Position numbers and translations under genes: made by a program
Part shown: positions 1 to 59,997 of the stretch, piece by piece
Layout of the letters: the number at the start of each line of letters is the position of its first letter
How positions within the stretch are numbered: the first letter of the stretch is position 1
Assembly (NCBI GenBank): GCA_938036315.1
Contig: CALHPK010000016.1
Location: 1 to 59,997, forward strand
Origin: an uncultured bacterium
GTDB lineage: Bacteria > Calescibacteriota > Calescibacteriia > Calescibacteriales > Calescibacteriaceae
DNA: 59,997 nt
Direction of reading: 5' to 3'
The notes under the pieces: model-generated
The model's input: only the letters and a program-made list of their open reading frames with translations
Databases searched by the model: none
What the model was told of the DNA's origin: nothing

Positions 1-1
1 C

Positions 2-328
2 GGTGGTCTTTTGGGACTTATTGTACTTGCTGTAGTGGCTCCGCTTGCAGCTATGATAGTTCAACTTGCAATCTCCCGATCACGTGAGTATCTGGCAGAT
101 GAAGTTGGAGCCAGAGTTTCAGGAGACCCCTTAGCGTTAGCTTCTGCTCTGAAAAAGATAAGTGGATATGCTGAGAGGATTCCATTAGATGCAAATCCTG
201 CAACGAGTCATCTTTTTATTGTGAATCCACTGTCTGGATCCTCGATTTTGAATCTTTTTTCAACCCATCCACCTGTTGAAAAGAGAATAGAACGGCTTGA
301 AAAGATGGCTGGAATCAGGATAGGATAA
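2..328 (+). CDS. htpX: HtpX-type M48 metalloprotease, C-terminal part
   Basis: Only the C-terminal ~108 residues are present; the frame is open to the left window edge, so the gene starts outside. It shows a hydrophobic stretch ([19 protein letters not shown]) followed by [11 protein letters not shown], the conserved E-x-x-A-D segment that supplies the third zinc ligand in HtpX. It ends in the family's usual ALKKI and [12 protein letters not shown] elements. HtpX is an inner-membrane zinc protease that degrades misfolded membrane proteins. The HExxH motif would lie upstream and cannot be checked here. A TolC-like gene follows after 12 bases on the same strand. Confidence 0.9.
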
Positions 329-340
329 AGGGCAATTTGA

Positions 341-1624
341 ATGCTTACTGAATTATTGGTATATGTTTTCATAAACTTTACTCTGCGCGATGCTTTATTA
401 AGATGCCTTGAGACTAATTTTTCTCTAAAGTCAGCTTACTACAATGTTGAGTCTGCTTTACTTTCTGCGAAAGGTTCATGGTCGGCATTTCTTCCTGTTT
501 TGGTAGCCAGCTTTAATTTTACAAAGCAGTTTAAACTTCCGGAGGTAGAACTGCAAGGATTTAAGAGGCCTGTGGGGCAGAAAGAACAAGCACAGCTTAT
601 ATTTTCAATAAATGAGAGCATACCCCTGGACGGTTCAAGCTACTTTATGAAAGAGGCAAAATATTCTGCTTACAAGAGCCAATTTTACAGTTTGGAGAAT
701 CTCAAAAATGAAATATCATATGCTTTGGCTTCTTTATATATCAATATATCGCTGTATCAAGATGTAATAAAGATAAGTGAAGAAAATGTACGAAGATTAC
801 AGGAGAACTATGATATTGCTAAAAATTTATTTGATGCTGGCTTGCTCTCAGAAGCGGATCTTATGAGAATTGAAACTTCTTTCTTGGATTCAAAAGTAAA
901 TCTCAGATCAGCACAAATTCAGCTTGAAAATCTTCTAAAAGATTTTTTTATACTCCTTGGTGTTCAGGATGAGAAAGAAATGAAAGCTCCGTCACAGGAC
1001 ATAGATTCACTTATAGAAACTCTCAAACCTACAAAGTTCTTTGACAACATCAGAGATGATGAGATAAATATAAGGGAGGATTCTCCCGACATTCTTTCAT
1101 TAATGTACACTAAGGATCAATTAAAGTATCAATCGAGGGTTCAAAGAGGAAGACTTTTTCCCACCTTAAATGTAGGTTTTTCACTTTTTAATTCCTATGG
1201 AACATTTATAGAGCAGAAAAATATACCTTCTTTGGTTGTAGGAGCTTCTCTTAATGTTGACTTTGGAGGGTCGTTGTTTTCCTTTCTTGCTACAAAGAAA
1301 GCAGAATTAGCAATTGCTTTCCAGCTTGAGGAGATCAAGGTAAGGAAGAAAGCTGAAATTAACCAGATACTAAAACAATATCGTGTCATCAAGGAAAAGA
1401 TAGAGGTTGCTGAAGCAAAGCTCAAAGCAGCGCAAAGAGCATATGAATCTGCACAAGAACTTTTTAGGCAAGGGAAGTTAACTTCCGTATCGCTTCTTGA
1501 TTATGAACTTCAATTTGAAAATTCCAAACTTGAATTGAAAAGTAGTAAAGCAAATCTTCTGATTATCATGTTGAATTATTTGAGAACTTCGGGGATGCTT
1601 GTAAATTTTCTCACCTCAATTTAG
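341..1624 (+). CDS. TolC-family outer membrane channel protein
   Basis: At 427 residues this has the typical TolC/OEP organisation: two internally similar halves of long amphipathic helices. The N-terminal element is TLRDALLRCLETNFSLKSA, and a second-half counterpart is YESAQELFRQGKLTSVSLLDYE near the C terminus. The family forms trimeric outer-membrane ducts for tripartite efflux or type I secretion. No periplasmic adaptor or inner-membrane pump is adjacent, so the substrate cannot be inferred. The hydrophobic N-terminus before the first OEP motif is only about 13 residues, unusually short for a signal peptide. The start may be misplaced or export may be atypical. The 3' end overlaps the convergent MEMO-family gene by 4 bases. 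Confidence 0.85.
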   Translation: MLTELLVYVFINFTLRDALLRCLETNFSLKSAYYNVESALLSAKGSWSAFLPVLVASFNFTKQFKLPEVELQGFKRPVGQKEQAQLIFSINESIPLDGSSYFMKEAKYSAYKSQFYSLENLKNEISYALASLYINISLYQDVIKISEENVRRLQENYDIAKNLFDAGLLSEADLMRIETSFLDSKVNLRSAQIQLENLLKDFFILLGVQDEKEMKAPSQDIDSLIETLKPTKFFDNIRDDEINIREDSPDILSLMYTKDQLKYQSRVQRGRLFPTLNVGFSLFNSYGTFIEQKNIPSLVVGASLNVDFGGSLFSFLATKKAELAIAFQLEEIKVRKKAEINQILKQYRVIKEKIEVAEAKLKAAQRAYESAQELFRQGKLTSVSLLDYELQFENSKLELKSSKANLLIIMLNYLRTSGMLVNFLTSI

Positions 1625-2427
1625 CGGTAAAGTATGAATCCGGCATATCCCACAACAGAGGAAAGATCTCCTGTGACTTCACCGGAATTTGTATAATCAA
1701 CAAGTTCAGCTTTTTTCACTCCAGAAAATTTTGCAGCAAAAAGTAGCGCTGTAACCGGAGCTACTCCACACATGCTTATATCCTTTTCCAGAACTACATT
1801 ATATAAGCCATATGGGTCTATTTCCTTTATCTTCTCAATAGCATAAGTGTCCTTTTTGCGAGAAATATCATCTTGCTCGTAATGGTTCATATCAGATGAT
1901 GCAACGAAAAGGACATCATACTTTTGTGAGAGTGAGGAGAGAATTCTTCCAACTTTCTCTAAGACAGAGATATCTAATGTCCGCAAACACAGAACAGAAA
2001 TCTTTATCGTTGCATTCTTGTAGTATAGGAATGGAACAATAACCTCGGCAGAATGTTCCTTCAGGTGAGCTGATGTATCTAACTGGACTATATCGTGGCT
2101 TGAAATGAAAGAATTCAATTCGTCATCTATATCAACTGAAAATCCAGGGAAAAGCCACCTCCCAGACGGGAAAAGAGATACATCGACCCCATACCCAGTA
2201 TGGTTGGGGCATAATATTACGACTTTATCCTTCACTTTTATTCTTGAGATAACCTTTCCAGCAACTTTTCCAGAATAGATATATCCTGCATGAGGAGAGA
2301 TTATACCAAAGCAGTTTTCAGAATTTTGTTCGTACATAAGCTCAGAGATTACCTTGCTAAGTGAGGAGGGATCTGAGGGATAAAAGATGCCAGCTACTGC
2401 CGGTTTACGATCAATCTTACTCTTCAT
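1621..2427 (-). CDS. MEMO1-family protein (AmmeMemoRadiSam system protein B type)
   Basis: At 268 residues this matches the MEMO1 family over its whole length. It has the N-terminal RKPAVAGIFYPSDP motif, GIISPHAGYIYSG with His46, CPNHTGYG with His76, a SSDMNHY segment and MCGVAPV with a Cys. These His/Cys residues line the metal-binding cleft in the human homologue, which is related to extradiol dioxygenases. In bacteria the gene often sits with AMMECR1 and a radical SAM gene (AmmeMemoRadiSam), but neither is nearby. The biochemical role in bacteria is unresolved. It lies 12 bases downstream of recA on the same strand and is probably cotranscribed with it. Confidence 0.85.
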   Translation of the reverse strand: MKSKIDRKPAVAGIFYPSDPSSLSKVISELMYEQNSENCFGIISPHAGYIYSGKVAGKVISRIKVKDKVVILCPNHTGYGVDVSLFPSGRWLFPGFSVDIDDELNSFISSHDIVQLDTSAHLKEHSAEVIVPFLYYKNATIKISVLCLRTLDISVLEKVGRILSSLSQKYDVLFVASSDMNHYEQDDISRKKDTYAIEKIKEIDPYGLYNVVLEKDISMCGVAPVTALLFAAKFSGVKKAELVDYTNSGEVTGDLSSVVGYAGFILYR

Positions 2428-2439
2428 CAGTATTTTTGT

Positions 2440-3519
2440 CTACTCTTCCTTTGATCTTTTCCCTTTTTTCGCCTCTTTTGGTTCATCGGTTGCCTTTGGC
2501 TCCACCGATATTCTATCGGATACGAGGTCATCGGTTGGTAAACCAGCTGCTTCCCTTATTTTTATCTCGATTTCTCTTGCTATATCCTTATTCTGTAGGA
2601 GAAATTCTTTAGCTTGTTCTCTACCTTGTCCCAACTTTTTGTCCTCGTAGGAATACCAGGCTCCTGACTTTTGAATCACTCCATATTTTGTCCCGAGATC
2701 TACAAGTTCTCCCTCAACTGAAATTCCTTTTCCGTATATTATGTCGAACTCGACTTCATTGAAGGGAGGGGCAACTTTATTCTTTGCGACCTTTACCTTA
2801 ACTTTTGACCCTATAGCTTTATCTCCATCTTTTATAATATCTACTTTTCTTACATCAAGTCTGAGTGAAGCGTAAAATTTCAATGCAACTCCACCTGTTG
2901 TGGTTTCAGGAGAACCAAACATAACCCCTATTTTTTGTCTGAGCTGGTTTGTAAATATTATGGTAGTCTGAGTTCTGCCTATTGTGGCGACAAGTTTTCT
3001 GAGAGCCTGAGACATAAGGCGAGCTTGAAGTCCGATCTGCATATCGCCCATTTCTCCCTCTATCTCTGCCTTTGGGACAAGTGCTGCGACGGAGTCAATT
3101 ACTATAAGATCTACTGCTCCAGACGATGCTAACCTTTCTGCAATTTCGAGTGCCTGCTCGCCGTAATCGGGCTGAGATATCAAAAGCGAATCCACGTTGA
3201 CACCCAGATTTTTGGCGTAAATAGGGTCAAGAGCGTGTTCTGTATCTATAAATGCTACCACTCCATCTTTTCTCTGCACAGAAGCAATGGAGTGGAGAGC
3301 TATTGTGGTCTTCCCTGAAGCCTCGGGACCGTAAATTTCTATAAATCTTCCTTTTGGGAAGCCTCCACAGCCTGTTGCAATATCTATCGAAAGTGAACCA
3401 GATGAGAAAACAGGAATTTTCAAACTTCCCTTCTCTCCAAGCTTCATAACGACTCCTTTGCCAAGATCTTTCTCCAAATCCTTCAGTGTTGCCTCAAGGA
3501 TTTCCATCTTCGCACTCAT
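2440..3519 (-). CDS. recA: Recombinase RecA
   Basis: At 359 residues this is a full-length RecA. Walker A is GPEASGKTT at residues 64-72, the Walker B region reads [14 protein letters not shown], and the DNA-binding loop region contains [24 protein letters not shown] in several parts. The C-terminal tail is charged and Lys/Glu-rich. RecA forms the ATP-dependent filament on single-stranded DNA that drives strand exchange and LexA cleavage. The start ATG was chosen because it matches the family N-terminus. No obvious LexA box was seen in the short space upstream. The FliO-like gene is divergently oriented about 130 bases away. Confidence 0.98.
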
Positions 3520-3649
3520 CAGTGAGTACCTCCACCTACACTTAAAGAATAATCACTTTTTAGCTCTGGGTTATTTTTCCATTAAAAATTTCAACTGATT
3601 TATCCAGATTCTCCTTTGAAAAATCAGGTCCTGAAATTTAAAATTTAGT

Positions 3650-3919
3650 TTGGCAATGGAAGTAGGTGAGTATATAGCTAAGCTTTTGATTTCATTCATA
3701 ATACTTGCAGGGATTCTTACCTTATTGCTCTGGCTACTGAGAAAAAGAGGACTAATTCCTGAGATACAAAGTTCAGATAAATTGAAAATTATCTCGGCTT
3801 TAAGGCTCACACCGAAAGTTCATCTTTTTGTTATTAAAGCTGGTGAGAAAGAAATAGTTGTGGGGGTAAGTGATAAGTCTATAAACCTATTATGTGAGAT
3901 CAAGGGGGATAAAGATTAG
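3650..3919 (+). CDS. fliO: FliO-like flagellar biosynthesis protein
   Basis: A protein of 87-89 residues with one transmembrane helix (about residues 9-31, ending LLRKRG). A small cytoplasmic domain follows, reading LRLTPKVHLFVIKAGEKEIVVGVSDKSINLL. That matches the FliO pattern of basic patch, hydrophobic strand, G-x-K-x-x-V-V-G-V-S. FliO assists assembly of the flagellar type III export gate (FliPQR). The start is either TTG at 3650 or, more likely, ATG at 3656; neither has a clear ribosome binding site. No other flagellar gene is in the window, so an orphan or degenerate flagellar gene, or a look-alike single-TM protein, remains possible. Confidence 0.6.
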   Translation: MAMEVGEYIAKLLISFIILAGILTLLLWLLRKRGLIPEIQSSDKLKIISALRLTPKVHLFVIKAGEKEIVVGVSDKSINLLCEIKGDKD

Positions 3920-3972
3920 AGAATTTGATATACTAATCTGTCTGAAAGATTAGAGAATTTGATATTAATCTG
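3911..3972. repeat. 34-base tandem duplication spanning two convergent gene ends
   Basis: A 30-base copy at 3911-3940 (beginning AAAGATTAGAGAATTTGATA) is repeated at 3945-3972 with a two-base deletion. The first copy contains the last codons and stop of the FliO-like gene. The second contains the last codons and stop of the convergent carbamoyltransferase. A local tandem duplication seems to have separated the two stop codons. Confidence 0.85.
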
Positions 3973-5821
3973 GTGGGAATTCTGTTTGCCAGTTCTGAGT
4001 ATGTATTGGTTGAGCTTTCTTATCGAGGATGAAATTCTCGATAACTAAGAAATCGATATCAGTTCTCATAAAGCATTTGTAGGCATCATCTGGCGTACAT
4101 ACTATTGGTTCACCTCTCACATTGAAACTCGTGTTTATAATTATTCCGTAACCAGTTAACTCTTTAAATTTTTTGAGAAGTTTCCAGAATCTTGGATTAA
4201 TCTCCTTGTGCACAGTTTGGACGCGAGCGGAGAAATCAACGTGGGTTACTGCTGGGATTTTTGATCTTATAAAGTAAAGTTTTTCCCTCCAGGGAAGTTC
4301 GTGGTAGTTATTTGGTAGTTCATATCTTAAGTTTGGGTGTATATAATCTATAAGGAGCATATACGGGGATGAGAAACCAAATTCGAAGAAATCTTTTGCA
4401 TCTTCTGCTAGGACTGCCGGAGCAAATGGGCGAAAGCCTTCTCTAAATTTCACCTTGAGGTTCAGTTTTCTCTGCATTTCTGGATCTCTTGGATCGGCTA
4501 AGATGCTTCTGGATCCCAAAGCTCTTGGTCCAAATTCCATCCTTCCTTGAAACCACCCAATGATTTTCCCTTCAGCCAAAAGTCTAGCAACTTTTTCGCA
4601 AAGTTTTTCTTCATCTCCTACCTCTACAAAATTCGCCCTATACTTTGCTAAAGTGTACAGAATTTCGTGCCTTGAGAAGGAAGGTCCCAGGAGAGCTCCC
4701 TTCATTTTATCTGGCTTTGCTTCTTCAATCACTCTTTCGTTGTTTTTTGCAAGGTAGTAAAATGCTAAAGCTGATCCTAAGCTACCGCCGGCATCTCCTG
4801 CAGCAGGCTGTATCCATATACTGTCGAAAATTCTTTTCATCAAGAGTTTGCCGTTGGCTACGCAATTTAGTGCCACCCCTCCAGCCATACAAAGATACCT
4901 GCTTCCAGTAAGTCTTTTCACTTCCTCCGCCATCCGGAAGATTACCTCCTCTGTTACCTGCTGTATTGCCAGTGCCAGATCGCAGTACTCTTGAGTTATT
5001 TCTGCTTCTGGTTTTCTTGGGGGGAAACCAAAAAGTTCTTCCCACTTTTCTTCATTGACCATTTTTAGTCCAGTGCAATAATCAAAATATTCCTGGTTTA
5101 GCCATACTGAACCATCATCTTTTATATCAATCATATTCTCGATTATAAGCTTTTTGAATTTCTTGACTCTATCAGAGTAAGAATTTCCGTATGGGGCAAG
5201 TCCCATAAGTTTGTGTTCGCCAGAATTTACCTTGAATCCACAGTAGTACGTAAAAGCTGAGTATAGGAGTCCAACAGAATGGGGGAAATGCAATTCTTTT
5301 ATAATTTTTATCTTATTACCGTCACCGTAGCCCAATGATGCTGTAGCCCATTCGCCCACTCCGTCAATAGTCAAGATGGCAGAGCTACGAAATGGGGAAG
5401 GGTAGAATGCACTTGCAGCATGCGATAGATGATGCTCAGAAAAGTAAATTTCTCCTTTGTAATTACCATCTATATCTCTCAATTCCTTCTTTATAACATC
5501 TTTAAGAAATAGTTTTTGATCAGAAATAAAAGAAGGTATGGATGAGAGAAATTGTGTTAGACCTCGGGGAGCAAAAGCATAATAAGTCTCAAGAACTCTC
5601 TCTATTTTCCAAAATGGCTTCTCGTAAAAAACAACCGCGTCAATATCAGAAAGTTTAATACCACCTTCTTTGAGACAGTACTGGATTGCATTTTTTGGGA
5701 AACTGGGATCATTTTTCCTTCTGGTAAATCTCTCTTCTTGTACAGCGGAAACTATTTCTCCATCTATAACTAAAGATGCAGCACTATCGTGATAATAAGC
5801 AGATATGCCTAAAACCTTCAT
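3965..5821 (-). CDS. Carbamoyltransferase, NodU/CmcH (TobZ-like) family
   Basis: At 618 residues this is full length for the family. The N-terminal Kae1/TsaD-like domain opens with GISAYYHDSAASLVIDGEIV and EERFTRRKND. It has the metal/ATP-binding EHHLSHAASAFYPSPF segment, AILTIDGVGEWAT and MAGGVALNCVANG. The C-terminal YrdC-like half contains GWFQGRMEFGPRALGSRSILADPR. Members use carbamoyl phosphate and ATP to O-carbamoylate sugars, Nod factors or antibiotics. There is no sugar or antibiotic cluster immediately next to it, so the acceptor is unknown; the polysaccharide region at 51-60 kb is one candidate client. It stands alone, followed upstream by a ~385-base spacer. Confidence 0.93.
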   Translation of the reverse strand: MKVLGISAYYHDSAASLVIDGEIVSAVQEERFTRRKNDPSFPKNAIQYCLKEGGIKLSDIDAVVFYEKPFWKIERVLETYYAFAPRGLTQFLSSIPSFISDQKLFLKDVIKKELRDIDGNYKGEIYFSEHHLSHAASAFYPSPFRSSAILTIDGVGEWATASLGYGDGNKIKIIKELHFPHSVGLLYSAFTYYCGFKVNSGEHKLMGLAPYGNSYSDRVKKFKKLIIENMIDIKDDGSVWLNQEYFDYCTGLKMVNEEKWEELFGFPPRKPEAEITQEYCDLALAIQQVTEEVIFRMAEEVKRLTGSRYLCMAGGVALNCVANGKLLMKRIFDSIWIQPAAGDAGGSLGSALAFYYLAKNNERVIEEAKPDKMKGALLGPSFSRHEILYTLAKYRANFVEVGDEEKLCEKVARLLAEGKIIGWFQGRMEFGPRALGSRSILADPRDPEMQRKLNLKVKFREGFRPFAPAVLAEDAKDFFEFGFSSPYMLLIDYIHPNLRYELPNNYHELPWREKLYFIRSKIPAVTHVDFSARVQTVHKEINPRFWKLLKKFKELTGYGIIINTSFNVRGEPIVCTPDDAYKCFMRTDIDFLVIENFILDKKAQPIHTQNWQTEFPPD

Positions 5822-6206
5822 ACTGTATATATCTTCACATCACATACATATTAAAAATATATTACCATCGATCCCTTACCAAATCAAAATGCTTTGTTGC
5901 AAACCTCAGAATTTTCATAAAAAATTCCCCTGAATTTACTTAAGAAATTATAATTTGTGAAATTAGAAAAACATTCTGAGAATATGGATTCTTTCTCAAC
6001 TTTAGATGAACTATTTGCAACTTTCCACACACCCGGAGCTTTCATCAATCATATAACACCCCATACAGGGTAAATTCGTAAAAACTCCAGAATATAAGAT
6101 TACAGCCATAAGAATTGAAAAATTTGAACGAATAATGAATATTAAAAGTACAAATTATTTAGAAAATACAAAATATAATTTAATTGCGCAGCAATTGCTA
6201 CTGATT
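5822..6206. other. Gene-poor spacer with short open fragments
   Basis: This AT-rich stretch holds no gene I can support. A 29-codon ORF begins at about 5983, and an open frame runs into the next gene from 6057 with plausible residue composition but no recognisable homology. A short dyad AATTGC-GCA-GCAATT lies at 6182-6196 just before the preferred start of the downstream ATPase. The spacer could contain the promoter of the carbamoyltransferase and decayed coding sequence. Confidence 0.4.
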
Positions 6207-7811
6207 ATGAAGAAAAAGCTACCAATAGGTATCCAGAGCTTCCTGAAGATAAGAGAGGATAACTTCTATTACGTGGATAAAACTCACTTTGTAAAAAAAC
6301 TTGTCGATGAAGGAGGAGGATATTATTTTCTGTCAAGACCAAGAAGATTCGGTAAATCTCTTTTTCTGGATACCATAAAGCAAGCCTTCTTGGGAAAAAA
6401 AGAACTTTTTGAAGGTTTATACCTGGAGAAAAACTGGGATTGGTCTAGATCATACCCTGTGATTCACATAAGCTTTGGGGAGGGAGTAATAGAAACACCT
6501 GAGATTCTGGAGAAGACAATAGAGATAGTTCTCAATGAAAATGCGAGGAGGTTTGGAATATCACTTGAGACTCCACTTTTGAACTTCAGATTCAAAGAAT
6601 TAATTATAAAGCTTAATGAAAAGTATAATCAAAAAGTAGTAGTTCTAATAGATGAGTATGACAAACCCATTTTGGATAGAATCGAAGAAAAAGATACAGC
6701 GATAAAGATAAGGGATAAGCTTAAGAACTTTTATGCGGTGCTGAAAGATGCTGATCAGTATCTGAAGCTTGTGTTTATAACAGGGGTGTCAAAGTTCTCA
6801 AAAGTATCACTGTTCTCAGGATTGAATCAGCTAAACGATATAACGCTTGATAGAGACTATGCTGAGATCTGCGGATACACTGAGAAAGAATTAGTGGAGA
6901 CTTTCAAGGATGAGCTAAGATCTGAAGATGAGCTGAAAAATATAAGATTGTGGTATAATGGTTATAGCTGGGGAGGTGAGAAAGTCTACAACCCCTTTGA
7001 TATACTCTTGTATTTGCAGAAAAGAGAATTCAGACCTTATTGGTTTGAGACAGGAACTCCGACTTTTCTGATAAAGCTTTTGCTTGAGAAAAATTTCTTC
7101 ATTCCCAGAATGGAGAATATGGAAGTCAGCGAAAGACTTATCGGCTCCTTTGATGTTGATTTTGTAGAACCTGAAAATCTTCTTTTCCAGACAGGATATC
7201 TAACTGTGAAGGACTGGTTACAAGAACCTGAGGGAGTAAGATATACCCTTACCTTTCCCAACAGAGAAGTCAAGATAAGCTTTTCAAATTATCTTCTATA
7301 TTTTATCTTAAGAGGTAAGGAAGAAGGAGTAAAGGATAAGGTAAAGCATTTTTTGAGGGAGGGGGATATAGGTGGGCTGAGAGAGGCTTTATTTTCGCTT
7401 TTTGCAGGGATTCCGTATGATTGGTATAGGAAGGCGGAGTTAGGGAGATACGAAGGATTTTATGCTTCGATACTTTATTCATATTTTTGTGCGATAGGGG
7501 CAGAGGTAAGACCTGAGGATATAACATCTGAAGGCAGGATAGACCTTACGGTGATCTACTATGACAAGGTGTATATATTTGAATTCAAAGTTGTGGGGGA
7601 TGGGGTTGATAAGAAAAGAGGGAAAGTGGGGAGGGAAAGGAAGGTAAAATCAGTGAAGAAGATATCAGCACTACAGCAGATAAAGGAAAGGAGATATTGG
7701 GAGAAATACACTGATTTTGAAGAAATTTACATAGTAGGGGTTGAGTTCAGCAAGAAAAAAAGAAACATTTTGAATTTTGAGTGGGAAAAGTTAAATCTGA
7801 GTCCGAGCTGA
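6207..7811 (+). CDS. AAA-ATPase-like / PD-(D/E)XK nuclease-superfamily protein (DUF1703 type)
   Basis: A 534-residue protein from the preferred ATG at 6207, where family similarity begins (KKLPIGIQSFLKIRE). An in-frame upstream ATG at 6135 would add 24 residues. The AAA-ATPase-like domain carries YYVDKT, FLSRPRRFGKSLFLDTI (P-loop variant) and VVLIDEYDKPI (Walker B). The C-terminal PD-(D/E)XK domain has GRIDLTVIYYDKVYIFEFKV, giving the D...E-x-K active-site pattern. These proteins occur in many copies in some bacterial genomes. Their function is unproven; a role in nucleic acid restriction or mobile-element biology has been proposed. Flanking short repeats at 7818-7921 and a decayed upstream spacer fit recent insertion or turnover. 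Confidence 0.88.
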   Translation: MKKKLPIGIQSFLKIREDNFYYVDKTHFVKKLVDEGGGYYFLSRPRRFGKSLFLDTIKQAFLGKKELFEGLYLEKNWDWSRSYPVIHISFGEGVIETPEILEKTIEIVLNENARRFGISLETPLLNFRFKELIIKLNEKYNQKVVVLIDEYDKPILDRIEEKDTAIKIRDKLKNFYAVLKDADQYLKLVFITGVSKFSKVSLFSGLNQLNDITLDRDYAEICGYTEKELVETFKDELRSEDELKNIRLWYNGYSWGGEKVYNPFDILLYLQKREFRPYWFETGTPTFLIKLLLEKNFFIPRMENMEVSERLIGSFDVDFVEPENLLFQTGYLTVKDWLQEPEGVRYTLTFPNREVKISFSNYLLYFILRGKEEGVKDKVKHFLREGDIGGLREALFSLFAGIPYDWYRKAELGRYEGFYASILYSYFCAIGAEVRPEDITSEGRIDLTVIYYDKVYIFEFKVVGDGVDKKRGKVGRERKVKSVKKISALQQIKERRYWEKYTDFEEIYIVGVEFSKKKRNILNFEWEKLNLSPS

Positions 7812-7817
7812 AGGGTA

Positions 7818-7850
7818 GGGTATTCTAAGGGTATTCTAAGGGTATTCTGA
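7818..7850. repeat. Three tandem copies of an 11-base unit
   Basis: The unit GGGTATTCTAA occurs at 7818-7828 and 7829-7839, with a one-base variant at 7840-7850. It lies directly downstream of the ATPase/nuclease gene. Confidence 0.85.
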
Positions 7851-7878
7851 AGTTGTGATACCATCAAGCCAGATGAGA

Positions 7879-7921
7879 CAGATAAGCTGAGACAGATAAG
7901 CGAAAGCGAGTAAGCTTATCT
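7879..7921. terminator. Possible hairpin terminator between convergent genes
   Basis: The octamer AGATAAGC at 7894-7901 is followed after 12 bases by its exact complement GCTTATCT at 7914-7921. An additional AGATAAGC copy lies upstream at 7879-7886, within a repeated GAGACAGATAAGC unit. The dyad sits between the convergent stops at 7811 and 7932. There is no T-run, so termination is inferred only from position and stem. Confidence 0.4.
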
Positions 7922-7931
7922 AAGGTAGTGA

Positions 7932-9104
7932 TCAGTAGTGGAATCTTAGGATTTTGCCACCTTTATTTTCGATATCCCTTGTGCATTCTGGCCATACTGC
8001 ACATAGTGTAGATGCAAAATCAGAAAACTCTGCGCTTTTGTGAAGGACTAAAACAAGCTCTCTTTTTTTTATAAATTTCTGGGATACTGGATCAAAGATT
8101 TTTGAGTATTCTGAATCGAGATCAGTTATAGATAATGCTCCTTTAACTTTAAGTATATTTCCAAAAACATTAATGTATTTTGCCGGATAGAAATAATATG
8201 ATGACCACCCGAAGCTGATTTCATATTTTGAAACTTTGTTTCTTCTGAAGAGTTCTGCAAATCTATCAACAATAAACCCCTTCCAAACTCCTCCCAAATC
8301 CGGTTGTTCGTCTCCCTGCCAGAATATATCAAAATACCTTAACTTTTTGCTTAAGATTTTGTATTTGTTGATGAGTTCATTTACGTCAGCGGATATCTTC
8401 CCCTCCCAGTAAAAATCAGAGAATTCTTTATTCAGCTTTTGAGCTAACTTCTCAATTTCTGCGAAAACTTCATTATCGCATTCACATTCAACGCAAAGGT
8501 ATGTATCTCCAATGAGGTAACAGACTGCTGAATTATGTTCTTTACTACTTTTGAATTCATCTAATTTCTGTTTTATCTCGGCGATCCCAAGTTTTAGGGA
8601 TTGAGAGATCGCAAAGGCTTTTCTCACAACACGGGTAGTTGCCCAAGCTGATAAAGTCGCTCCTCTTATGTTTTTTATATCACTACCAACTGAAATTCTG
8701 TCTTCGCTTCTTTTCCCCACAAATTGTTTCAGAAATGCCTGAGATCTTATTTCTCCTCCTCTTGTTTCTCTGTAAGCAAGAACATCTATATATTTTATCT
8801 TGGGTTCTGATTCATTCTCAATGCATACAAGAAATGTTATTGGTGCTTCTTTCCCTATTTCATTCAGGATAAAGCATGATCCGAGTTCTTTATCATTTTT
8901 GTAAGCCAAAAAACCGAGAATTCTTCTTTCATTGACTGTAATTTTTGCTGGTGAGCACAGATCTAAAAATTTGTCATAATCATTTATCTCAATTTCGACA
9001 AAAGATATGGAGGAGGGGAAGACTTCCATTACCTTCTGTTTTGCTCTGTCAATATATTTACTGAGTTCTACTCCGATAAGAAGCAGAGCAGTCTGAATTA
9101 ACAT
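7932..9104 (-). CDS. FMN-binding domain fused to an ApbE-like flavin transferase domain
   Basis: 390 residues, unannotatable by eye except through two recognisable blocks. Residues ~60-165 resemble the FMN-binding domain of RnfG/NqrC/NosR proteins and end in DIKNIRGATLSAWATTRVV. The GAT element (T150) is the site where FMN is attached to Thr through phosphoester in that family. Residues ~190-375 follow ApbE order: a helical N-part, FDIFWQ, PDLGGVWKGFIVDRFAELF (269-287), KIFDPVSQKF (335-344) and SDFASTL (361-367), the last giving Asp362 and Thr366 for Mg2+. ApbE moves FMN from FAD onto such Thr residues, so the protein may flavinylate itself. The N-terminal ~12 hydrophobic residues may be a weak signal or anchor. 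A good ribosome site (GGAGGAGGGG) precedes the ATG, 32 bases after the porin stop. Confidence 0.75.
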   Translation of the reverse strand: MLIQTALLLIGVELSKYIDRAKQKVMEVFPSSISFVEIEINDYDKFLDLCSPAKITVNERRILGFLAYKNDKELGSCFILNEIGKEAPITFLVCIENESEPKIKYIDVLAYRETRGGEIRSQAFLKQFVGKRSEDRISVGSDIKNIRGATLSAWATTRVVRKAFAISQSLKLGIAEIKQKLDEFKSSKEHNSAVCYLIGDTYLCVECECDNEVFAEIEKLAQKLNKEFSDFYWEGKISADVNELINKYKILSKKLRYFDIFWQGDEQPDLGGVWKGFIVDRFAELFRRNKVSKYEISFGWSSYYFYPAKYINVFGNILKVKGALSITDLDSEYSKIFDPVSQKFIKKRELVLVLHKSAEFSDFASTLCAVWPECTRDIENKGGKILRFHY

Positions 9105-9136
9105 TTTTTATCCCCTCCTCCATATCATTCAATGTG

Positions 9137-10609
9137 TCACAATCCGAATGCAAAGCCAAATAATATTGCATGTTGAGTGTTTTTACCAGATGTGTGAATA
9201 AACTCTTCCCCACTCATAAGATTTGTCAGCTCGTACGATAAAGAGAACACGAAAGATTGAGTTGGTCTGTAAGCTATTCCTATGGTATTTCGCACCTGAG
9301 ATATATCATCTTTTTTGAGCTTTTTTATCTCACCTTCTTCGAAATCTATACTAAGCAGTGTATTTTTATACTGTACAAATTCGGGTCTCCAAAAGAGAAC
9401 AAATTTTGATTCCTCACCGAGATCAAAGAAAGTTCCCCTGAGAAAACTTGGGAAGAATTTTAGTCTTAAGAGAACCCAGCCTCCGTGCTTTACATCGGCA
9501 AATGCTTTCTTCTTCAGAGTGATTTCAGAAACTAGTTCTGCTGGTACCTCAACTAAAACTCCTGTTACTGAGCTGATGAAAAGGACTTCTCCTTCTTTGA
9601 AGTGAGCCAGTTTCACAAAGCTTGAAATAATCTTGTCCAGCTGTCCAAATGATGTGAGAGCATACTCACCTTCAAAGTCAAGAAAAGAAGATGGTTCTGC
9701 CTTGAAATCAATTGCAGCTGATCCTATATATGCTGCCGGCATAAAATCGGGGGTATATCTTCCGTAGTATCCGGAGAATCCGATTTCGTATCCGAGCAGG
9801 GGTGAGAGGAAGATTCTGCCTGTTATGGCTTTCTCTTTTTTAGTGTCAAGTTTGTAGTTTCCGAATCTGGGTCTTATTACTGCTTCAAGCTTTGCTTGAT
9901 TATGTTTTACATCTCCATATTCTTCTGTTTTTTCGATACGTCCACCTATGACATAGAATTCAAAGTCGTGTTCTAATGTTACGCCGTTTACAATATATGC
10001 TTCATATCCTGCGAGTATGTTTCCAAGTTCGAAGTTTCCAGTGAATCCTGCACCGAGTTCGGTCCAAGCGGTTTTTTGTGGGAGTGCTGTAGCATCTCTT
10101 ACTGAGAGAGGTCTTCTTGCAGGTTCCCAAAGATCGTCATCGTGAAGGACATTGAATCTTCCAAGTGGTGGGAGTATAGCTCCAATGCGGAGGTTAAGCC
10201 ATCTTGCTATTTCAAAAGATCCCCACATCTGCTCGAGTTTTATTTCACTTCCGGCAGTCCCTTCGAGTTCCGATTTAGCCAGAAGTCCTCCTTGGTGCGG
10301 TTTGAAGTCTTCAGCAAGTTCTAATAATCCGAATCTTTCGAATTCAAGCTCAAGGTAGAATCTTAGCCTATCTTTTACTGTGGCGGAGAGTGTTGGTACA
10401 ATTCTCCTTAGGGTGAATGTATAGTGTGAGTGGTCTCCCTGTTTTAGCATTTCAAAGCGTGTGGAACCGTAGCCTCCGACCTGAAGGCCACCTTCTCTTT
10501 CATATGAGTATGCAGGAGAGTTTGTAAAGAGGAACAAAGTTATAACTGCCGCTATATGCCATAAAAAGGATTTTCCTTTGGTTTTTCTGAGGCTCATTTT
10601 CTTAATCAC
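9137..10609 (-). CDS. Outer membrane porin (phosphate-selective porin O/P-like)
   Basis: 490 residues. A basic start (MIKKMSLRKTKGKS) precedes a hydrophobic core ending in SPAYS at about residue 35, a classic signal peptide. The mature part opens with GGLQVGGYGSTRFEM and alternates amphipathic strands such as RFYLELEFERFG, LRIGAILPPLGRFNVLHDDDLWEPARRP and AYIVNGV. It ends in an aromatic/hydrophobic residue pattern (HAILFGFAFGL). This fits 16-18-stranded porins of the OprP/O family. The substrate cannot be read from sequence. Its promoter region carries a near-consensus Fur box (10628-10646), and it is followed by the FMN-binding/ApbE-like gene. Iron-regulated expression of an outer-membrane electron-transfer or uptake pair is therefore the working inference. 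Confidence 0.8.
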   Translation of the reverse strand: MIKKMSLRKTKGKSFLWHIAAVITLFLFTNSPAYSYEREGGLQVGGYGSTRFEMLKQGDHSHYTFTLRRIVPTLSATVKDRLRFYLELEFERFGLLELAEDFKPHQGGLLAKSELEGTAGSEIKLEQMWGSFEIARWLNLRIGAILPPLGRFNVLHDDDLWEPARRPLSVRDATALPQKTAWTELGAGFTGNFELGNILAGYEAYIVNGVTLEHDFEFYVIGGRIEKTEEYGDVKHNQAKLEAVIRPRFGNYKLDTKKEKAITGRIFLSPLLGYEIGFSGYYGRYTPDFMPAAYIGSAAIDFKAEPSSFLDFEGEYALTSFGQLDKIISSFVKLAHFKEGEVLFISSVTGVLVEVPAELVSEITLKKKAFADVKHGGWVLLRLKFFPSFLRGTFFDLGEESKFVLFWRPEFVQYKNTLLSIDFEEGEIKKLKKDDISQVRNTIGIAYRPTQSFVFSLSYELTNLMSGEEFIHTSGKNTQHAILFGFAFGL

Positions 10610-10627
10610 CTCCTTTTAAAAGAAAAA

Positions 10628-10646
10628 GATAATAATTCTCATTATC
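10628..10646. promoter_or_regulatory. Fur box
   Basis: The 19-mer GATAATAATTCTCATTATC matches the classical Fur consensus GATAATGATAATCATTATC at 16 of 19 positions, with both outer GATAAT and CATTATC halves intact. It lies 19-37 bases before the porin ATG on the minus strand and about 110 bases before the divergent membrane-protein gene. A Fur-family gene is in this window at 26600. Confidence 0.8.
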
Positions 10647-10756
10647 ATTTAATATTCCAATAAGGAGTTTTCAAATTTCCCAAAATCTTTACCAATTTTC
10701 AGTAAAATTCCGGTAAAACTTCTCCGAATATTCTTCAGTGCTCAAAATATTACACA

Positions 10757-11239
10757 ATGGCAAAGTTACCTATCTCCCTCAAACAATTGCCAAAGCCCAT
10801 CAAAGTTACTATCTTTTTTTTCTGTATCTACTGCATTTTTGGGCAGTTTATCAGCTTGGGATATCATATCAGCAAAAAAGGGATTGGTCCTCAAGGGGTC
10901 ATAAAATACTACCTCGGGGATCCTGAAGAGGGGATCCCGCCACAGTCTGCAGTTTCATTTTTCGAAGTCATGCACTTCCACACCTGGGCCCAAGCGAGTG
11001 TTATCTTCATCCTCTCCATAATATTTTCTTTATCCTCATTTTCTCAAAAACTCAAATTCCTTGTTATAGTTGTCACATTTGTAGCGTCAATTGGGCATAT
11101 TTTTCTACCTTCTCTTGTCAGATTTCTCGAACCAAAATTGGTATATATTCTTTTTGTCGATACTGTTATTTTATCTGCTGGGATGATTCTTATGGCCGGA
11201 CTTTCTCTGAAGGATCTATTTCTATCTAAACAATCGTGA
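10757..11239 (+). CDS. Small four-helix membrane protein, unknown
   Basis: 160 residues with about four transmembrane helices: VTIFFFCIYCIFGQFISLGYHI, a long central hydrophilic loop, SVIFILSIIFSLS, FLVIVVTFVASIGHIFLPS and YILFVDTVILSAGMILMAGL. Between helices 1 and 2 is FFEVMHFHTWAQA, with two closely spaced His residues; a further His lies in ASIGHIF. The His pattern would suit heme or metal binding, but this is inference. I do not recognise the family. It is transcribed divergently from the Fur-controlled porin/flavoprotein operon, with the Fur box in the shared upstream region. No ribosome binding site is evident before the ATG. Confidence 0.6.
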   Translation: MAKLPISLKQLPKPIKVTIFFFCIYCIFGQFISLGYHISKKGIGPQGVIKYYLGDPEEGIPPQSAVSFFEVMHFHTWAQASVIFILSIIFSLSSFSQKLKFLVIVVTFVASIGHIFLPSLVRFLEPKLVYILFVDTVILSAGMILMAGLSLKDLFLSKQS

Positions 11240-11578
11240 TAATCATAGAAAAACTTGTGTGAGAAAGCAAATCAAGCTTTACTTAAAGCTAAGAATGTAA
11301 AAGAAATTAACAGAATACTTCCAATAAAATGAAGGCTAAAAGCTGAGAACTGGGGAATGACTTTACAGCGCTATTAATTTTGAAATGAAAATCTGGAGAA
11401 AAAGCTTCTGCTAACTATTGATCGATGTAGGAAATTTTCAAATCACCGCCCACAAGAACTACAGCTGTAAGCGATAGCGATACTGAAAAAAGGAATTCTC
11501 ACCATTCAAGATTTGTGATATTTCTTATTTTTTGAAAATCAAGAGTGAATGTGGCTTTCCTGCTTTACTTACTACAGC
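11240..11578. other. Gene-free spacer
   Basis: No gene can be supported in these ~340 bases. There is an AGCTTT...AAAGCT dyad at 11275-11290 without a T-run. All frames are broken by stops every few tens of codons. Some fragments have coding-like composition, for example a stretch reading EKANQALLKAKNVKEINRIL from about 11257. They are too short and interrupted to identify, so decayed coding sequence is possible. Confidence 0.4.
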
Positions 11579-12230
11579 CTAAAAGTAAATTCGCCCTAAA
11601 ATCCTAATAGAAGGAAATAAAAGATATTCAAGCGTAGTTGCTTCACCGCTAATCCTTGATACATTTTTAATTCCTCCTCCGCCCTCTCCTGCCTCCACTT
11701 CCCAGGTTCCAGTTCCTGCCCTAAAGAGAACTCCTTCAATTGCTATTCCAATGCTTTGAGCAACAAGAGCTTCTAAACCGAGACCTAAACCTACATCGAA
11801 CAAACCTGTAGTAGTTGTAGTCTCTATCTCTGTTCCCTTCTCTTTTGTCTTAGCCTTTGAGGAACCACGACCATAACCTAATCCAATGAGCCCGTACAGA
11901 CTCCCTCCCTCCTTTGACGCGATATCAAGTGCTCCATGAGCACCAACAGAGAATCTAAATGAACTCATTGTACCTTCCATAAGTGTTGCTTGAATACCTG
12001 ATACTGAAAGGTCTAATCCTGCCCTAAAGGCTTTCGAGAAACCATAGTTCACAGAAATACTACCACCTGCAGAAGGTATTCCTGCAGTACCGATGTCTAC
12101 CCCGATGCCGATACCGGTCTTACCTTGCCAGTCGACCGCATATGCTTGACCTAAAAGTAGAACGGAAATGGATCCTGAAATGAAAAAAAAGCTTTAAGAA
12201 TGATAACCTACGGACTCCGCGTATTCGCAT
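11579..12230 (-). pseudogene. Outer-membrane beta-barrel-like protein with frameshift in its signal peptide
   Basis: The intact frame runs to 11579 and is rich in Gly and alternating polar/hydrophobic residues (LYGLIGLGYGRGSS, GLFDVGLGLGLEALVAQSIGIAIEGVLF). It ends ...LGRIYF, an aromatic C-terminus typical of barrel proteins. Read upstream, the same frame continues through GKTGIGIGVDIG and a signal-peptide core ISVLLLGQAYA, but it hits a stop before any ATG/GTG/TTG. Removing one base from the run of eight A (12183-12190) joins it to the frame starting ATG at 12230 (MRIRGVRRLSFLK...), a textbook n-region. So one indel separates a complete gene from this sequence. Sequencing error, a pseudogene, or slippage-based phase variation are all possible. 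Function unknown. Confidence 0.72.
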
Positions 12231-12266
12231 CAAAGCTTTGAGCCTCGGATGGGAATAACCAGAGTA

Positions 12267-12283
12267 AGGACTCTATGAGTCCT
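12267..12283. other. Perfect 7-bp hairpin upstream of pheS
   Basis: AGGACTC-TAT-GAGTCCT forms a seven-pair stem with a three-base loop about 90 bases before pheS. No T-box specifier or T-box sequence was seen around it. It may be a leader structure or a terminator-like element, but no T-run follows. Confidence 0.4.
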
Positions 12284-12373
12284 AAGAAATGGGTCAGGAA
12301 TGCGTTGAAGAATATACAAAGCTGAAAAAGATACTCACGCTTGCAAAAGAACAAAAATAGAATATCAAAAGAG

Positions 12374-13393
12374 ATGGAAGCAGAAAAGATAAAATCAGAA
12401 GTTGATAAGATAAAATCCCTCTTTGAACAGGAATTACAAATTGCAGAAGATGAAGAGACGAAAATAAGACAGATCAGAACAAAATACCTTGAGGAATTAA
12501 ACAAGCTTTTCAAATTAATAAGAGAACTGAAAGATCCCGAAGAAAAAAGAGAAATAGGGAAAATACTAAATCGTACAAAAGAGTATTTTGAAGAAATCAC
12601 TCAAAGTAAGCTCGAGAAAAAAGAAATAACAAAGATAGAGATCCCAGATATCTCGATCGAATCATATTTTGGTTTTCATGGTTCACTTCACCCGATAACC
12701 ATAGCACTAAGGCAAATCACCCAAATATTCGAAAAGATGGGATTTGAAGTAGAAGAAGGTCCAGAAATAGAAACAGATTGGTACAACTTCACAGCTTTGA
12801 ATATACCCCCGGAACACCCGGCAAGAGATATGCAGGATACATTCTACCTTGAAGACGGAAGACTTCTTCGCACTCACACCTCGCCAGTACAAATAAGAGC
12901 AATGGAAAAAAGAAAAGGGAAATTGCCAGTCAAAATCATAGCTCCCGGAAGAGTCTTCAGAAGAGATTGGGATGCAACCCACTCCCCAGTATTTCACCAA
13001 GTAGAAGGTCTCTATGTAGATAAAGTCGTAAGAATGTCAGATCTTTTCGGAATCCTTGAATTCTTTTTCAAGAACTTCTTTGATGGGAAAGTAAAAGTAA
13101 GGTTCAGACCATCGTATTTTCCGTTCACAGAGCCTTCGGCAGAAGTTGATATCTCTTGCATATGCGATGGCAAAGAACCAGCCTGTAAAGTTTGCAAAGG
13201 AACAGGTTTTGTAGAAGTAGCAGGGTGTGGTATGGTCAATCCGGCAGTCTTCAAAAACGTAGGATATGAAGATGTCAGAGGTTTCGCTTTTGGTATGGGA
13301 GTGGAAAGACTCTGTATGATAAAATTTGGAATAAATGATGTGCGTCTCTTCTTCGGAGCAAACTTTGTAGCATTCAAAAGAAGATATTTCTAA
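12374..13393 (+). CDS. pheS: Phenylalanyl-tRNA synthetase alpha subunit
   Basis: 339 residues from the ATG at 12374; a TTG at 12341 would add 11. An N-terminal coiled-coil arm (~1-95) leads into the class II catalytic domain. This contains [36 protein letters not shown] in sequence, motif 2 ([21 protein letters not shown] region) and motif 3 [19 protein letters not shown] cysteine cluster [18 protein letters not shown] resembles the zinc-ribbon insertion seen in some PheS proteins. The enzyme charges tRNA-Phe as an alpha2beta2 tetramer in the cytoplasm. pheT, which normally follows immediately, is absent; the next gene is convergent. Confidence 0.97.
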
Positions 13394-13400
13394 CACAACT

Positions 13401-13880
13401 TTACTTTCTTCCCAGATTCTGAAGCAGAAAATCCTTAAGCTTTTTGTCTTTTGAAACTAAAAATAAAGATGTAGCAATAAAGATTGCACCGCCCAAAAGG
13501 GCAAGTTTCCCAATATCACTTTTGAAAAATGAAATTATATCAGGAAATTTACCTACCACCCCAGATCCCACAAACTCTTCGTATGTCCCACCAAAAAAAG
13601 CCCTATCTATAGTCAACACAAAGATCACCAAAAGTAAAGCTGATGCCGAAATAATGACGGTATATACACCTTTCCTTCCTAACTTTTTTGAAATCGTAAC
13701 ACCTGCAATGAAAAACAATGGGTACAAACCAAAAAGTACGTAACTTAACAACCCAGGTCTTTTTGAATCAATAAAGTAAAGGTACATCCAATCAGGATTG
13801 ACGATAAAACACAACACAGTGAAAAAAGTAAATATACAGAATACTATAACCCCGTTTCTAAAATTGCCCTTTGCTGTCAA
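13401..13880 (-). CDS. Small polytopic membrane protein, unknown
   Basis: 159 residues with four or five predicted transmembrane helices: VIVFCIFTFFTVLCFIV, LLSYVLFGLYPLFFIAGVTI, VYTVIISASALLLVIFVLTI and LALLGGAIFIATSLFLV. There are short basic loops and a Lys-rich C-terminal tail (SKDKKLKDFLLQNLGRK). I do not recognise the family. It is convergent with pheS (7-base gap) and separated by a 217-base spacer from pgsA on the same strand. The helix content makes it a real gene candidate rather than chance. Confidence 0.6.
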   Translation of the reverse strand: MTAKGNFRNGVIVFCIFTFFTVLCFIVNPDWMYLYFIDSKRPGLLSYVLFGLYPLFFIAGVTISKKLGRKGVYTVIISASALLLVIFVLTIDRAFFGGTYEEFVGSGVVGKFPDIISFFKSDIGKLALLGGAIFIATSLFLVSKDKKLKDFLLQNLGRK

Positions 13881-14097
13881 AACTCCAATAATAAAAACAA
13901 TTATTGTATCATATACAAATGTGGCTTTATCACCTCCCTTTTCCCCTTTTTCTTTCTAATTTACTATTTCTTACAATTTTAAGCAAAACTGAAAAATTTT
14001 CTTCACCCAAAATTCTTTTACAACTTCCTCTATTTAATTTCTTCACTATCGCTATAAAACTACTTTTAAAATTCCATTTAGCTATGAAAGGCTGGTT

Positions 14098-14664
14098 CTA
14101 ATTTTCAGTGATTCTGGTTTCAGAGCGCAGAAGTTTCAAAACAAGATAAGCATAACTTATCAACGAAGCTATACAAAGCACGGCGGTAGGAATATACAGA
14201 ATCTCATTGTAAGTTTCTACACCCGAATACTTTTCAAACACTTCAAGAAATATGAAGGCAAACTGAGCCACCACTGCGGATTTCCCAAGTTTCGTTGGCG
14301 AAAAATTCAATTTTACTCCTTTTACGAACCCAAACAGAAGAATAAATGGGATAGCAAGATCTTTAACAAGAGCAGATAGAACAAACCATCTTGGATGCCA
14401 CCCCTTTACAGCAAAAACGAGAAATATTCCAATAAGGATCAATTTATCAACGGTCGGATCAAATTTTTTACCAAACTCACTAACCATATTAAACCTTCTC
14501 GCAACATATCCATCTAAAAAATCAGATATTACAGCAATGGAACCGATATAAAAAGCAAAGTCCCATCTGTTGCTGTAGATAAAATATATGAGGGGTGGGG
14601 TGGACACAAGCCTTATAGCTGTTATAAAATTCGGTATAGCGAAAATTTCCTTACCACACATCAC
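14098..14664 (-). CDS. pgsA: CDP-diacylglycerol-glycerol-3-phosphate 3-phosphatidyltransferase
   Basis: 188 residues with several membrane helices and the CDP-alcohol phosphotransferase signature D-x2-D-G-x2-A-R-x8-G-x3-D-x3-D. Here it spans SDFLDGYVARRF, NMVSEFGKKF and DPTVDK. It opens with the usual FAIPNFITAIRL. The enzyme makes phosphatidylglycerol phosphate at the inner membrane. The glycosyltransferase gene lies 12 bases upstream on the same strand, so the two are probably cotranscribed. Confidence 0.93.
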   Translation of the reverse strand: MMCGKEIFAIPNFITAIRLVSTPPLIYFIYSNRWDFAFYIGSIAVISDFLDGYVARRFNMVSEFGKKFDPTVDKLILIGIFLVFAVKGWHPRWFVLSALVKDLAIPFILLFGFVKGVKLNFSPTKLGKSAVVAQFAFIFLEVFEKYSGVETYNEILYIPTAVLCIASLISYAYLVLKLLRSETRITEN

Positions 14665-14676
14665 GGTTTCATTGCT

Positions 14677-15951
14677 TCAAGTAAACATTATACTTTCATA
14701 TTTTCCTATTATTCTTTCTATATTAAAATCACTTGCTCTCTCTTCAGCAACTTTTCTATACCTTTCGACTAAAGCCGGATTCCTGAGCAATGATATGATT
14801 GCGTCCGCAAGCATATTCTCTTCATATGTGAGTTCATCTTTACTAGTTTTAATTTTACCGTCAAATGGATGAGTAAGAACACCATATCTTGCGAACTCTA
14901 TCCCATTCGCAACTTTTAGAAAATCCGTATCTGGCGCAAGAATCTCTCGGGGACCAAACGGACAATCAGCTGATATAACTGGGACACCACATCCGAGAGC
15001 TTCCACAATTACATATGAAAAACCTTCATATACCGAAGGTAAAACAAAGGCTTTGGCTCTACTTACATATTTGAATGGATTATTCTGAAAACCTAAAAAA
15101 TAAACATCAAAATCTTGCGAGATTCTACCACCCTCGGACCACACGTACGTTCTAAAACCTAGATCCTTTGACAATCTAAAAATATAGGATGCATATCTTC
15201 TTTCAACAACCCCCCCGATAAATACAAGTTTGAGGTTTTTATAGAAACTTTTGACCTTCTTAAAAGCTCTAAGAAGATACCACTGTCCTTTATCTTTTCT
15301 TAAGTTACCAACACTTACTATGAACTCAGAATTCTCAAAAATACTATCTAGTAGCTCTGTTCTTTTTTTCTTTATATAATCACAGTCTATTGGATTGTAT
15401 ATGACTTCTATTTTATTTTCTGGAATCCCAAGTTTTACGAGATTGAATTTTATTCCTTTAGATACCGCTGCTATGCAATCCGCTTTAGGATAAAGTAATC
15501 TCATAATAACTCTGTATATAACTCTCCAAGGGAAATCCTGCGGTATCTCAAGATTTTGATTATGCACCGTTAATATTTTTTTCTCCCCAATACTTCCCAG
15601 AATATTTGCGAGATTGGTTTCATTGGAAAAGCTTATGGATACATCCGGCTTTATACGGCTTTTGATTTTTCTTACTTTATAAGCATTTAAAGCTAAACGT
15701 AGAGATTTTTTGAAAGGCAATATGTTATACAGAAATTTCAGAAATCCTCTGCGTTCCTTTTTGTTCCTATGTAGAACCACAACTTCTCCACTGTAATCAT
15801 ATACTATCTCTGGATAATATAGCATTATAGTTTTTTTCGCTTTAAGATGTAACGAAAGATAAGAAGCTAATCTCTCAGCCCCACCTCCCCCCATAGTAGG
15901 GACTAAAATAAGAACAGATGGCGAATTTTTGAAAATCATTCTCATTTTCAT
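14677..15951 (-). CDS. Glycosyltransferase, GT4 family
   Basis: 424 residues from ATG at 15951; a longer frame upstream is Phe/Cys-rich and not credible. The N-terminal Rossmann fold begins PSVLILVPTMGGGGAERLASYL, with the Gly-rich acceptor-site loop and an E-R. The C-terminal GT-B half has VSVGNLRKDKGQWYLLRAF and VLPSVYEGFSYVIVEALGCG, the E-x7-E signature, followed by PVISADCPFGPREIL. This resembles the enzymes that transfer N-acetylgalactosamine or similar residues in glycan synthesis. It likely acts at the cytoplasmic face on a lipid-linked or LPS acceptor. The start region overlaps a weak Fur-like site (15931-15949) shared with the divergent hemerythrin gene. Confidence 0.92.
   Translation of the reverse strand: MKMRMIFKNSPSVLILVPTMGGGGAERLASYLSLHLKAKKTIMLYYPEIVYDYSGEVVVLHRNKKERRGFLKFLYNILPFKKSLRLALNAYKVRKIKSRIKPDVSISFSNETNLANILGSIGEKKILTVHNQNLEIPQDFPWRVIYRVIMRLLYPKADCIAAVSKGIKFNLVKLGIPENKIEVIYNPIDCDYIKKKRTELLDSIFENSEFIVSVGNLRKDKGQWYLLRAFKKVKSFYKNLKLVFIGGVVERRYASYIFRLSKDLGFRTYVWSEGGRISQDFDVYFLGFQNNPFKYVSRAKAFVLPSVYEGFSYVIVEALGCGVPVISADCPFGPREILAPDTDFLKVANGIEFARYGVLTHPFDGKIKTSKDELTYEENMLADAIISLLRNPALVERYRKVAEERASDFNIERIIGKYESIMFT
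15931..15949. promoter_or_regulatory. Weak Fur-box-like element
   Basis: GAAAATCATTCTCATTTTC matches the Fur consensus at 14 of 19 positions and shares the central ATTCTCATT with the strong site at 10628. It lies ~57 bases before the hemerythrin ATG, but also inside the first codons of the glycosyltransferase, so the match may be coincidence. Confidence 0.3.
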
Positions 15952-16005
15952 TTTCTCATAAAATTTATTAAGATAAACCAAAAAATAAAAAAGGAGGTAA
16001 AAAAA

Positions 16006-16809
16006 ATGACTCAAACAGAACAATTTATTAAAGCAACAGAAAAGCTCAAAACAGAACATAAAATAATCAGACTAGCTCTTATTATCCTGAATACGCTCAG
16101 AACCCAGATCGAAGGTGGGAAAAAAGTCGATACAGAAAATCTTGAAAAATTACTCGAATTCTTCTCAATCTTTGCAGATAAATGTCACCACGGGAAAGAA
16201 GAAAACTTCCTCTTCCCGGAACTCGAAAAAGCTGGCATCCCAAAAGAGAGTGGACCAATCGGAGTAATGCTCTATGAGCATCAATCCGGTAGACACTACC
16301 TCAGAACTATCAATGAATCAATCAAAAACTATAAATCAAATCAAGATATTTCAACTTTAGCTAAAATAGCAGAAGCTATAAATGAATACACTGCTTTGCT
16401 TGAAAACCATATTTACAAAGAAAACAACATCTTATTTGCAATGGCAGATATGCATCTCCCAGATGAAATACAACAAAAACTATCCAAAGAATTCGATGAA
16501 TTTGAAGTAGATGAGATCGGCCCACAAAAACATGATGAGTTTCATCATATGCTCCACAAAATGAAGGATGACCTCTTAGGAAAATCAAAAGTGCTAGATG
16601 TAAGAGACATCGCACCAGCACAAAGACATACCCTCATATTTGAGGAATTCAATAAATTAAAACCATCAGAAAGCTTTATCCTTGTGAATGATCATGATCC
16701 AAAGCCACTTTATTACCAATTCCAAGCAGAAAAAGAAGGAGAATTTGATTGGGAATATATATGTGAAGGTCCTGTTATATGGGGGGTAAAAATAACAAAG
16801 AAAAGCTGA
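16006..16809 (+). CDS. Hemerythrin (HHE) domain protein with C-terminal DUF2249 domain
   Basis: 267 residues. The four-helix hemerythrin domain has candidate di-iron ligands His18 (TEHK), His61/His62 with Glu65/Glu66 (CHHGKEEN), His92 (YEHQSGRH), His135 and Glu139 (ENHIYKEN). Residues ~195-267 match DUF2249 (VLDVRDIAPAQRH... DHDPKPLYYQF... GPVIWGVKITK). Such proteins bind O2 or NO, or repair Fe-S centres in the cytoplasm. A strong AAGGAGG ribosome site fixes the ATG. It heads a tightly packed unit with two polytopic membrane proteins, the second of NnrS type. This makes a nitric-oxide-related role likely, though not proven. Confidence 0.9.
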   Translation: MTQTEQFIKATEKLKTEHKIIRLALIILNTLRTQIEGGKKVDTENLEKLLEFFSIFADKCHHGKEENFLFPELEKAGIPKESGPIGVMLYEHQSGRHYLRTINESIKNYKSNQDISTLAKIAEAINEYTALLENHIYKENNILFAMADMHLPDEIQQKLSKEFDEFEVDEIGPQKHDEFHHMLHKMKDDLLGKSKVLDVRDIAPAQRHTLIFEEFNKLKPSESFILVNDHDPKPLYYQFQAEKEGEFDWEYICEGPVIWGVKITKKS

Positions 16810-17969
16810 ATTATCCTCTTATGATTGCTTCCCAAAGTAAGTCGTCACCTGAGAGGCTGTTACTAAAAGGCTCGATACTAATCGGTATCATTTCTTTCAT
16901 CTCCGCTTTCATAATAGGGATATGGCGCATTGCACTTTTTCGCGGATTTGAGCTTCCTCCAATACCCGAATCATTGCCTCCGCATGGAAATCTGATAGTT
17001 GGTGGATTCCTCGGAACTTTGATAATCTTCGAGAGAATGTTAGCCCTCCCTACAAAATGGCTTATTTGGGTCCCATATACATGGGGAATATCTGCTATAC
17101 TGATCCACATTGACTCAATGCTGTTTAAGATACTTAACATCGCTTCTCTTTTTGGATGGGGAGTCAGCAGATTAATAGCTTACAAGACATACAAACGCCT
17201 ATGGAATCCCCTCATCGAATTTCTCTCTTATGTTGCACTGTCTACCGCATTGCTTGCAAAAGGGGGACTTGCCGGAAGTGTTCAATCTGCACTCGCTGGA
17301 TTATCTTTCCCAATAGCTGTAATAGGCATTGAAAGGATAGAGCTGATGCTTAGCTTTACAAAAATAAGAATGACCACAAAGATCGTATATATAAGCTTGA
17401 TAGTTTACCTTATCATTTCAATTATAAATTCTTTGTTCTACCTTATCCCCCTGCAGGCTGTCGGGATTATCTTACTTTTTGTGTGTGTTGGATTAATCTT
17501 TAACGACTTTGCAGTAATTGCTCCACTGAAATCATCTAAGGCGGTGCAAATATCATCTTTTGGTTCCAGAATGATGCAGGCACCATTGTACAGGTTCTCA
17601 AGGAAAGCTTTAGCATTTGCATATTTTTGGCTTATCATCTCGAGTATAAGTCTTATTTTATGGAATCAAATCCAGCCGATGGCAAAAGATATTGTTTTTC
17701 ATTCAATAGGACTTGGATTCATATTTACTATGATACTGGCTCACGCACCACTTGTAATTGGCTCAGCTATTGCAAAATTTCCAAAGCAAGCACCATCCGC
17801 TACTTTATTTTACCTTTTCCAAATTGGCACAATTGGGCGAATTATAGGGGATTTACTTTTCAATATATCTTATGATCTTTGGGCATGGTCTGGTTGGTTA
17901 ACCGGAATAATACATCTTATATCCTTTATACTTTACATTTTGAGCGTGTTGAAAAGCTTCAGAGACTGA
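16779..17969 (+). CDS. Polytopic membrane protein, likely NnrS-related
   Basis: 396 residues with about 11-12 transmembrane helices. It contains PPHGNLIVGGFLGTLIIFERM in helix 2 and HSIGLGFIFTMILAHAPLVI near the C-terminus. These His-rich helix motifs recall heme-copper-type and NnrS-like membrane proteins. The ATG at 16779 has a GAAGG site 9 bases upstream but overlaps the hemerythrin gene by 31 bases; ATG at 16821 is an alternative. It ends one base before the NnrS-like ATG, so these genes are translationally coupled. Function is inferred from company only: nitrosative stress or denitrification. Confidence 0.7.
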   Translation: MGGKNNKEKLNYPLMIASQSKSSPERLLLKGSILIGIISFISAFIIGIWRIALFRGFELPPIPESLPPHGNLIVGGFLGTLIIFERMLALPTKWLIWVPYTWGISAILIHIDSMLFKILNIASLFGWGVSRLIAYKTYKRLWNPLIEFLSYVALSTALLAKGGLAGSVQSALAGLSFPIAVIGIERIELMLSFTKIRMTTKIVYISLIVYLIISIINSLFYLIPLQAVGIILLFVCVGLIFNDFAVIAPLKSSKAVQISSFGSRMMQAPLYRFSRKALAFAYFWLIISSISLILWNQIQPMAKDIVFHSIGLGFIFTMILAHAPLVIGSAIAKFPKQAPSATLFYLFQIGTIGRIIGDLLFNISYDLWAWSGWLTGIIHLISFILYILSVLKSFRD

Positions 17970-17970
17970 A

Positions 17971-19374
17971 ATGTCAATAGCTGAATCAAAGCATCAAGAG
18001 TTTAAGATTGGGTTTATCTGGTGGGCACTTGGAATAGCTATCTTCGGAGGTTTTATGCTCGGAGCTCACATTGCAATGCAGCTCGGATTCGGTATGGGAT
18101 TACCAAAAGCTCTTGATGTGTGGATTCAGGTACACGGTCACCTTCAACTTATCGGGTGGGCTGGACTCTTCATAATCGGAGTTAGTCTGCACTTCCTCCC
18201 CAGAAGGGTTGGTGTCCCTATTGAAAACAAAAATACACTAAAAATTATCCTCTACCTTACTGCTGTGGGACTCATAACAAGAGCAAATTTTGAATTCTGG
18301 CAACCTTATATAGGTAATGAATTAGCCAAAAATATCTTCAAATATATCGCAAATCTTGGCAATATTGCTGAGTTTCTCGGGATAAACTTATATACTGCGG
18401 TTTTGGTAAAAATATTTCTGAGAGCTCCAGGACACCGAATAAGAAGCCTAAATATACTAAGTCCCTTCTTTGTCGCATTTATTGTTGGGTGGATAATCTA
18501 CTCTCTTGTTCAAGTATCCGCTACCTTTCTTCAAAGGTACGAATGGATCGTATGGAACAGCTGGAGTATAGATTTGTTCATGAATCTTACTTTATTTTCG
18601 ATCTCGTTCATCTTCTCCATCTTTAATTTTCCATCTTACATCCTTTTGAGGCTACCACCTGCATCTATAAAATATGTAGGGTATTTTTTCTTTGTAGCAA
18701 CGATATTGTATGCTATCTTTTCTCTCCCATCAAAGACCCGTACTTTTCAAGTCAGCCAAGATTTACTAGGTTTGCTTATTGATATAGCAATTGTACTTTT
18801 TCTATTCTTAACTGGAATCGTTCAGCGCATCTTTATTCCGAAAAGGGCGCTCACAAAATCACCGGTTTGGGGATTGGTAAAGAATGAAAGCAAAGAATTA
18901 ATCACAAGTAAAAGACCAAGGGAAGGATATTCAGACTATGGAGAATTCGGCAGATTTGAACTTTTGATTTATTCTGCATATTTATGGCTAATTTTCGGTT
19001 TATTTCTTGATGTGATTAGAAGATCGGTCTCACTACTTGGGTTATCCATCTATTATGGGATTGATCCTATAAGGCATTCATATTTTGCAGGTTTTATCTC
19101 TCTGCTGATAATGGGGATGGCTCAACGGATGCTCCCTGGCTTTATGCGTAAGAGTAAAATCGCAAACTCAAAAATAGTTCTCTTAACATTTGTATTTGGG
19201 AATATAGCTGTGCTTTTCAGAGTTGCACCAATGCTTGTTCCACCTCACTCATCTGAGCTAGTTAGAGCTATTGGACAGGTTATGCTCTATCTTTTTGGGA
19301 TTTCAGGATTCATTGCTATATTCTCCGTTATTCTCCTTTCTATTAACTTATACAATACTTACAAGATGCGGTGA
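17971..19374 (+). CDS. nnrS: NnrS-family heme/copper-associated membrane protein
   Basis: 467 residues, about 12 transmembrane helices. The diagnostic block is WIQVHGHLQLIGWAGLFIIG followed by SLHFLPRR (His55, His57, His74). This is the conserved N-terminal region of NnrS, a heme- and copper-containing membrane protein that helps cells tolerate nitric oxide. A second His-containing block is near residue 370 (DPIRHSYFAGFISLLIMGMA). The stop of the previous gene and this ATG are separated by one base (TGA-A-ATG). No nitrite or nitric oxide reductase gene is in the window. Confidence 0.85.
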   Translation: MSIAESKHQEFKIGFIWWALGIAIFGGFMLGAHIAMQLGFGMGLPKALDVWIQVHGHLQLIGWAGLFIIGVSLHFLPRRVGVPIENKNTLKIILYLTAVGLITRANFEFWQPYIGNELAKNIFKYIANLGNIAEFLGINLYTAVLVKIFLRAPGHRIRSLNILSPFFVAFIVGWIIYSLVQVSATFLQRYEWIVWNSWSIDLFMNLTLFSISFIFSIFNFPSYILLRLPPASIKYVGYFFFVATILYAIFSLPSKTRTFQVSQDLLGLLIDIAIVLFLFLTGIVQRIFIPKRALTKSPVWGLVKNESKELITSKRPREGYSDYGEFGRFELLIYSAYLWLIFGLFLDVIRRSVSLLGLSIYYGIDPIRHSYFAGFISLLIMGMAQRMLPGFMRKSKIANSKIVLLTFVFGNIAVLFRVAPMLVPPHSSELVRAIGQVMLYLFGISGFIAIFSVILLSINLYNTYKMR

Positions 19375-19443
19375 ATCCAAATTGCAAATTTTTCCCTATT
19401 TTTAAATTTTCTTTAATCAAATCAACTAAAATAAGATGACTTT

Positions 19444-20112
19444 ATGCACGATGATAAAAAAATAAGAGAGATTGAAATCCTGAAAATAGCGGACACCTAC
19501 GCTGAAGATGATGAAGAAGATACAGATGCCAAATACTGCGAGATACAGAGAGTAATAGAGGACAGCATAAGAAAGATTATTGAGGTAATAGGGGATAATC
19601 CTGAAAGAGACGGGCTGAGAAATACTCCCAGAAGGTATGCGAAAGCTATGATTGAGATCTTATCAGGATACAGAGCTGACCCAAAAGAGGCAATAAACGG
19701 AGCTATTTTTGAACAGGAATATTCAGGGCTGATTATAGTGGATAACATAAGGTTTTTCAGTATGTGTGAACATCACATTCTACCATTTTTCGGGACCTGT
19801 ACAATAGCATATCTGCCTAATGGCAGGATAATAGGTCTTTCAAAGATTCCCAGAATAGTGAAGCACTTCTCAAGCAGGCTTCAGGTTCAGGAAAGACTAA
19901 CAGAACAGATAGGAAAATTTATAGAAGATGTAGTTGCCCCTCAAGGTGTAGCGGTTTATATGTATGCCCATCATCTATGCCTTTCTATGAGGGGTGCAAG
20001 GAAAGAAGATGCTAAGATGGAAACGCTATTCTTCTCAGGAAAATTTAGGGAAGACTGGGAACTAAAAAAGATGTTCATCGAAAGGATCAAAGTGAAAAAT
20101 AATATCTGGTAG
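19444..20112 (+). CDS. folE: GTP cyclohydrolase I (FolE)
   Basis: 222 residues. Core motifs are present: PERDGLRNTPRRYAKA, FFSMCEHHILPFFG with the zinc Cys and His, GLSKIPRIVKHFSSRLQVQERLT, and AHHLCLSMRGARK with the second zinc Cys. The enzyme converts GTP to 7,8-dihydroneopterin triphosphate for folate or queuosine in the cytosol. The first ~30 residues are acidic and less conserved. No strong ribosome site is seen. No other folate gene is adjacent. A hairpin terminator follows the stop. Confidence 0.95.
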   Translation: MHDDKKIREIEILKIADTYAEDDEEDTDAKYCEIQRVIEDSIRKIIEVIGDNPERDGLRNTPRRYAKAMIEILSGYRADPKEAINGAIFEQEYSGLIIVDNIRFFSMCEHHILPFFGTCTIAYLPNGRIIGLSKIPRIVKHFSSRLQVQERLTEQIGKFIEDVVAPQGVAVYMYAHHLCLSMRGARKEDAKMETLFFSGKFREDWELKKMFIERIKVKNNIW

Positions 20113-20120
20113 TAAAGCTT

Positions 20121-20148
20121 AAAACAGTATAAAACTATCCTGTTTTTT
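20121..20148 (+). terminator. Rho-independent terminator after folE
   Basis: AAAACAG (20121-20127) pairs with CTGTTTT (20140-20146) across a 12-base loop and runs into a T-tract. It sits 9 bases after the folE stop. Confidence 0.65.
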
Positions 20149-20206
20149 CACAATTCTTATAAATCTGAGCTAATATGAGAGCAATTTTTAAAAGGAGGAT
20201 AAGACT

Positions 20207-20542
20207 ATGATGGTGAGGAAGATATTACATCTTTTTTTATTCGCTGGTGCATACATATTAGTGTCGGCTGGATTCGCTTTTGCTGCTGAAGAAGCGGTGG
20301 TTTCTTCATCTGACCTTGCAAAATTTGGGCTTGCAATTGGTGCGGGCCTTGGACTTGCAGTCGCAGCAGGGCTCGGAGCTCTCGGACAAAGCAGGGCAGT
20401 AGCTTCTGCTATGGAAGGTATATCAAGAAACCCCGAAGCATCTGACAAAATGTTCCTCCCGCTTATACTGGGACTTGTCTTTATGGAATCCCTCGTAATC
20501 TATGTACTAGTAATCGCATTTTTCCTACAAGGAAAAATATAA
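20207..20542 (+). CDS. atpE: F-type ATP synthase subunit c with signal peptide and Na+-type ligands
   Basis: 111 residues. The N-terminal ~26 residues (MMVRKILHLFLFAGAYILVS..FAFA) form a cleavable-looking signal peptide, as known for some c subunits such as that of Aquifex. Helix 1 contains AGLGALGQSRAVASAMEGI and the RNPEAS loop. Helix 2 is PLILGLVFMESLVIYVLVIAFFL with the ion-carrying Glu94. Gln61, Glu94, Ser95 and Tyr99 reproduce the spacing of the Na+ ligands Gln32, Glu65, Ser66 and Tyr70 of Ilyobacter c; positions equal to Val63 and Thr67 differ. An AAAAGGAGG ribosome site precedes the gene. No other atp gene is adjacent. Confidence 0.93.
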   Translation: MMVRKILHLFLFAGAYILVSAGFAFAAEEAVVSSSDLAKFGLAIGAGLGLAVAAGLGALGQSRAVASAMEGISRNPEASDKMFLPLILGLVFMESLVIYVLVIAFFLQGKI

Positions 20543-20591
20543 CTGAATTGAATCAGGCCTGCTGAAAATTTCACTCCATTATCATACTTTA

Positions 20592-20629
20592 CGATAAAAT
20601 TATACCATGGCGATAAAATTATACTATGA
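20592..20629. repeat. 19-base tandem duplication at a gene start
   Basis: CGATAAAATTATACCATGG (20592-20610) is repeated as CGATAAAATTATACTATGA (20611-20629). The second copy contains the start codon of the DUF502 gene and a TATACT hexamer next to it. The duplication puts two -10-like hexamers and two ATGs in a row. Confidence 0.8.
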
Positions 20630-21240
20630 TGAACAAAATCTCAAAATTCATCAAAGAAAACCTAATCATTGGATTGATATTCTCTGGTCCTATATTCGGA
20701 ACACTGTACATTCTCTATCTGATATTTTCATTACTTGATGGGATACTTGGTGGAATATACTCTAAGATTTTAGGGTTTAATGTCCCCGGAGCCGGGCTGA
20801 TTTCCCTCCTTGTACTTCTGATAGGTGTGGGGATACTGGCTAAAACATATCTAGCTTCTTTTTTTTTCAAGGTTTTTGAAGAAACAATCTCACGTGTCCC
20901 GATTGTAAGTAGCATCTACTCTGCTTTTAAATCTCTTGTTGATATACTCCAGCAGAATAGAGAAGGGAAAAAACCTTTTGGGAAGGTTGTTGCAGTTAAT
21001 CTTAACGGTGTATACATTATAGGATATGAGGTAGGTCGAGAAGGAGATAAGTCCTCTGTTTACATACCAACTGCTCCGACTCCGAACTCAGGGTTTAACT
21101 TGGTTGTTCCAACAAAATATTTAATTCATCTCAATCTAAAGCCAGATGATGTTCTGAAATTTGTAATTTCTCTCGGATCGTACGCACATCCGGTTATAAA
21201 AGCAATCTCCGAGTATGATATGAAAAATGAAAAATATTAG
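20626..21240 (+). CDS. DUF502 family membrane protein
   Basis: 204 residues matching DUF502 over its length. Two transmembrane helices (LIIGLIFSGPIFGTLYILYLIFSLLDGIL and LISLLVLLIGVGILAKTYLASFFF) flank a small loop. Then comes the conserved VPIVSSIYSAFKSLVDILQQ and a soluble C-terminal domain with VYIPTAPTPNSGFNLVVP. The molecular function of DUF502 is unknown; plant relatives (LIKE-COV) act in membrane trafficking. The start lies in a tandem duplication and has no ribosome site, so ATG 20626 or 20629 are equally possible. Confidence 0.88.
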   Translation: MMNKISKFIKENLIIGLIFSGPIFGTLYILYLIFSLLDGILGGIYSKILGFNVPGAGLISLLVLLIGVGILAKTYLASFFFKVFEETISRVPIVSSIYSAFKSLVDILQQNREGKKPFGKVVAVNLNGVYIIGYEVGREGDKSSVYIPTAPTPNSGFNLVVPTKYLIHLNLKPDDVLKFVISLGSYAHPVIKAISEYDMKNEKY

Positions 21241-21242
21241 AA

Positions 21243-21881
21243 TTATTCTCCTCTTTTTATCGCTGCTATCCCAGTCCTAACTATATCCTTTATACCTAAT
21301 GGTTTCACAAGATTCAAAAATGCATCTATTTTATCTTTATCTCCAGTTATTTCTACGGTAATCGTTTTCAGTGTGACATCAACTATTTTTGCCCTGAAAA
21401 TCTCAACAAGGCGCATCAACTCGCTCCTGTCTTCCTTCATCGCAGAAACTTTAACAAGCAAAAGCTCCCTCTCGACATGGGGAACATCTGTAATATTGCT
21501 CACTTTAACAACCTCTATTATTTTTCTCAGCTGTTTCTCAATCTGCTCAACTACTCTTGAATCCCCACGTGTTACAATGGTCATCCTGGAAAACTTAGGA
21601 TCATGAGTTTCTCCAACGCACAAGCTCTCAATATTATAACCTTTCCCAGCAAAAAGATTAGAAATTCTTGCAAGAACTCCCGGTTTGTTCTCAACAAGTA
21701 GTGATAGGACATGGAGCCTTTCCTCGGTTTTCTCCTGTTTTCTCTTTGGCAACATATCACGTGGAAGTCCTTCAAGCGGAGCAATTGGAGTTGAAAGCAT
21801 AAGATGATTTTCTTGATTGTGTTCCGTACTTTGACCGCTTAAGCCCTGCTCCGCACTGGCTTTCTTGTCCTTCTCCATCAT
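21243..21881 (-). CDS. ilvN: Acetolactate synthase small (regulatory) subunit
   Basis: 212 residues. The ACT domain (HVLSLLVENKPGVLARISNLFAGKGYNIESLCVG) and the C-terminal IlvN domain (ELLLVKVSA... KTITVEITGDKDKIDAFLNLVKPLGIKDIVRTG) are complete. This subunit confers valine feedback control on the IlvB catalytic subunit in branched-chain amino acid synthesis. A non-conserved ~55-residue N-terminal extension, polar and Gln/Glu-rich, precedes the ACT domain. The start could instead be the ATG near 21755. ilvB, the usual neighbour, is not in the window. Confidence 0.92.
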   Translation of the reverse strand: MMEKDKKASAEQGLSGQSTEHNQENHLMLSTPIAPLEGLPRDMLPKRKQEKTEERLHVLSLLVENKPGVLARISNLFAGKGYNIESLCVGETHDPKFSRMTIVTRGDSRVVEQIEKQLRKIIEVVKVSNITDVPHVERELLLVKVSAMKEDRSELMRLVEIFRAKIVDVTLKTITVEITGDKDKIDAFLNLVKPLGIKDIVRTGIAAIKRGE

Positions 21882-21967
21882 AAAACTTTAAATTATCCTT
21901 GTCTTGAAGTGTCACATTTTTTCCGATTTTATATCCTAACTTCGAAAATCTACATACTTTACTTAAG

Positions 21968-22642
21968 ATGACAATATTTTTTGATCTTGATGGAACCCTT
22001 GCAGATACCTCAGAAGATATAGCAACCTCGTTGAACATTGCACTATCAAAATTTGACATTGAGCCTATTCAAGATCACATCATAAGATCTTACATAGGAG
22101 ATGGAGTAAGACCTCTGATAAAAAAGGTTCTGAAGTCCCTTGGAAGAGAAGATGAGGAAGAGGATATCTTAAAAGTATTCTTATATCAGTACGAAAGTAA
22201 CATTGCAAATAAAACATATATTTACGATGGCATAGTTGAACTTCTTGGGGAAATTAAAGCAAGGGGGATGTCTAACTTCGTTGTTACCAATAAGCTTGAG
22301 GATCTATCCATAGCTCTCCTTAATAGAAAACATATACTTCAGCTCTTTGACGGCATAATCGGAGGAGACACTTTTGAATTCAAGAAGCCATCAAGAGAAC
22401 TACTTGATAAAATAAAGAATAGATTCAAAAGCGTCGGAGAGAAAATCTTTGTAATAGGTGATGGATCTAATGATTTCAACTTTGCTAAAAACATTGGAGC
22501 TACCTTCATTTTTGCAAAATGGGGTTTCACTCCTGAAATTGTAGAAAAAGAAATTGTAGAATCAAACCACAATTTAAGAATATTCAGAGCGAATACCCCT
22601 TATGATATCATTAAGAATCTTGACCTTATATTTATTAAATAG
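21968..22642 (+). CDS. HAD-superfamily hydrolase, phosphoglycolate phosphatase-like
   Basis: 224 residues of the HAD subfamily I with an alpha-helical cap. Motif I is FFDLDGTLADT (nucleophile Asp). The cap contains SYIGDGVRPLIKKVLKSLG, motif II is VVTNK, and motifs III/IV are FKKPSRELLDK and IGDGSNDFNFAKNIGA. The family includes Gph, which removes 2-phosphoglycolate, and other small-phosphate phosphatases; the true substrate cannot be assigned. The gene stands alone between the divergent ilvN and the MaoC gene. Confidence 0.88.
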   Translation: MTIFFDLDGTLADTSEDIATSLNIALSKFDIEPIQDHIIRSYIGDGVRPLIKKVLKSLGREDEEEDILKVFLYQYESNIANKTYIYDGIVELLGEIKARGMSNFVVTNKLEDLSIALLNRKHILQLFDGIIGGDTFEFKKPSRELLDKIKNRFKSVGEKIFVIGDGSNDFNFAKNIGATFIFAKWGFTPEIVEKEIVESNHNLRIFRANTPYDIIKNLDLIFIK

Positions 22643-22711
22643 AGCCGGAAACCAAAAATAGAAAAAAACAGAAAAAGTTGAAAAATAAAGACAACACATT
22701 ACTAAAATGGT

Positions 22712-23245
22712 ATGCGGAAACTCGAAGCAAAGGAAGTGGTGGAGGAAGTATCTCAAGATGGCAAGAAAATAAAGAAAATAATAAGGGGTAGGTTTTTCGA
22801 AGATTTTGAGATTGGAGAAAAATATTATCACCACTGGGGACGCACTTTAACTCAGCAAGATAATATCCTCTTTTCAACCTTAACTATGAACTATAACCCC
22901 ATATATTTCAACGAGGTGTGGGCGAAAAAAATGGGATACAGAGGGACAATCATAAACCACCTACTTGTGTTTAATGTTGTGCTTGGACTGAGTGTCGAAG
23001 ATCTGAGTGAGCAGGCTCTAGCACTGCTTGGATATACAGATATAAAATTTCTTACCCCAGTGTATCCTGGGGATACAATCTTTGCATTTTCAGAAGTGAT
23101 CGATAAGAGAGAATCTAAATCTCGCCCAGAGGCTGGGATTGTGACATTCGCAACCAAAGGCGTAAACCAAAATGGTGAAATCGTTATAGAATACAAAAGG
23201 TCTGTCCTTGTAAAAAGAAGAACATACTACAAAGAGTTAGAATAA
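22712..23245 (+). CDS. MaoC-like (R)-hydratase domain protein
   Basis: 177 residues with a single MaoC hot-dog fold: RFFEDFEIGEKYYHHWGRTLTQQDNILFSTLTMNYNPIYFNE carries the conserved D-x-N/H-type active-site region. It is followed by GTIINHLLVFNVVLGL and KFLTPVYPGDTIFAFSEV. Such enzymes hydrate enoyl-CoA or mesaconyl-CoA type substrates. A thiolase-family gene follows on the same strand, and an acyl-CoA dehydrogenase and a GlcD-type oxidase are in the same window. Together they suggest a CoA-ester pathway, but not a specific one. Confidence 0.88.
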   Translation: MRKLEAKEVVEEVSQDGKKIKKIIRGRFFEDFEIGEKYYHHWGRTLTQQDNILFSTLTMNYNPIYFNEVWAKKMGYRGTIINHLLVFNVVLGLSVEDLSEQALALLGYTDIKFLTPVYPGDTIFAFSEVIDKRESKSRPEAGIVTFATKGVNQNGEIVIEYKRSVLVKRRTYYKELE

Positions 23246-23277
23246 AGAGAAAATAAATAAAATTAAATTCTCTGTTT
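23246..23277 (+). terminator. Possible weak terminator after MaoC gene
   Basis: AGAGAA (23246-23251) pairs with TTCTCT (23268-23273) across a 16-base AT-rich loop and is followed by GTTTT. The stem is short, so the call is tentative. Confidence 0.35.
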
Positions 23278-23352
23278 TGATTCTCCAAACCAATTAAAAA
23301 TAATCCGAGAAAGTGAGTGGATCTGAAAAAAATTATAGAAAAGTAAAAATTT

Positions 23353-23364
23353 GAACAAATGTTC
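23353..23364. promoter_or_regulatory. Operator-like palindrome before thiolase gene
   Basis: GAACA-AA-TGTTC lies 13 bases upstream of the thiolase-family ATG. Its flanks are AT-rich and roughly symmetric. The size suits a dimeric regulator, but no regulator gene is adjacent. Confidence 0.35.
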
Positions 23365-23376
23365 TAAAATTCAGGT

Positions 23377-24543
23377 ATGAAGAAGGGAAGGTTAGATGAT
23401 GTAGTAGTGATAGGAGTAGGTTGCTCTAAATTTGGCGAAAGATACGATAAATCTTATGAGGATTTAGCTGTTGAGGCTTTTGAGGAAGCTCTGCAGGATG
23501 CTGGAATTGCGCGTGAGGATTTGCAAGCGGGGTGGCTTGGTACGTTTTTCCCTGGGTTTGGAGGCGGAATGGCAGGTTCATCACTGGCAGATGCCATAAA
23601 ACTATATGGAAAACCTATGACGCGCGTTGAAAATTACTGCGCAACTGGAATGGAAGCCTTCAGGAACGCCGCATTTGCAGTTGCTGCAGGTATGTATGAC
23701 ATCGTTTTAGCACTGGGGGTTGAAAAACTAAAGGATAGACAATCCAGAGGTCTCCCCCGGATCGACTGGCACCCGCTACTTATAAAAGGTAATACAGCCC
23801 CAGGAGTTTTTGCCCTTGCAGCCACAAGATATATGGAAAAGTTCTCAATAGACCGAAAACCTCTGGCTTGCGTTGCCGTGAAAAACCATATGAATGGATC
23901 TAAAAATCCAAAGGCCCACCTTAGAAAAACAATAACAGCAGAGGAAGTACTGTCAGCCCCTCTTATTGCATACCCATTTGGACTCCTTGATTGTTGTCCA
24001 GTAACAGACGGAGCAGCCTGCGCTATATTGGCAAGAAAAGAAGTGGCTCGGGAACTGAAGAAAGATTATATATCCATACTCGGAATAGGTTTAGCAGTTA
24101 CAAGTGCTCGCCCTCAGTTCAAACCAGATTTCGAATACATAGGATTCCCAGCAACAGTTTATGCATCAAATCAAGCCTATGAAATGGCCGGAATAAAACC
24201 GCAAGATTTAGATTTCGCAGAAGTTCACGACTGCTTCACATGGACAGAAATATCAAACTATGAAGATTTAGGATTCGCTCAAAAGGGTGAAGGTTGGAAA
24301 CTCGCTGTGGATGGAGATACCGCAATAGATGGTAAAATCCCTGTGAATCCTTCAGGTGGATTGAAATCTTTCGGACACCCAATAGGAGCATCGGGGCTAC
24401 GTATGATATATGAAGTTGTAATTCAACTTCGTGGTAAAGCTGATGAAGGAAGAAAGGTCAGGATTAAAAACGGTATAGGACTTGCTCACAACCTTGGAGG
24501 TCCGGGTTCCGTAGCTTGTGTCACTATCCTCGGGGGTAAATGA
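23377..24543 (+). CDS. Thiolase-family protein (SCP2-thiolase/acetyl-CoA acetyltransferase-like)
   Basis: 388 residues. The nucleophile Cys88 is in VENYCATGMEAFRNA. The C-terminal His and Gly-rich segments are VNPSGGLKSFGHPIGASGLRMIYEV and AHNLGGPGSVACVTIL. The second catalytic Cys of classical degradative thiolases (CxG) is not evident, which places it with SCP2-type or lipid-transfer-type thiolases. Those partners usually have an adjacent DUF35 zinc-ribbon gene, not found here. A role in acyl-CoA cleavage or condensation is likely. It is convergent and almost touching the GlcD-type gene (one base apart). Confidence 0.88.
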   Translation: MKKGRLDDVVVIGVGCSKFGERYDKSYEDLAVEAFEEALQDAGIAREDLQAGWLGTFFPGFGGGMAGSSLADAIKLYGKPMTRVENYCATGMEAFRNAAFAVAAGMYDIVLALGVEKLKDRQSRGLPRIDWHPLLIKGNTAPGVFALAATRYMEKFSIDRKPLACVAVKNHMNGSKNPKAHLRKTITAEEVLSAPLIAYPFGLLDCCPVTDGAACAILARKEVARELKKDYISILGIGLAVTSARPQFKPDFEYIGFPATVYASNQAYEMAGIKPQDLDFAEVHDCFTWTEISNYEDLGFAQKGEGWKLAVDGDTAIDGKIPVNPSGGLKSFGHPIGASGLRMIYEVVIQLRGKADEGRKVRIKNGIGLAHNLGGPGSVACVTILGGK

Positions 24544-24544
24544 A

Positions 24545-25831
24545 TCAAAAAGATGTGTCGATACAACCTCTCGTAACTACTGGAATCTTGCCTGGGTTAA
24601 AAATTCCCCCTGGATCAAAAATGCTTTTTAGTGAAAGCATAAAACTAAGGGTTTCCTTCCCAATTTCACTTTCAATAAAGTCTTTCTTTGATATTCCGGT
24701 TCCGTGCTCTCCGGTTATTGCTCCACCTGCTGATATTACATAGCTGAAAAGTTCCTTTCTGATCTCATCTACTCTATTTTTCTCTCCAACACCGAACATA
24801 AAATTGGTGTGAAGGATCCCGACGCCAATATGTCCGAAAACAACGGTTCTTACTTCATCCTTTGACTTTATGAACTGCAAAAAATCAGGAATCTTAGACA
24901 ATGGAAGGACGATGTCCTCATTTATCTTGAAGATTTTTATTTTTGAGAGTGCGGGCCCAAGTTTTTTTCTCTTTTCCCAAATATCCGGAGCATCTACGAA
25001 TACTCCTCCAAACTCCGCAGAAACTTTTTTTATCAACTCTAAAGTTTCATATTGATAATTTGGAAGATCCTCTTCAATCTCAACTATGATCGAGCATAAT
25101 CCGGGGGATAACATAGGTAGATCCATAATGTATGTTCCGTAATCATCAACGAATTCAAGGGCAGAAGGTTGTATTTTCAGGACATCATAAGCGAAATTCA
25201 AAGCTGACTTATAATCTTGAAACAAAAAAGTTCCTGTAACTCTTTTTTTAAGTCTGACAAGCCTTATTTTCAAGTTTGAGATTATTCCCAGCATCCCCTG
25301 TGATCCTGCAAATAAACTGGCCAAACTACCACTGAGATTTATAATTTCTCCATCTTTCACAACTGCTGTTACCGATTCTAAATAATCTCTCATTGATCCA
25401 TATTTTACAGATCTTAGTCCAGCGGAGTCACAAGCTACATTTCCACCTATTGTTGAGAAATTCAGACTTGATGGATGAGCTGGGAGGGTCATTTTTAGCC
25501 TGTTAGCCTCCTTTTCTATTTGTCCAGAAATAGCCCCGCTTTGTGCATGACATATATTGTCTTCAATACTGAAATCTGACATTTTCTCAAGAGATACAAC
25601 AACTCCTCTCTCCTCTGGAACTGCTCCGCCAACAAGTCCACTTCCACCCCCACGAGGTGTTATAGGTATTCCGTTCTTCCAGCAGAACCTAACACTTTCT
25701 TGAACCTCTTGGATATTTTTGGGGAACAGTACAGCGATGGGCTTTTTCTTGTACCACCTTGATGCATCTGATGAATATACCTCTAGAACATCGTCGGAAT
25801 CTTTATGCTCTACCTTGAGTCCTATAAGCAT
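24545..25831 (-). CDS. FAD-binding oxidase, GlcD / D-lactate dehydrogenase type
   Basis: 428 residues. The PCMH-type FAD domain includes PITPRGGGSGLVGGAVPEERGVVVSLEKM and STIGGNVACDSAGLRSVKYGSMRDY. The cap ends in EHGTGISKKDFIESEIG and FDPGGIFNPGKI. The family oxidises 2-hydroxyacids such as glycolate or D-lactate, often with a GlcF-type Fe-S partner, which is not adjacent. The C-terminal Cys-containing end is short. It is probably cytosolic or membrane-associated. The upstream same-strand HAD gene is 42 bases away. Confidence 0.9.
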   Translation of the reverse strand: MLIGLKVEHKDSDDVLEVYSSDASRWYKKKPIAVLFPKNIQEVQESVRFCWKNGIPITPRGGGSGLVGGAVPEERGVVVSLEKMSDFSIEDNICHAQSGAISGQIEKEANRLKMTLPAHPSSLNFSTIGGNVACDSAGLRSVKYGSMRDYLESVTAVVKDGEIINLSGSLASLFAGSQGMLGIISNLKIRLVRLKKRVTGTFLFQDYKSALNFAYDVLKIQPSALEFVDDYGTYIMDLPMLSPGLCSIIVEIEEDLPNYQYETLELIKKVSAEFGGVFVDAPDIWEKRKKLGPALSKIKIFKINEDIVLPLSKIPDFLQFIKSKDEVRTVVFGHIGVGILHTNFMFGVGEKNRVDEIRKELFSYVISAGGAITGEHGTGISKKDFIESEIGKETLSFMLSLKSIFDPGGIFNPGKIPVVTRGCIDTSF

Positions 25832-25873
25832 AAACTTAATTTAAAATTTAATCTGTAGAATTTGCTAAGAAAT

Positions 25874-26533
25874 CTACTCGATCGTGTATATTATTTTCCA
25901 TCCCATCTTTTTTGCGAAGCTTTTAAGCCTTGGGTCAGGATTCGTAGCTACAGGGAACCCGACAGACAGGAGTGTATCCAGATCGTAAAAGCTATCTGTA
26001 TAGAAATAACTTGTGGTAAGATCTATGTTCTTCTCCTTTGAAAACTTTTTCATCCAGTAAGTTTTTCCTCTTCCTATGCATACTGGCTCTACTACTCTGC
26101 CTGTGAAGAATTCACCATCATTTTCGAGTTCAACAGCTATTACGTTCTTCACTCCCAAAAATTCCGCTATCGGCTCTATAAGTATTCTGAAATTTCCAGA
26201 AAGGAAGACAACTTCATATCCTTCATCTGTGTGTTTTTGAATCAGCTCAATGGTTTTTGGAAGTATATATCTTTTTGCGGATTTAAATACACTGTATGCT
26301 ATTCCTTGAATTTCTGTATACTTTATATCTTCTATTTCTTTAACATTTTCTTTCATTATCTTTTCTCCATCGAGCATATTTAATCTGTATCCAATCAGCC
26401 ATAGGTACCATATAAAAATTTTGAATTTTGAAATTCTGCCTAACTTTATAAGTTCTTCTCCTAGGAGTCTGAACAGGTCTTTTTTTACAACAACGTAGTC
26501 GACATCAAAAAAAGCCGATTTTTTCATTTGCAA
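25874..26533 (-). CDS. HAD-IB-type phosphatase-like protein with altered motif I
   Basis: 219 residues resembling SerB/CicA-type HAD hydrolases. Motif I reads AFFDVDYVVV: both Asp residues are kept, but the usual G-T after the second Asp is replaced by Y-V. Motif II is VVFLSGNFRILIEPIAEFLGV with Ser. Motif III/IV are YFYTDSFYDLDTLLSVGFPVATNPDPRLK. The middle contains a hydrophobic helix (IFIWYLWLIGYRL). The change near motif I may reduce or alter activity. It is divergent from the Fur-family gene, sharing a 66-base AT-rich promoter region. Confidence 0.8.
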   Translation of the reverse strand: MQMKKSAFFDVDYVVVKKDLFRLLGEELIKLGRISKFKIFIWYLWLIGYRLNMLDGEKIMKENVKEIEDIKYTEIQGIAYSVFKSAKRYILPKTIELIQKHTDEGYEVVFLSGNFRILIEPIAEFLGVKNVIAVELENDGEFFTGRVVEPVCIGRGKTYWMKKFSKEKNIDLTTSYFYTDSFYDLDTLLSVGFPVATNPDPRLKSFAKKMGWKIIYTIE

Positions 26534-26599
26534 AAAAATTCCAAAAAATTCAAAAATTATTATGCAACAATTTTTTATTATTAATTATTTAACTAAGAA

Positions 26600-27010
26600 A
26601 TGAATTTGGTAGAAAAACTTAGAGAGGCTAAAATAAAAGTTACACCACAGAGAATTCTTATACTGAAGATAATGTCAAACTATCGTGGCAAACACGTCAC
26701 CGCTGAAGAGATCTATAACAAGATAAAAAGTGATATACCTTCAATATCAATAAGCACAGTATACAGAACGTTAAAACAGCTTGAAGAAAAGGGTATTGTA
26801 TCTTCACTAGCAGTTCCGTCAGCTTATGGCTTGACTTTATTTGACTCAAATTTCGAGGAACATCATCATTTTATATGCAAACACTGTGGAAAAATTCAAG
26901 ATATACCTAAACAAGATATATCAGTCAATATACACAAAAAAGCTAAGTGGAGGGGTGAGAATATATCAGTTATTATAAAGGGACTTTGCGAAGGATGTGA
27001 GGGGAAATAA
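26600..27010 (+). CDS. fur: Fur-family transcriptional regulator
   Basis: 136 residues. The winged-helix N-terminus (KVTPQRILILKIM... HVTAEEIYNKI... ISISTVYRTLKQLEEKGIV) is followed by the metal/dimer domain with EEHHHFICKHCGKIQDIP and a C-terminal CEGCEGK. This is consistent with a structural CxxC zinc pair and His-rich regulatory site. Whether it senses iron (Fur), peroxide (PerR) or zinc (Zur) cannot be settled. A near-consensus Fur box in front of the porin operon at 10.6 kb makes iron sensing attractive. Its own promoter is very AT-rich. Confidence 0.92.
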   Translation: MNLVEKLREAKIKVTPQRILILKIMSNYRGKHVTAEEIYNKIKSDIPSISISTVYRTLKQLEEKGIVSSLAVPSAYGLTLFDSNFEEHHHFICKHCGKIQDIPKQDISVNIHKKAKWRGENISVIIKGLCEGCEGK

Positions 27011-27185
27011 CTATTTTAGTGAGATTTAGGATGCAATGATAATAGCCAATATCTGCCTTTGCTCAGTTGTAACAAACTAGGTTCACATTAGAAGCAAAAC
27101 AATTTTTCCAGAAAATAAAAACAAAAGCTACGAGTATCTTAAATTTTTTTAAAGTATCTGTGCAAATTGCAAGGAGGAGTGATTT

Positions 27186-29138
27186 ATGGATGATCCATTT
27201 GTGGGGGGAGATTCCCGAGAGGTTGAAAAAGTCATAGCAAAGTTTGCAGGTGATTCGGGAGATGGAATTCAAGTCTTTGGTGCTCAATTCACTCTATCAA
27301 CAGCTATATATGGGAACGATTTTGCGATATTGCCAGAGTTTCCCGCTGAAATCAGAGCCCCAGCCGGAACAACATACGGAGTTTCTTCATTCCAAATCCA
27401 ATTTGGAGGAATAGATATACTAACACCTGGAGATTCTCCAGATGTGCTTATTGCCTTTAATCCTGCAGCTTTGAAAATAAACCTTGGAAACTTAAAACCT
27501 GGAACCCTAATCATAATAAACGAAAATGAGTTCGATGAAATAAACTTTAAAAAAGCCGAATGGAAATCAATCCTTCAGGGAGAAGAAAATCTCGACGATA
27601 TTTTGGCAAAATACAAAACTATAAAAGTAAAAATGAACGATATGGTAGTAGAGGCTCTAAAAGATCTTGATATCTCTCACAAGGATAAAATAAGAACAAG
27701 GAATTTCTTTGCTCTTGGACTCATATCATGGATTTTTGATCGCCCATTGGAACCGATCTTAGATTTCATAAGAGAAAAATTCTCAAAAAAACCTATACTG
27801 CAAGAAGCAAATGAACGCGCACTGAAGGCAGGTTATAACTATGGAGAAACAATAGAGGTATCCTACAGAATCAAAAAGATAAAGATCAAAAAATATTCTT
27901 TTGAGCCGGGAAGATACAGATATATTTCGGGGAATGAAGCATTTGCCTTAGGTATAGCTGCTCTGAAGGAAAAAATCAGTATCCCAATTGTCTTCTCATC
28001 ATATCCTATAACTCCTGCGAGTGAGATATTACATTATCTGGCCGAGATGCGCAACTTTGGAATTATAGCTTTGCAAATGGAAGATGAAATCGCGGCTGTA
28101 AACTCTGCAATCGGAGCTTCTTTCGCGGGTGCCCTGGGAATAACAGCTACATCAGGTCCGGGACTCTCTCTAAAATCTGAAGGTATAAACTTAGCAGTAA
28201 TGACCGAACTCCCTCTTATTGTAATAGACAACCAAAGATCAGGTCCTTCTACTGGAATGCCTACAAAAACTGAACAAACAGATCTCCTGTTTGCTATGTA
28301 CGGAAGGCATGGGGAGTCTCCACTCATAGTTATTGCTCCAATATCGTCTGGAGATTGCTTTAAAGCTATTTTTGATGCTGCAAGACTCGCAATAAAATAC
28401 ATGACTCCAGTAATTATCCTTGCTGATCAGTACTTAGCCACAGGTGCTGAGCCGTGGAAAATTCCTAACCTTGATGAAATTGCAAAAATAGATGGAAAAT
28501 ACTGGACTGACACCAAAAATTTCCTCCCCTATACCAGAGATGAAAACACGCTAGCGAGACCATGGGTAAAAGTCGGTACCCCTGGACTTGAGCACAGAAT
28601 CGGTGGACTGGAGAAATCAAACATATATGGCAAAGTCTCATACGACCCACAAAACCACGACTTTATGGTGAAAATAAGAGCAGAAAAAATAAGAAGAGCT
28701 CAGAACGATATAGAAGATCTTGAAGTTTATGGACCCCCTGATGCCGAACTTTTAGTTTTAGGATGGGGTAGCACATTTGGGCATCTGAGAGAAGCTGTGA
28801 TCACATCTATTGAGAAAGGATATCCTGTAGCTCACGCGCATCTGAGATACATCAACCCACTCCCCAAAAATATAAGTGAGGTCCTAAAAAAATTTAAAAG
28901 AATACTTGTTGCAGAGCTTAATTTAGGACAACTTCTTCTCCTGATAAGAGGGATGTTTACAGTAGATGCAGTTGGCTTGAACAAGGTTACCGGAACCCCC
29001 TTCAGAATAGTAGATATCAAATATGCAATAGAAAGAGAGCTCATAAATCTTGACAAAGAAGGAAAACTTTCAAAACATATAAAAGTTGAGACAGGAAAAG
29101 AAGAAAAAGGAGGTGAACTTAAGTATGCTGTCAACTGA
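27186..29138 (+). CDS. korA: 2-oxoacid:ferredoxin oxidoreductase, fused gamma-alpha subunit
   Basis: 650 residues. The N-terminal gamma domain (FAGDSGDGIQVFGAQF... EIRAPAGTTYGVSSFQI) is joined to the alpha/pyrimidine-binding domain (SYPITPASEILHYLAEM... MEDEIAAVNSAIGASFAGA... TSGPGLSLKSEG). This is the KorA-type arrangement of 2-oxoglutarate or related 2-oxoacid oxidoreductases, which make acyl-CoA, CO2 and reduced ferredoxin or run in reverse. A GGAGGAG site precedes the ATG. It overlaps the beta subunit gene by 14 bases. The substrate cannot be fixed from sequence; 2-oxoglutarate is most likely. Confidence 0.93.
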   Translation: MDDPFVGGDSREVEKVIAKFAGDSGDGIQVFGAQFTLSTAIYGNDFAILPEFPAEIRAPAGTTYGVSSFQIQFGGIDILTPGDSPDVLIAFNPAALKINLGNLKPGTLIIINENEFDEINFKKAEWKSILQGEENLDDILAKYKTIKVKMNDMVVEALKDLDISHKDKIRTRNFFALGLISWIFDRPLEPILDFIREKFSKKPILQEANERALKAGYNYGETIEVSYRIKKIKIKKYSFEPGRYRYISGNEAFALGIAALKEKISIPIVFSSYPITPASEILHYLAEMRNFGIIALQMEDEIAAVNSAIGASFAGALGITATSGPGLSLKSEGINLAVMTELPLIVIDNQRSGPSTGMPTKTEQTDLLFAMYGRHGESPLIVIAPISSGDCFKAIFDAARLAIKYMTPVIILADQYLATGAEPWKIPNLDEIAKIDGKYWTDTKNFLPYTRDENTLARPWVKVGTPGLEHRIGGLEKSNIYGKVSYDPQNHDFMVKIRAEKIRRAQNDIEDLEVYGPPDAELLVLGWGSTFGHLREAVITSIEKGYPVAHAHLRYINPLPKNISEVLKKFKRILVAELNLGQLLLLIRGMFTVDAVGLNKVTGTPFRIVDIKYAIERELINLDKEGKLSKHIKVETGKEEKGGELKYAVN

Positions 29139-30189
29139 AGTAAAGGGAGAAGGTTCTCCGCAACAGGTACTAAAGTATACGCCGAAGGACTTTGATTCAG
29201 GCGAAACCGTCAGATGGTGTCCAGGATGTGGGGATTTTGCTATCCTGAATGCGGTGAGACAGGCTTTTGCTCAGATGGGGATTCCCCGTGAGAAATTTGT
29301 CATAGTCTCTGGAATAGGATGCAGTTCCCGTTTCCCTTATTATATGAATGTCTATGGATTTCACGGTATACACGGAAGAGCACCCGCGATAGCAACTGGT
29401 ATCAAAGTCGCTAATCCTGATCTGTCTGTGTGGGTAGTCACAGGAGATGGCGATGGTCTCGCCATAGGAGGAAATCACCTTATGCATGCTATCAGAAGAA
29501 ACATAGGGATAAAGATCCTCCTATTTGATAATAGGATTTACGGATTAACAAAAGGGCAATATTCGCCGACCAGTGTTATTGGACAGGAAACGAAAAGTTC
29601 TCCATATGGAGTCATAGAAAGACCAGCAGATCCAGTATTGCTAGCTCTTTCTCAGAAAGCCACCTTCATAGCGCGCGCAATAGACTACGATATAAAAAGA
29701 CTCTCCCAAATCATAATAGAAGCTGGAAAGCATCAGGGTACTGCCCTTGTACATATATATCAAGATTGTCCAACCTTTAACGATAAAGCTTTTGAAGATT
29801 TTGCTGGAAAAGAAGTGATGAGCGAAAAGACCATAGAAGTAAAGCATGGTAAACCTCTTATCTTCGGAAAAAACTTAGATAAGGGAATAGTAGTAAAAGA
29901 TGGGAAGCCCCACATCGTAAAGCTTGGTGAAAATGGGATAACCGAAAAAGATATAACGGTTTATGATGAAACCGATTTTTATTTGAACTTTATCATCGCA
30001 AATATGCACTACCCAGCTTTCCCAGAACCAATAGGAATAATAAGGCGCGTCAGAGAACCAACATTTGAAGAACTTCTGTATATGCAAATAGAGGACGTGA
30101 AAAAGAGAAAAGGAGTAGGAAATCTCGAGAAATTAATATACAAGAACTCTTGGGAAGTTAAGGGTGGAGATAATTCAAAAAAAATATAA
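29125..30189 (+). CDS. korB: 2-oxoacid:ferredoxin oxidoreductase, beta (TPP) subunit
   Basis: 354 residues from the ATG at 29125, preceded by AAGGAGGTGA; an earlier in-frame start is not credible. The Cys pair of the Fe-S site is in RWCPGCGDFAIL, and TPP/Mg binding is VVTGDGDGLAIGGNHLMHAIRRNIG. A further Cys is in VHIYQDCPTFND. It partners the alpha-gamma protein immediately upstream. The C-terminal ~90 residues extend beyond the TPP core, as is common for KorB. Confidence 0.93.
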   Translation: MLSTEVKGEGSPQQVLKYTPKDFDSGETVRWCPGCGDFAILNAVRQAFAQMGIPREKFVIVSGIGCSSRFPYYMNVYGFHGIHGRAPAIATGIKVANPDLSVWVVTGDGDGLAIGGNHLMHAIRRNIGIKILLFDNRIYGLTKGQYSPTSVIGQETKSSPYGVIERPADPVLLALSQKATFIARAIDYDIKRLSQIIIEAGKHQGTALVHIYQDCPTFNDKAFEDFAGKEVMSEKTIEVKHGKPLIFGKNLDKGIVVKDGKPHIVKLGENGITEKDITVYDETDFYLNFIIANMHYPAFPEPIGIIRRVREPTFEELLYMQIEDVKKRKGVGNLEKLIYKNSWEVKGGDNSKKI

Positions 30190-30210
30190 ATGTAAAAACT
30201 TCTTTTCACC

Positions 30211-31236
30211 ATGATAGTAGGTACAAGTGAGATAGTTGGATTGATCATAAAGGCAGGCATTGTTCTATTTCTTGCACTGAACATAGTCCCAATTATGGTT
30301 TACGCTGAGAGGAAAGTATCTGCATTCATACAAAGACGAATAGGTCCGGAAAAGATTGGTATATATGGAGTTATTCAACCTTTAGCTGATGCTTTGAAGT
30401 TCATATTAAAAGAAGCATTCTATCCTCCTGGAGCGAACAAATTTTTTTACTATATTGGGCCGATGATATCTGTCCTATCTCCTCTGTTGGCTTTTATGGC
30501 TGTTCCGCTCATTCCTATTTTACAGCCCATAAGAACGGAATTGAGTGCTCTTGTTGTCATAGCTTTTTCATCCTTAGGAGTTTGGGGGTTACTTCTTGGG
30601 GGATGGTCATCCGACAACAAATTTTCACTTCTTGGAGCGCTCAGATCAAGTTCACAATTTATCTCATATGAAGTTTCTTTGTCAGCATCGATTCTGGCAA
30701 TGTTAATCATTTATGGAACCTTCGACTTTGTGAAGATAGTTGAGATGCAGGGAGAAAACATTGTCAAGTGGGGAGTACTTCTCAATCCGCTTGCATTTCT
30801 AACTTTCTTTATTTCTGCTCTTGCGGAATCCGGAAGGATTCCGTTTGACCTCCCTGAAGCTGAGGCCGAACTCGTTGGAGGTTATCATACCGAATACTCA
30901 GGAATGAAGTTCGCAATGTTCTTTATGGGAGAATTCGTTCACCTCGCTCTAACTTCTTGTGTAATGATTATCCTCTTTTTCGGAGGTTGGAACATGCCAT
31001 TTATCAGAATCAGTTCATTGTTACCTCCAGATTATCTTTTTACACCAGTTCTTGAATATGCCATAGGGTTCGGGGTTTTCTCAGCAAAGCTTCTTTTGCT
31101 TTTAGGAATTTTTATTTTTATAAGGTGGACTTGGCCAAGATTTAGATTCGATCAGCTCATAAGGTTCGGATGGGGAACCCTCATCCTACTTTCTCTGATA
31201 AGCATAGTAATTTCGGCTATAATCGCCGTTTTATGA
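30211..31236 (+). CDS. nuoH: NADH:quinone oxidoreductase subunit H (complex I NuoH)
   Basis: 341 residues with eight predicted transmembrane helices. Conserved quinone-site loop motifs are AERKVSAFIQRRIGPEKIGIYGVIQPLADALK and ESGRIPFDLPEAEAELVGGYHTEYSGMKFAMFF. NuoH lies at the membrane-arm junction of complex I and forms the quinone chamber. It stands here without any other nuo gene, 21 bases after korB and overlapping copA by ATGA. Whether it serves complex I elsewhere in the chromosome or a ferredoxin-dependent variant is unknown. Confidence 0.92.
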   Translation: MIVGTSEIVGLIIKAGIVLFLALNIVPIMVYAERKVSAFIQRRIGPEKIGIYGVIQPLADALKFILKEAFYPPGANKFFYYIGPMISVLSPLLAFMAVPLIPILQPIRTELSALVVIAFSSLGVWGLLLGGWSSDNKFSLLGALRSSSQFISYEVSLSASILAMLIIYGTFDFVKIVEMQGENIVKWGVLLNPLAFLTFFISALAESGRIPFDLPEAEAELVGGYHTEYSGMKFAMFFMGEFVHLALTSCVMIILFFGGWNMPFIRISSLLPPDYLFTPVLEYAIGFGVFSAKLLLLLGIFIFIRWTWPRFRFDQLIRFGWGTLILLSLISIVISAIIAVL

Positions 31237-33632
31237 ACAGTAACCAGCAGAGCACAGGCAAAAATATTGAAGTTATAGTTCAAGGTATGACATGCTCTGG
31301 CTGTGCGTTAACAGTAGAAAAAGCTATAAAGAGTATTAAAGAGGTGAAAGAAGCCAAAGTAGATTTATCTACAGGAAGAGTATTCATATCTGTTGATTGT
31401 GAAAATAAGACAAACCTTGCTCGCAAAATACTTGATAAAGTAGATGAGAAAGGATACAAAGTCATTACAGATAAACTTTTAGTTCTAACAGATGTTTACT
31501 CTATCCAGGAGGGTAATTTGGAATTTCTTAAAAATGTGAATGGCATCACATCTGTAAGACTATCAAAAGCCTTAGATGAGATAGAAATCGATTTCATCAA
31601 GAGTATAATATCAGATAAAGAAATTGTCAGGGAGCTAAAGAAACTCGGGGTCAAAGTAAATGGGCTAATAAGTAGTGCAACTGCTGAAGCAAGACTATCA
31701 GAAGGGGATAGAGATCTATTTGTGAAGCTCGCAATAGCTTCCCCTATTGCCGGAATCTTTGTTGTCGATATGCTCGCTCATCTACATCTTTTTAAAAATG
31801 GATGGCTCCAGTTTGCATTGGCAACACCTGTTGTTATCTTCTCTGCCTCAGAATTTACAAAGGGACTTCTGAGGAAATTTGCGAAGCTCTCATTTGATAT
31901 GAATGTCCTTGTGTCGTTAGGAGTTCTTACAGCTTATATCTTCAGTACTGTGGACCTTGCTTTTTTATCAAGCGGTAATTTGTATTATGAAAGTTCTGTC
32001 GTGATAACCACAGTTGTACTTATTGGAAGATTTATAGAGTCAAAGATAAAGTCAAATACCGCTTCCGCTTTTCTGAAACTCAAAGAAATTGAACCTAAGA
32101 TTGCCACTGTCTTGAGAGGAGATAGGGAAATTCGTGTAGAAGCTGGCGAGTTAAAGAGTGGAGATGTAGTAGTTCTTCATGAGGGAGAAAGAATTCCAGC
32201 AGATGGAGTGATACAAGATGGAGAAATTGTAATAGATGAGTCACATATAACAGGAGAGATTCTCCATATCAAGAAATCTAAGGGAGATTATATATTTGCA
32301 GGTTCCTTAATACTCAGTGGATGGGGAATAATGCTTGTTAAAGAGGCTGGAGAAAAAACTGTACTGCACAATCTCATCTTTACTTTCAGGGAAGCTCAGC
32401 TTAAAAAATCACGCATAGAAAGACTTACTGACAAAATATCGGCTGTATTTATACCTATCATTATGATAATTTCATCTGGAACTTTTCTATTTTGGGCTTA
32501 CATATATAGTATCTCTTTTGCGATTGAGAGAGCTATCTCAGTTTTGGTTGTAGCCTGTCCCTGTGCATTGGGACTTGCTACCCCACTTGCAGTAGTTTCT
32601 GCTGTGAGCAGATTTCTCAAAAGAGGGGTTATCATAAAAAATCCAACGGTATTTGAGATTATACCCTATGTTCAAACTGTAGCTTTTGACAAGACAGGAA
32701 CACTGACAGAAGGCAATTTTAAGATCACTTGTGTATATGTGTACAAAAATGGAAGGAAAATTATATTCGACAGGCTCTCAGATGAAGAAAAGAGAAACAT
32801 AAAAACTATTTTGGCAAGTGCGGAAATTTCGTCTGAACACAAAATTGCAAAAGCGATCTTGGAATTCTCAAAAGATTGTGAGATAAGAACGCCAGATAAT
32901 TATTTTTCACTCAGAGGGAGAGGAATTTTTGCAAATGTGAACGGTACAGAGTGTATAATAGGAAACGAGAGGATATTTTCTGAATTCAACGTAGAACTTC
33001 CAGATTTCAGCAATGAGATTTCGGAAAATAAAGACGCAACTTATATATTCTTTTCGATCAACAAAGAAACTTTCGGTATAATTTTTCTTCAGGACAAAGT
33101 GAAGGAAGGTGTAGAAGATGTAATCAAATTTCTAAAATCGCAGGGCAGAAAAATTGTTATTATAACTGGAGATAAAAAAGATATATCAGAGCGCATAGGC
33201 AAGAGACTTGGGGTAGATAGAGTTTTTTCAGAGGCTCTGCCAGACGAGAAAGTAAAGATCATAGAATCACTAAAGGGAAATACAAACAAGGTTATGATGG
33301 TAGGAGATGGAATAAATGACTCCCCATCTATTCTTTTGGCAGATGTCGGGGTTGCAGTACAGAGTGCATCAGAGATATCGAAAGTTTCCTCTGATATAGT
33401 CATACAGGATGTAAAGTCTTTGAAAGAATTATTTTTGGTCTCAAAATTTGTGCTTTCTATAATAAAGCAAAATTTATTATGGGCGTTCATATATAATATT
33501 TTGCTTATACCTGTTGCGTCGGGTGTTTTTGTAAAACTCGGAATTACGCTAAATCCTATGCTATCAAGTATAGCAATGAGCTTGAGCTCGATTTCAGTAG
33601 TCCTAAATTCGCTAAGAATACTAAAAAAATGA
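31233..33632 (+). CDS. copA: Copper-transporting P1B-type ATPase
   Basis: 799 residues from ATG at 31233, whose ATGA overlap with nuoH favours this start over an upstream one. An N-terminal HMA domain has GMTCSGCA (Cys21/Cys24). A second HMA-like segment (~80-140) lacks CxxC. The membrane core includes CPCALGLATPLA (Cu site CPC), the phosphorylation site DKTGTLTEG and the hinge MVGDGINDSPSI. The HP-type dipeptide in the N-domain reads SSEHKIAKAI. It likely exports Cu+ from the cytosol. It is last in the korAB-nuoH-copA row. Confidence 0.95.
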   Translation: MNSNQQSTGKNIEVIVQGMTCSGCALTVEKAIKSIKEVKEAKVDLSTGRVFISVDCENKTNLARKILDKVDEKGYKVITDKLLVLTDVYSIQEGNLEFLKNVNGITSVRLSKALDEIEIDFIKSIISDKEIVRELKKLGVKVNGLISSATAEARLSEGDRDLFVKLAIASPIAGIFVVDMLAHLHLFKNGWLQFALATPVVIFSASEFTKGLLRKFAKLSFDMNVLVSLGVLTAYIFSTVDLAFLSSGNLYYESSVVITTVVLIGRFIESKIKSNTASAFLKLKEIEPKIATVLRGDREIRVEAGELKSGDVVVLHEGERIPADGVIQDGEIVIDESHITGEILHIKKSKGDYIFAGSLILSGWGIMLVKEAGEKTVLHNLIFTFREAQLKKSRIERLTDKISAVFIPIIMIISSGTFLFWAYIYSISFAIERAISVLVVACPCALGLATPLAVVSAVSRFLKRGVIIKNPTVFEIIPYVQTVAFDKTGTLTEGNFKITCVYVYKNGRKIIFDRLSDEEKRNIKTILASAEISSEHKIAKAILEFSKDCEIRTPDNYFSLRGRGIFANVNGTECIIGNERIFSEFNVELPDFSNEISENKDATYIFFSINKETFGIIFLQDKVKEGVEDVIKFLKSQGRKIVIITGDKKDISERIGKRLGVDRVFSEALPDEKVKIIESLKGNTNKVMMVGDGINDSPSILLADVGVAVQSASEISKVSSDIVIQDVKSLKELFLVSKFVLSIIKQNLLWAFIYNILLIPVASGVFVKLGITLNPMLSSIAMSLSSISVVLNSLRILKK

Positions 33633-33971
33633 AACTTTCTTTAAAATTAGTAACATTTCTTAGTGAATCAGTAGTGAATCAATCATTTTTTTATATACTC
33701 TATTGCGATTTTTTTCACTCAAAATTTATGAAATCCATCCTTTCCTTCAGGAATTTCTCCCACAAGATATACATCGCTATGGCACGGAAAATCCTTGTAA
33801 AAATAATTGATTATGAGATGGGTTTGTTCTAACTATGGCATAGAAAATCTGTAAAGATAGTATGAAGGCAAGAATCAGGAAATGGGAAAAATCCTGAGGA
33901 AATGGAAAAAATCCTGAAATCAAATTAGTGCTTAGATAATGCACTTAAATTAATAATCTATTGTTACTAAC
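33633..33971. other. Repeat-rich spacer before DAHP synthase
   Basis: No gene is supported. A 20-base unit (AGGAAATGGGAAAAATCCTG) at 33877-33896 recurs with one change at 33897-33916, and the first copy lies in a TCAGGA...TCCTGA hairpin. Another imperfect repeat starts at 33777 and 33833 (CTATGGCA... GAAAATC...TGTAAA). AGTGC...GCACT at 33927-33945 could be a small hairpin near the aro promoter. A 67-codon ORF starting at 33629 has no recognisable content. Confidence 0.6.
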
Positions 33972-34988
33972 ATGATTTTAGTTTTAAGACCAGATGTAAC
34001 CGAAAAACAACTTCAGGTTATAACTAATAAAGTCAAGGAATTAGGTCTTGAACCGCGGGTTCTGCAAGGTGAGTTTCTAAAAATAGTAGCCTGCATAGGA
34101 GATGAAAGAAGAGAAGGTCTTAAGGAAACCCTTGAGTCCCTGTATGGAGTCGAAAAGGTACTTCATGTTATGCAACCGTATCAGCTTGCAGCTCGCGATG
34201 CTAATCCAGAAGGAACGAAAATAAGAATAAATGGGGTTGAAATAGGTGGAAAAACTTTTGTAGTTATGGCGGGACCTTGCTCGGTAGAAAACAGTGAACA
34301 AATAACTAAAACAGCAAAAGCAGTAAAAGAAGCAGGGGCAAAAATACTAAGAGGTGGAGCATTCAAGCCCAGAACATCCCCTTATTCCTTTCAAGGACTG
34401 GGAGAAGAGGGGTTGAAGTTACTGAGAGAAGCAGCTGATGAATACGAGTTATTAGTAATAACCGAAGTTCTTGATCCCCGGGATGTCGAAACGGTCTCAC
34501 AATACTCAGATATACTTCAGATAGGGACCAGAAATGCGCAGAACTTCCCGCTTTTGAAGGAAGTTGGCAACACTAGAAAACCCGTTCTACTTAAAAGGGG
34601 GATGTATATGACAATTGAGGAATGGCTCCTTGCTGCGGAATATATTCTGGCCGGGGGTAATCCAAATGTGATCTTATGTGAGAGAGGTATAAGAACCTTT
34701 GAAACTGCGACCAGAAATACATTAGATCTATCAGCTATTCCAGTTTTGCGAGAAAAGACCCACCTTCCAATTGTTGTTGATCCTTCACATGGAACTGGGA
34801 AACGCTCTTATGTTCCGCCTATGGCCTACGCTGCACTCGCAGGGGGAGCAGATGGCTTGTTAATCGAAGTCCACCCTGAACCTGATAAAGCTCTATCAGA
34901 TGGAGCCCAATCACTTAACCTGAAGATGTTCAAGGATATGATGAATCACCTAAAAAAATTAGCTGAAGTGCTAGGCAGAGAAATATAA
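33972..34988 (+). CDS. aroF: 3-deoxy-7-phosphoheptulonate synthase (DAHP synthase, type I with ferredoxin-like domain)
   Basis: 338 residues. The N-terminal ferredoxin-like regulatory domain (MILVLRPDVTEKQLQ... LGLEPRVLQGEFLKIVACIG) resembles that of Thermotoga-type DAHP synthase. The barrel contains VMAGPCSVEN, KILRGGAFKPRTSPYSFQG, QIGTRNAQNFPLL, ILCERGIRTFE and VDPSHGTGKRSYV, all family motifs. It condenses PEP and erythrose-4-phosphate in the first step of aromatic synthesis. No ribosome binding site lies before the ATG, but a -10-like TAATCT is close upstream, so a leaderless transcript is possible. Confidence 0.95.
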   Translation: MILVLRPDVTEKQLQVITNKVKELGLEPRVLQGEFLKIVACIGDERREGLKETLESLYGVEKVLHVMQPYQLAARDANPEGTKIRINGVEIGGKTFVVMAGPCSVENSEQITKTAKAVKEAGAKILRGGAFKPRTSPYSFQGLGEEGLKLLREAADEYELLVITEVLDPRDVETVSQYSDILQIGTRNAQNFPLLKEVGNTRKPVLLKRGMYMTIEEWLLAAEYILAGGNPNVILCERGIRTFETATRNTLDLSAIPVLREKTHLPIVVDPSHGTGKRSYVPPMAYAALAGGADGLLIEVHPEPDKALSDGAQSLNLKMFKDMMNHLKKLAEVLGREI

Positions 34989-35043
34989 CTTAAACAAAAC
35001 AAAATAAAATAAATAAAATAAAACTGAAAAGGAGAGAAAAACT

Positions 35044-36477
35044 ATGAATGTGAGAATAACAAAAAGGGAAATCTCATTCTGGACAAATTTTCTGATCTCT
35101 ACAGCCTTACTTTTTGGTGTGCTTGTGATGGTAAATTTTCTATCATCAAGATACTACTTCCTGAAGGATCTAACAGAGGAGAGGATTCATACCTTATCAG
35201 ACCAGACCATAAAAATCCTGAATGAGCTTGACAAAAAAGCAAAGTCCGATGGTAAAGAGTTAAAGATACTTGCATTTATGAAGGAGAACGAGCCACAAGC
35301 TCAAGAATTCCAAAATCTTATGAAGCAATATTCCTATAGATCAAAGAGCATAAAATGGGAAATAATAGATCCTGAAAGGAAACCGCAACTAGCCACGCTG
35401 TACGATATAAAAACTTTCAACTCAGTTGTTTTCATATTCGGAGATAAGAAAATCAAAACCGAGATAAATTTTGATGCACCCGATAAATCCCCCGAAAGTA
35501 TAATAACAAGCAATATATACAAATTCATAGGAATCAAAGAGCTTAACATATGCTTTACAGAAGGACATGGAGAAAGAGACCCTAACGATACATCCCCTAC
35601 GGGAGTATCCAAGCTGGCAAAATACCTAAAAGATGAAGGATACAACACAATCAAAATAAGACTCTGGGAGCAAGGCTCTCTAACCCCTTGCGATATCATA
35701 GTGATAATAGGACCCCAAAGGTCTTTCACTCAAGTGGAGATCACAAATTTATCAGAATATCTGGCAATCGGTGGAAGAGCCGTAATTATGTTAGATCCTG
35801 AGTCTAAAGATTTTCTAAATCCTATCCTCGAAAGATGGGGAATAGGTACTGACAATAGGCTAGTTGTAGATCCAACGGCCAGGCTTTTTGGAGCAGGTCC
35901 TGCTATGCCAGTTCTGGTTGACTACGACAAAGAACACCCCATAACTCGTGGCTTCAATTTTGGGGTAATCAGCAGGGTCACAAGAAGAGTCTTTATAAAA
36001 AGTAGAGTACAGGGCGTCGATGCGACTGAAATTGCTAGAACTTCTCCAAATTCTTGGGCCGACTCAGATTGGGAATCGGGCACAGTATCCTTTGATCCAG
36101 CAAACGATATAAAGGGACCAGTTCCTGTTGTGGTTGCAGTTCAGGGACTACCTGGTGTGGCAGGAGGAGAAGCAGTATATGGAACAATGCAAAATCCAGG
36201 AACAGTTCAGGCTCGGCTAGTGGTATCTGGAGATTCAGATCTTGCCTCCGATGCCCTGATCGATGCACTAGGGAATAAAGATCTTATCCTAAATTCAATA
36301 AACTGGGTTGCTGAAAAAGGAGAGCTTATATCCATAAGACCAAAAGAGCTGAAGAAAAGAGGACTTTATCTGACACCCTCAAATATAGTGCTAATAAGGA
36401 ATATATTCCTTTTTGTCATCCCAGGAACTCTACTTCTGATTTCCTTCATCGTATACTTTGTAAGAAAAAGATTGTAA
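35044..36477 (+). CDS. GldG-like ABC-associated protein
   Basis: 477 residues with a transmembrane helix near each end (about 12-34 and 448-470). Between them is an extracytoplasmic domain beginning SSRYYFLKDLTEERIHTLSDQTIKILNEL, a hallmark of GldG/ABC-type uncharacterised transport proteins. A GATase-like fold segment follows (CFTEGHGERDP, VIIGPQRSFTQ, LDPESKDF). In other bacteria it pairs with an ABC ATPase and permease; neither is adjacent here. An AAAAGGAGAG site precedes the ATG. It is followed by a DUF4340 gene with a 4-base gap, the usual order. Confidence 0.87.
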   Translation: MNVRITKREISFWTNFLISTALLFGVLVMVNFLSSRYYFLKDLTEERIHTLSDQTIKILNELDKKAKSDGKELKILAFMKENEPQAQEFQNLMKQYSYRSKSIKWEIIDPERKPQLATLYDIKTFNSVVFIFGDKKIKTEINFDAPDKSPESIITSNIYKFIGIKELNICFTEGHGERDPNDTSPTGVSKLAKYLKDEGYNTIKIRLWEQGSLTPCDIIVIIGPQRSFTQVEITNLSEYLAIGGRAVIMLDPESKDFLNPILERWGIGTDNRLVVDPTARLFGAGPAMPVLVDYDKEHPITRGFNFGVISRVTRRVFIKSRVQGVDATEIARTSPNSWADSDWESGTVSFDPANDIKGPVPVVVAVQGLPGVAGGEAVYGTMQNPGTVQARLVVSGDSDLASDALIDALGNKDLILNSINWVAEKGELISIRPKELKKRGLYLTPSNIVLIRNIFLFVIPGTLLLISFIVYFVRKRL

Positions 36478-36481
36478 CACC

Positions 36482-37882
36482 ATGAGAGTATTCAGACAAA
36501 CAATAGTTCTAATCCTAATCTTCGGCATACTCATCGCTTTATATTTCCTCTACATCAAACCAAAAGAAGAAGCAAAAAAAGCGCAAGAAAAGGCTCAAAA
36601 AAAACTGATCGATATAGCACAGGAAAAAGTTGAAGAGATATGGATTACACATTATGAAAAGGGGGAAAAAATAGGATTCAGAAAATCTGGAAAGTCAAAA
36701 TGGGACATAATAAGCCCCATCTTTGCTGATGCAGATAGATTTTCGGTAAATCCTATTGTCTCCCGTTTTTCCTCGATCGATATAGAAAGAATCATAGATG
36801 AAAACGCAGATACACTCTCTCCATTTGGTCTCGATCCCCCAAGATATGAAGTTCAACTTAAATTGTCCAATTCATCTGATCAAGTAACGATATTTATTGG
36901 GAACAAATCGCAAGTCGGGTACAACGTCTATGCAACAAGGGCTGATACACCAAAGAAGGTTTTTCTTGTAAGCGCAGCCTTGGAGTCTGTTATAGCAAAA
37001 TCACTTGACGATTTCAGAGAAAAAAGGCCAATGGACTTCATCACTGCCGATGTCGATGAATTCTCTATTAGATCACAGGATAAAACCTTTCTTTTCAAAA
37101 GAAATATCGAGGGCGATTGGGAAATATTATTCCCAGATATCCCAACCTTTGCAAAAGCAGATGATAGCAAAGTAAGAGAGCTTTTGTACTCTACAAGCTC
37201 TCTAAAAGTAAAAGATTTTGTATCTGATACCTCTCCTCCGGTTAACCTATATGGTCTTGAAAATCCTGATAGAAGTATTTGGGTAAAGACCAAGGATGGA
37301 GATACATTTGCACTTTTTGTGAAATTTGCCGATGGAACTATATATGGTAAAAAACCTGAAAAACCAAACATATTTACTCTTGAGGCTGATGAAAATCTCA
37401 AAAACATTATGAAAAAAGATCTAGTCGCTTCAGATTACAGAAACAGAAAAGTTTTAGACTTTTATGTCTGGCGTGTTAAAGAACTTTCTGTTGAAAGAGT
37501 TGATAGAGCTAAAATACTCAGAAGAGATAAAGTGGATACAGAGAAGTGGTATATCGTTGTAGATGGTGAGAATAAACTTGCTGACTCAGCAAAGGTTAAA
37601 GATATGCTCAAAGAGGTATCAGATATTCAAGTACTCAAGTTTGTAAAAGACAATACAGATATATCCCAATTTATTCCTAATCCCATCATAAGGCTCAAAA
37701 TAGAAATTGAAGGTAAAGCAGATCCGTACTATGTCATATTAGGTGAGAAAAAGACTATCGAAGGGGTCACCGGAATAATTGGAGCTGTTGGTGGGCAAAA
37801 TTCTGTCTACCTTTTCCCTGTAAATATAACAAAGATAATATCTAAAATAGAGTCTTTAGAGCCTGTTGAGGAGAAAAAATAA
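36482..37882 (+). CDS. DUF4340 domain protein
   Basis: 466 residues. An N-terminal signal-anchor helix (TIVLILIFGILIALYFLYI) is followed by two or more repeats of the DUF4340 fold. The sign is FGLDPPRYEVQLKLSNSSDQVTIFIGNKS, with a second copy containing YGLENPDRSIWVKTKDGDTFALFVKF. DUF4340 proteins sit behind GldG-like genes and are presumed extracytoplasmic components of the same transport or surface system. Exact role unknown. It ends 19 bases from the convergent acyl-CoA dehydrogenase. Confidence 0.87.
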   Translation: MRVFRQTIVLILIFGILIALYFLYIKPKEEAKKAQEKAQKKLIDIAQEKVEEIWITHYEKGEKIGFRKSGKSKWDIISPIFADADRFSVNPIVSRFSSIDIERIIDENADTLSPFGLDPPRYEVQLKLSNSSDQVTIFIGNKSQVGYNVYATRADTPKKVFLVSAALESVIAKSLDDFREKRPMDFITADVDEFSIRSQDKTFLFKRNIEGDWEILFPDIPTFAKADDSKVRELLYSTSSLKVKDFVSDTSPPVNLYGLENPDRSIWVKTKDGDTFALFVKFADGTIYGKKPEKPNIFTLEADENLKNIMKKDLVASDYRNRKVLDFYVWRVKELSVERVDRAKILRRDKVDTEKWYIVVDGENKLADSAKVKDMLKEVSDIQVLKFVKDNTDISQFIPNPIIRLKIEIEGKADPYYVILGEKKTIEGVTGIIGAVGGQNSVYLFPVNITKIISKIESLEPVEEKK

Positions 37883-37901
37883 AAGCAGGTTTTCACAAAA
37901 G

Positions 37902-39086
37902 TTATTCTATTTCTTTCCCTGATAGTCCCAATATAGCTCTTGCGATAATTGTTTTTTGAACCTCCGAAGTTCCGCCTCCTATGGTTATAAGTCTAACATC
38001 ACGATATCCTTTCTCTATCTTAAATTCTTTCATATAGCCCCATCCACCCATAAGCTGAATAGCTTCGTAGACGTGCTGGACGATAGCATCTCCCCAGAAC
38101 AGTTTGAAGGATGAGGCTTCTACAAATGGCAATTCTCCGCGGTCTATGTGCCAGGCAATTCTGTAAAGGTAGGATCTGGCAACTTCGAGCGAAACCTTCA
38201 GGTCAACAATTTTTCTCTGGATAGCTTGGAAGTATGAAATGGGTTTGCCGAAGGCTGTTCTTTGGTTTGCGTAGGCCAGAAGTCCTCCGAGCAAAGCCTG
38301 AGCAGAACCAACAGAAGGGGAGAGCATAACAGAACGCTCCCATCCGAAAATCGTCCTGACAACATTGATAAACCCAAAATTAACCTCTCCTAAAACGTTC
38401 TCCTCTGGTACCTCGCAGTCCTCAAAAGCAAGCTCGCCAGTTGGAGAAAGTTTATTTCCCATCTTCTCAAGCTTGCGAGATACATAAAATCCTTTGAAAT
38501 TTTTCTCAACTAAAAATGCGGTTATCCCTGCTGATCCTAAAGATTTATCTGTTGATGCAAGGACTAAAAACAGATCTCCTATTGGTGCATTTGTGATAAA
38601 AGTTTTAGAGCCATTGAGTATCCATCTATCTCCTTTTTTGGTAGCCGTTGTTTTCAAGTGGATAGAGTCAGATCCCCCGTGAGGCTCAGTCAGGGCAAAA
38701 CATCCTATCATCTGACCCGAGGCTAATTTTGTCAGGTATCTTTTTTTCTGATCTTCCGTACCGTAGGTCATCAATGGGACTCCGCAGAGTATAGTATGTG
38801 CAGATAGAGACATAACCATACCTCCATCTACTGTAGCAAGCCCCAGGGACTCCCATGCTACACAAGTTGCCAAAGCACTTGCGCCTTGCCCACCGTACTC
38901 CTCGGGGAATGGGAATCCTAACAGACCGAATTCTTTGAATTTTTCCCATATTGGCCATGCGAATTCTTCTTTTGAGTCAAGCTCAAGCTGAATCTTCTCC
39001 TGAATAGGAAGTATGTTATCAACCGCATATCTGTAGACCGATTCTCTGAGCTGGATAAGCTCTGGATCCAAACTAAAATCAATCAT
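37902..39086 (-). CDS. Acyl-CoA dehydrogenase
   Basis: 394 residues, full length. The signature blocks are CFALTEPHGGSDSIHLKTTATKKGDRWILNGSKTFITNA, TAFGKPISYFQAIQRKIVDL, QLMGGWGYMKEFKIEKGYRDVRLITIGGGTSEVQKTIIARAILG, the last holding the Y-R-D and C-terminal FAD region. Catalytic Glu in GGGTSE-type position is in the late helix segment. The enzyme oxidises acyl-CoA to enoyl-CoA, passing electrons to ETF. Chain length is not deducible. It is divergent from the three FAD oxidoreductases across a 349-base spacer. Confidence 0.93.
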   Translation of the reverse strand: MIDFSLDPELIQLRESVYRYAVDNILPIQEKIQLELDSKEEFAWPIWEKFKEFGLLGFPFPEEYGGQGASALATCVAWESLGLATVDGGMVMSLSAHTILCGVPLMTYGTEDQKKRYLTKLASGQMIGCFALTEPHGGSDSIHLKTTATKKGDRWILNGSKTFITNAPIGDLFLVLASTDKSLGSAGITAFLVEKNFKGFYVSRKLEKMGNKLSPTGELAFEDCEVPEENVLGEVNFGFINVVRTIFGWERSVMLSPSVGSAQALLGGLLAYANQRTAFGKPISYFQAIQRKIVDLKVSLEVARSYLYRIAWHIDRGELPFVEASSFKLFWGDAIVQHVYEAIQLMGGWGYMKEFKIEKGYRDVRLITIGGGTSEVQKTIIARAILGLSGKEIE

Positions 39087-39238
39087 ATGGTATATATTTA
39101 TTATTTCATTCCAGTAGGATTTTATTTTTTCAGGATACTTGACATCTTTAACGTTACATCCAGAGACTTTGGAGTGTGAATTATAGAGGACTCGATTTTC
39201 AATTTGTAGCTAGCATTAATATTCATTTTACTGCTATA

Positions 39239-39274
39239 AATAGGAACAATCAACAAAATAGGAACAATCAACAA
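39239..39274. repeat. 18-base perfect tandem repeat
   Basis: AATAGGAACAATCAACAA occurs at 39239-39256 and 39257-39274 without mismatch, about 75 bases upstream of the promoter of the oxidoreductase operon. It could be a repeated regulator site or a slippage duplication. Confidence 0.85.
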
Positions 39275-39347
39275 GATCTATTCGACAAAACATATTTCAA
39301 GATAGTTTCTTCACAAAAATTCCTTTTCTGTAAAAATCAGGGAAAAA

Positions 39348-39377
39348 TTACACATTTTTTTATCAATTTATTATAAT
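39348..39377 (+). promoter_or_regulatory. Sigma-70-type promoter of the FAD-oxidoreductase operon
   Basis: TTACAC (39348-39353) is separated by 18 bases from TATAAT (39372-39377), a perfect -10. Transcription would begin near 39384. Confidence 0.6.
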
Positions 39378-39387
39378 ATATTGTATA

Positions 39388-39409
39388 ACCTTCCGAACGA
39401 ACGGTAGGT
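39388..39409. promoter_or_regulatory. Operator-like inverted repeat overlapping the transcription start
   Basis: ACCTTCCG and CGGTAGGT are complementary at 7 of 8 positions across a 6-base spacer (AACGAA). The shape and the CCG...CGG core resemble TetR-family operators of acyl-CoA/phenylacetate regulons. It overlaps the predicted start of transcription, which suits repression. No regulator gene is nearby. Confidence 0.5.
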
Positions 39410-39435
39410 AATTTATTGGAGGAGGTAACTAAATT

Positions 39436-41139
39436 ATGGTTACTGAAAGATATGATGCTGTCGTAATTGGTGGGGGTCCGAATGGTCTTGGAATTGCAGC
39501 ATATCTTGCTAAGGCTGGACTGAAAGTATGTGTGTGCGAAGAAAGACTCGAACTCGGTGGAGGAGCTGAAAATGTAGAACCTTTACCAGGTTTCAGAATA
39601 GATCCGCATGCAACTTATCTGTATGGTGCAGCAGCACCCATATTTGAACAATTGGAACTTTGGAAATTTGGCTTCCGTATGAAGTACTTTGCAACCTTAG
39701 CGGGAGGAGTAACAACAGATGGTAAAGCAATAGTATCCGGAAGATTCAATATAGAAAACACAATCCAAAGCATAAAAAAATACTCTCCAAAAGATGCAGA
39801 ATTTGTAAGATTTTCACATGAGAGTTTTGAGCCGTATGCAAAGGATTTCTTAAGAAGCATATTTTGGACTCCCCCGTATCCACTGGAGCATCAAGATCCA
39901 GATAATCTTCCGTGGATGAGATTCGTAAAAGAAAAAGCTCCGGGACTTTCTCTTCTTATCAACAGAGACACTATGGAACTCTCAACTTACGAACTTTTGG
40001 ACATTCAATTTGAATTTGAGCCACTGAAGGTGGTTATGGGACAAGGAGCATGGTACAATGGTCCATTCCCTGCTTGGCGTGGTATGGGAATCTTCGGGTT
40101 AGCAACGGGGCTTCTGATGGCGTATTCTTCAGGTTGTCCAGTTGGAGGAATGCACTCTATGATCCACGCTTTAGTTAGGTTTTGTCTGGCTCATGGAGTA
40201 AAATTTTACACCAATGCACCAGTTGATGAGATCATAGTTGAAAACGGTGAAGCAAAGGGTGTAGTTTTGGGTGGAGGTTATTCGGGAAAAGAAATAAGAG
40301 CAGAAAAACTTGTGGTAAGTGCAGTCGATGTTAAAACAACATTTCTAAAACTTCTCAAAGAAAAGTATGTATCGAAATCGCTAATTCAGAAAGTAAAAGA
40401 TATAAGCTTACACGGTGGTAGTCTCTTTGTACTTCATCTTATCGTGAAGGAGTTGCCGAAATACAAAGGGGATGCCGAAGAATTATTCTTTACTGGGAAA
40501 AATTATCCGTCTGTTGTCTGCCTCCCGGCAGACTCACGAGAATATGTTCTAAATCAAGCTCGTGACATATTTTCCTTCAGAACTCACCCGATGAAAGATG
40601 AGAGTATGCACATTATGATATGCTGTCATGATATATATGATGAGACAAGATGTCCACCAGGCTACCATGTTCTTTCTCCGATATACATCCAAGTTCCACC
40701 GCCAGAGTATCACAAAGATGGCCCACTAGCTGTTAACAAAGCAAAATGGGAAATTGCGGAGAAAATTCTTGGAACAATAAAGAAATTTGCACCAAATATG
40801 ACAGAAAAAAACATAGTAGCCAAGTTCATAAACACCCCATACGATTCAGAACACAGAAATATGGGACTCATCGGAGGCAATTGGTATGCCATTCGAGAAT
40901 GTGAAGACCAGTGGTGGAGCTTCCGCCCTATCCCAGAGCTTGCAAGATACAGAACTCCGATCCACAAATTATATCTATCTCATCAGACATCATACCCAGG
41001 GGGGCTATGCTTGTTCGCTGTACCTTACAATCTTATGCACATACTCATTGACGACGGGATCATACAAAAACCAGATTGGTTCTTTACCTCACCATATCAC
41101 ATAAAGGATAAAGAAAGTGATATAAGGAAAAATTTATAA
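39436..41139 (+). CDS. FAD-dependent oxidoreductase, phytoene-desaturase-like (COG1233 type), copy 1
   Basis: 567 residues. The dinucleotide motif is YDAVVIGGGPNGLGIAAYLAKAGLKV (GGGPNG at 12-17), followed by CEERLELGGGAENV, the E-x5-GG element of amine-oxidase/CrtI-like flavoproteins. A GMHSMIHALVRF element in mid-protein and a C-terminal LYLSHQTSYPGGLCLF segment are shared with the next two genes. A strong GGAGGAGG site precedes the ATG. Such proteins include carotenoid desaturases and PYROXD2-like enzymes; substrate unknown. It leads a three-gene row with 14- and 15-base gaps. Confidence 0.87.
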   Translation: MVTERYDAVVIGGGPNGLGIAAYLAKAGLKVCVCEERLELGGGAENVEPLPGFRIDPHATYLYGAAAPIFEQLELWKFGFRMKYFATLAGGVTTDGKAIVSGRFNIENTIQSIKKYSPKDAEFVRFSHESFEPYAKDFLRSIFWTPPYPLEHQDPDNLPWMRFVKEKAPGLSLLINRDTMELSTYELLDIQFEFEPLKVVMGQGAWYNGPFPAWRGMGIFGLATGLLMAYSSGCPVGGMHSMIHALVRFCLAHGVKFYTNAPVDEIIVENGEAKGVVLGGGYSGKEIRAEKLVVSAVDVKTTFLKLLKEKYVSKSLIQKVKDISLHGGSLFVLHLIVKELPKYKGDAEELFFTGKNYPSVVCLPADSREYVLNQARDIFSFRTHPMKDESMHIMICCHDIYDETRCPPGYHVLSPIYIQVPPPEYHKDGPLAVNKAKWEIAEKILGTIKKFAPNMTEKNIVAKFINTPYDSEHRNMGLIGGNWYAIRECEDQWWSFRPIPELARYRTPIHKLYLSHQTSYPGGLCLFAVPYNLMHILIDDGIIQKPDWFFTSPYHIKDKESDIRKNL

Positions 41140-41153
41140 GGGGGTAACGGAGA

Positions 41154-42770
41154 ATGAGAGTGTTTACAGGATATAAACCCAAGGATTTTCTGAAGGAGTT
41201 TCCTGAAGAGTTTGAATGTGATGCGGTGGTTGTCGGAGCTGGACCCAACGGGCTTATTAGTGCTCTGTATTTAGCATCTGCTGGACTTAAAGTTATCGTG
41301 TGTGAAAAAAGATATGAAATAGGGGGCGGACTTGCTACAGAGGAAATCTTATTCCCATCAAACTTATCCAATACCCACGCCGTATACCATATGATGGTTG
41401 ACTATATGCCGGTGCTTAAAGATTTCAAGCTAGATGAATACGGACTTGACTGGATCAAACCAAATTCACAAGTAAGTTTCATCTCGCAAGATGGGTTTTA
41501 CCTAACTTTCCACAGAATGGTCCAGGATTCAAAAGACTCTGTTGGGAAAATCTCAATAGAAGAAGCCGAAAGATTTGAGGGGAATTTCAGACTATGGCGA
41601 AGAATGGTTGATGAAATTTTAGCTCCTGCCACCTATGTCCCACCCCTCCCTCCGCTTGAGATGATAGAAAAATTTCAAAGAACTGATATAGGCAAAAAAT
41701 TCCTTGACCTGGCGGAGAAATCTCCAGCTGAAATCATAGACGAAAGCTTTAAATCAGAAAAACTGAAAGCTTTAATAGCCTACCTTGTTGGGATGTGGGG
41801 AGTAGACCTCGAAGAAACAGGAATGGGCTTTATGGTTCCACTTTTGGTTGTGAGAGCAACGCAAAAGTGCTATCCATATGGGGGTTCCCACAGGTTTGCA
41901 AGCTCTCTTGCAAGAAAGATAATAGGCGCAGGCGGACTCATCCTTGATAATGCGGAAGTTGAGAAGATTTTAGTTGAGGGGGGAGAGATAAAAGGAGTTC
42001 AACTCACAGATGGGAGAAAAATTTTTTCAAAAATCGTGGCATCTTCTCTACCAGCTCCATTAACATTTGAAAAATTAACTGAAATACCAGATTCGGCTAA
42101 AGAAATCGCAGAAAGCCTTAAGCAATGGAAATGGGATAAGTGGTCCTTCTTTACAGTCCATTTCACCTCACCTAACCCGCCACATTGCAAAGTCAATAAA
42201 GAGCTTGATAAATTCTTTGTGAGCATAGTAGGCTTTTCAGATTTTCAAAGTGTGTTAAGCTACTTTGGTAAGCTTAAGGAAGGGAAATTTACCCCTGTTG
42301 GCGGACATTTCACACCAGAAAGTCTTATAGATGAGACCCTCTCCCGTGATGGAAAATTTGTTTCATTTTTGCAAGTATGTGCTCCCTATCCTTCAGATAA
42401 GGAGAAGGAAAAGATAGGGAAGGAGCTTCTGGATATTCTTTCTGACTATTTTGAGTTCGAAGTCGACATGTTCGTATGTGAGAGCCCCAAAGATATAGAA
42501 TCAAGACTTGCATCAATGCCGTACGGCTCGATAAAGCATGGAGATTACACGCCATCTCAGATGGGATATTTTCGCCCAACCGAGGAATGCTCATCCTCTG
42601 CCACTCCAATAAAAGGCCTATACTTGTGTGGAGCGAGTTCATACCCAGGTGGGCTCATAATAGGGGGTCCTGGTTATATTGCTGCGAACAGAATTTGCGA
42701 TGACTTGAAGGTGCAGAAGTGGTGGCAACCTCCAGACTACATAAGAAAATTTTTGAAAGAGTATTACTGA
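41154..42770 (+). CDS. FAD-dependent oxidoreductase, phytoene-desaturase-like, copy 2
   Basis: 538 residues, paralogous to its two neighbours. A 22-residue leader precedes CDAVVVGAGPNGLISALYLASAGLKV (GAGPNG at 28-33) and CEKRYEIGGGLATEE. The mid-region YPYGGSHRFASSLARKIIGAGG aligns with the GMHSMIHAL and GGSHALTHAL elements of the other copies. The C-terminus has LYLCGASSYPGGLIIGGPGYIAANRICDDL, the FAD-contacting end. It is the shortest of the three. An AAGGGGGTAA-type site lies before the ATG. Confidence 0.87.
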   Translation: MRVFTGYKPKDFLKEFPEEFECDAVVVGAGPNGLISALYLASAGLKVIVCEKRYEIGGGLATEEILFPSNLSNTHAVYHMMVDYMPVLKDFKLDEYGLDWIKPNSQVSFISQDGFYLTFHRMVQDSKDSVGKISIEEAERFEGNFRLWRRMVDEILAPATYVPPLPPLEMIEKFQRTDIGKKFLDLAEKSPAEIIDESFKSEKLKALIAYLVGMWGVDLEETGMGFMVPLLVVRATQKCYPYGGSHRFASSLARKIIGAGGLILDNAEVEKILVEGGEIKGVQLTDGRKIFSKIVASSLPAPLTFEKLTEIPDSAKEIAESLKQWKWDKWSFFTVHFTSPNPPHCKVNKELDKFFVSIVGFSDFQSVLSYFGKLKEGKFTPVGGHFTPESLIDETLSRDGKFVSFLQVCAPYPSDKEKEKIGKELLDILSDYFEFEVDMFVCESPKDIESRLASMPYGSIKHGDYTPSQMGYFRPTEECSSSATPIKGLYLCGASSYPGGLIIGGPGYIAANRICDDLKVQKWWQPPDYIRKFLKEYY

Positions 42771-42785
42771 GAAAGGAGGTAAAAT

Positions 42786-44510
42786 ATGGACGCTGATATA
42801 GTTGTAATCGGTGGCGGTGTAAACGGATTAACGGCTGCAGCATACTTAGCTAAAGCTGGATTCAAAGTAATAGTTCTCGAAGCTCGAGGGGAATGCGGAG
42901 CTCACTGCAACAGTGAAGAGGTTACACGTGCCGGGTTCATACATAACCTACATGCAACGTGGCTTATCACAGGATTATCTCCTGCCATGGATGATCTTGA
43001 GCTTGAGAAGTTTGGCCTTGAGCTTGTTGGAACAGATTACGCTTACGGCAAGGTTTTTCTTGATGGAAAATGTGCCCTGATGGGAGTCGAACCTCAAAAC
43101 ACCTATCTCAATTGGAGCAAACTCAACCCCCAAGATGCCGAGTTTTTTCTGAAAGTTTCAGAAGTGGTTATTGAGAATTTCCAAGATATCCTTGATTCGG
43201 TTCATACATTTATATTCACCCCCCCAAAATACTCAAATGTTGAAAGGCAACTCAGTTTTCTGGAAAGTATTCTAAAGAAGATTAGATCCCCAATTCCCGT
43301 CTCAGAATTCGCGACTATGAACGGATTCCAAGCCCTGGATATATTTTTCAAATCTGACTACATAAAAACAATGATATTGTCCTTAGCTTGGATTGGCTCT
43401 TTTCCACCTATACACAGGAGGATTGGGACATCTGGAACGTTAGGAATTGCGGCACTAACAGGGTCTATTTTCCCGGTTCATCAGGCAAAAGGAGGTTCCC
43501 ACGCTTTAACTCATGCGCTTGTGCGCTGTGCAAAACATCACGGGGTAAAAATTCTGTCGAATTGTCCGGTCTCAAAAATTCTTGTCAGAAATGGGAAGGC
43601 TTTCGGAGTAAAACTATCCCCCCATGCTGTATTCCCTGGGGAGGAAATAACAGCGAGAAAAATCATAAGTAATTTAACCGTGACAAGAACCTTCTCAATG
43701 ATAGACGAAAATGAAATTGATCCTGAGATTTTGGCTCACATAAAGCTTTTCTGCTACGATGAGCAAGTAATATTTGGAGTTCATTATGCATTAAGTTCTC
43801 CACCTATATGGATAAGTTCTGAATTTGACGATGGGATCCAGAGGTGCTTTATGGGTTACATTGGCGGAGAAACTGTAAAAGATATGAAGGAATTTGCGGT
43901 TGAGCTTGTCTCCGGAGTTATTCCAGAGAATATCATGGCTAACTGGTTTGTTCCAACATTGGCAGACCCATCTCAGGCACCCGATGGATGCCATACCGCC
44001 TTTTTGTGGCTTGATGTCCCACCAATACCTGTGCGATTTGGCAACGAAGAATTAGAATACACCTTTGAGATATGGGACAAAATCAAGTGGAAGGTTGCAG
44101 ATAAGCTTACGGATCTTTTTGAAAGGTACGCACCGGGATTCAAAAAGCAGATCCTTGATGTGTTCCCATACTCACCACTGGATGTTTACAGAAATAATCC
44201 ATCAGCTGAGAAAGGAAACTGGAATGGTGGAGCAGTGGTACCTGAGCAATTTTATGTTCTAAGACCGCTTGCAGGAGTAACCAAAGGTGGAGCTTCACGA
44301 ACTTTCATTGACAATCTATATCTTTCGAATTCAATCCATCCTTACGGTGCTACATGGCTTGCCTCAGGATACATAGCAGCGGGTGAGGTTTTGAAGGATC
44401 TGGGAGCAGAGAAGCCATCATGGTGGCAAGCAAAAGCATGCGATTGGTACCTGAGAAATATATCAAAAATTCCCAGGAATATGGGAGTGCCAAAACAATA
44501 CAGAAGATAA
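42786..44510 (+). CDS. FAD-dependent oxidoreductase, phytoene-desaturase-like, copy 3
   Basis: 574 residues. It opens ADIVVIGGGVNGLTAAAYLAKAGFKVIVLEARGECGAHCNSEE. The FAD loop is kept (GGGVNG at 9-14), but the usual GG after the acidic residue is GECGAHC, a clear divergence from copies 1 and 2. Shared elements are GGSHALTHALVRCAKHHGVKI and LYLSNSIHPYGATWLASGYIAAGEVLKDL. GAAAGGAGG precedes the ATG. Loss of the second glycine pair could change flavin handling or turn this copy into a partner subunit. Confidence 0.87.
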   Translation: MDADIVVIGGGVNGLTAAAYLAKAGFKVIVLEARGECGAHCNSEEVTRAGFIHNLHATWLITGLSPAMDDLELEKFGLELVGTDYAYGKVFLDGKCALMGVEPQNTYLNWSKLNPQDAEFFLKVSEVVIENFQDILDSVHTFIFTPPKYSNVERQLSFLESILKKIRSPIPVSEFATMNGFQALDIFFKSDYIKTMILSLAWIGSFPPIHRRIGTSGTLGIAALTGSIFPVHQAKGGSHALTHALVRCAKHHGVKILSNCPVSKILVRNGKAFGVKLSPHAVFPGEEITARKIISNLTVTRTFSMIDENEIDPEILAHIKLFCYDEQVIFGVHYALSSPPIWISSEFDDGIQRCFMGYIGGETVKDMKEFAVELVSGVIPENIMANWFVPTLADPSQAPDGCHTAFLWLDVPPIPVRFGNEELEYTFEIWDKIKWKVADKLTDLFERYAPGFKKQILDVFPYSPLDVYRNNPSAEKGNWNGGAVVPEQFYVLRPLAGVTKGGASRTFIDNLYLSNSIHPYGATWLASGYIAAGEVLKDLGAEKPSWWQAKACDWYLRNISKIPRNMGVPKQYRR

Positions 44511-44520
44511 ATAGTATTTT

Positions 44521-44559
44521 CATGAAGTATATATTTTCATGAAGTATACATGAAGTATA
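44521..44559. repeat. Three copies of an 11-base unit between convergent genes
   Basis: CATGAAGTATA occurs at 44521-44531, 44538-44548 and 44549-44559. The spacer between oxidoreductase copy 3 and aspS holds nothing else that I can support. Confidence 0.8.
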
Positions 44560-44608
44560 TGTGATAGAAATAGCTATTTTTTGCTCTAATAGCTTGCTGT
44601 TCTTTGAT

Positions 44609-46420
44609 CTATCTCTCCTTAATCTTTATGCCGAGTTCATCAAGTTGCTTTTGGTATACTGAGGATGGAGCTTCAGAAAGAAGGCAAGTACCACTCTGAG
44701 TTTTTGGGAACGGGATAACTTCTCTTATGTTTTCCTCACCCAGCATAAGTGCGACGAGCCTGTCAAATCCAAGTGCTATCCCCCCGTGTGGTGGAGCGCC
44801 GTATCTGAGAGCTCTAATAAACCAGCCAAATCTTTCCTCAACTTCGGTCTCAGATAAATTGAGGATCTTGAAAATTCTTCTTTGAAGATCTTCTTGGTGG
44901 ATTCTTATGGAACCACCCCCGACTTCTTCACCGTTGAGGATTATGTCATATGCTCGCGCTCGGACTCGTAGGGGATCACTCTCCAGAATACCAATATATT
45001 CCTCCTTTGGCGCAGTAAAAGGATGATGTTCAGAAACATATCTTTGCTCTACTTCATCCCACGAAAATAGTGGAAAATCAACGACCCACAGAAAAGCAAA
45101 TTTTGAAGTGTTAACTTTGTTGAAATCATGCGAAATATTCTTCATAATCTTTGCTGTCACATCTCTGGCAAGCTCATATCTACCAGCTACTGCAAAAATA
45201 ACGCCATCGCTTCCGTTCAGAGTTAGGGCAAGGGCTGATTTTTCTTTATCCTGAAGAAATTTTAAAATTGGACTGGCCACAACTTTACCGCCCTGCACTA
45301 CAAACCACATAAGTCCTCCTGCCCCCATACTCTTTGCAAGCTGTTCATAGCTCACAAGTTTACTACGCGTCGGCTGGATCCCAGAAGCTACAAAACCTAA
45401 AACTTTTCCTCCTCCCTGGATCGCATCTGCTATGAAATCAAGTTTACTCTCCGAAAATATCTGAGTAAAATCTTGAATCTCAAAAGGAATTCTTATGTCA
45501 GGTTTGTCTACGCCATACTTTCTCATTGCCTCATCATATGAAATGCGCGGAAAAGGGATTTCAAGCTTGTATGACAAAACCTCTTCAAAAACAAATCTCA
45601 AAAGCTCCTCTACAAGAGCTATTATATCCTCTTCAGAAACAAAAGACATCTCAAGATCTACTTGTGTAAATTCTGGCTGTCTATCTGCTCTGAGATCTTC
45701 ATCACGAAAACACCTGACTATCTGGAAATATCTTTCATATCCCGCTACCTGTAAGATCTGTTTGAAAAGCTGGGGAGATTGTGGCAAGGCATAAAATTTC
45801 CCCTTCTGTAGCCTCGAAGGAACTAAAAAATCTCTTGCGCCCTCTGGTGTGCTTTTTGTGAGAAATGGGGTTTCTATCTCAATAAAATTGTGCATCCAGA
45901 GGAATTCTCTAACTTTTCTCGCTACAAGATGCCTCACAAGAATGTTTCTTCTCATTTTTTCTCTTCGCAGATCAATGTACCTGAACTTAAGTCTAATCTC
46001 CTCTGATGGTTCTTTTCTCTCTGTTGGCAAAAAGGGCAGAATATCCGGCTTACTTAAGAGCTCAATCTTTGATACAAAAACTTCAACACTGCCTGATCTT
46101 ATCTTCGGATTTTCAGTTCCCTCCGGTCTTCTCCTTACCTCACCTTCAACTCGGATGACAGAAAATTCTACCAAATCCTCAATTGTTCTGTATGTATCTA
46201 TTTTCTGCTCCTTTTTAGCTACAAGCTGAACTTTTCCTGTGATGTCGGCAAGATCGATAAATCTGACTCCTCCGTGATCTCTTATCGACTCGATCCAACC
46301 TACAAGTTTTAATTCCTTTCCTATATGCTCCTCTGACACCTGACCGCAACCTACACTTTTGAGACTAGTTGAAAACGGTCGGACAAGATTTTTTTTTCTA
46401 AGCTCTTCCAGATCTATCAT
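44609..46420 (-). CDS. aspS: Aspartyl-tRNA synthetase, bacterial type
   Basis: 603 residues. An N-terminal OB fold (GKELKLVGWIESIRDHGGVRFIDLADITG) precedes the class II core. It has the inserted GAD domain, typical of the bacterial long form, motif 2 (IVRCFRDEDLRADRQPEFTQVDLEMSF) and motif 3 (GGIALGFDRLVALMLG). Whether it is discriminating or also makes Asp-tRNA-Asn cannot be judged. It starts with ATGA overlapping the stop of the BtrH-like gene, so the two are translationally coupled. Confidence 0.97.
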   Translation of the reverse strand: MIDLEELRKKNLVRPFSTSLKSVGCGQVSEEHIGKELKLVGWIESIRDHGGVRFIDLADITGKVQLVAKKEQKIDTYRTIEDLVEFSVIRVEGEVRRRPEGTENPKIRSGSVEVFVSKIELLSKPDILPFLPTERKEPSEEIRLKFRYIDLRREKMRRNILVRHLVARKVREFLWMHNFIEIETPFLTKSTPEGARDFLVPSRLQKGKFYALPQSPQLFKQILQVAGYERYFQIVRCFRDEDLRADRQPEFTQVDLEMSFVSEEDIIALVEELLRFVFEEVLSYKLEIPFPRISYDEAMRKYGVDKPDIRIPFEIQDFTQIFSESKLDFIADAIQGGGKVLGFVASGIQPTRSKLVSYEQLAKSMGAGGLMWFVVQGGKVVASPILKFLQDKEKSALALTLNGSDGVIFAVAGRYELARDVTAKIMKNISHDFNKVNTSKFAFLWVVDFPLFSWDEVEQRYVSEHHPFTAPKEEYIGILESDPLRVRARAYDIILNGEEVGGGSIRIHQEDLQRRIFKILNLSETEVEERFGWFIRALRYGAPPHGGIALGFDRLVALMLGEENIREVIPFPKTQSGTCLLSEAPSSVYQKQLDELGIKIKER

Positions 46421-47430
46421 AGCCTTAAAAGCTCTGAGAGTTTATCGAAAGCCTCCTTCTCAAGGAAGTATATTTTTTGTGATATTTTTTTTGAGTTCTC
46501 AATTTCTGATTTTTGTATCCTTTCTCCTGCCTTTATATTTTCTGAAAATTCTTTGAATTTATAGGCAATGGTTCTCCAACTTTCTGCAGATTCTCTGATG
46601 ATTTCTGAAGCTTCATTTAAGGCTTTAATTTTAAGAAGATCTCCTGCTTCTCTGAGAAAATCTGAGTACATAAAGCGAAAGAGCCCTCCTCCTGTTCCTC
46701 TTTTTTCTATCACTTGATATGCAAATCTCAGCGCCCATCCAGAATCCTCATACAAAAACCACTGATCCAATTCATCTGAGAACTTCTTTATACCATCAAG
46801 ACCAATAAATTCCAATAGTCCTCCACGAAATCTCTGAATAACTTTGGCTATGGACTTTTTTATGCTTTCTTCATCAAACTTTACCTTAAAGGGCTCAACA
46901 GGCATCAGAAAATTTTCAAGCCTTACAAATGGGAAGGGATACTCCTGCGGATCCATAGCTCTTGCCAGTTCGTCTTCTGGGACAGATTTGATATCATCAA
47001 ATGAACTATCAGAAACCAAAAAATGAAGATTACTTTTGTTATATTCATAGCCTATGATTACGACTTCGTGTCCTGGGAAATGAACTCTTCCCGGATAATA
47101 GGAAAGGTAATATAGATCGGTTCTTGCGATAACTGGTATACCTGCATTGATAAAATCTATTATCTCTTTCTGTGGAAAGTAGGAGAAAGAGAGCCAATTT
47201 TTCTGTATCCCGATATTGTCAAAGAAATCGTCAACCAGAGTAGGATTTCTTCCTCCAATTGCTACCGATGGAGTTCCTCCCTTGAAATAGAAAAAGAGAA
47301 TCCCCGATGCTAACCCGAAAATAATATGTTCCTGTTCTCTGTTTTCATAGAATCTGGCAACATTTCTGAGAGAAGTAGAACCGCAATTTTTCCCCTGCGA
47401 GTGTTCAAACTTTTCTATTACTTTCCTCAT
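46417..47430 (-). CDS. BtrH-like cysteine acyltransferase/peptidase-fold protein
   Basis: 337 residues. The BtrH_N-type domain starts FEHSQGKNCGSTSLRNVARFY with Cys16 in the position of the papain-like nucleophile. It continues with GLASGILFFYFKG, IPVIARTDLYYLSYYP, FPGHEVVIIGYE (candidate catalytic His) and LVSDSSF (Asp). Residues ~190-337 are helical, like DUF4872. In butirosin synthesis BtrH transfers an acyl group from a carrier protein to an aminoglycoside. No antibiotic genes are nearby; role unknown. Its start lies inside the 3' end of tatA (26-base overlap), and its stop overlaps aspS. Confidence 0.8.
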   Translation of the reverse strand: MRKVIEKFEHSQGKNCGSTSLRNVARFYENREQEHIIFGLASGILFFYFKGGTPSVAIGGRNPTLVDDFFDNIGIQKNWLSFSYFPQKEIIDFINAGIPVIARTDLYYLSYYPGRVHFPGHEVVIIGYEYNKSNLHFLVSDSSFDDIKSVPEDELARAMDPQEYPFPFVRLENFLMPVEPFKVKFDEESIKKSIAKVIQRFRGGLLEFIGLDGIKKFSDELDQWFLYEDSGWALRFAYQVIEKRGTGGGLFRFMYSDFLREAGDLLKIKALNEASEIIRESAESWRTIAYKFKEFSENIKAGERIQKSEIENSKKISQKIYFLEKEAFDKLSELLRL

Positions 47431-47629
47431 CTTTTTTCTGCCGTTGTTGTTCTTCTTCTTTGTATTCTACTTTGTCACTATCTTCACTGCTTCTGATTGC
47501 TTTTTTGAATTCTTTAATAGCCTGCCCGAAGCCTCTGGCTATCTCGGGAATTCTCTTTGCGCCAAATAAGAATGCCACAATTAAGAATATTATAATAAGT
47601 TCTTGAAAACCTATACTTCCTATCCCCAT
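47405..47629 (-). CDS. tatA: Twin-arginine translocase subunit TatA
   Basis: 74 residues. A short N-terminal membrane helix (GFQELIIIFLIVAFLFGAKRIPEIARG), the FGAKRIPE hinge, and an amphipathic helix (FGQAIKEFKKAIRS) are all typical. The charged tail is Lys/Glu-rich. TatA oligomers form the pore for folded proteins. tatC is not adjacent. It overlaps the BtrH-like gene, which suggests coupling and shared expression. Confidence 0.93.
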   Translation of the reverse strand: MGIGSIGFQELIIIFLIVAFLFGAKRIPEIARGFGQAIKEFKKAIRSSEDSDKVEYKEEEQQRQKKDEESNRKV

Positions 47630-47701
47630 TTACAAGCCACCTCCAACAGTTTATTTTAGGAATCACAAATTAAAAACGATGATTTTTACAAAAAATGGAA
47701 A

Positions 47702-48517
47702 TTATTTTGGTCTTCTCTTTTCACACCTCAGGCCAGATTTTACAAGCTCATAGCAGAATGATTCAATTATTATCGACTGCCTAAGTTCTGGAAATTCTTT
47801 TTTAGAATCTGAAGCATCAAATTTTTTCCGCTCTTTGAGAGCTGGTTCTGGGAACTCCTCGGGCAAAGTATAGATGATATCTTCGGCAAATTTACCTCTG
47901 CTTTTTATTCTTGACGTAAGCTCCTCAAGAAGCCGATAAAGTTCCTGATCCACGACTTCCCCCTCGATATTATCTTTTGAGATGAAGAAAATATTTTTAT
48001 ATACAAGCGGTTTGATCGCTACTGATTTTTCCCTTACTGTTACCTCCCCGCTAGCATCTCTTAATCTTTCTCTCTGCACCTCCCAAAAATCTCCCTGACA
48101 TCTCATACAGTAAAGGAAATAACCTGTATCAGCCGAAAAGATAATGATTTCACCAGATTTGACTTTGACAAAAAAAGGGGTGTTGTAAAAGTATATGATT
48201 TCATCTTCCTGCTGAACATTTTTGAGATTAACGTAAAGCTTACCGTACGATATTGTTATACTATCCTTGAAGAAATGAACTTTAGAAGCTTCGTCGACTA
48301 TCAGCTCTTTGTATTCCGAGGGCTTAAATAGGCTCTGCTTAATAAAAAAAACACGAGAAAATCTTTCTGTGATATATGATGCATCTGGAAAATGGACTCC
48401 CACAACCTCTCCAGATTCTTGGGTGGCCCTGAATGTTCTCCCTTCGAGCGAAACGGTTACTCCTTTGCCCTCAATATATTTTATGTACCAAAACGAAACC
48501 ACAAATAAAGCAAGCAT
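47702..48517 (-). CDS. Membrane-anchored protein, unknown
   Basis: 271 residues. A short hydrophobic N-terminus (LALFVVSFWYIKYI) with no preceding positive charge looks like an uncleaved anchor. The rest is beta-rich and charged, with strands such as KVHFFKDSITISYGKLYVNL and SGEIIIFSADTGYFLYC, a CMRCQ pair and a final Cys-Glu-Lys-Arg tail. A loose resemblance to FecR-type domains is possible but unproven. A GAGGTGA site precedes the ATG. It lies 25 bases after the cNMP-binding gene on the same strand. Confidence 0.6.
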   Translation of the reverse strand: MLALFVVSFWYIKYIEGKGVTVSLEGRTFRATQESGEVVGVHFPDASYITERFSRVFFIKQSLFKPSEYKELIVDEASKVHFFKDSITISYGKLYVNLKNVQQEDEIIYFYNTPFFVKVKSGEIIIFSADTGYFLYCMRCQGDFWEVQRERLRDASGEVTVREKSVAIKPLVYKNIFFISKDNIEGEVVDQELYRLLEELTSRIKSRGKFAEDIIYTLPEEFPEPALKERKKFDASDSKKEFPELRQSIIIESFCYELVKSGLRCEKRRPK

Positions 48518-48542
48518 AGATTATCTCACCTCATTCTATAAG

Positions 48543-49298
48543 CTAAATCTTGTTTTTTCCTTTGCTTTGCATTTCTTTCTCTTCCAGAACAGCGGATACT
48601 ATATCGTCGATTTTATCTTCAAGAATTTTGTATTCTGCTGATGAGAGGTGATTCTTGGAATAATAAGTGATTAAATCCTCTATCATTTTGAGTTTCCTTT
48701 CGGATATAAACTTTCTCAATTTAGCCTTAAGGGATCCATCGGCCTTAGACAGAATGAACGAAAGCTCTTTCTCGGATAAAACTTTCAAAATTTTCGGGAT
48801 ATCCTCTTCGGTGATTCTATCAAGCTTATTAAGGAATTCGGGACTACTTTTCTGAGTGGTAACATTGGTGGACAAATTCGCTTCATCTTTACTTCCTTCA
48901 GCTCTGCTCAAAACTTCATTACTACTACCCTTTGCTGCTGATGGTTCACTCGCCAAACTTACAGCTTGACTTGATTTTGCTACTCGTTCAGCTAGACTTA
49001 CAAGGATCATTTTTGCTGTTTTTGGATACTTTGATAATATCTCATCTATTCCTCCTTTATATTCAACAAGTTGACTTCTCTCCGTAGCTATACAGGTTGC
49101 TGTTCTTTCGGTTCCTAAAATAGCACTTATTTCCCCTACTGGAGAATTTGGCTTGTCAATAACTCCTATTAATTTGCCGGATTTGTAGACCCCTATTTTT
49201 CCGGATATAAGGAAATAGATAGTTTTATCTTTTTCTCCTTCTTTTATTATTTGTTCTCCTGGTTCGTAGATTACAACTCCATTTGGTTTTCGTTGCAT
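48543..49298 (-). CDS. Cyclic nucleotide-binding-domain protein
   Basis: 251 residues. Residues ~5-115 form a cNMP-binding barrel: VIYEPGEQIIKEGEKDKTIYFLISGKIGVYKSGKLIGVIDKPNSPVGEISAILGTERTATCIA, with the Gly-Glu and Arg of the phosphate-binding cassette. No DNA-binding helix-turn-helix is seen. The C-terminal half is helical and charged (ITEEDIPKILKVLSEKELSFILSKADG...), suggestive of a coiled or protein-interaction region. It may be a second-messenger sensor without transcription-factor activity. It lies 50 bases after rpsE on the same strand. Confidence 0.8.
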   Translation of the reverse strand: MQRKPNGVVIYEPGEQIIKEGEKDKTIYFLISGKIGVYKSGKLIGVIDKPNSPVGEISAILGTERTATCIATERSQLVEYKGGIDEILSKYPKTAKMILVSLAERVAKSSQAVSLASEPSAAKGSSNEVLSRAEGSKDEANLSTNVTTQKSSPEFLNKLDRITEEDIPKILKVLSEKELSFILSKADGSLKAKLRKFISERKLKMIEDLITYYSKNHLSSAEYKILEDKIDDIVSAVLEEKEMQSKGKNKI

Positions 49299-49348
49299 AC
49301 TTTAAATTTATGCATGATGAGATATAAAATCTATAAAAAGACAAATGT

Positions 49349-49927
49349 TTATTGTTGAGCCTTTTCCCCCCACCATAAGAGCTCCTTGAATTTCCTACCC
49401 CTCAGTTTTGCCTGCATTGATAGGGTTCTCAATTTTGAAAATCCATCAAAGATAGCCTTAGTCAAGTTATAGGGGTTATTATCTCCGAGCGATTTTGAGA
49501 GGATATTTTTGATTCCTGCGCAGGCACATATAGCTTTGACAAGTCCCCCCCCTATAATTCCGGTTCCCGGCGCTGCTGGTCTGAGGATAATCCTTGATGT
49601 TCCGAATCTACCTTCAACTTCATGGGGGATAGTATCTTTGACAATTGGGATAATTCTCATATTCTTTTTTGCTGAATTTACTGCTTTTCTTATAGCTGCA
49701 GCTGGCTCAGGCGCCTTACCAGAGCCATATCCTACTGCACCCTTCATATTCCCGACTATACAGAAAGCTCTAAAGGTAGACCTTTTACCCCCCTTGGTGA
49801 CTCTGGTGACCCTGGAAGTTTCGATGGTTTTTTCTATTATTTCATCTTCATCGGTTGGGAAATATCGTGGGAGGTATTTAAAGGAATTACCCGCGTACAT
49901 TCTGCCATTTTTTCCCCACTTACCCAT
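49349..49927 (-). CDS. rpsE: Ribosomal protein S5
   Basis: 192 residues from ATG at 49927, where TGATG links it to the rplR stop; an upstream TTG is not credible. Core S5 motifs are RVTRVTKGGKRSTFRAFCIVGN, GYGSGKAPEPAAAIRKAV and LRPAAPGTGIIGGG. It binds the small subunit near the decoding site. It is longer than usual, with an N-terminal basic stretch and a C-terminal KFKELLWWGEKAQQ tail. The normally following rpmD, rplO and secY are absent. Confidence 0.96.
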   Translation of the reverse strand: MGKWGKNGRMYAGNSFKYLPRYFPTDEDEIIEKTIETSRVTRVTKGGKRSTFRAFCIVGNMKGAVGYGSGKAPEPAAAIRKAVNSAKKNMRIIPIVKDTIPHEVEGRFGTSRIILRPAAPGTGIIGGGLVKAICACAGIKNILSKSLGDNNPYNLTKAIFDGFSKLRTLSMQAKLRGRKFKELLWWGEKAQQ

Positions 49928-50292
49928 CAGAACTGTAAACCTCCTTCTCTTGCTGACTCGCAAAAAGCCTTTACTTTTCCGTGGTATCTGTAAAATCTTC
50001 TATCAAACGCAACTTTATTTATTCCTTTTTCTTTTGCTTTCTGAGCTATAAGCTTACCAACCTCCTTTGCTGCATCTATATTCCATGTTTTTTTCAATTT
50101 ATCCTTGAGCTCAATAGTGGAAGCTGAGCAAAGTGTTATACCTTTAGTGTCATCTATGATCTGTGCGTAGAAATGCTTGTTAGATCTGAAAACGCAGAGT
50201 CTTGGTCTCTCCGGTGTTCCAAAGATTTTTTTTCTGACCCTCTTGATTATCCTTTCTCTTCTCAACTCTCTTTGTTTGATTTCAGAGATCAT
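49927..50292 (-). CDS. rplR: Ribosomal protein L18
   Basis: 121 residues. Motifs are [85 protein letters not shown], the classical L18 ending. It binds 5S rRNA. Start ATG overlaps the rplF stop by four bases (ATGA). Confidence 0.97.
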
Positions 50293-50834
50293 TTTTTCTT
50301 CCCCTTTTGCTTTCCTGGTTTCAGAACCAAAACTTCATCTTCGTACTTTATTCCAGTTCCTTTATACGGATCTGGTGGTTTTATTGCCCGTATATTTGCT
50401 GCAACCTGACCAACTAGATACTTATCTGCTCCTTCAACAAAAATTCTTAACGGGCTTCTCAAACCTACCTTAACACCTTCTGGAGGAGTGAAATAAACCG
50501 GGTGCGAAAAGCCAACTTTTAAAACAAGAGTGTTCCCCTGCATTTCTGCTCTGTAACCTATACCAGTTATATCAAGTTCTATTTTATATCCTTCGCTAAC
50601 TCCTTTTACTGCGTTAGCTATAAGGGCTCTTGATGTGCCAAACATCGCCCGAGTTTTTCTATCATCTTTTTGACATAGGACAAAAATCTTCCCATCTTCA
50701 ATTTTGATGTCTATAAAAGGAGCCAATGGAACATTTAACTCCCCCTTTGGCCCTTTCACCGCTACATTCCCATCTTGCTTTGTAACCTGAACCCCAGGGG
50801 GAATAGTAATTGGCATCCTTCCAATCCTTGACAT
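50289..50834 (-). CDS. rplF: Ribosomal protein L6
   Basis: 181 residues with [15 protein letters not shown] at the start and the duplicated L6 fold. It ends in [29 protein letters not shown]. The start of the row of leftward genes lies here; rpsH, which normally precedes it, is absent. The 152-base space to the divergent glycosyltransferase holds the promoter of this operon. Confidence 0.97.
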
Positions 50835-50986
50835 AATCTATAACTTGTAGCAAAATAGAATAATAAATAGCTTTTTTCTGAAAAATATTGGATTCCGAGC
50901 AGAAATTTAGTTTGTAGCTTCACCATAAGGACAAATCAAATTTTAACTTCTGCTAAAAAACTTCTACTAAACTAATTGCTAAGGTA

Positions 50987-52120
50987 ATGAGAATTCTTGT
51001 GATATATCAATTTTATAGAGGTTTTGTAGAGGAGATAGAGAAAAGGATAGACTCTTTTGATATAGTGAAGATAAACTCTGTTCTTGAAGAGCTTTCCATA
51101 AAAGATCCAAGATTCTATTCTGAGATTGTGGAAGATCCATACAAAGATGTCATACCGGTCTTATTTAACTCTGAGAAGTTCCAGAAATTATTTGAAGCGG
51201 AAAATAGTATTGTACTACCGCCTTCAATAGAATACTTGCTGAATAGAGTAGAACTAACCACAGGTGCAGATTTTTATGCCAAAAGAGATCATTACATAAT
51301 TCTTGCAAAACAAATTTTCTACTTCAGACCTCAGATAGTAATAGTTACACCTTATCTTATAAATTACATATTTCTTTTTGGGCTGAAAGAAATCTTGAAA
51401 TTCAAATTACTTGGGTACATCAATCCTGCTGCAATGAGCCCTGGGATTTTGTCCAAATTCAAAGATTACAAAGTTTTTGATTTTGTTTATTCGCCGTTTT
51501 TACCTGCTGTTATTAAAGCGAGGGGCTTTAAAGTTCCAGCAGAGCTAATTCCTCTTTATTTTATACCTAAGCCTACCATAACAGAATTAGAAAGAGAAAA
51601 AAAAAGATATGATATTGTCTTCTCTGGAAGCTTTCACTATGTTCACCGAGGAAGGCTCTACCTCATTGAAGAGATAGCAAAGGCTTTCCCCAAAAATTTT
51701 TACATTTTCACTCAAACAGAGCAAGCTTTACCTGCCAATCTCCGTAAGTTCTACAAAGGAAGCGTATTTGGTGCAGATAATCTTAAAGTGTTAGCACAAT
51801 CTAAAATTGTAGTAAACAATCACGGTGATATTCTGCCGTGGGCTCACAACCTCAGACTTTACGAAACGACAGGAGTAGGAACATTTTTGCTCACAGATAA
51901 TTTACCTGGGCTTTCCGACCTTTTTGAGATAGGCAAAGAATGCGAAGCATATTATGACTCAGAACAGTGCATAAAGCTTATAGCGAAATATCTTGAAGAT
52001 GATAAAAAGAGGGAAGAGATAGCGCGAGCTGGCCAAGAAAAAACTCTGAAATTTCATACAGCAAAGCAAAGAGCAAAACTGTTTGCAGAATCTTTGAAAA
52101 AATACGGTATAATAAAGTAA
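50987..52120 (+). CDS. Glycosyltransferase, CgeB-like
   Basis: 377 residues. The N-half is a Rossmann-like domain (MRILVIYQFYRGF) with a long variable region. The C-half has DIVFSGSFHYVHRGRLYLIEEIAKAF, VLAQSKIVVNNHGDILPWAHNLRLYETTGVGTFLLTDNLPGLSDLFEIG, a late-GT-B pattern of the CgeB/Glyco_trans_1_2 group. It probably transfers sugar in surface glycan or spore-coat-like synthesis. The donor is unknown. It stands between the ribosomal operon and the Wzm gene. Confidence 0.8.
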   Translation: MRILVIYQFYRGFVEEIEKRIDSFDIVKINSVLEELSIKDPRFYSEIVEDPYKDVIPVLFNSEKFQKLFEAENSIVLPPSIEYLLNRVELTTGADFYAKRDHYIILAKQIFYFRPQIVIVTPYLINYIFLFGLKEILKFKLLGYINPAAMSPGILSKFKDYKVFDFVYSPFLPAVIKARGFKVPAELIPLYFIPKPTITELEREKKRYDIVFSGSFHYVHRGRLYLIEEIAKAFPKNFYIFTQTEQALPANLRKFYKGSVFGADNLKVLAQSKIVVNNHGDILPWAHNLRLYETTGVGTFLLTDNLPGLSDLFEIGKECEAYYDSEQCIKLIAKYLEDDKKREEIARAGQEKTLKFHTAKQRAKLFAESLKKYGIIK

Positions 52121-52121
52121 G

Positions 52122-52943
52122 TTAGACTATATCAGCAAACTCCCTCTCCGACTTTTGAAAATAAATCAACCCAGAAATAAACAGAACAACGACCACAGCA
52201 GTAGAAATAAGCATAAACCTGATGTCCGGAGGTCTGACGCCTATAAGTGTCCATCTTATCCCCTCTATAACAGAAATCATAGGATTCAGAGCAATCAAAA
52301 ACTGAAATTTTTCCGGAATCAGAGTAGTGGGATAAATAACGGGGGTTGCAAAAAACCAAATCTGATTAAGATATTGAATTGTGTGCTTTACGTCAATAAA
52401 TTTTGCGCATAGAACAGAAAGCCACAGTGCTACGCCTAAAGAACACAAGACCAAAACCAAAAGGAAAACGGGGAAGAGCAATAACTTTTCGTCAGGATAA
52501 ACCCCTGTGAAAATCATAAGGAGAATGAGAACTGCAAAAGCTATGAAAAAATCGACTCCGGATGCCAAAATTGAAGATAAAGGTAATGTAAGCCGAGGGA
52601 AGTAAACTTTCCTGATCATATCGGCATTTGAGATAAGACTTAAGCTTGCCTCAGTCAATGCTCGGGAGAAAAACTGCCAGGGGACCAATGCTGAGAACAC
52701 AAAAACAGAATAAGGAACTTCCCCAACCGGAATTTTGGCGAATTTTCCAAATATTAGGGTAAAAATCACCATTTGAAACACAGGTTGAACTATTGCCCAT
52801 CCAATTCCAATAAACGCACTTTTATACCTCACCTTTATACTTCTCAGAGCTAATACCCACAGAAGTTCCCGACTTTTCCATATCTCTTTCAGATCTTCCA
52901 GAGAAAAACCTTTTTTCGGCTTTACTATTACAACATAATCCAT
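52122..52943 (-). CDS. wzm: ABC-2 type polysaccharide export permease (Wzm)
   Basis: 273 residues with six transmembrane helices. It has the family start SRELLWVLALRSIKVRYKSAFIGIGWAIVQPVFQMVIFTLIFG, and LNPMISVIEGIRWTLIG. It forms the channel for lipid-linked O-antigen or other polysaccharides. The ATPase partner (Wzt) is divergent, 108 bases away, rather than in the usual co-directional order. Confidence 0.93.
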   Translation of the reverse strand: MDYVVIVKPKKGFSLEDLKEIWKSRELLWVLALRSIKVRYKSAFIGIGWAIVQPVFQMVIFTLIFGKFAKIPVGEVPYSVFVFSALVPWQFFSRALTEASLSLISNADMIRKVYFPRLTLPLSSILASGVDFFIAFAVLILLMIFTGVYPDEKLLLFPVFLLVLVLCSLGVALWLSVLCAKFIDVKHTIQYLNQIWFFATPVIYPTTLIPEKFQFLIALNPMISVIEGIRWTLIGVRPPDIRFMLISTAVVVVLFISGLIYFQKSEREFADIV

Positions 52944-53051
52944 AGAATGGAATATTCTCCAGCCCTTCTTTTCTTAGTTATATGTATATAATGAGCATTT
53001 TATTATAATTATATTTTCCATCTTGCTTGGGTAGATAAATGCAAAGATGTT

Positions 53052-54332
53052 ATGGGTGATATAGCTATACGAGTTGAAAATTTAAGTAAGAGGTATCGTA
53101 TCGGACGGCGAGAACCTTACAGGGCATTGCGCGATATCCTTTCCAATATTGTGTATGCTCCTTTTCGTTTTCGTTCATTACGCCAATCCAAAGCTCAATC
53201 TCACCACACAGCAGACAGCTATATCTGGGCTCTTAAGGGTGTCTCATTTGAAGTGAAGCATGGGGAGATTATAGGCATCATTGGGCGTAACGGTGCGGGG
53301 AAGAGTACTCTTCTTAAGATTCTTTCTCGCATTACCGATCCAACGGAAGGCTACGCGGAAATTCACGGGCGAGTTGGTTCACTGCTGGAGGTCGGCATCG
53401 GCTTCCATCCTGAGCTTACGGGACGAGAAAATATCTACCTGAATGGTGCCATTTTGGGGATGAAAAAAAGAGAAATTGACCGAAAGTTTGACGAGATTGT
53501 AGCGTTCTCTGAGATAGAAAAGTTTATAGATACACCTGTTAAATACTACTCAAGCGGAATGTATGTTCGCCTTGCTTTCGCTGTTGCCGCACATCTGGAT
53601 CCTGAAATTTTGCTTGTGGATGAGGTTCTTGCAGTAGGTGATGCTGGATTTCAGAAAAAGTGCCTGGGCAAAATGCAAGGCATTGCAAAAGAAGGACGAA
53701 CAGTAATGTTTGTAAGCCACGATATGGGAGCAATAAGCTCCCTTACACAAAAATGTATATACCTTCGCAATGGACAAATAGCCACATTCGATGAATCGAA
53801 AAAAGCTGTCAAGCAGTATCTAACAGATACCATAGAGTATAAGGATAAAGCCGGGGGATCTCTTGATTTCTATCGTCGTAACTTCAACCCTGATTCACCT
53901 GTACTGATAAATAGAATTTGGGTTAATGACTACCATAGGGGGATTCCAAATATTCCAATGGGAACTTCGCTCAAAATTTCCATAGAAGTAAATGCTATCA
54001 GAGAAATCCGCGGAGCCTTCCTATTATTTGTTCTGAAGAGGGAGGATGGAGAACGAGTAACTTTTGTTTTTTCTTGGGATCAAAATTTTTCACTTCACCT
54101 TACCCCTGGGAGGCACGTAGTTACTGCCCATATCAAGGACCTTTGCTTGACTCCAGGCATATACCTTGTGAGCGCTTTTATTAACCAATCAATCCAAACC
54201 CTATCATATGATGTAATTATTGATTTTCCACTTTTTCGTATTGTCAATGAAGGACAAGTTACCCACTGGCCTGAGCGCCCATGGGGTACAGTACACTGCA
54301 GGGATATTGTATGGGAAATTAGCGAGGTCTAA
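53052..54332 (+). CDS. wzt: ABC transporter ATPase Wzt with C-terminal glycan-binding domain
   Basis: 426 residues. Walker A is GIIGRNGAGKSTLLKILS, signature YYSSGMYVRLAFAVAAHLDPEILLVDEVLAVGD, and H-loop MFVSHDMGA. Residues ~270-426 make a Wzt_C beta-sandwich that reads the modified glycan end. Base composition is unlike its neighbours: 53341-53400 is 36/60 G+C, against 24/60 in 52141-52200 of the adjacent permease. Horizontal acquisition is plausible. Its 3' end overlaps the convergent methyltransferase by four bases. Confidence 0.94.
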   Translation: MGDIAIRVENLSKRYRIGRREPYRALRDILSNIVYAPFRFRSLRQSKAQSHHTADSYIWALKGVSFEVKHGEIIGIIGRNGAGKSTLLKILSRITDPTEGYAEIHGRVGSLLEVGIGFHPELTGRENIYLNGAILGMKKREIDRKFDEIVAFSEIEKFIDTPVKYYSSGMYVRLAFAVAAHLDPEILLVDEVLAVGDAGFQKKCLGKMQGIAKEGRTVMFVSHDMGAISSLTQKCIYLRNGQIATFDESKKAVKQYLTDTIEYKDKAGGSLDFYRRNFNPDSPVLINRIWVNDYHRGIPNIPMGTSLKISIEVNAIREIRGAFLLFVLKREDGERVTFVFSWDQNFSLHLTPGRHVVTAHIKDLCLTPGIYLVSAFINQSIQTLSYDVIIDFPLFRIVNEGQVTHWPERPWGTVHCRDIVWEISEV

Positions 54333-55162
54333 AACTTTTTTATCACAGCCAAGTTTATCTCTCTCTCTACTCTAAACGTGTAGACTCTGCGGTTAATATA
54401 CAAATCCGCTAGTAGATTAGCCACAAACTTAGGTAGCTTATATTTTTTTGTTGCCTTATCAACGAGTCTCTGAAAATTCAACTCAGCAACGTCGATAACT
54501 TCAAGTCCTGATATTTTTTCTAAAGATTTAGCAATCTGTTTTTTAGTGATCCACTGTAGTGTATAGAGTCCTAATGTTGGTCTGCCTAAGATTTTCAGAT
54601 AGATTCTGGCAAGTTTTTTATTCATTTTAGGTAAAAAGGGTAGCCTGTAATGAGGATCATAGAAGCTACAGCCGTAGTCAGGGCAACGGATTCTTAGCTT
54701 TCCGCCCTTCTTCAAAACTCTTATCATTTCAGAAATACATCTTTCAACGTTTTGCACGTGCTCTAATGTCTGCCAACTCATTATGTAATCAAAACTACTG
54801 TCTGCGAAAGGAAGCTGTTCTCCTACTCCTTTGATAATTCTGCTTTTGTAGTGTTCTGGCAGTCCTAACTCAGTTACTTTTGTTCTGAAGTAAGTCAGTT
54901 TCCACTCTTCTGGTTCTATACCATACACATCATAGCCTTTGATAAGTCCGCGCAATACAAACGTTCCGACTCCAGCAGCCATATCCAGAATTCTCCCGCG
55001 GTGTTCTTGATTTCTTTCAATCTCTGCCCATAAAAAATCCATGGCTTCTGGATTGCGCCAGGTATTTATAACTGATTCGATATACTCAACATCTTTCACA
55101 CCGAAATATCTCTTGAAATCTCTGTACACATGCTGTCTCAATATCTTATCAGATAAAGTCAT
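54329..55162 (-). CDS. SAM-dependent methyltransferase, class I (Methyltransf_11/23)
   Basis: 277 residues. The SAM site is RILDMAAGVGTFVLRGLIKGYDVYGIEPEEW, with GVGEQLPFADSSFDYIMSWQTLEHVQNVERCISEMIRVLKKGGKLRI as the post-I and motif II region. The C-terminal ~100 residues are variable. Such enzymes modify sugars of surface glycans or lipids; within a Wzm/Wzt region it may cap the chain. This is inference. Confidence 0.88.
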   Translation of the reverse strand: MTLSDKILRQHVYRDFKRYFGVKDVEYIESVINTWRNPEAMDFLWAEIERNQEHRGRILDMAAGVGTFVLRGLIKGYDVYGIEPEEWKLTYFRTKVTELGLPEHYKSRIIKGVGEQLPFADSSFDYIMSWQTLEHVQNVERCISEMIRVLKKGGKLRIRCPDYGCSFYDPHYRLPFLPKMNKKLARIYLKILGRPTLGLYTLQWITKKQIAKSLEKISGLEVIDVAELNFQRLVDKATKKYKLPKFVANLLADLYINRRVYTFRVEREINLAVIKKF

Positions 55163-55230
55163 CGTTCTACATCAGGAGCTTCTGTAAGTTGTAAGTTAGA
55201 TTTACTTTTTAATTTTTGCTTTTGTAAAAA

Positions 55231-55344
55231 CTATTTATTTGTATTTATTACTTTCTCTACATCTTCATCTTCTATTCCATAATAGAAAGGTAATCTTATA
55301 AGTCTTTCACTTTTTCTTGTTGAATATTCATCTGATGAGTGAGG
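55231..55344 (-). pseudogene. Remnant of a DegT/DnrJ/EryC1-type sugar aminotransferase (RffA/WecE-like C-terminus)
   Basis: The reverse frame reads HSSDEYSTRKSERLIRLPFYYGIEDEDVEKVINTNK before a stop. SERLIRLPFYYG is the conserved C-terminal block of the WecE/RffA aminotransferase family, and HSS fits the earlier PLHSS element. The bases between are deleted and an in-frame stop lies immediately upstream (55345-55347). Only ~37 codons remain, so the gene is dead. It lies between two methyltransferase-like genes in the glycan region. Confidence 0.75.
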
Positions 55345-55366
55345 CTAGGAATGGTGATTGATATTT

Positions 55367-56038
55367 TTAGTTCTTCCATTGGAGATTTATTTTTGGTGAT
55401 TTAAGGAAGGCCAGCCCTACAGGGGTATCGACGATTACGCATTCGTGAAAATAATGTTTCCAATCCTTTAATATTTGAACTTCATCTTGTCTTTTTGCGT
55501 CGTGAAGTATTACAATGCCATTAGTTTTAATATATGGCAAAAAGAAGGGTATAGCGGGTCTTCTAGAGTACTTACATAAGCCACCTGGTGGAGCATCAAC
55601 CAATAGAATGTCTATCTTTTCACTTTCTAAATTTTCATTTTCTAAAATTTTCTTTATTAATTCTTTATCGAACCAACTATATCCATCATATTGCCTGTAA
55701 GGGACATGATAAATTCTCACATATTTGGTTAGTTTGTATCTAAGTATCATCTTCTCAATCATTTTAAAGTAATACTCATCTCCTTCAAGTGTAATAAGCA
55801 AGCTGTTTTGACTAGATTTAGACAGCATACATGCTAATATTATGGTGGATAAACCACCGCCTAGTTCAACCACTCTTAAATCACCTCTGTCAGTAATGTA
55901 CTTAAAAATATTCACAAAATCTTGTATATGCATAGACCAGCTGTTATGCTTTAGGCTTAATGGAAGTCGATATCTGACTAAAAATAGTTTCCACTTTAGG
56001 CTATTATAAACTCTCAAGAGAGTAAGAGATATTTTCAT
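55367..56038 (-). CDS. Class I SAM-dependent methyltransferase-like protein
   Basis: 223 residues from ATG at 56038, chosen because AGAAGGGAAATAC gives a good ribosome site; the frame could also start at 56092. The SAM motif is DLRVVELGGGLSTIILACMLSK. ITLEGDEYYFKMIEKMI holds the acidic ribose contact and IDILLVDAPPGG is motif-like. GIVILHDAKRQDEVQIL is typical of TylF/small-molecule type enzymes. The acceptor is unknown; a surface glycan is plausible. Confidence 0.7.
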   Translation of the reverse strand: MKISLTLLRVYNSLKWKLFLVRYRLPLSLKHNSWSMHIQDFVNIFKYITDRGDLRVVELGGGLSTIILACMLSKSSQNSLLITLEGDEYYFKMIEKMILRYKLTKYVRIYHVPYRQYDGYSWFDKELIKKILENENLESEKIDILLVDAPPGGLCKYSRRPAIPFFLPYIKTNGIVILHDAKRQDEVQILKDWKHYFHECVIVDTPVGLAFLKSPKINLQWKN

Positions 56039-56129
56039 GTATTTCCCTTCTCTGCTTGTTCTTTCAATATATAATAAATATACCTTTATCAATGCTAAAA
56101 TTATTTGCCATTAAATTTCTTCTTAAGCT

Positions 56130-57158
56130 TTAGCGTAATGGATGTAGATTGTAGAAAAATTGGGTATAGAACCCTACGGAGTAGTAAAAATCTGCATAAA
56201 ACTTCACCAGTGGTAAAAATATAGGAAGATAGGGGATATATTTTTTCACATATTGAGGATAAACTGCTTTTACCGTCGGCAAAACCTTCAGTACAAGCCC
56301 ATAACTCCGAAATACATATACTGCAAAAAATAAGGGTAAGGTCAGAGGGAACACAGAAGATAAAAACAACTTCGGGAATATCAATTCAGATCTCAAAAGA
56401 TTCTTCCAAGAATCTCCGTAATACTTCCTTACTATCGTTGAGAACGATCTCCCTCTCCTTATGAACCAGTTTCTAAGATCCTTAAAATTTTTTCTCGGCT
56501 CAGCAAAAGAAATCGCATCAGCACAAAAAATGAATCTTGAGGTAGGAAATTTTTTCTTTATCCTCAAAGATAAGTCTGAATCCTCCGCCCCAAAAACCAA
56601 AGACTCGTCAAAAAAACCAACTTCTTCTATCAACTTTTTCCTGATTGACAAATTTGCTGTGGAAAATGATCCGATCTCGTAATGAGAGCCCCTTGATAAA
56701 AATTTCAACCCTCCAGCGGGAAATCCCAAAATTCCCTGAGAGAGAGCGAGGATGTTTTCAAGGAAACTACCAGTTTCTGGTTTGCGAAGCTTCGGGACGA
56801 CACCTCCCAAAACGGCATCGGCACCCTCATTTATATGGCTAAGATGAGCCGAAATCCAATTCTCCACCACCTCCATGCCATCATCTATGAAAATTATGGT
56901 GTCATACCTTGAATTTTTTACCCCTATATTTCTCTGATACGAAAACCCCCCTCTCTTAACTGGGAAATATCTAATCTTATCTGGAAATTCAGGAAGTTCA
57001 AGGTCTGACATATTATCACTTTCTTTTTTCAGCTCAACTATCACATATTCCCAATTGATCTGAAGAATTCTTGCACTTTTACATACACTTTTTACGGTTT
57101 TTAGAAGTTCATCCCTTGAGCTACTTATTGTAATTATACTCACCCCATCTACATTCAT
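56130..57158 (-). CDS. Glycosyltransferase, GT2 family
   Basis: 342 residues. GT-A start GVSIITISSSRDELLKTVKSV, nucleotide site TIIFIDDGMEVVENW (DDG for D-x-D), FSTANLSIRKKLIEEVGFFDESLVFGAEDSDLSLRIKKKF (acceptor/ED-type motif). Two C-terminal hydrophobic helices (FPKLFLSSVFPLTLPLFFAVYVFRSYGLVL) anchor it in the membrane. It is an inverting transferase acting in polysaccharide synthesis. Confidence 0.92.
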   Translation of the reverse strand: MNVDGVSIITISSSRDELLKTVKSVCKSARILQINWEYVIVELKKESDNMSDLELPEFPDKIRYFPVKRGGFSYQRNIGVKNSRYDTIIFIDDGMEVVENWISAHLSHINEGADAVLGGVVPKLRKPETGSFLENILALSQGILGFPAGGLKFLSRGSHYEIGSFSTANLSIRKKLIEEVGFFDESLVFGAEDSDLSLRIKKKFPTSRFIFCADAISFAEPRKNFKDLRNWFIRRGRSFSTIVRKYYGDSWKNLLRSELIFPKLFLSSVFPLTLPLFFAVYVFRSYGLVLKVLPTVKAVYPQYVKKYIPYLPIFLPLVKFYADFYYSVGFYTQFFYNLHPLR

Positions 57159-57701
57159 TTTCGGAAGCCTGTAACTTGTAATTATTTTTTAACTTTTATA
57201 AAAGTAGAATACTTTGTAGCAAATACAGTTAAGAATGACAAGCTTCATAGCAAAACTTTACAACTCCACCCCTTGAAAATTATCATTAGAATATTAATAA
57301 GTAAATAATAATAAATAAAGAGAAAGGAGCACAAAATAATGAAGAGGTGATTGATTTAATTTTTCAAATTACGACCGAAAGTTCTTTTTAATCTCTAAAA
57401 CTTTTCTAATGGCTTCTCTATCATATCATAAATCTGACCTCTCAAAGTAATACTTTTAGATATCAGATATTTTTCTCAATGAATTCAGATTTGCCGTATA
57501 TGTTAGCCTATCAATATTTACGACTTTTTGTATTTTTTATTACGGGTCTTACTGCAGGCGAACCTATTATTTGGGAAATGTCTCTCGCCGTTTTACAGAG
57601 AGGGAATGCCTGAAGGTAAGCTTGGTATTTTCCAAAGTTTTAAACAAATGCCCCTTCTCCTTGCTCATGCAAACAAACTTACCAAATTCGGCGCATAGCC
57701 T
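57159..57701. other. 543-base gene-free spacer
   Basis: No gene can be supported. At 57322-57351 an AAAGGAG ribosome site is followed after 9 bases by ATG AAG AGG TGA, a start with an immediate stop, preceded by an A/T-only stretch. Further right, fragments such as a 30-codon frame starting near 57610 are too short to name. It may be the residue of a lost gene in the glycan region. Confidence 0.5.
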
Positions 57702-58823
57702 TTAGGAGCTTTTAGAACCCATTTCTTGAATTATTTGAAGATATTTAGCTACAATCTTTTCCTCGCTAAACTCTTCGAGCACCCATAGCCTTCCCCTTTT
57801 TCCCATCTCAATCCTCTTTTCTTTTTCCATGGTGAGCATTTTTTCCATAGCTTTAACCAAGGATTCTACATCTTTTGGCTTTACCAAAAAGCCATTATAT
57901 CCGTCCTTGCATACTTCTCTACAGCCCGGGCTATCCGTGGTTATGATGGGCTTTCCCATAGCCATAGACTCAAGAAGGCTCCTTGGAATGCCCTCCCTAT
58001 AATAAGATGGTAAAACTATACAATCTGCCTGGCATAGGTAAGGTCTCACATCTTGCGATACACCTAAATAGTTTATAACCCCTTCTTCTATCCAATTTTT
58101 TATATCCTTTTCAGAAACCGCGGCTGGATTTTCTTTATCTAAGGGTCCTAAAAGCCAAAACTCTACTTTATCTCCGTATTTTCTTTTCAAAACTTTTCCA
58201 GCGGTTACAAACTCCCCGACTCCCTTATCCCAAAGGAGTCTTGAAATCATAAGAAAAACAAAGGAGGATTTTTCGTTATCTTTACAAAACTTTGGATTGA
58301 AATATTCTGTACTCACACCTTCCCCTTTTATGATGAATGCTTTTTCTTGGTTTACTATAGAACTTTCAACAAATAGATTTAAGTCATCGGGATTTAAAAA
58401 TACAACTCTGTAATTCTTGGCAAGAGAAAATCTATACAAAAATCTAACTAATTTTGTCAAAAAAGTCTCCCTTACAAAGACATAACCAAGCCCTGTTATA
58501 GTGCTTATACATTGTATTCCAAGGATTCTGCAGGCAAGAGAGCTATAGATATTGGGTTTTATGGTAAAATTCAAAACCACATCGGGTTTTAGGTTTTTGT
58601 AGATGCTTAGATATTCTAAAAGAAGTATAAAATCCTTTACTGGGTTTGTGCCTTTTCTGTCTAAGTTTCTTAGAGGAATAAAATTGGAAAATTTTTTTGA
58701 GTATTCATCCTCTGGAGCAATTATATATACTTGATATCCTTTCTCCAGGAGGGCATCCATTAATGCCTTTCTAAAATTCCATATGGACCAAGAAGTGTTA
58801 GAGGTTAAAACTACTTTTTTCAT
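57702..58823 (-). CDS. Glycosyltransferase, GT4 family (PglA/WbnK-like)
   Basis: 373 residues. The opening KVVLTSNTSWSIWNFRKALMDALLEKGYQVYIIAPEDEYS and PDVVLNFTIKPNIYSSLACRI are typical of the PglA/WcaC-type subgroup. The C-half has FVFLMISRLLWDKGVGEFVTAG and VLPSYYREGIPRSLLESMAMGKPIITTDSPGCREVCKDGYNGFLV with the E-x7-E element. Its start ATGA overlaps the stop of the 47-residue membrane ORF. Confidence 0.92.
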   Translation of the reverse strand: MKKVVLTSNTSWSIWNFRKALMDALLEKGYQVYIIAPEDEYSKKFSNFIPLRNLDRKGTNPVKDFILLLEYLSIYKNLKPDVVLNFTIKPNIYSSLACRILGIQCISTITGLGYVFVRETFLTKLVRFLYRFSLAKNYRVVFLNPDDLNLFVESSIVNQEKAFIIKGEGVSTEYFNPKFCKDNEKSSFVFLMISRLLWDKGVGEFVTAGKVLKRKYGDKVEFWLLGPLDKENPAAVSEKDIKNWIEEGVINYLGVSQDVRPYLCQADCIVLPSYYREGIPRSLLESMAMGKPIITTDSPGCREVCKDGYNGFLVKPKDVESLVKAMEKMLTMEKEKRIEMGKRGRLWVLEEFSEEKIVAKYLQIIQEMGSKSS

Positions 58824-58963
58824 CCTTCAAAAAGCCCAAAATTATAAGGTATCCAATCGTCCGCATGCCTTCCAAAGATCAGCCAAACCCTTTCAATTCT
58901 AAGTAGCACTAATATGGCAGGGATAAGATACATAAGGGTATAGATAGTCAGGATTCTCTCCAT
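58820..58963 (-). CDS. 47-residue single-helix membrane protein
   Basis: This small ORF starts ATG at 58963 and ends TGA at 58820-58822, sharing ATGA with the next glycosyltransferase. Its 5' end lies within the last 16 bases of the upstream glycosyltransferase. The sequence has one hydrophobic helix (TLMYLIPAILVLLRIERVWLIF) followed by a charged and aromatic tail with GRHADDWIPYNFGLFEG. No family is recognised; the tight overlaps at both ends argue that it is translated, or is the remnant of a larger membrane gene. Confidence 0.5.
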   Translation of the reverse strand: MERILTIYTLMYLIPAILVLLRIERVWLIFGRHADDWIPYNFGLFEG

Positions 58964-59997
58964 AAAATTCTCTCCCATTGGGTAAATATTTCATCCACTT
59001 TCTTACATATTTGAGTCCAAGAAAACTCATTTTCGCTTAGAGCTTTTGCACCTTGAGAAAAGTTTTCTAATAGCCAAGGTTCCTTATAGATTTTTTTTAC
59101 AGCTTCTGCCAAAGCCTCTGGAGAATCGGGTTCAATTAGCAGTCCATTCACACCATCTTTTACTTGTTCCCTTAAACCACCTACATTTGTAGCTATAACG
59201 GGTATTCCGAGAGCTAATGCAATGCTTGCAGGTCCAGATTGTGAAGCCCTTTTGTATGGTAAAACTACCAAGTCAGTTTCCTTTAAAAGGTCACATAATT
59301 CTTCGTCACTTATCCAATAATTTAATAGTCTTATCCCAAGCTTTTCAATACTTTCCAAAAGGTTATTTTCAATTAACCCTTCCCCAGCAATGGTTAATTT
59401 CACGGGTATGTTATCTCCTTTAAGCCTCTCATAAGCTTTTATGAGTACATCAAGTCCTTTATATTCCAGGATTCTACCGAAAAATAGAAGTTTCAACACT
59501 CCCCCTTTAAAAAAACCTCTGTGGCTCCAGTCTTTGCAAAAGTTATTATAAGCTCCTAGAATGAAACTAAAAATTCTATCTGATGAAATTTTGAAATTTT
59601 TAATAACTTCTTGTTTTACATAGTCACTAAAGGTAAATATGTAATCGCACTTATATGTCAAAATATCTTCCATATAAGTTAAGACCCTATTGGTTAAACC
59701 TGATCCTATGCTTTCAAACTTCATCGGATTATGTCTTATAAAAACTAAGATGGTTTTGGGCATAAATAATTTTACATAAAAAGCTATTCCTAATAACCAA
59801 GGATGGAACATTGTAAAAAATACTATTGAAGGTTTTTCTTTCCTTACAATTCTCAAGATAGATATTAATCTGGCAGGGAAAAGCGATTTTAAAATAAAGT
59901 CTATTAAGGAAAGTTTATGGGTTTTAACAATATATAGTTTTTTAAGGGGTAAATTTTTTAAATTCTCTTTTAAAGGGTTATTTTCACTTATTATCAG
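58948..59997 (-). CDS. Glycosyltransferase, GT4 family, 5' end beyond window
   Basis: The frame is open to the right edge, so the first part of the gene lies outside; about 349 codons are present. GT-B motifs are KLLFFGRILEYKGLDVLIKAYERLKGD, LTIAGEGLIENNLLESIEKLG, and VVLPYKRASQSGPASIALALGIPVIATNVGGLREQVKDGVNGLLIEPDSPEALAEAV. It is a retaining glycosyltransferase likely acting in the same polysaccharide pathway. The first in-frame start inside (TTG at 59856) is internal, not the true start. Confidence 0.92.
   Translation of the reverse strand: MIISENNPLKENLKNLPLKKLYIVKTHKLSLIDFILKSLFPARLISILRIVRKEKPSIVFFTMFHPWLLGIAFYVKLFMPKTILVFIRHNPMKFESIGSGLTNRVLTYMEDILTYKCDYIFTFSDYVKQEVIKNFKISSDRIFSFILGAYNNFCKDWSHRGFFKGGVLKLLFFGRILEYKGLDVLIKAYERLKGDNIPVKLTIAGEGLIENNLLESIEKLGIRLLNYWISDEELCDLLKETDLVVLPYKRASQSGPASIALALGIPVIATNVGGLREQVKDGVNGLLIEPDSPEALAEAVKKIYKEPWLLENFSQGAKALSENEFSWTQICKKVDEIFTQWERILWRES

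Follow-up and report, generated by a model that had tools for sequence, protein, structure and literature searches.

A Fur-box-preceded porin, a compact FMN_bind/ApbE-like fusion and a four-helix membrane protein in a Calescibacterium relative: a probable periplasmic ferric-reduction module

A gene locus of a heat-loving uncultured bacterium of the Candidatus Calescibacterium group probably encodes a Fur-controlled module for periplasmic ferric reduction that feeds TonB-independent iron uptake. The locus lies in a DNA stretch of 59,997 nucleotides, referred to as the window. Both folds of a two-domain fusion protein, a conserved Fur box, a conserved gene set, a link to FTR1 and the lack of any other detectable ApbE were observed. 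The proposed module would offer Gram-negative bacteria without TonB receptors, an uncultured phylum of hot springs among them, a route of iron uptake that can be tested.

Gene arrangement and Fur box

The operon is encoded on the minus strand and starts with a gene for an outer-membrane porin featuring a signal peptide (ORF call, 9137-10609), followed by the gene for a 390-residue FMN_bind/ApbE-like fusion (7932-9104; ORF call, Pfam, NCBIfam and AF2 model). Divergently, on the plus strand, a four-helix membrane protein of 160 residues is encoded (10757-11239; helices from the AF2 model), here designated TM4. Since the GTG codon at 10609 falls within the ribosome-binding site (aaaggaggtgattaagaaaATG), the ATG at 10597 is the likelier porin start. 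Between both transcription units, a Fur box is predicted at 10628-10646 (no strand assigned), matching at 16/19 positions on the plus strand and at 17/19 on the minus strand (GATAATGAGAATTATTATC); it lies some 30 bp ahead of the likely porin start codon. The first-pass annotation had described a porin-first operon and a divergent membrane protein flanking a 16/19 Fur box; coordinates and box were confirmed, the latter being slightly stronger than had been stated.

The chance expectation for such a box in the window is 0.07 matches, and Fur sites at ≤3 mismatches are rare in the family genomes (about 2-5 per genome). A site of this quality was found upstream of the porin gene in 5/5 family genomes. 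In the Nitrospirae MAG L063 a Fur box is located at the porin start, and porin and box thus occur together in 6/6 genomes. Fur-family proteins are encoded in all five family genomes; with this protein and the conserved upstream box, the porin-fusion operon fits a predicted Fur regulon. A sigma-70 promoter scan at the box yielded scores no better than those of shuffles. Only one other class of Fur site is common to all five family genomes, and it precedes a gene for an iron permease of the cytochrome c-FTR1 type, in which Pfam detects FTR1 (3.6e-20) together with cytochrome c. Co-regulation of this gene with the porin operon was shown in silico, as a prediction from the DNA sequence.

Genes for porin, fusion and TM4 are present in 5/5 family genomes and adjoin each other in 3/5 of them as well as in the Nitrospirae MAG. 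Absence of the trio and the Fur box from relatives had been named as counter-evidence, and the gene-order survey found both to be present. In L063, the order is FTR1, porin, cytochrome-like protein, fusion and TM4, with 16/19 Fur boxes both before FTR1 and at the start of the porin. Likewise, in genome G074 a cytochrome c-FTR1 gene adjoins porin, FMN_bind, TM4 and ApbE genes, and in G001 and G003 a c'-type heme protein is encoded beside the fusion. More generally, clusters of porin, FMN_bind, optionally ApbE, and a membrane partner are widespread and often accompanied by a Fur box: a Fur-like box matching at least 14/19 positions precedes 36/61 cluster porins, against shuffle means of about 10-12. 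In distant clusters, many porin genes have no recognizable box. FMN_bind and ApbE are usually separate genes in this wider cluster, which apparently has no name; its membrane partner is PepSY_TM in Gammaproteobacteria and TM4 elsewhere. A literature search for the exact trio of porin, fusion and membrane protein retrieved no description. The earlier statement that no such system is described therefore holds for the searched literature, but the gene cluster itself is widespread and not unique.

The fusion protein and its flavin

The FMN_bind domain, of the RnfG/NqrC type, comprises about residues 6-172 of the fusion. It was detected by Pfam (PF04205, 24.2 bits vs. a cut-off of 22) and by the NCBIfam RnfG model (3e-8); in the AF2 model (pLDDT 87, pTM 0.70), residues 6-172 match the RnfG fold with Z 14.7. 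The acceptor residues G148-A149-T150 are invariant in the six compact fusions and form part of the motif K144-N-I-R147-G-A-T in the window protein. All six follow the pattern K/R-x-x-R/K-G-A-T, with K/R at position -6 and R/K at -3, and none possesses the full substrate motif of canonical ApbE, D-x-x-[S/T]-G-A-[S/T], in which an Asp-to-Ala change had only a minor effect (PMC12052999). In two pairs, C77-C94 and C195-C204, the cysteines lie opposite one another on a predicted beta hairpin, and both are retained or lost jointly, as would suit disulfide bonds of a protein that is exported. In the window fusion, the export signal is weak, consisting of a short hydrophobic stretch without a preceding basic residue. 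Assignment of the fusion to a complete Rnf/Nqr complex is not favoured for the window's genome, because no second FMN_bind protein above the cut-off is encoded there.

ApbE is the enzyme that normally attaches flavin to FMN_bind-type proteins. Residues 190-390 of the fusion constitute a compact ApbE-fold domain, whose best structural match is Ftp of T. pallidum (7mgt; Z 19.7, 2.4 A, 200 residues). This match is not specific, since the scores of other ApbEs differ from it by about 1-2 Z units only. Structure prediction thus recovered both folds of the postulated fusion between an FMN acceptor and an ApbE-like transferase. The profile search bore out the FMN_bind half; for the ApbE half (PF02424), the window protein remained below the cut-off of 25.6 (20.6 bits) and its orthologues in L060 (31.6) and L063 (36.8) exceeded it. 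The motifs DLGG...KG, FDP, GAT and SDFASTL are present as previously claimed; unremarked at that time was the missing His before I(I)DP. In 6/6 compact fusions, this catalytic ApbE His is replaced by K, E, V, T, L or R. The catalytic residues of Vibrio ApbE are Ser241, His257 and Asp285 (PMC12052999); in the six fusions, the Ser position (T/S327) and Asp362 are kept and the His is not, leaving the catalytic set incomplete.

The claim that the protein is self-flavinylating is accordingly not established. As the catalytic His is replaced and the acceptor motif lacks its D and S/T positions in all six fusions, a covalent flavin is uncertain. The odds are about even that the fused domain would load flavin in cis by means of a changed active site. 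None of the six genomes carrying the compact fusion, MAGs rated only 82-86% complete, was found to encode another ApbE, which argues for flavin loading by the fused domain and against a dead one; ApbE is present in 9/9 tested genomes with split clusters. A His-less fused ApbE domain in genomes of this kind represents a sharp test of the flavinylation mechanism.

Somewhat less probable, though a serious competitor, is the interpretation of the ApbE-like half as a pseudo-transferase with a structural or FAD/FMN-binding role, FMN_bind holding its flavin non-covalently. Besides the lost His and the acceptor changes at -6 and -3, a stretch of approximately 60 residues that follows the FD motif and precedes DLGG in canonical ApbE is deleted in the alignment, and within the family this half is less conserved than the FMN half (38-50% vs. 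57-64%). However, the GAT acceptor and the metal-site residues Asp362 and Thr366 are invariant in the six compact fusions, and a pseudo-transferase would leave these genomes without a detectable ApbE. Moreover, the H257G exchange in Vibrio ApbE was reported to decrease transferase activity with the Km for FAD little changed (PMC12052999). An invariant His355, a few residues before Asp362, might also stand in for the lost residue, although it is not claimed as a sure substitute, L174 having both histidines. A pseudo-transferase would be compatible with a module still acting in iron reduction. Improbable is a function mainly as FAD pyrophosphatase or in flavin trafficking, as for Treponema Ftp, supplying periplasmic FMN to the attached domain without covalent transfer. 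The retained metal site and the Ftp match, whose PDB titles name a bifunctional FMN transferase/FAD pyrophosphatase, speak for this function; against it stand the unspecific nature of that match and the deleted pocket segment.

Membrane partner, porin and role in iron uptake

TM4 is present once in 5/5 family genomes, and 34/48 TM4 genes have an FMN_bind/ApbE match no farther than 3 kb away. Its AF2 model shows four long helices (13-41, 74-91, 97-123 and 126-159), and an HxH motif (His73, His75) is near-invariant among TM4 proteins. No Pfam or NCBIfam model matches the TM4 family; PepSY_TM (PF03929) in particular was matched by 0/17 members, and the window protein is without any Pfam match. 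Foldseek E-values reached 0.07 at best, with matches to common helical bundles only, and a MAPEG-like assignment (mPGES-1, LTC4 synthase) was rejected, its Z of about 10 being in the usual range for such bundles. The gene is divergent in the window, downstream and in the same direction in G003 and G004, separated by 14 kb in G001 and located on a different contig in G002; in the latter two genomes, no nearby Fur box within three mismatches was found. In the cluster, TM4 occupies the place of the PepSY_TM electron carriers of Gammaproteobacterial versions.

The window porin has no Pfam match of its own, and orthologues of 55-64% identity occur in four family genomes. Its profile connects to porins from clusters of this type in Gammaproteobacteria, and Porin_O_P (PF07396) is matched by one of them (8.6e-13).

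Regarding other iron routes, TonB receptors are absent in 4/5 family genomes. No clear FeoB was found in the five family genomes, where most FeoB_N matches lie in frames the size of Era/Der and only two, both weak, in frames >600 aa; judged from these matches, FeoB is likely absent. The earlier proposal of an iron-responsive electron-transfer or ferric-reduction module was strengthened as to the iron role by the second shared Fur site at cytochrome c-FTR1 and by FTR1 beside the cluster elsewhere, its self-flavinylation part excepted. According to the preferred model, Fur would leave the box at 10628-10646 when iron is scarce, and porin and flavoprotein would be made. The porin would admit iron or small chelates to the periplasm, TM4 may hand electrons from quinol or the membrane pool to the FMN carried by FMN_bind, presumably loaded in cis by the compact ApbE-like domain, and this FMN would reduce Fe(III) in the periplasm. 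Uptake of the product could then proceed through the co-regulated permease of the cytochrome c-FTR1 type.

Fur control alone is equally compatible with iron sparing, in which the flavoprotein would stand in for a cytochrome, costly in iron, during respiration or electron transfer in the periplasm, with the porin admitting another substrate; an interchange of flavin and cytochrome has been proposed (PMC8238504). Iron sparing would, however, predict neither the c'-type heme protein that G001 and G003 encode next to the fusion nor FTR1 linkage in separate lineages, and with few TonB receptors the choice of other iron routes is small, which makes this explanation rather unlikely. Under ferric reduction for uptake, TM4, a recurrent protein without a family model, stands out as the protein likely to supply electrons to flavinylated proteins of the periplasm. 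Only tentatively, it can be regarded as an undescribed class of membrane electron carriers (HxH, possibly heme b) replacing PepSY_TM in Fur-controlled, TonB-independent ferric reduction and uptake in many phyla, combined with cis-flavinylation by a His-less compact ApbE in Calescibacterium relatives and one Nitrospirae lineage.

Comparison with known systems

The fusion resembles RnfG/NqrC in its FMN_bind fold and GAT acceptor and differs in the attached ApbE-like domain, the missing -6 Asp and -3 Ser/Thr and the lack of an adjoining Rnf/Nqr partner gene. With ApbE/Ftp transferases (PF02424) it shares the fold, DLGG..KG and the metal-site Asp/Thr, whereas the catalytic His and the segment of about 60 residues are missing and the domain is joined to its presumed substrate. 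Transferase and substrate are likewise united in one chain in kinetoplastid fumarate reductase (PMC12052999) and ApbE-DUF2271 (PMC8238504), the substrate in the window fusion being a different one, namely FMN_bind. Canonical FMN_bind-ApbE fusions with the catalytic His are present in G033, G180 and G315, so this fusion comes in more than one form.

Fur-preceded porins were predicted in Geobacteraceae: the hypothetical psp porins of Geobacter and Desulfuromonas, in this respect like the window porin, are weakly similar to PF07396, and a role in iron transport was proposed for them (PMC545781). The passages on them mention no flavoprotein or TM4 partner, and they count as putative counterparts of the window porin. 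The flavinylation-associated DUF4405/FezC cytochromes (PMC11334425) are, like TM4, small membrane proteins that contain His and are associated with ApbE or iron; TM4 differs in having no Pfam match, DUF4405 included, and is no more than a candidate for heme binding.

An association of flavinylation gene clusters with iron transporters and Fur has been described (PMC8238504). Compared to the PepSY-like flavinylation/iron-reduction clusters (PMC8238504; FoxB, VciB), the window module has a TM4 partner without PepSY match, FMN_bind instead of DUF2271 as substrate, a porin-led operon and a fused and shortened ApbE. Shared with them are an extracytosolic flavoprotein accompanied by a small membrane electron carrier (in the window module, putatively TM4), the linkage to iron genes and a connection to Fur, which some species have; Gammaproteobacterial versions of the window-type cluster carry PepSY_TM as these clusters do.

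Gene set and Fur boxes in the Calescibacteriaceae

Contig C16, which carries the window, is part of a 1.87-Mb genome. An aerobic, heterotrophic life in thermal springs on land at 70–90 °C has been reported for Calescamantes populations (PMC4791363). ORF calling and a box scan bore out the positions assigned in the first-pass annotation to the gene for the 390-aa FMN_bind/ApbE-like fusion protein (7932-9104, minus strand), the porin gene (9137-10609, minus strand), the divergent gene for a 160-aa four-helix membrane protein (TM4; 10757-11239, plus strand) and the intervening Fur box (10628-10646). On the porin strand, this box matches at 17/19 positions, with only 0.07 matches expected by chance in the window. 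It is located about 30 bp upstream of ATG 10597, the likelier porin start codon, since the listed GTG 10609 falls within the Shine-Dalgarno sequence. A 558-aa protein encoded at 6135-7811 (plus strand) resembles, by reading, AAA-ATPase/PD-(D/E)XK nuclease-like proteins and is followed by short direct repeats (gggtattctaa, approximately 7814-7850).

All five family genomes encode the fusion (47–52% identity between the relatives' proteins and that of the window) with an adjoining porin (55–64%) and a single TM4, which adjoins the pair in three of them (divergent in the window, downstream in G003 and G004). In G001 the distance is 14 kb, and in G002 TM4 sits on a separate contig. Genome-wide scanning yielded about 2–5 Fur sites with at most three mismatches per genome, and such a site precedes the porin in each case. 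The trio and its Fur box were thus confirmed in relatives, namely in the family genomes and in a Nitrospirae MAG with the gene order FTR1 - porin - cytochrome-like - fusion - TM4. Furthermore, a c'-type cytochrome gene is located downstream of the fusion in G001 and G003. One or two Fur-family proteins are encoded per family genome, among them a putative Fur or PerR regulator at 26600-27010 (plus strand; PF01475, 106 bits) in the window; a second such gene with a stronger match is located on contig C17.

Fold, probable export and active site of the fusion protein

As proposed previously, the predicted structure (AlphaFold2; pLDDT 87, pTM 0.70) gives both an RnfG-like FMN-binding fold (residues 6-172, Z 14.7) and an ApbE/Ftp fold (residues 190-390, Z 19.7 over 200 residues at 2.4 Å). 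In profile searches FMN_bind exceeded its Pfam cut-off and ApbE remained below its own, whereas two orthologues passed the ApbE cut-off. NCBIfam gave a match to RnfG (3e-8). The ApbE half is compact: from the FD motif to DLGG it is shorter than canonical ApbEs by about 60 residues, and a hairpin before FDP is missing as well.

The N-terminus carries a weak export signal, and clearer signals were read in the orthologues L059 and L063 (the Nitrospirae locus). In the model, cysteines 77/94 and 195/204 oppose one another across predicted hairpins; all are kept in the five family proteins and missing in the Nitrospirae protein. This pattern would fit disulfides of an exported protein, but is not proof, because cytosolic disulfides are also possible in thermophiles.

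Vibrio ApbE uses Ser241, His257 and Asp285 in its active site (PMC12052999). In six compact fusions (five from the family, one from Nitrospirae), the Ser position is T/S and Asp is invariant, whereas the His position is occupied by K, E, V, T, L or R. Elsewhere in the wider cluster, this His is retained by most ApbEs. Acceptor Thr150 is invariant, with K/R replacing Asp at -6 and R/K replacing Ser/Thr at -3. By sequence alone, the changed His position and altered acceptor motif count against a transferase of the ordinary kind, whereas genomic complementarity favours a transferase role: no second ApbE was found in the six compact-fusion genomes searched, and ApbE is present in all nine tested genomes with separate FMN_bind and ApbE genes. 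Flavinylation of the fusion in cis by its own ApbE-like domain is judged to have an about even chance. Two Acidobacteria cluster ApbEs (L064:6444-7433, L072:6270-7235) depart from the canonical active site in a different way, keeping the catalytic His and losing the metal-site Asp/Thr (AEVASK, AEAASK).

TM4 and the wider cluster

TM4 was found in 45 of 386 genomes, and 34 of its 48 copies are no more than 3 kb from a fusion-profile match (genome co-occurrence, Fisher P ~3e-24, not corrected for relatedness). Four residues, G42, Y52, H73 and H75, show almost no variation. Neither Pfam nor NCBIfam has a family covering TM4, and structure comparison gave uninformative fold matches. Across 55 named loci and some 30 further genome stretches, porin - FMN_bind occurs with PepSY_TM in Gammaproteobacteria and relatives (2.4e-14 in locus L071) and elsewhere with TM4, often plus ApbE. 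By analogy, the place otherwise held by PepSY_TM suggests that TM4 may be an electron carrier. Of 61 porins, 36 have a Fur-like box of at least 14/19 upstream, versus shuffle means of ~10–12; the count includes L063 and L155, which are one and the same locus. There is more than one form of FMN_bind-ApbE fusion, since separate fusions bearing the catalytic His occur in one other family (G033, G180, G315). Moreover, two tandem TM4 genes, both with broken HxH motifs (L029:4016-4960, genome G090), adjoin a canonical ApbE, porin and FMN_bind. In genome G368, close to a TM4 match, a 399-aa FMN_bind protein (L223) adjoins proteins that carry one and six CxxCH heme motifs.

Probable role in iron acquisition and comparison with known systems

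The other Fur site common to the family precedes a cytochrome c-FTR1 iron permease gene in all five genomes (domains by Pfam; 621 aa, L114:3820-5685 on contig C21 in the window's genome). In the Nitrospirae MAG, FTR1 adjoins the porin, with one 16/19 Fur box ahead of FTR1 and another where the porin starts; in genome G074, a cytochrome c-FTR1 gene adjoins porin - FMN_bind - TM4 - ApbE. TonB receptors were not found in four of the five family genomes searched, and searches made no FeoB evident in the family. Based on these shared sites and neighbours, the few TonB receptors and the lack of an evident FeoB, iron acquisition is the best-supported role of the module.

In the open-access papers searched, neither the porin - FMN_bind - TM4 set nor an ApbE-like domain reduced in this way was found described. 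The broad outline of a link between flavinylation, iron transporters and Fur is already established (PMC8238504, PMC11334425). Also known are some ferrisiderophore reductases among PepSY proteins (PMC13038864), ApbE fused to its own target (PMC12052999) and, as a prediction from 2004, Fur-preceded porins in Geobacteraceae (PMC545781).

Follow-up and report, generated by a model that had tools for sequence, protein, structure and literature searches.

Three flavoprotein genes, designated A, B and C, stand in tandem in the window, a stretch of 59,997 nucleotides that forms part of contig C16 (CALHPK010000016.1) of a 1.87 Mb genome that is 85% complete. Relatives from the same family match contigs of Candidatus Calescibacterium nevadense and HRbin19, which identifies the host as a member of the Calescibacterota (Calescamantes), a lineage of hot-spring heterotrophs for which beta-oxidation has been reported (PMC4791363). 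The open reading frames of the three COG1233-type paralogues and the gaps of 14 and 15 bases between them agree with the original prediction, and a clear Shine-Dalgarno sequence precedes each gene. All three products match FAD/NAD-binding Pfam families and are Rossmann flavoproteins. The third copy does lack the second GG, as had been noticed earlier: LGGGAE in A and IGGGLA in B are replaced at the equivalent place in C by ECGAHC. This form (C37, G38, H40 and C41) is invariant among the aligned C orthologues. The features of the locus are collected in Table 1.

Table 1. Genes, predicted flavin sites and upstream elements at the locus (positions in the window).
Feature	Position	Strand	Evidence or remark
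Promoter-like hexamers TTACAC-18-TATAAT	39348..39377	+	Present, not above regional chance
Imperfect palindrome ACCTTCCGAACGAACGGTAGGT, putative operator	39388..39409	+	3' half kept in two sister genomes
Gene A, alpha-type flavoprotein, 567 aa, 64.1 kDa	39436..41139	+	ORF, Pfam, NCBIfam, A clade 100 SH-aLRT
His58 codon of A (GFRIDPHA), predicted covalent flavin site	39607..39609	+	Conserved His; Δ24-SD site by mass spectrometry, PMC11061730
Gene B, beta-type flavoprotein, 538 aa, 60.6 kDa, predicted partner of A	41154..42770	+	ORF, Pfam, NCBIfam, B clade 100 SH-aLRT
His75 codon of B (SNLSNTHA), predicted covalent flavin site	41376..41378	+	Alignment
Gene C, second alpha-type flavoprotein, 574 aa, 63.8 kDa	42786..44510	+	ORF, Pfam, NCBIfam, C clade 99, sister to D
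His56 codon of C (GFIHNLHA), predicted covalent flavin site	42951..42953	+	Alignment
Acyl-CoA dehydrogenase, divergent, probably outside the system	37902..39086	-	Pfam; not beside A in sister genomes

As far as the alignment can tell, a conserved His-Ala is the strongest single link between these genes and characterised enzymes. In the Δ24-steroid desaturase (Δ24-SD) of Sterolibacterium denitrificans, FMN is covalently attached to the histidine of the motif G-F-L/R-X-N/S-T/L-H-A in both subunits, and the limonene dehydrogenase CtmAB of Castellaniella defragrans carries the same flavinylation motif in both of its subunits (PMC11061730). We aligned 178 rows, comprising 175 homologues and A, B and C of the window. 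The histidine column is kept through the sequences of types A, B, C, D and E distinguished in our tree and in nearly all of the 175 homologues. The exceptions are a PYROXD2-like Sphingobium plasmid protein (L109), which has valine there, and one truncated row. Compared with the consensus, the motif of C deviates at position 3, that of A at two positions (D-P for N/S-T/L) and that of B at two positions (no G-F). Because A and B each deviate at two positions, the nearest counterparts of the characterised pairs may be C, E or other families in the tree rather than A and B.

The two characterised systems were compared with the locus through their published descriptions (motif, masses and identities). 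Δ24-SD is built from subunits of 63 and 57 kDa, encoded by adjacent genes and 26% identical (PMC11061730), and CtmAB is the product of two neighbouring COG1233 genes, 1698 and 1650 bases long, its subunits being 27% identical (PMC4109377). Likewise, A and B are a conserved pair of adjacent genes for dissimilar subunits of about 60 kDa (64.1 and 60.6 kDa), with an identity of 27–28%. The original suggestion of a multi-subunit flavoprotein in isoprenoid or lipid oxidation is plausible, since the only characterised relatives for which this flavinylation site has been reported consist of two subunits and act on terpenes and sterol side chains (PMC4109377, PMC11061730).

The likeness extends to the steps that follow the flavoenzyme. 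In the CtmAB pathway, alcohol and aldehyde dehydrogenases come next, and in a Nitrospirae MAG the flavoprotein set is directly followed by genes for an aldehyde dehydrogenase and an Fe alcohol dehydrogenase. In the sterol pathway, the flavin desaturase makes an allylic position and a Mo-dependent C26 dehydrogenase then hydroxylates the side chain (PMC11061730); in many Acidimicrobiia loci, ethylbenzene-dehydrogenase-like relatives of this Mo enzyme adjoin A-B. They are of the class II DMSO reductase type, with ethylbenzene dehydrogenase (2ivf) as the best solved match, and beta, heme and chaperone genes adjoin them in some of these loci. Conversely, the window differs from the CtmAB system in that no ferredoxin (CtmE) or ferredoxin reductase (CtmF) gene adjoins the operon, and in the presence of a third member, C. 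The difference from Δ24-SD, apart from the off-consensus motifs of A and B, is that no ethylbenzene-type Mo enzyme was found in the 85% complete host genome, where the search gave only a weak partial match.

The relationship among the paralogues was examined in a tree of 91 sequences. An alpha-type group (A, C and D) and a beta-type group (B and E) were recovered with support of 95 and 99, respectively. Support for the individual clades is 99–100 for A, B, C and D and 91 for E, and C is sister to D. A very recent duplication of any of the three genes is rejected, because their mutual identity is 27–29% over the full length and their clades are older than the phyla compared; the earlier view that they are not redundant copies therefore stands. 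The distance matrices of A and B are correlated across 38 loci (r 0.95), and none of 2000 permutations gave a value as high. Gene adjacency alone could produce such a shared history, so the correlation is consistent with a complex and does not prove one.

The three-gene set is more conserved than is visible from the sequence alone. The same A-B-C order occurs in HRbin19 and C. nevadense, with a gene of the SCP2 family inserted between A and B, and the set recurs in other phyla, so that it is not confined to this locus. A Desulfobacterales MAG has the order A-B-small protein-C, and the Nitrospirae MAG the order A-B-small protein-C-E ahead of its two dehydrogenase genes. A scan of genome contigs recovered 45 A genes, of which 42 have at least 1.5 kb of downstream sequence. 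In 34 of these 42 loci the gene immediately after A is B, HRbin19 and C. nevadense being counted as exceptions solely through the intervening SCP2 gene. Among 27 well-sampled A-B loci, where the sequence continues for 5 kb or more downstream of A, further paralogues are present in 21, the small protein in 17, SCP2 and the Mo enzyme in 12 each, and a TetR gene in six.

The A loci recovered are dominated by Acidimicrobiales and Deltaproteobacteria, which are also among the groups that hold the nearest relatives of Δ24-SD (PMC11061730). When 386 genomes belonging to 259 families were surveyed, high-scoring A was confined to Calescibacterota and the Nitrospirae MAG, so the type is rare yet widely scattered. 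A search of a plasmid collection gave distant homologues only.

The partners beyond A and B are also arranged in pairs. D-E pairs were found in Calescibacterota and at two Acidimicrobiia loci, and C-E pairs in the Nitrospirae MAG, Acidimicrobiia and Acidobacteria. The host genome carries alpha- and beta-type genes at two loci on separate contigs, the second, on contig C6, being a D-E pair accompanied by the small protein in two copies. C therefore stands here without its usual adjacent E partner. The natural unit looks like an alpha-beta pair, with A-B as the core, rather than three equal subunits.

We consider it reasonably likely that A, B and C are covalently flavinylated heteromeric dehydrogenases of the CtmAB/Δ24-SD kind, which would act on isoprenoid-like hydrophobic substrates without O2. 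From the likeness of A-B to the flavinylated enzymes and from its Mo-enzyme neighbours in other genomes, we infer a heteromeric dehydrogenase working in the catabolic direction, with SCP2 and the small protein handling the substrate. In this proposal, A (alpha-type) and B (beta-type) would form the core enzyme and abstract hydrogen from a C–H bond next to a double bond of an isoprenoid-like or otherwise hydrophobic substrate. The substrate would then either gain another double bond or be left as an allylic cation or radical, to be hydroxylated by water. C may catalyse a second, similar step, or may take the place of A as partner of B or of the E protein encoded at the other locus of the host. 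In a host where no ethylbenzene-type Mo enzyme was found, hydroxylation could be carried out by the flavoenzyme alone, as in CtmAB, or the substrate could be a different one. The product would be passed on through aldehyde and acyl-CoA oxidation, and the genome encodes 11 acyl-CoA dehydrogenases and several aldehyde dehydrogenases.

The SCP2-type protein and the small M-K-x-x-S-x-G-L-G protein could present or hold the water-insoluble substrate. The A-B-C operon itself contains no SCP2 gene. Two SCP2 genes are present elsewhere in the host genome, one of them sharing 34% identity with the SCP2 protein encoded in the HRbin19 cluster; contig C26, which carries the other, has no related cluster. 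The small protein has no solved relative and no credible Pfam or NCBIfam match, and its model is too weak to interpret (pLDDT 74, pTM 0.34). A more elaborate arrangement, which we offer tentatively, would have two or three alpha-beta pairs (A/B, C/E and D/E) that oxidise C–H bonds of an isoprenoid hydrocarbon anaerobically, either one after another or as a single complex. The small protein, which would be a dedicated and hitherto undescribed component, and SCP2 would handle the substrate, in a thermophilic candidate phylum that is not known to break down such compounds.

Sequence searches found no close solved structure for the flavinylated family. The fold of A was modelled with AlphaFold2 (pLDDT 85, pTM 0.87). 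The model has the COG1233-type (carotenoid desaturase) fold. Its closest solved counterpart is γ-carotene desaturase (4rep, Z 27.8 over 467 residues), followed by the phytoene desaturase CrtI (4dgk, Z 19.3). This fold is common to carotenoid desaturases and gives no information on the substrate. It is compatible with a biosynthetic role, in which the set would modify or desaturate an endogenous isoprenoid or lipid, such as a quinone side chain or a membrane lipid. That the set is found in four out of five genomes from the host family, and that the host has a second alpha/beta locus, would also suit this role. However, no match to SQS_PSY (squalene/phytoene synthase) was found in the 85% complete genome, which speaks against carotenoid synthesis and leaves no evident carotenoid or hopanoid route. 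Moreover, the neighbours of the relatives are of a catabolic type, namely Mo hydroxylases, acyl-CoA and aldehyde dehydrogenases and TetR regulators. A biosynthetic role is therefore unlikely in our view, and carotenoid biosynthesis in particular is unsupported, as the scores against CrtO, the β-carotene ketolase, also fall far below the cut-off.

The same scores bear on the possibility that A, B and C are ordinary single-subunit enzymes of the CrtO/PYROXD2 type, performing retinoid-, carotenoid- or lipid-type oxidations and clustered for co-regulation only. CrtO is the best NCBIfam model for all three, and scattered single homologues occur in genome G052 and in others. Nevertheless, the CrtO scores of A, B and C are 174, 168 and 160 bits against a cut-off of 1000, and those for crtI_fam are 53–75 against 238. 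CrtO and CrtI also differ from the present set in its alpha-beta gene pairs, and the synteny and co-evolution of A and B across phyla speak against single-subunit enzymes. The flavinylation histidine is conserved here, and the single PYROXD2-like plasmid protein that was aligned lacks it. We regard this explanation as quite improbable. A joint role with the divergent acyl-CoA dehydrogenase in fatty-acid oxidation is very improbable: the predicted upstream gene is real, shares an intergenic region with A and belongs to a lineage with beta-oxidation (PMC4791363), but it is one of the 11 such genes in the genome, it is not the neighbour of A in HRbin19 or C. nevadense, so that it is rejected as a part of the system, and the substrates of the characterised COG1233 relatives are a free hydrocarbon and a steroid rather than CoA thioesters.

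The interpretation of A-B-C as heteromeric flavinylated dehydrogenases predicts isoprenoid-type oxidation in Calescibacterota, a phylum for which we found no report of such chemistry. In the literature we found only two characterised enzymes of the flavinylated family. The set would extend this kind of enzyme to a deep-branching hot-spring phylum, to a multi-pair architecture and to conserved small partners, and it offers a thermophilic version for structural work. With A-B placed next to the Mo enzymes in Acidimicrobiia, oxygen-independent oxidation of isoprenoids or sterols in these lineages becomes directly testable.

Upstream of A, the promoter that had been proposed is present as a pair of hexamers and is no better than chance. 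The region contains 16 sigma-70-like hexamers against an expectation of 15.7, which is no enrichment, and a TTACAC-18-TATAAT pair with at most one mismatch is expected 0.42 times per window. The operator that had been described as TetR-like fared somewhat better. A block, C(T/G)AAC..A(C/T)GGT(A/T)GGTA, lies about 25 bases 5' of A in the window, HRbin19 and C. nevadense, where the remaining upstream DNA mostly differs, and this gives moderate support to the putative operator. The 20-base core of ACCTTCCGAACGAACGGTAGGT is unique within the window, and the sole mismatch-free match to the pattern GAACNNACGGTNGGTA in the genome is the one upstream of A; inexact matches are no more frequent than in the control. 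On the other side, the palindrome is imperfect and no TetR gene lies divergently upstream of A at this locus. Three TetR genes are located elsewhere in the genome, and in several loci of other phyla a TetR gene is indeed divergent upstream of A. A candidate second site (C3:38740) was rejected, as it falls within a coding sequence. Another AT-rich palindrome, resembling GTAAAGT..ACTTTATAC, precedes D in four genomes.

The genome that carries the tandem flavoprotein genes A, B and C has a second flavoprotein locus, a pair of the related paralogues D and E on contig C6. An AT-rich palindrome, which likewise precedes D in three sister genomes, lies 5' of this pair, and two copies of a small-protein gene are located 3' of D-E. 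This family, whose members are mostly ~100-200 aa long and whose genes usually lie immediately 3' of B or E, has an invariant N-terminal S-x-G-L-G within M-K-x-x-S-x-G-L-G, as well as a P-x-x-W motif. Comparison with Pfam and NCBIfam gave no credible match.

Coordinates of the features discussed
Feature	Location	Remarks
D-E flavoprotein locus	L009:78-4267 (contig C6:78-4267)	second in own genome
Small protein family member	L043:13548-13928	further members at about 25 other loci
CrtI-like protein, ~492 aa	L048:12933-14411	likewise L056, L077, L089
TRAP-type-transporter-like genes (DctP/Q/M-like)	L033:1449-4778	Nitrospirae MAG
DctP-like gene	L125:5743-6726	own genome
In-frame A/B fusion	L035:132-1709	G001, JAUQOU010000003.1
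BtrH_N + DUF4872 protein, C39-peptidase-like	window 46417-47430	(-)

The CrtI-like protein is separate from the A-E families; its gene is situated 5' of C at several Acidimicrobiia/Acidobacteria loci and 3' of A in L077. Ethylbenzene-dehydrogenase-like Mo enzymes adjoin the A-B pair in Acidimicrobiia (loci L046, L049, L057, L060, L076 and others), and in L046 and L049 each locus holds beta, heme and chaperone genes along with two alpha subunits. In the Nitrospirae MAG, genes running divergently to the A-B-C-E cluster have products that, judged by sequence alone, look like a TRAP-type transporter, and in the own genome a DctP-like gene lies 5' of a gene for SCP2, a lipid-carrier family.

In the G001 genome, the N-terminal part of A is joined in frame to the C-terminal part of B, on a contig with a coverage of 1.4; this fusion may be either a real deletion or an assembly artefact. 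Elsewhere in the window, the BtrH_N/DUF4872 gene shares a few bases with the next gene, a putative aspartyl-tRNA synthetase gene.
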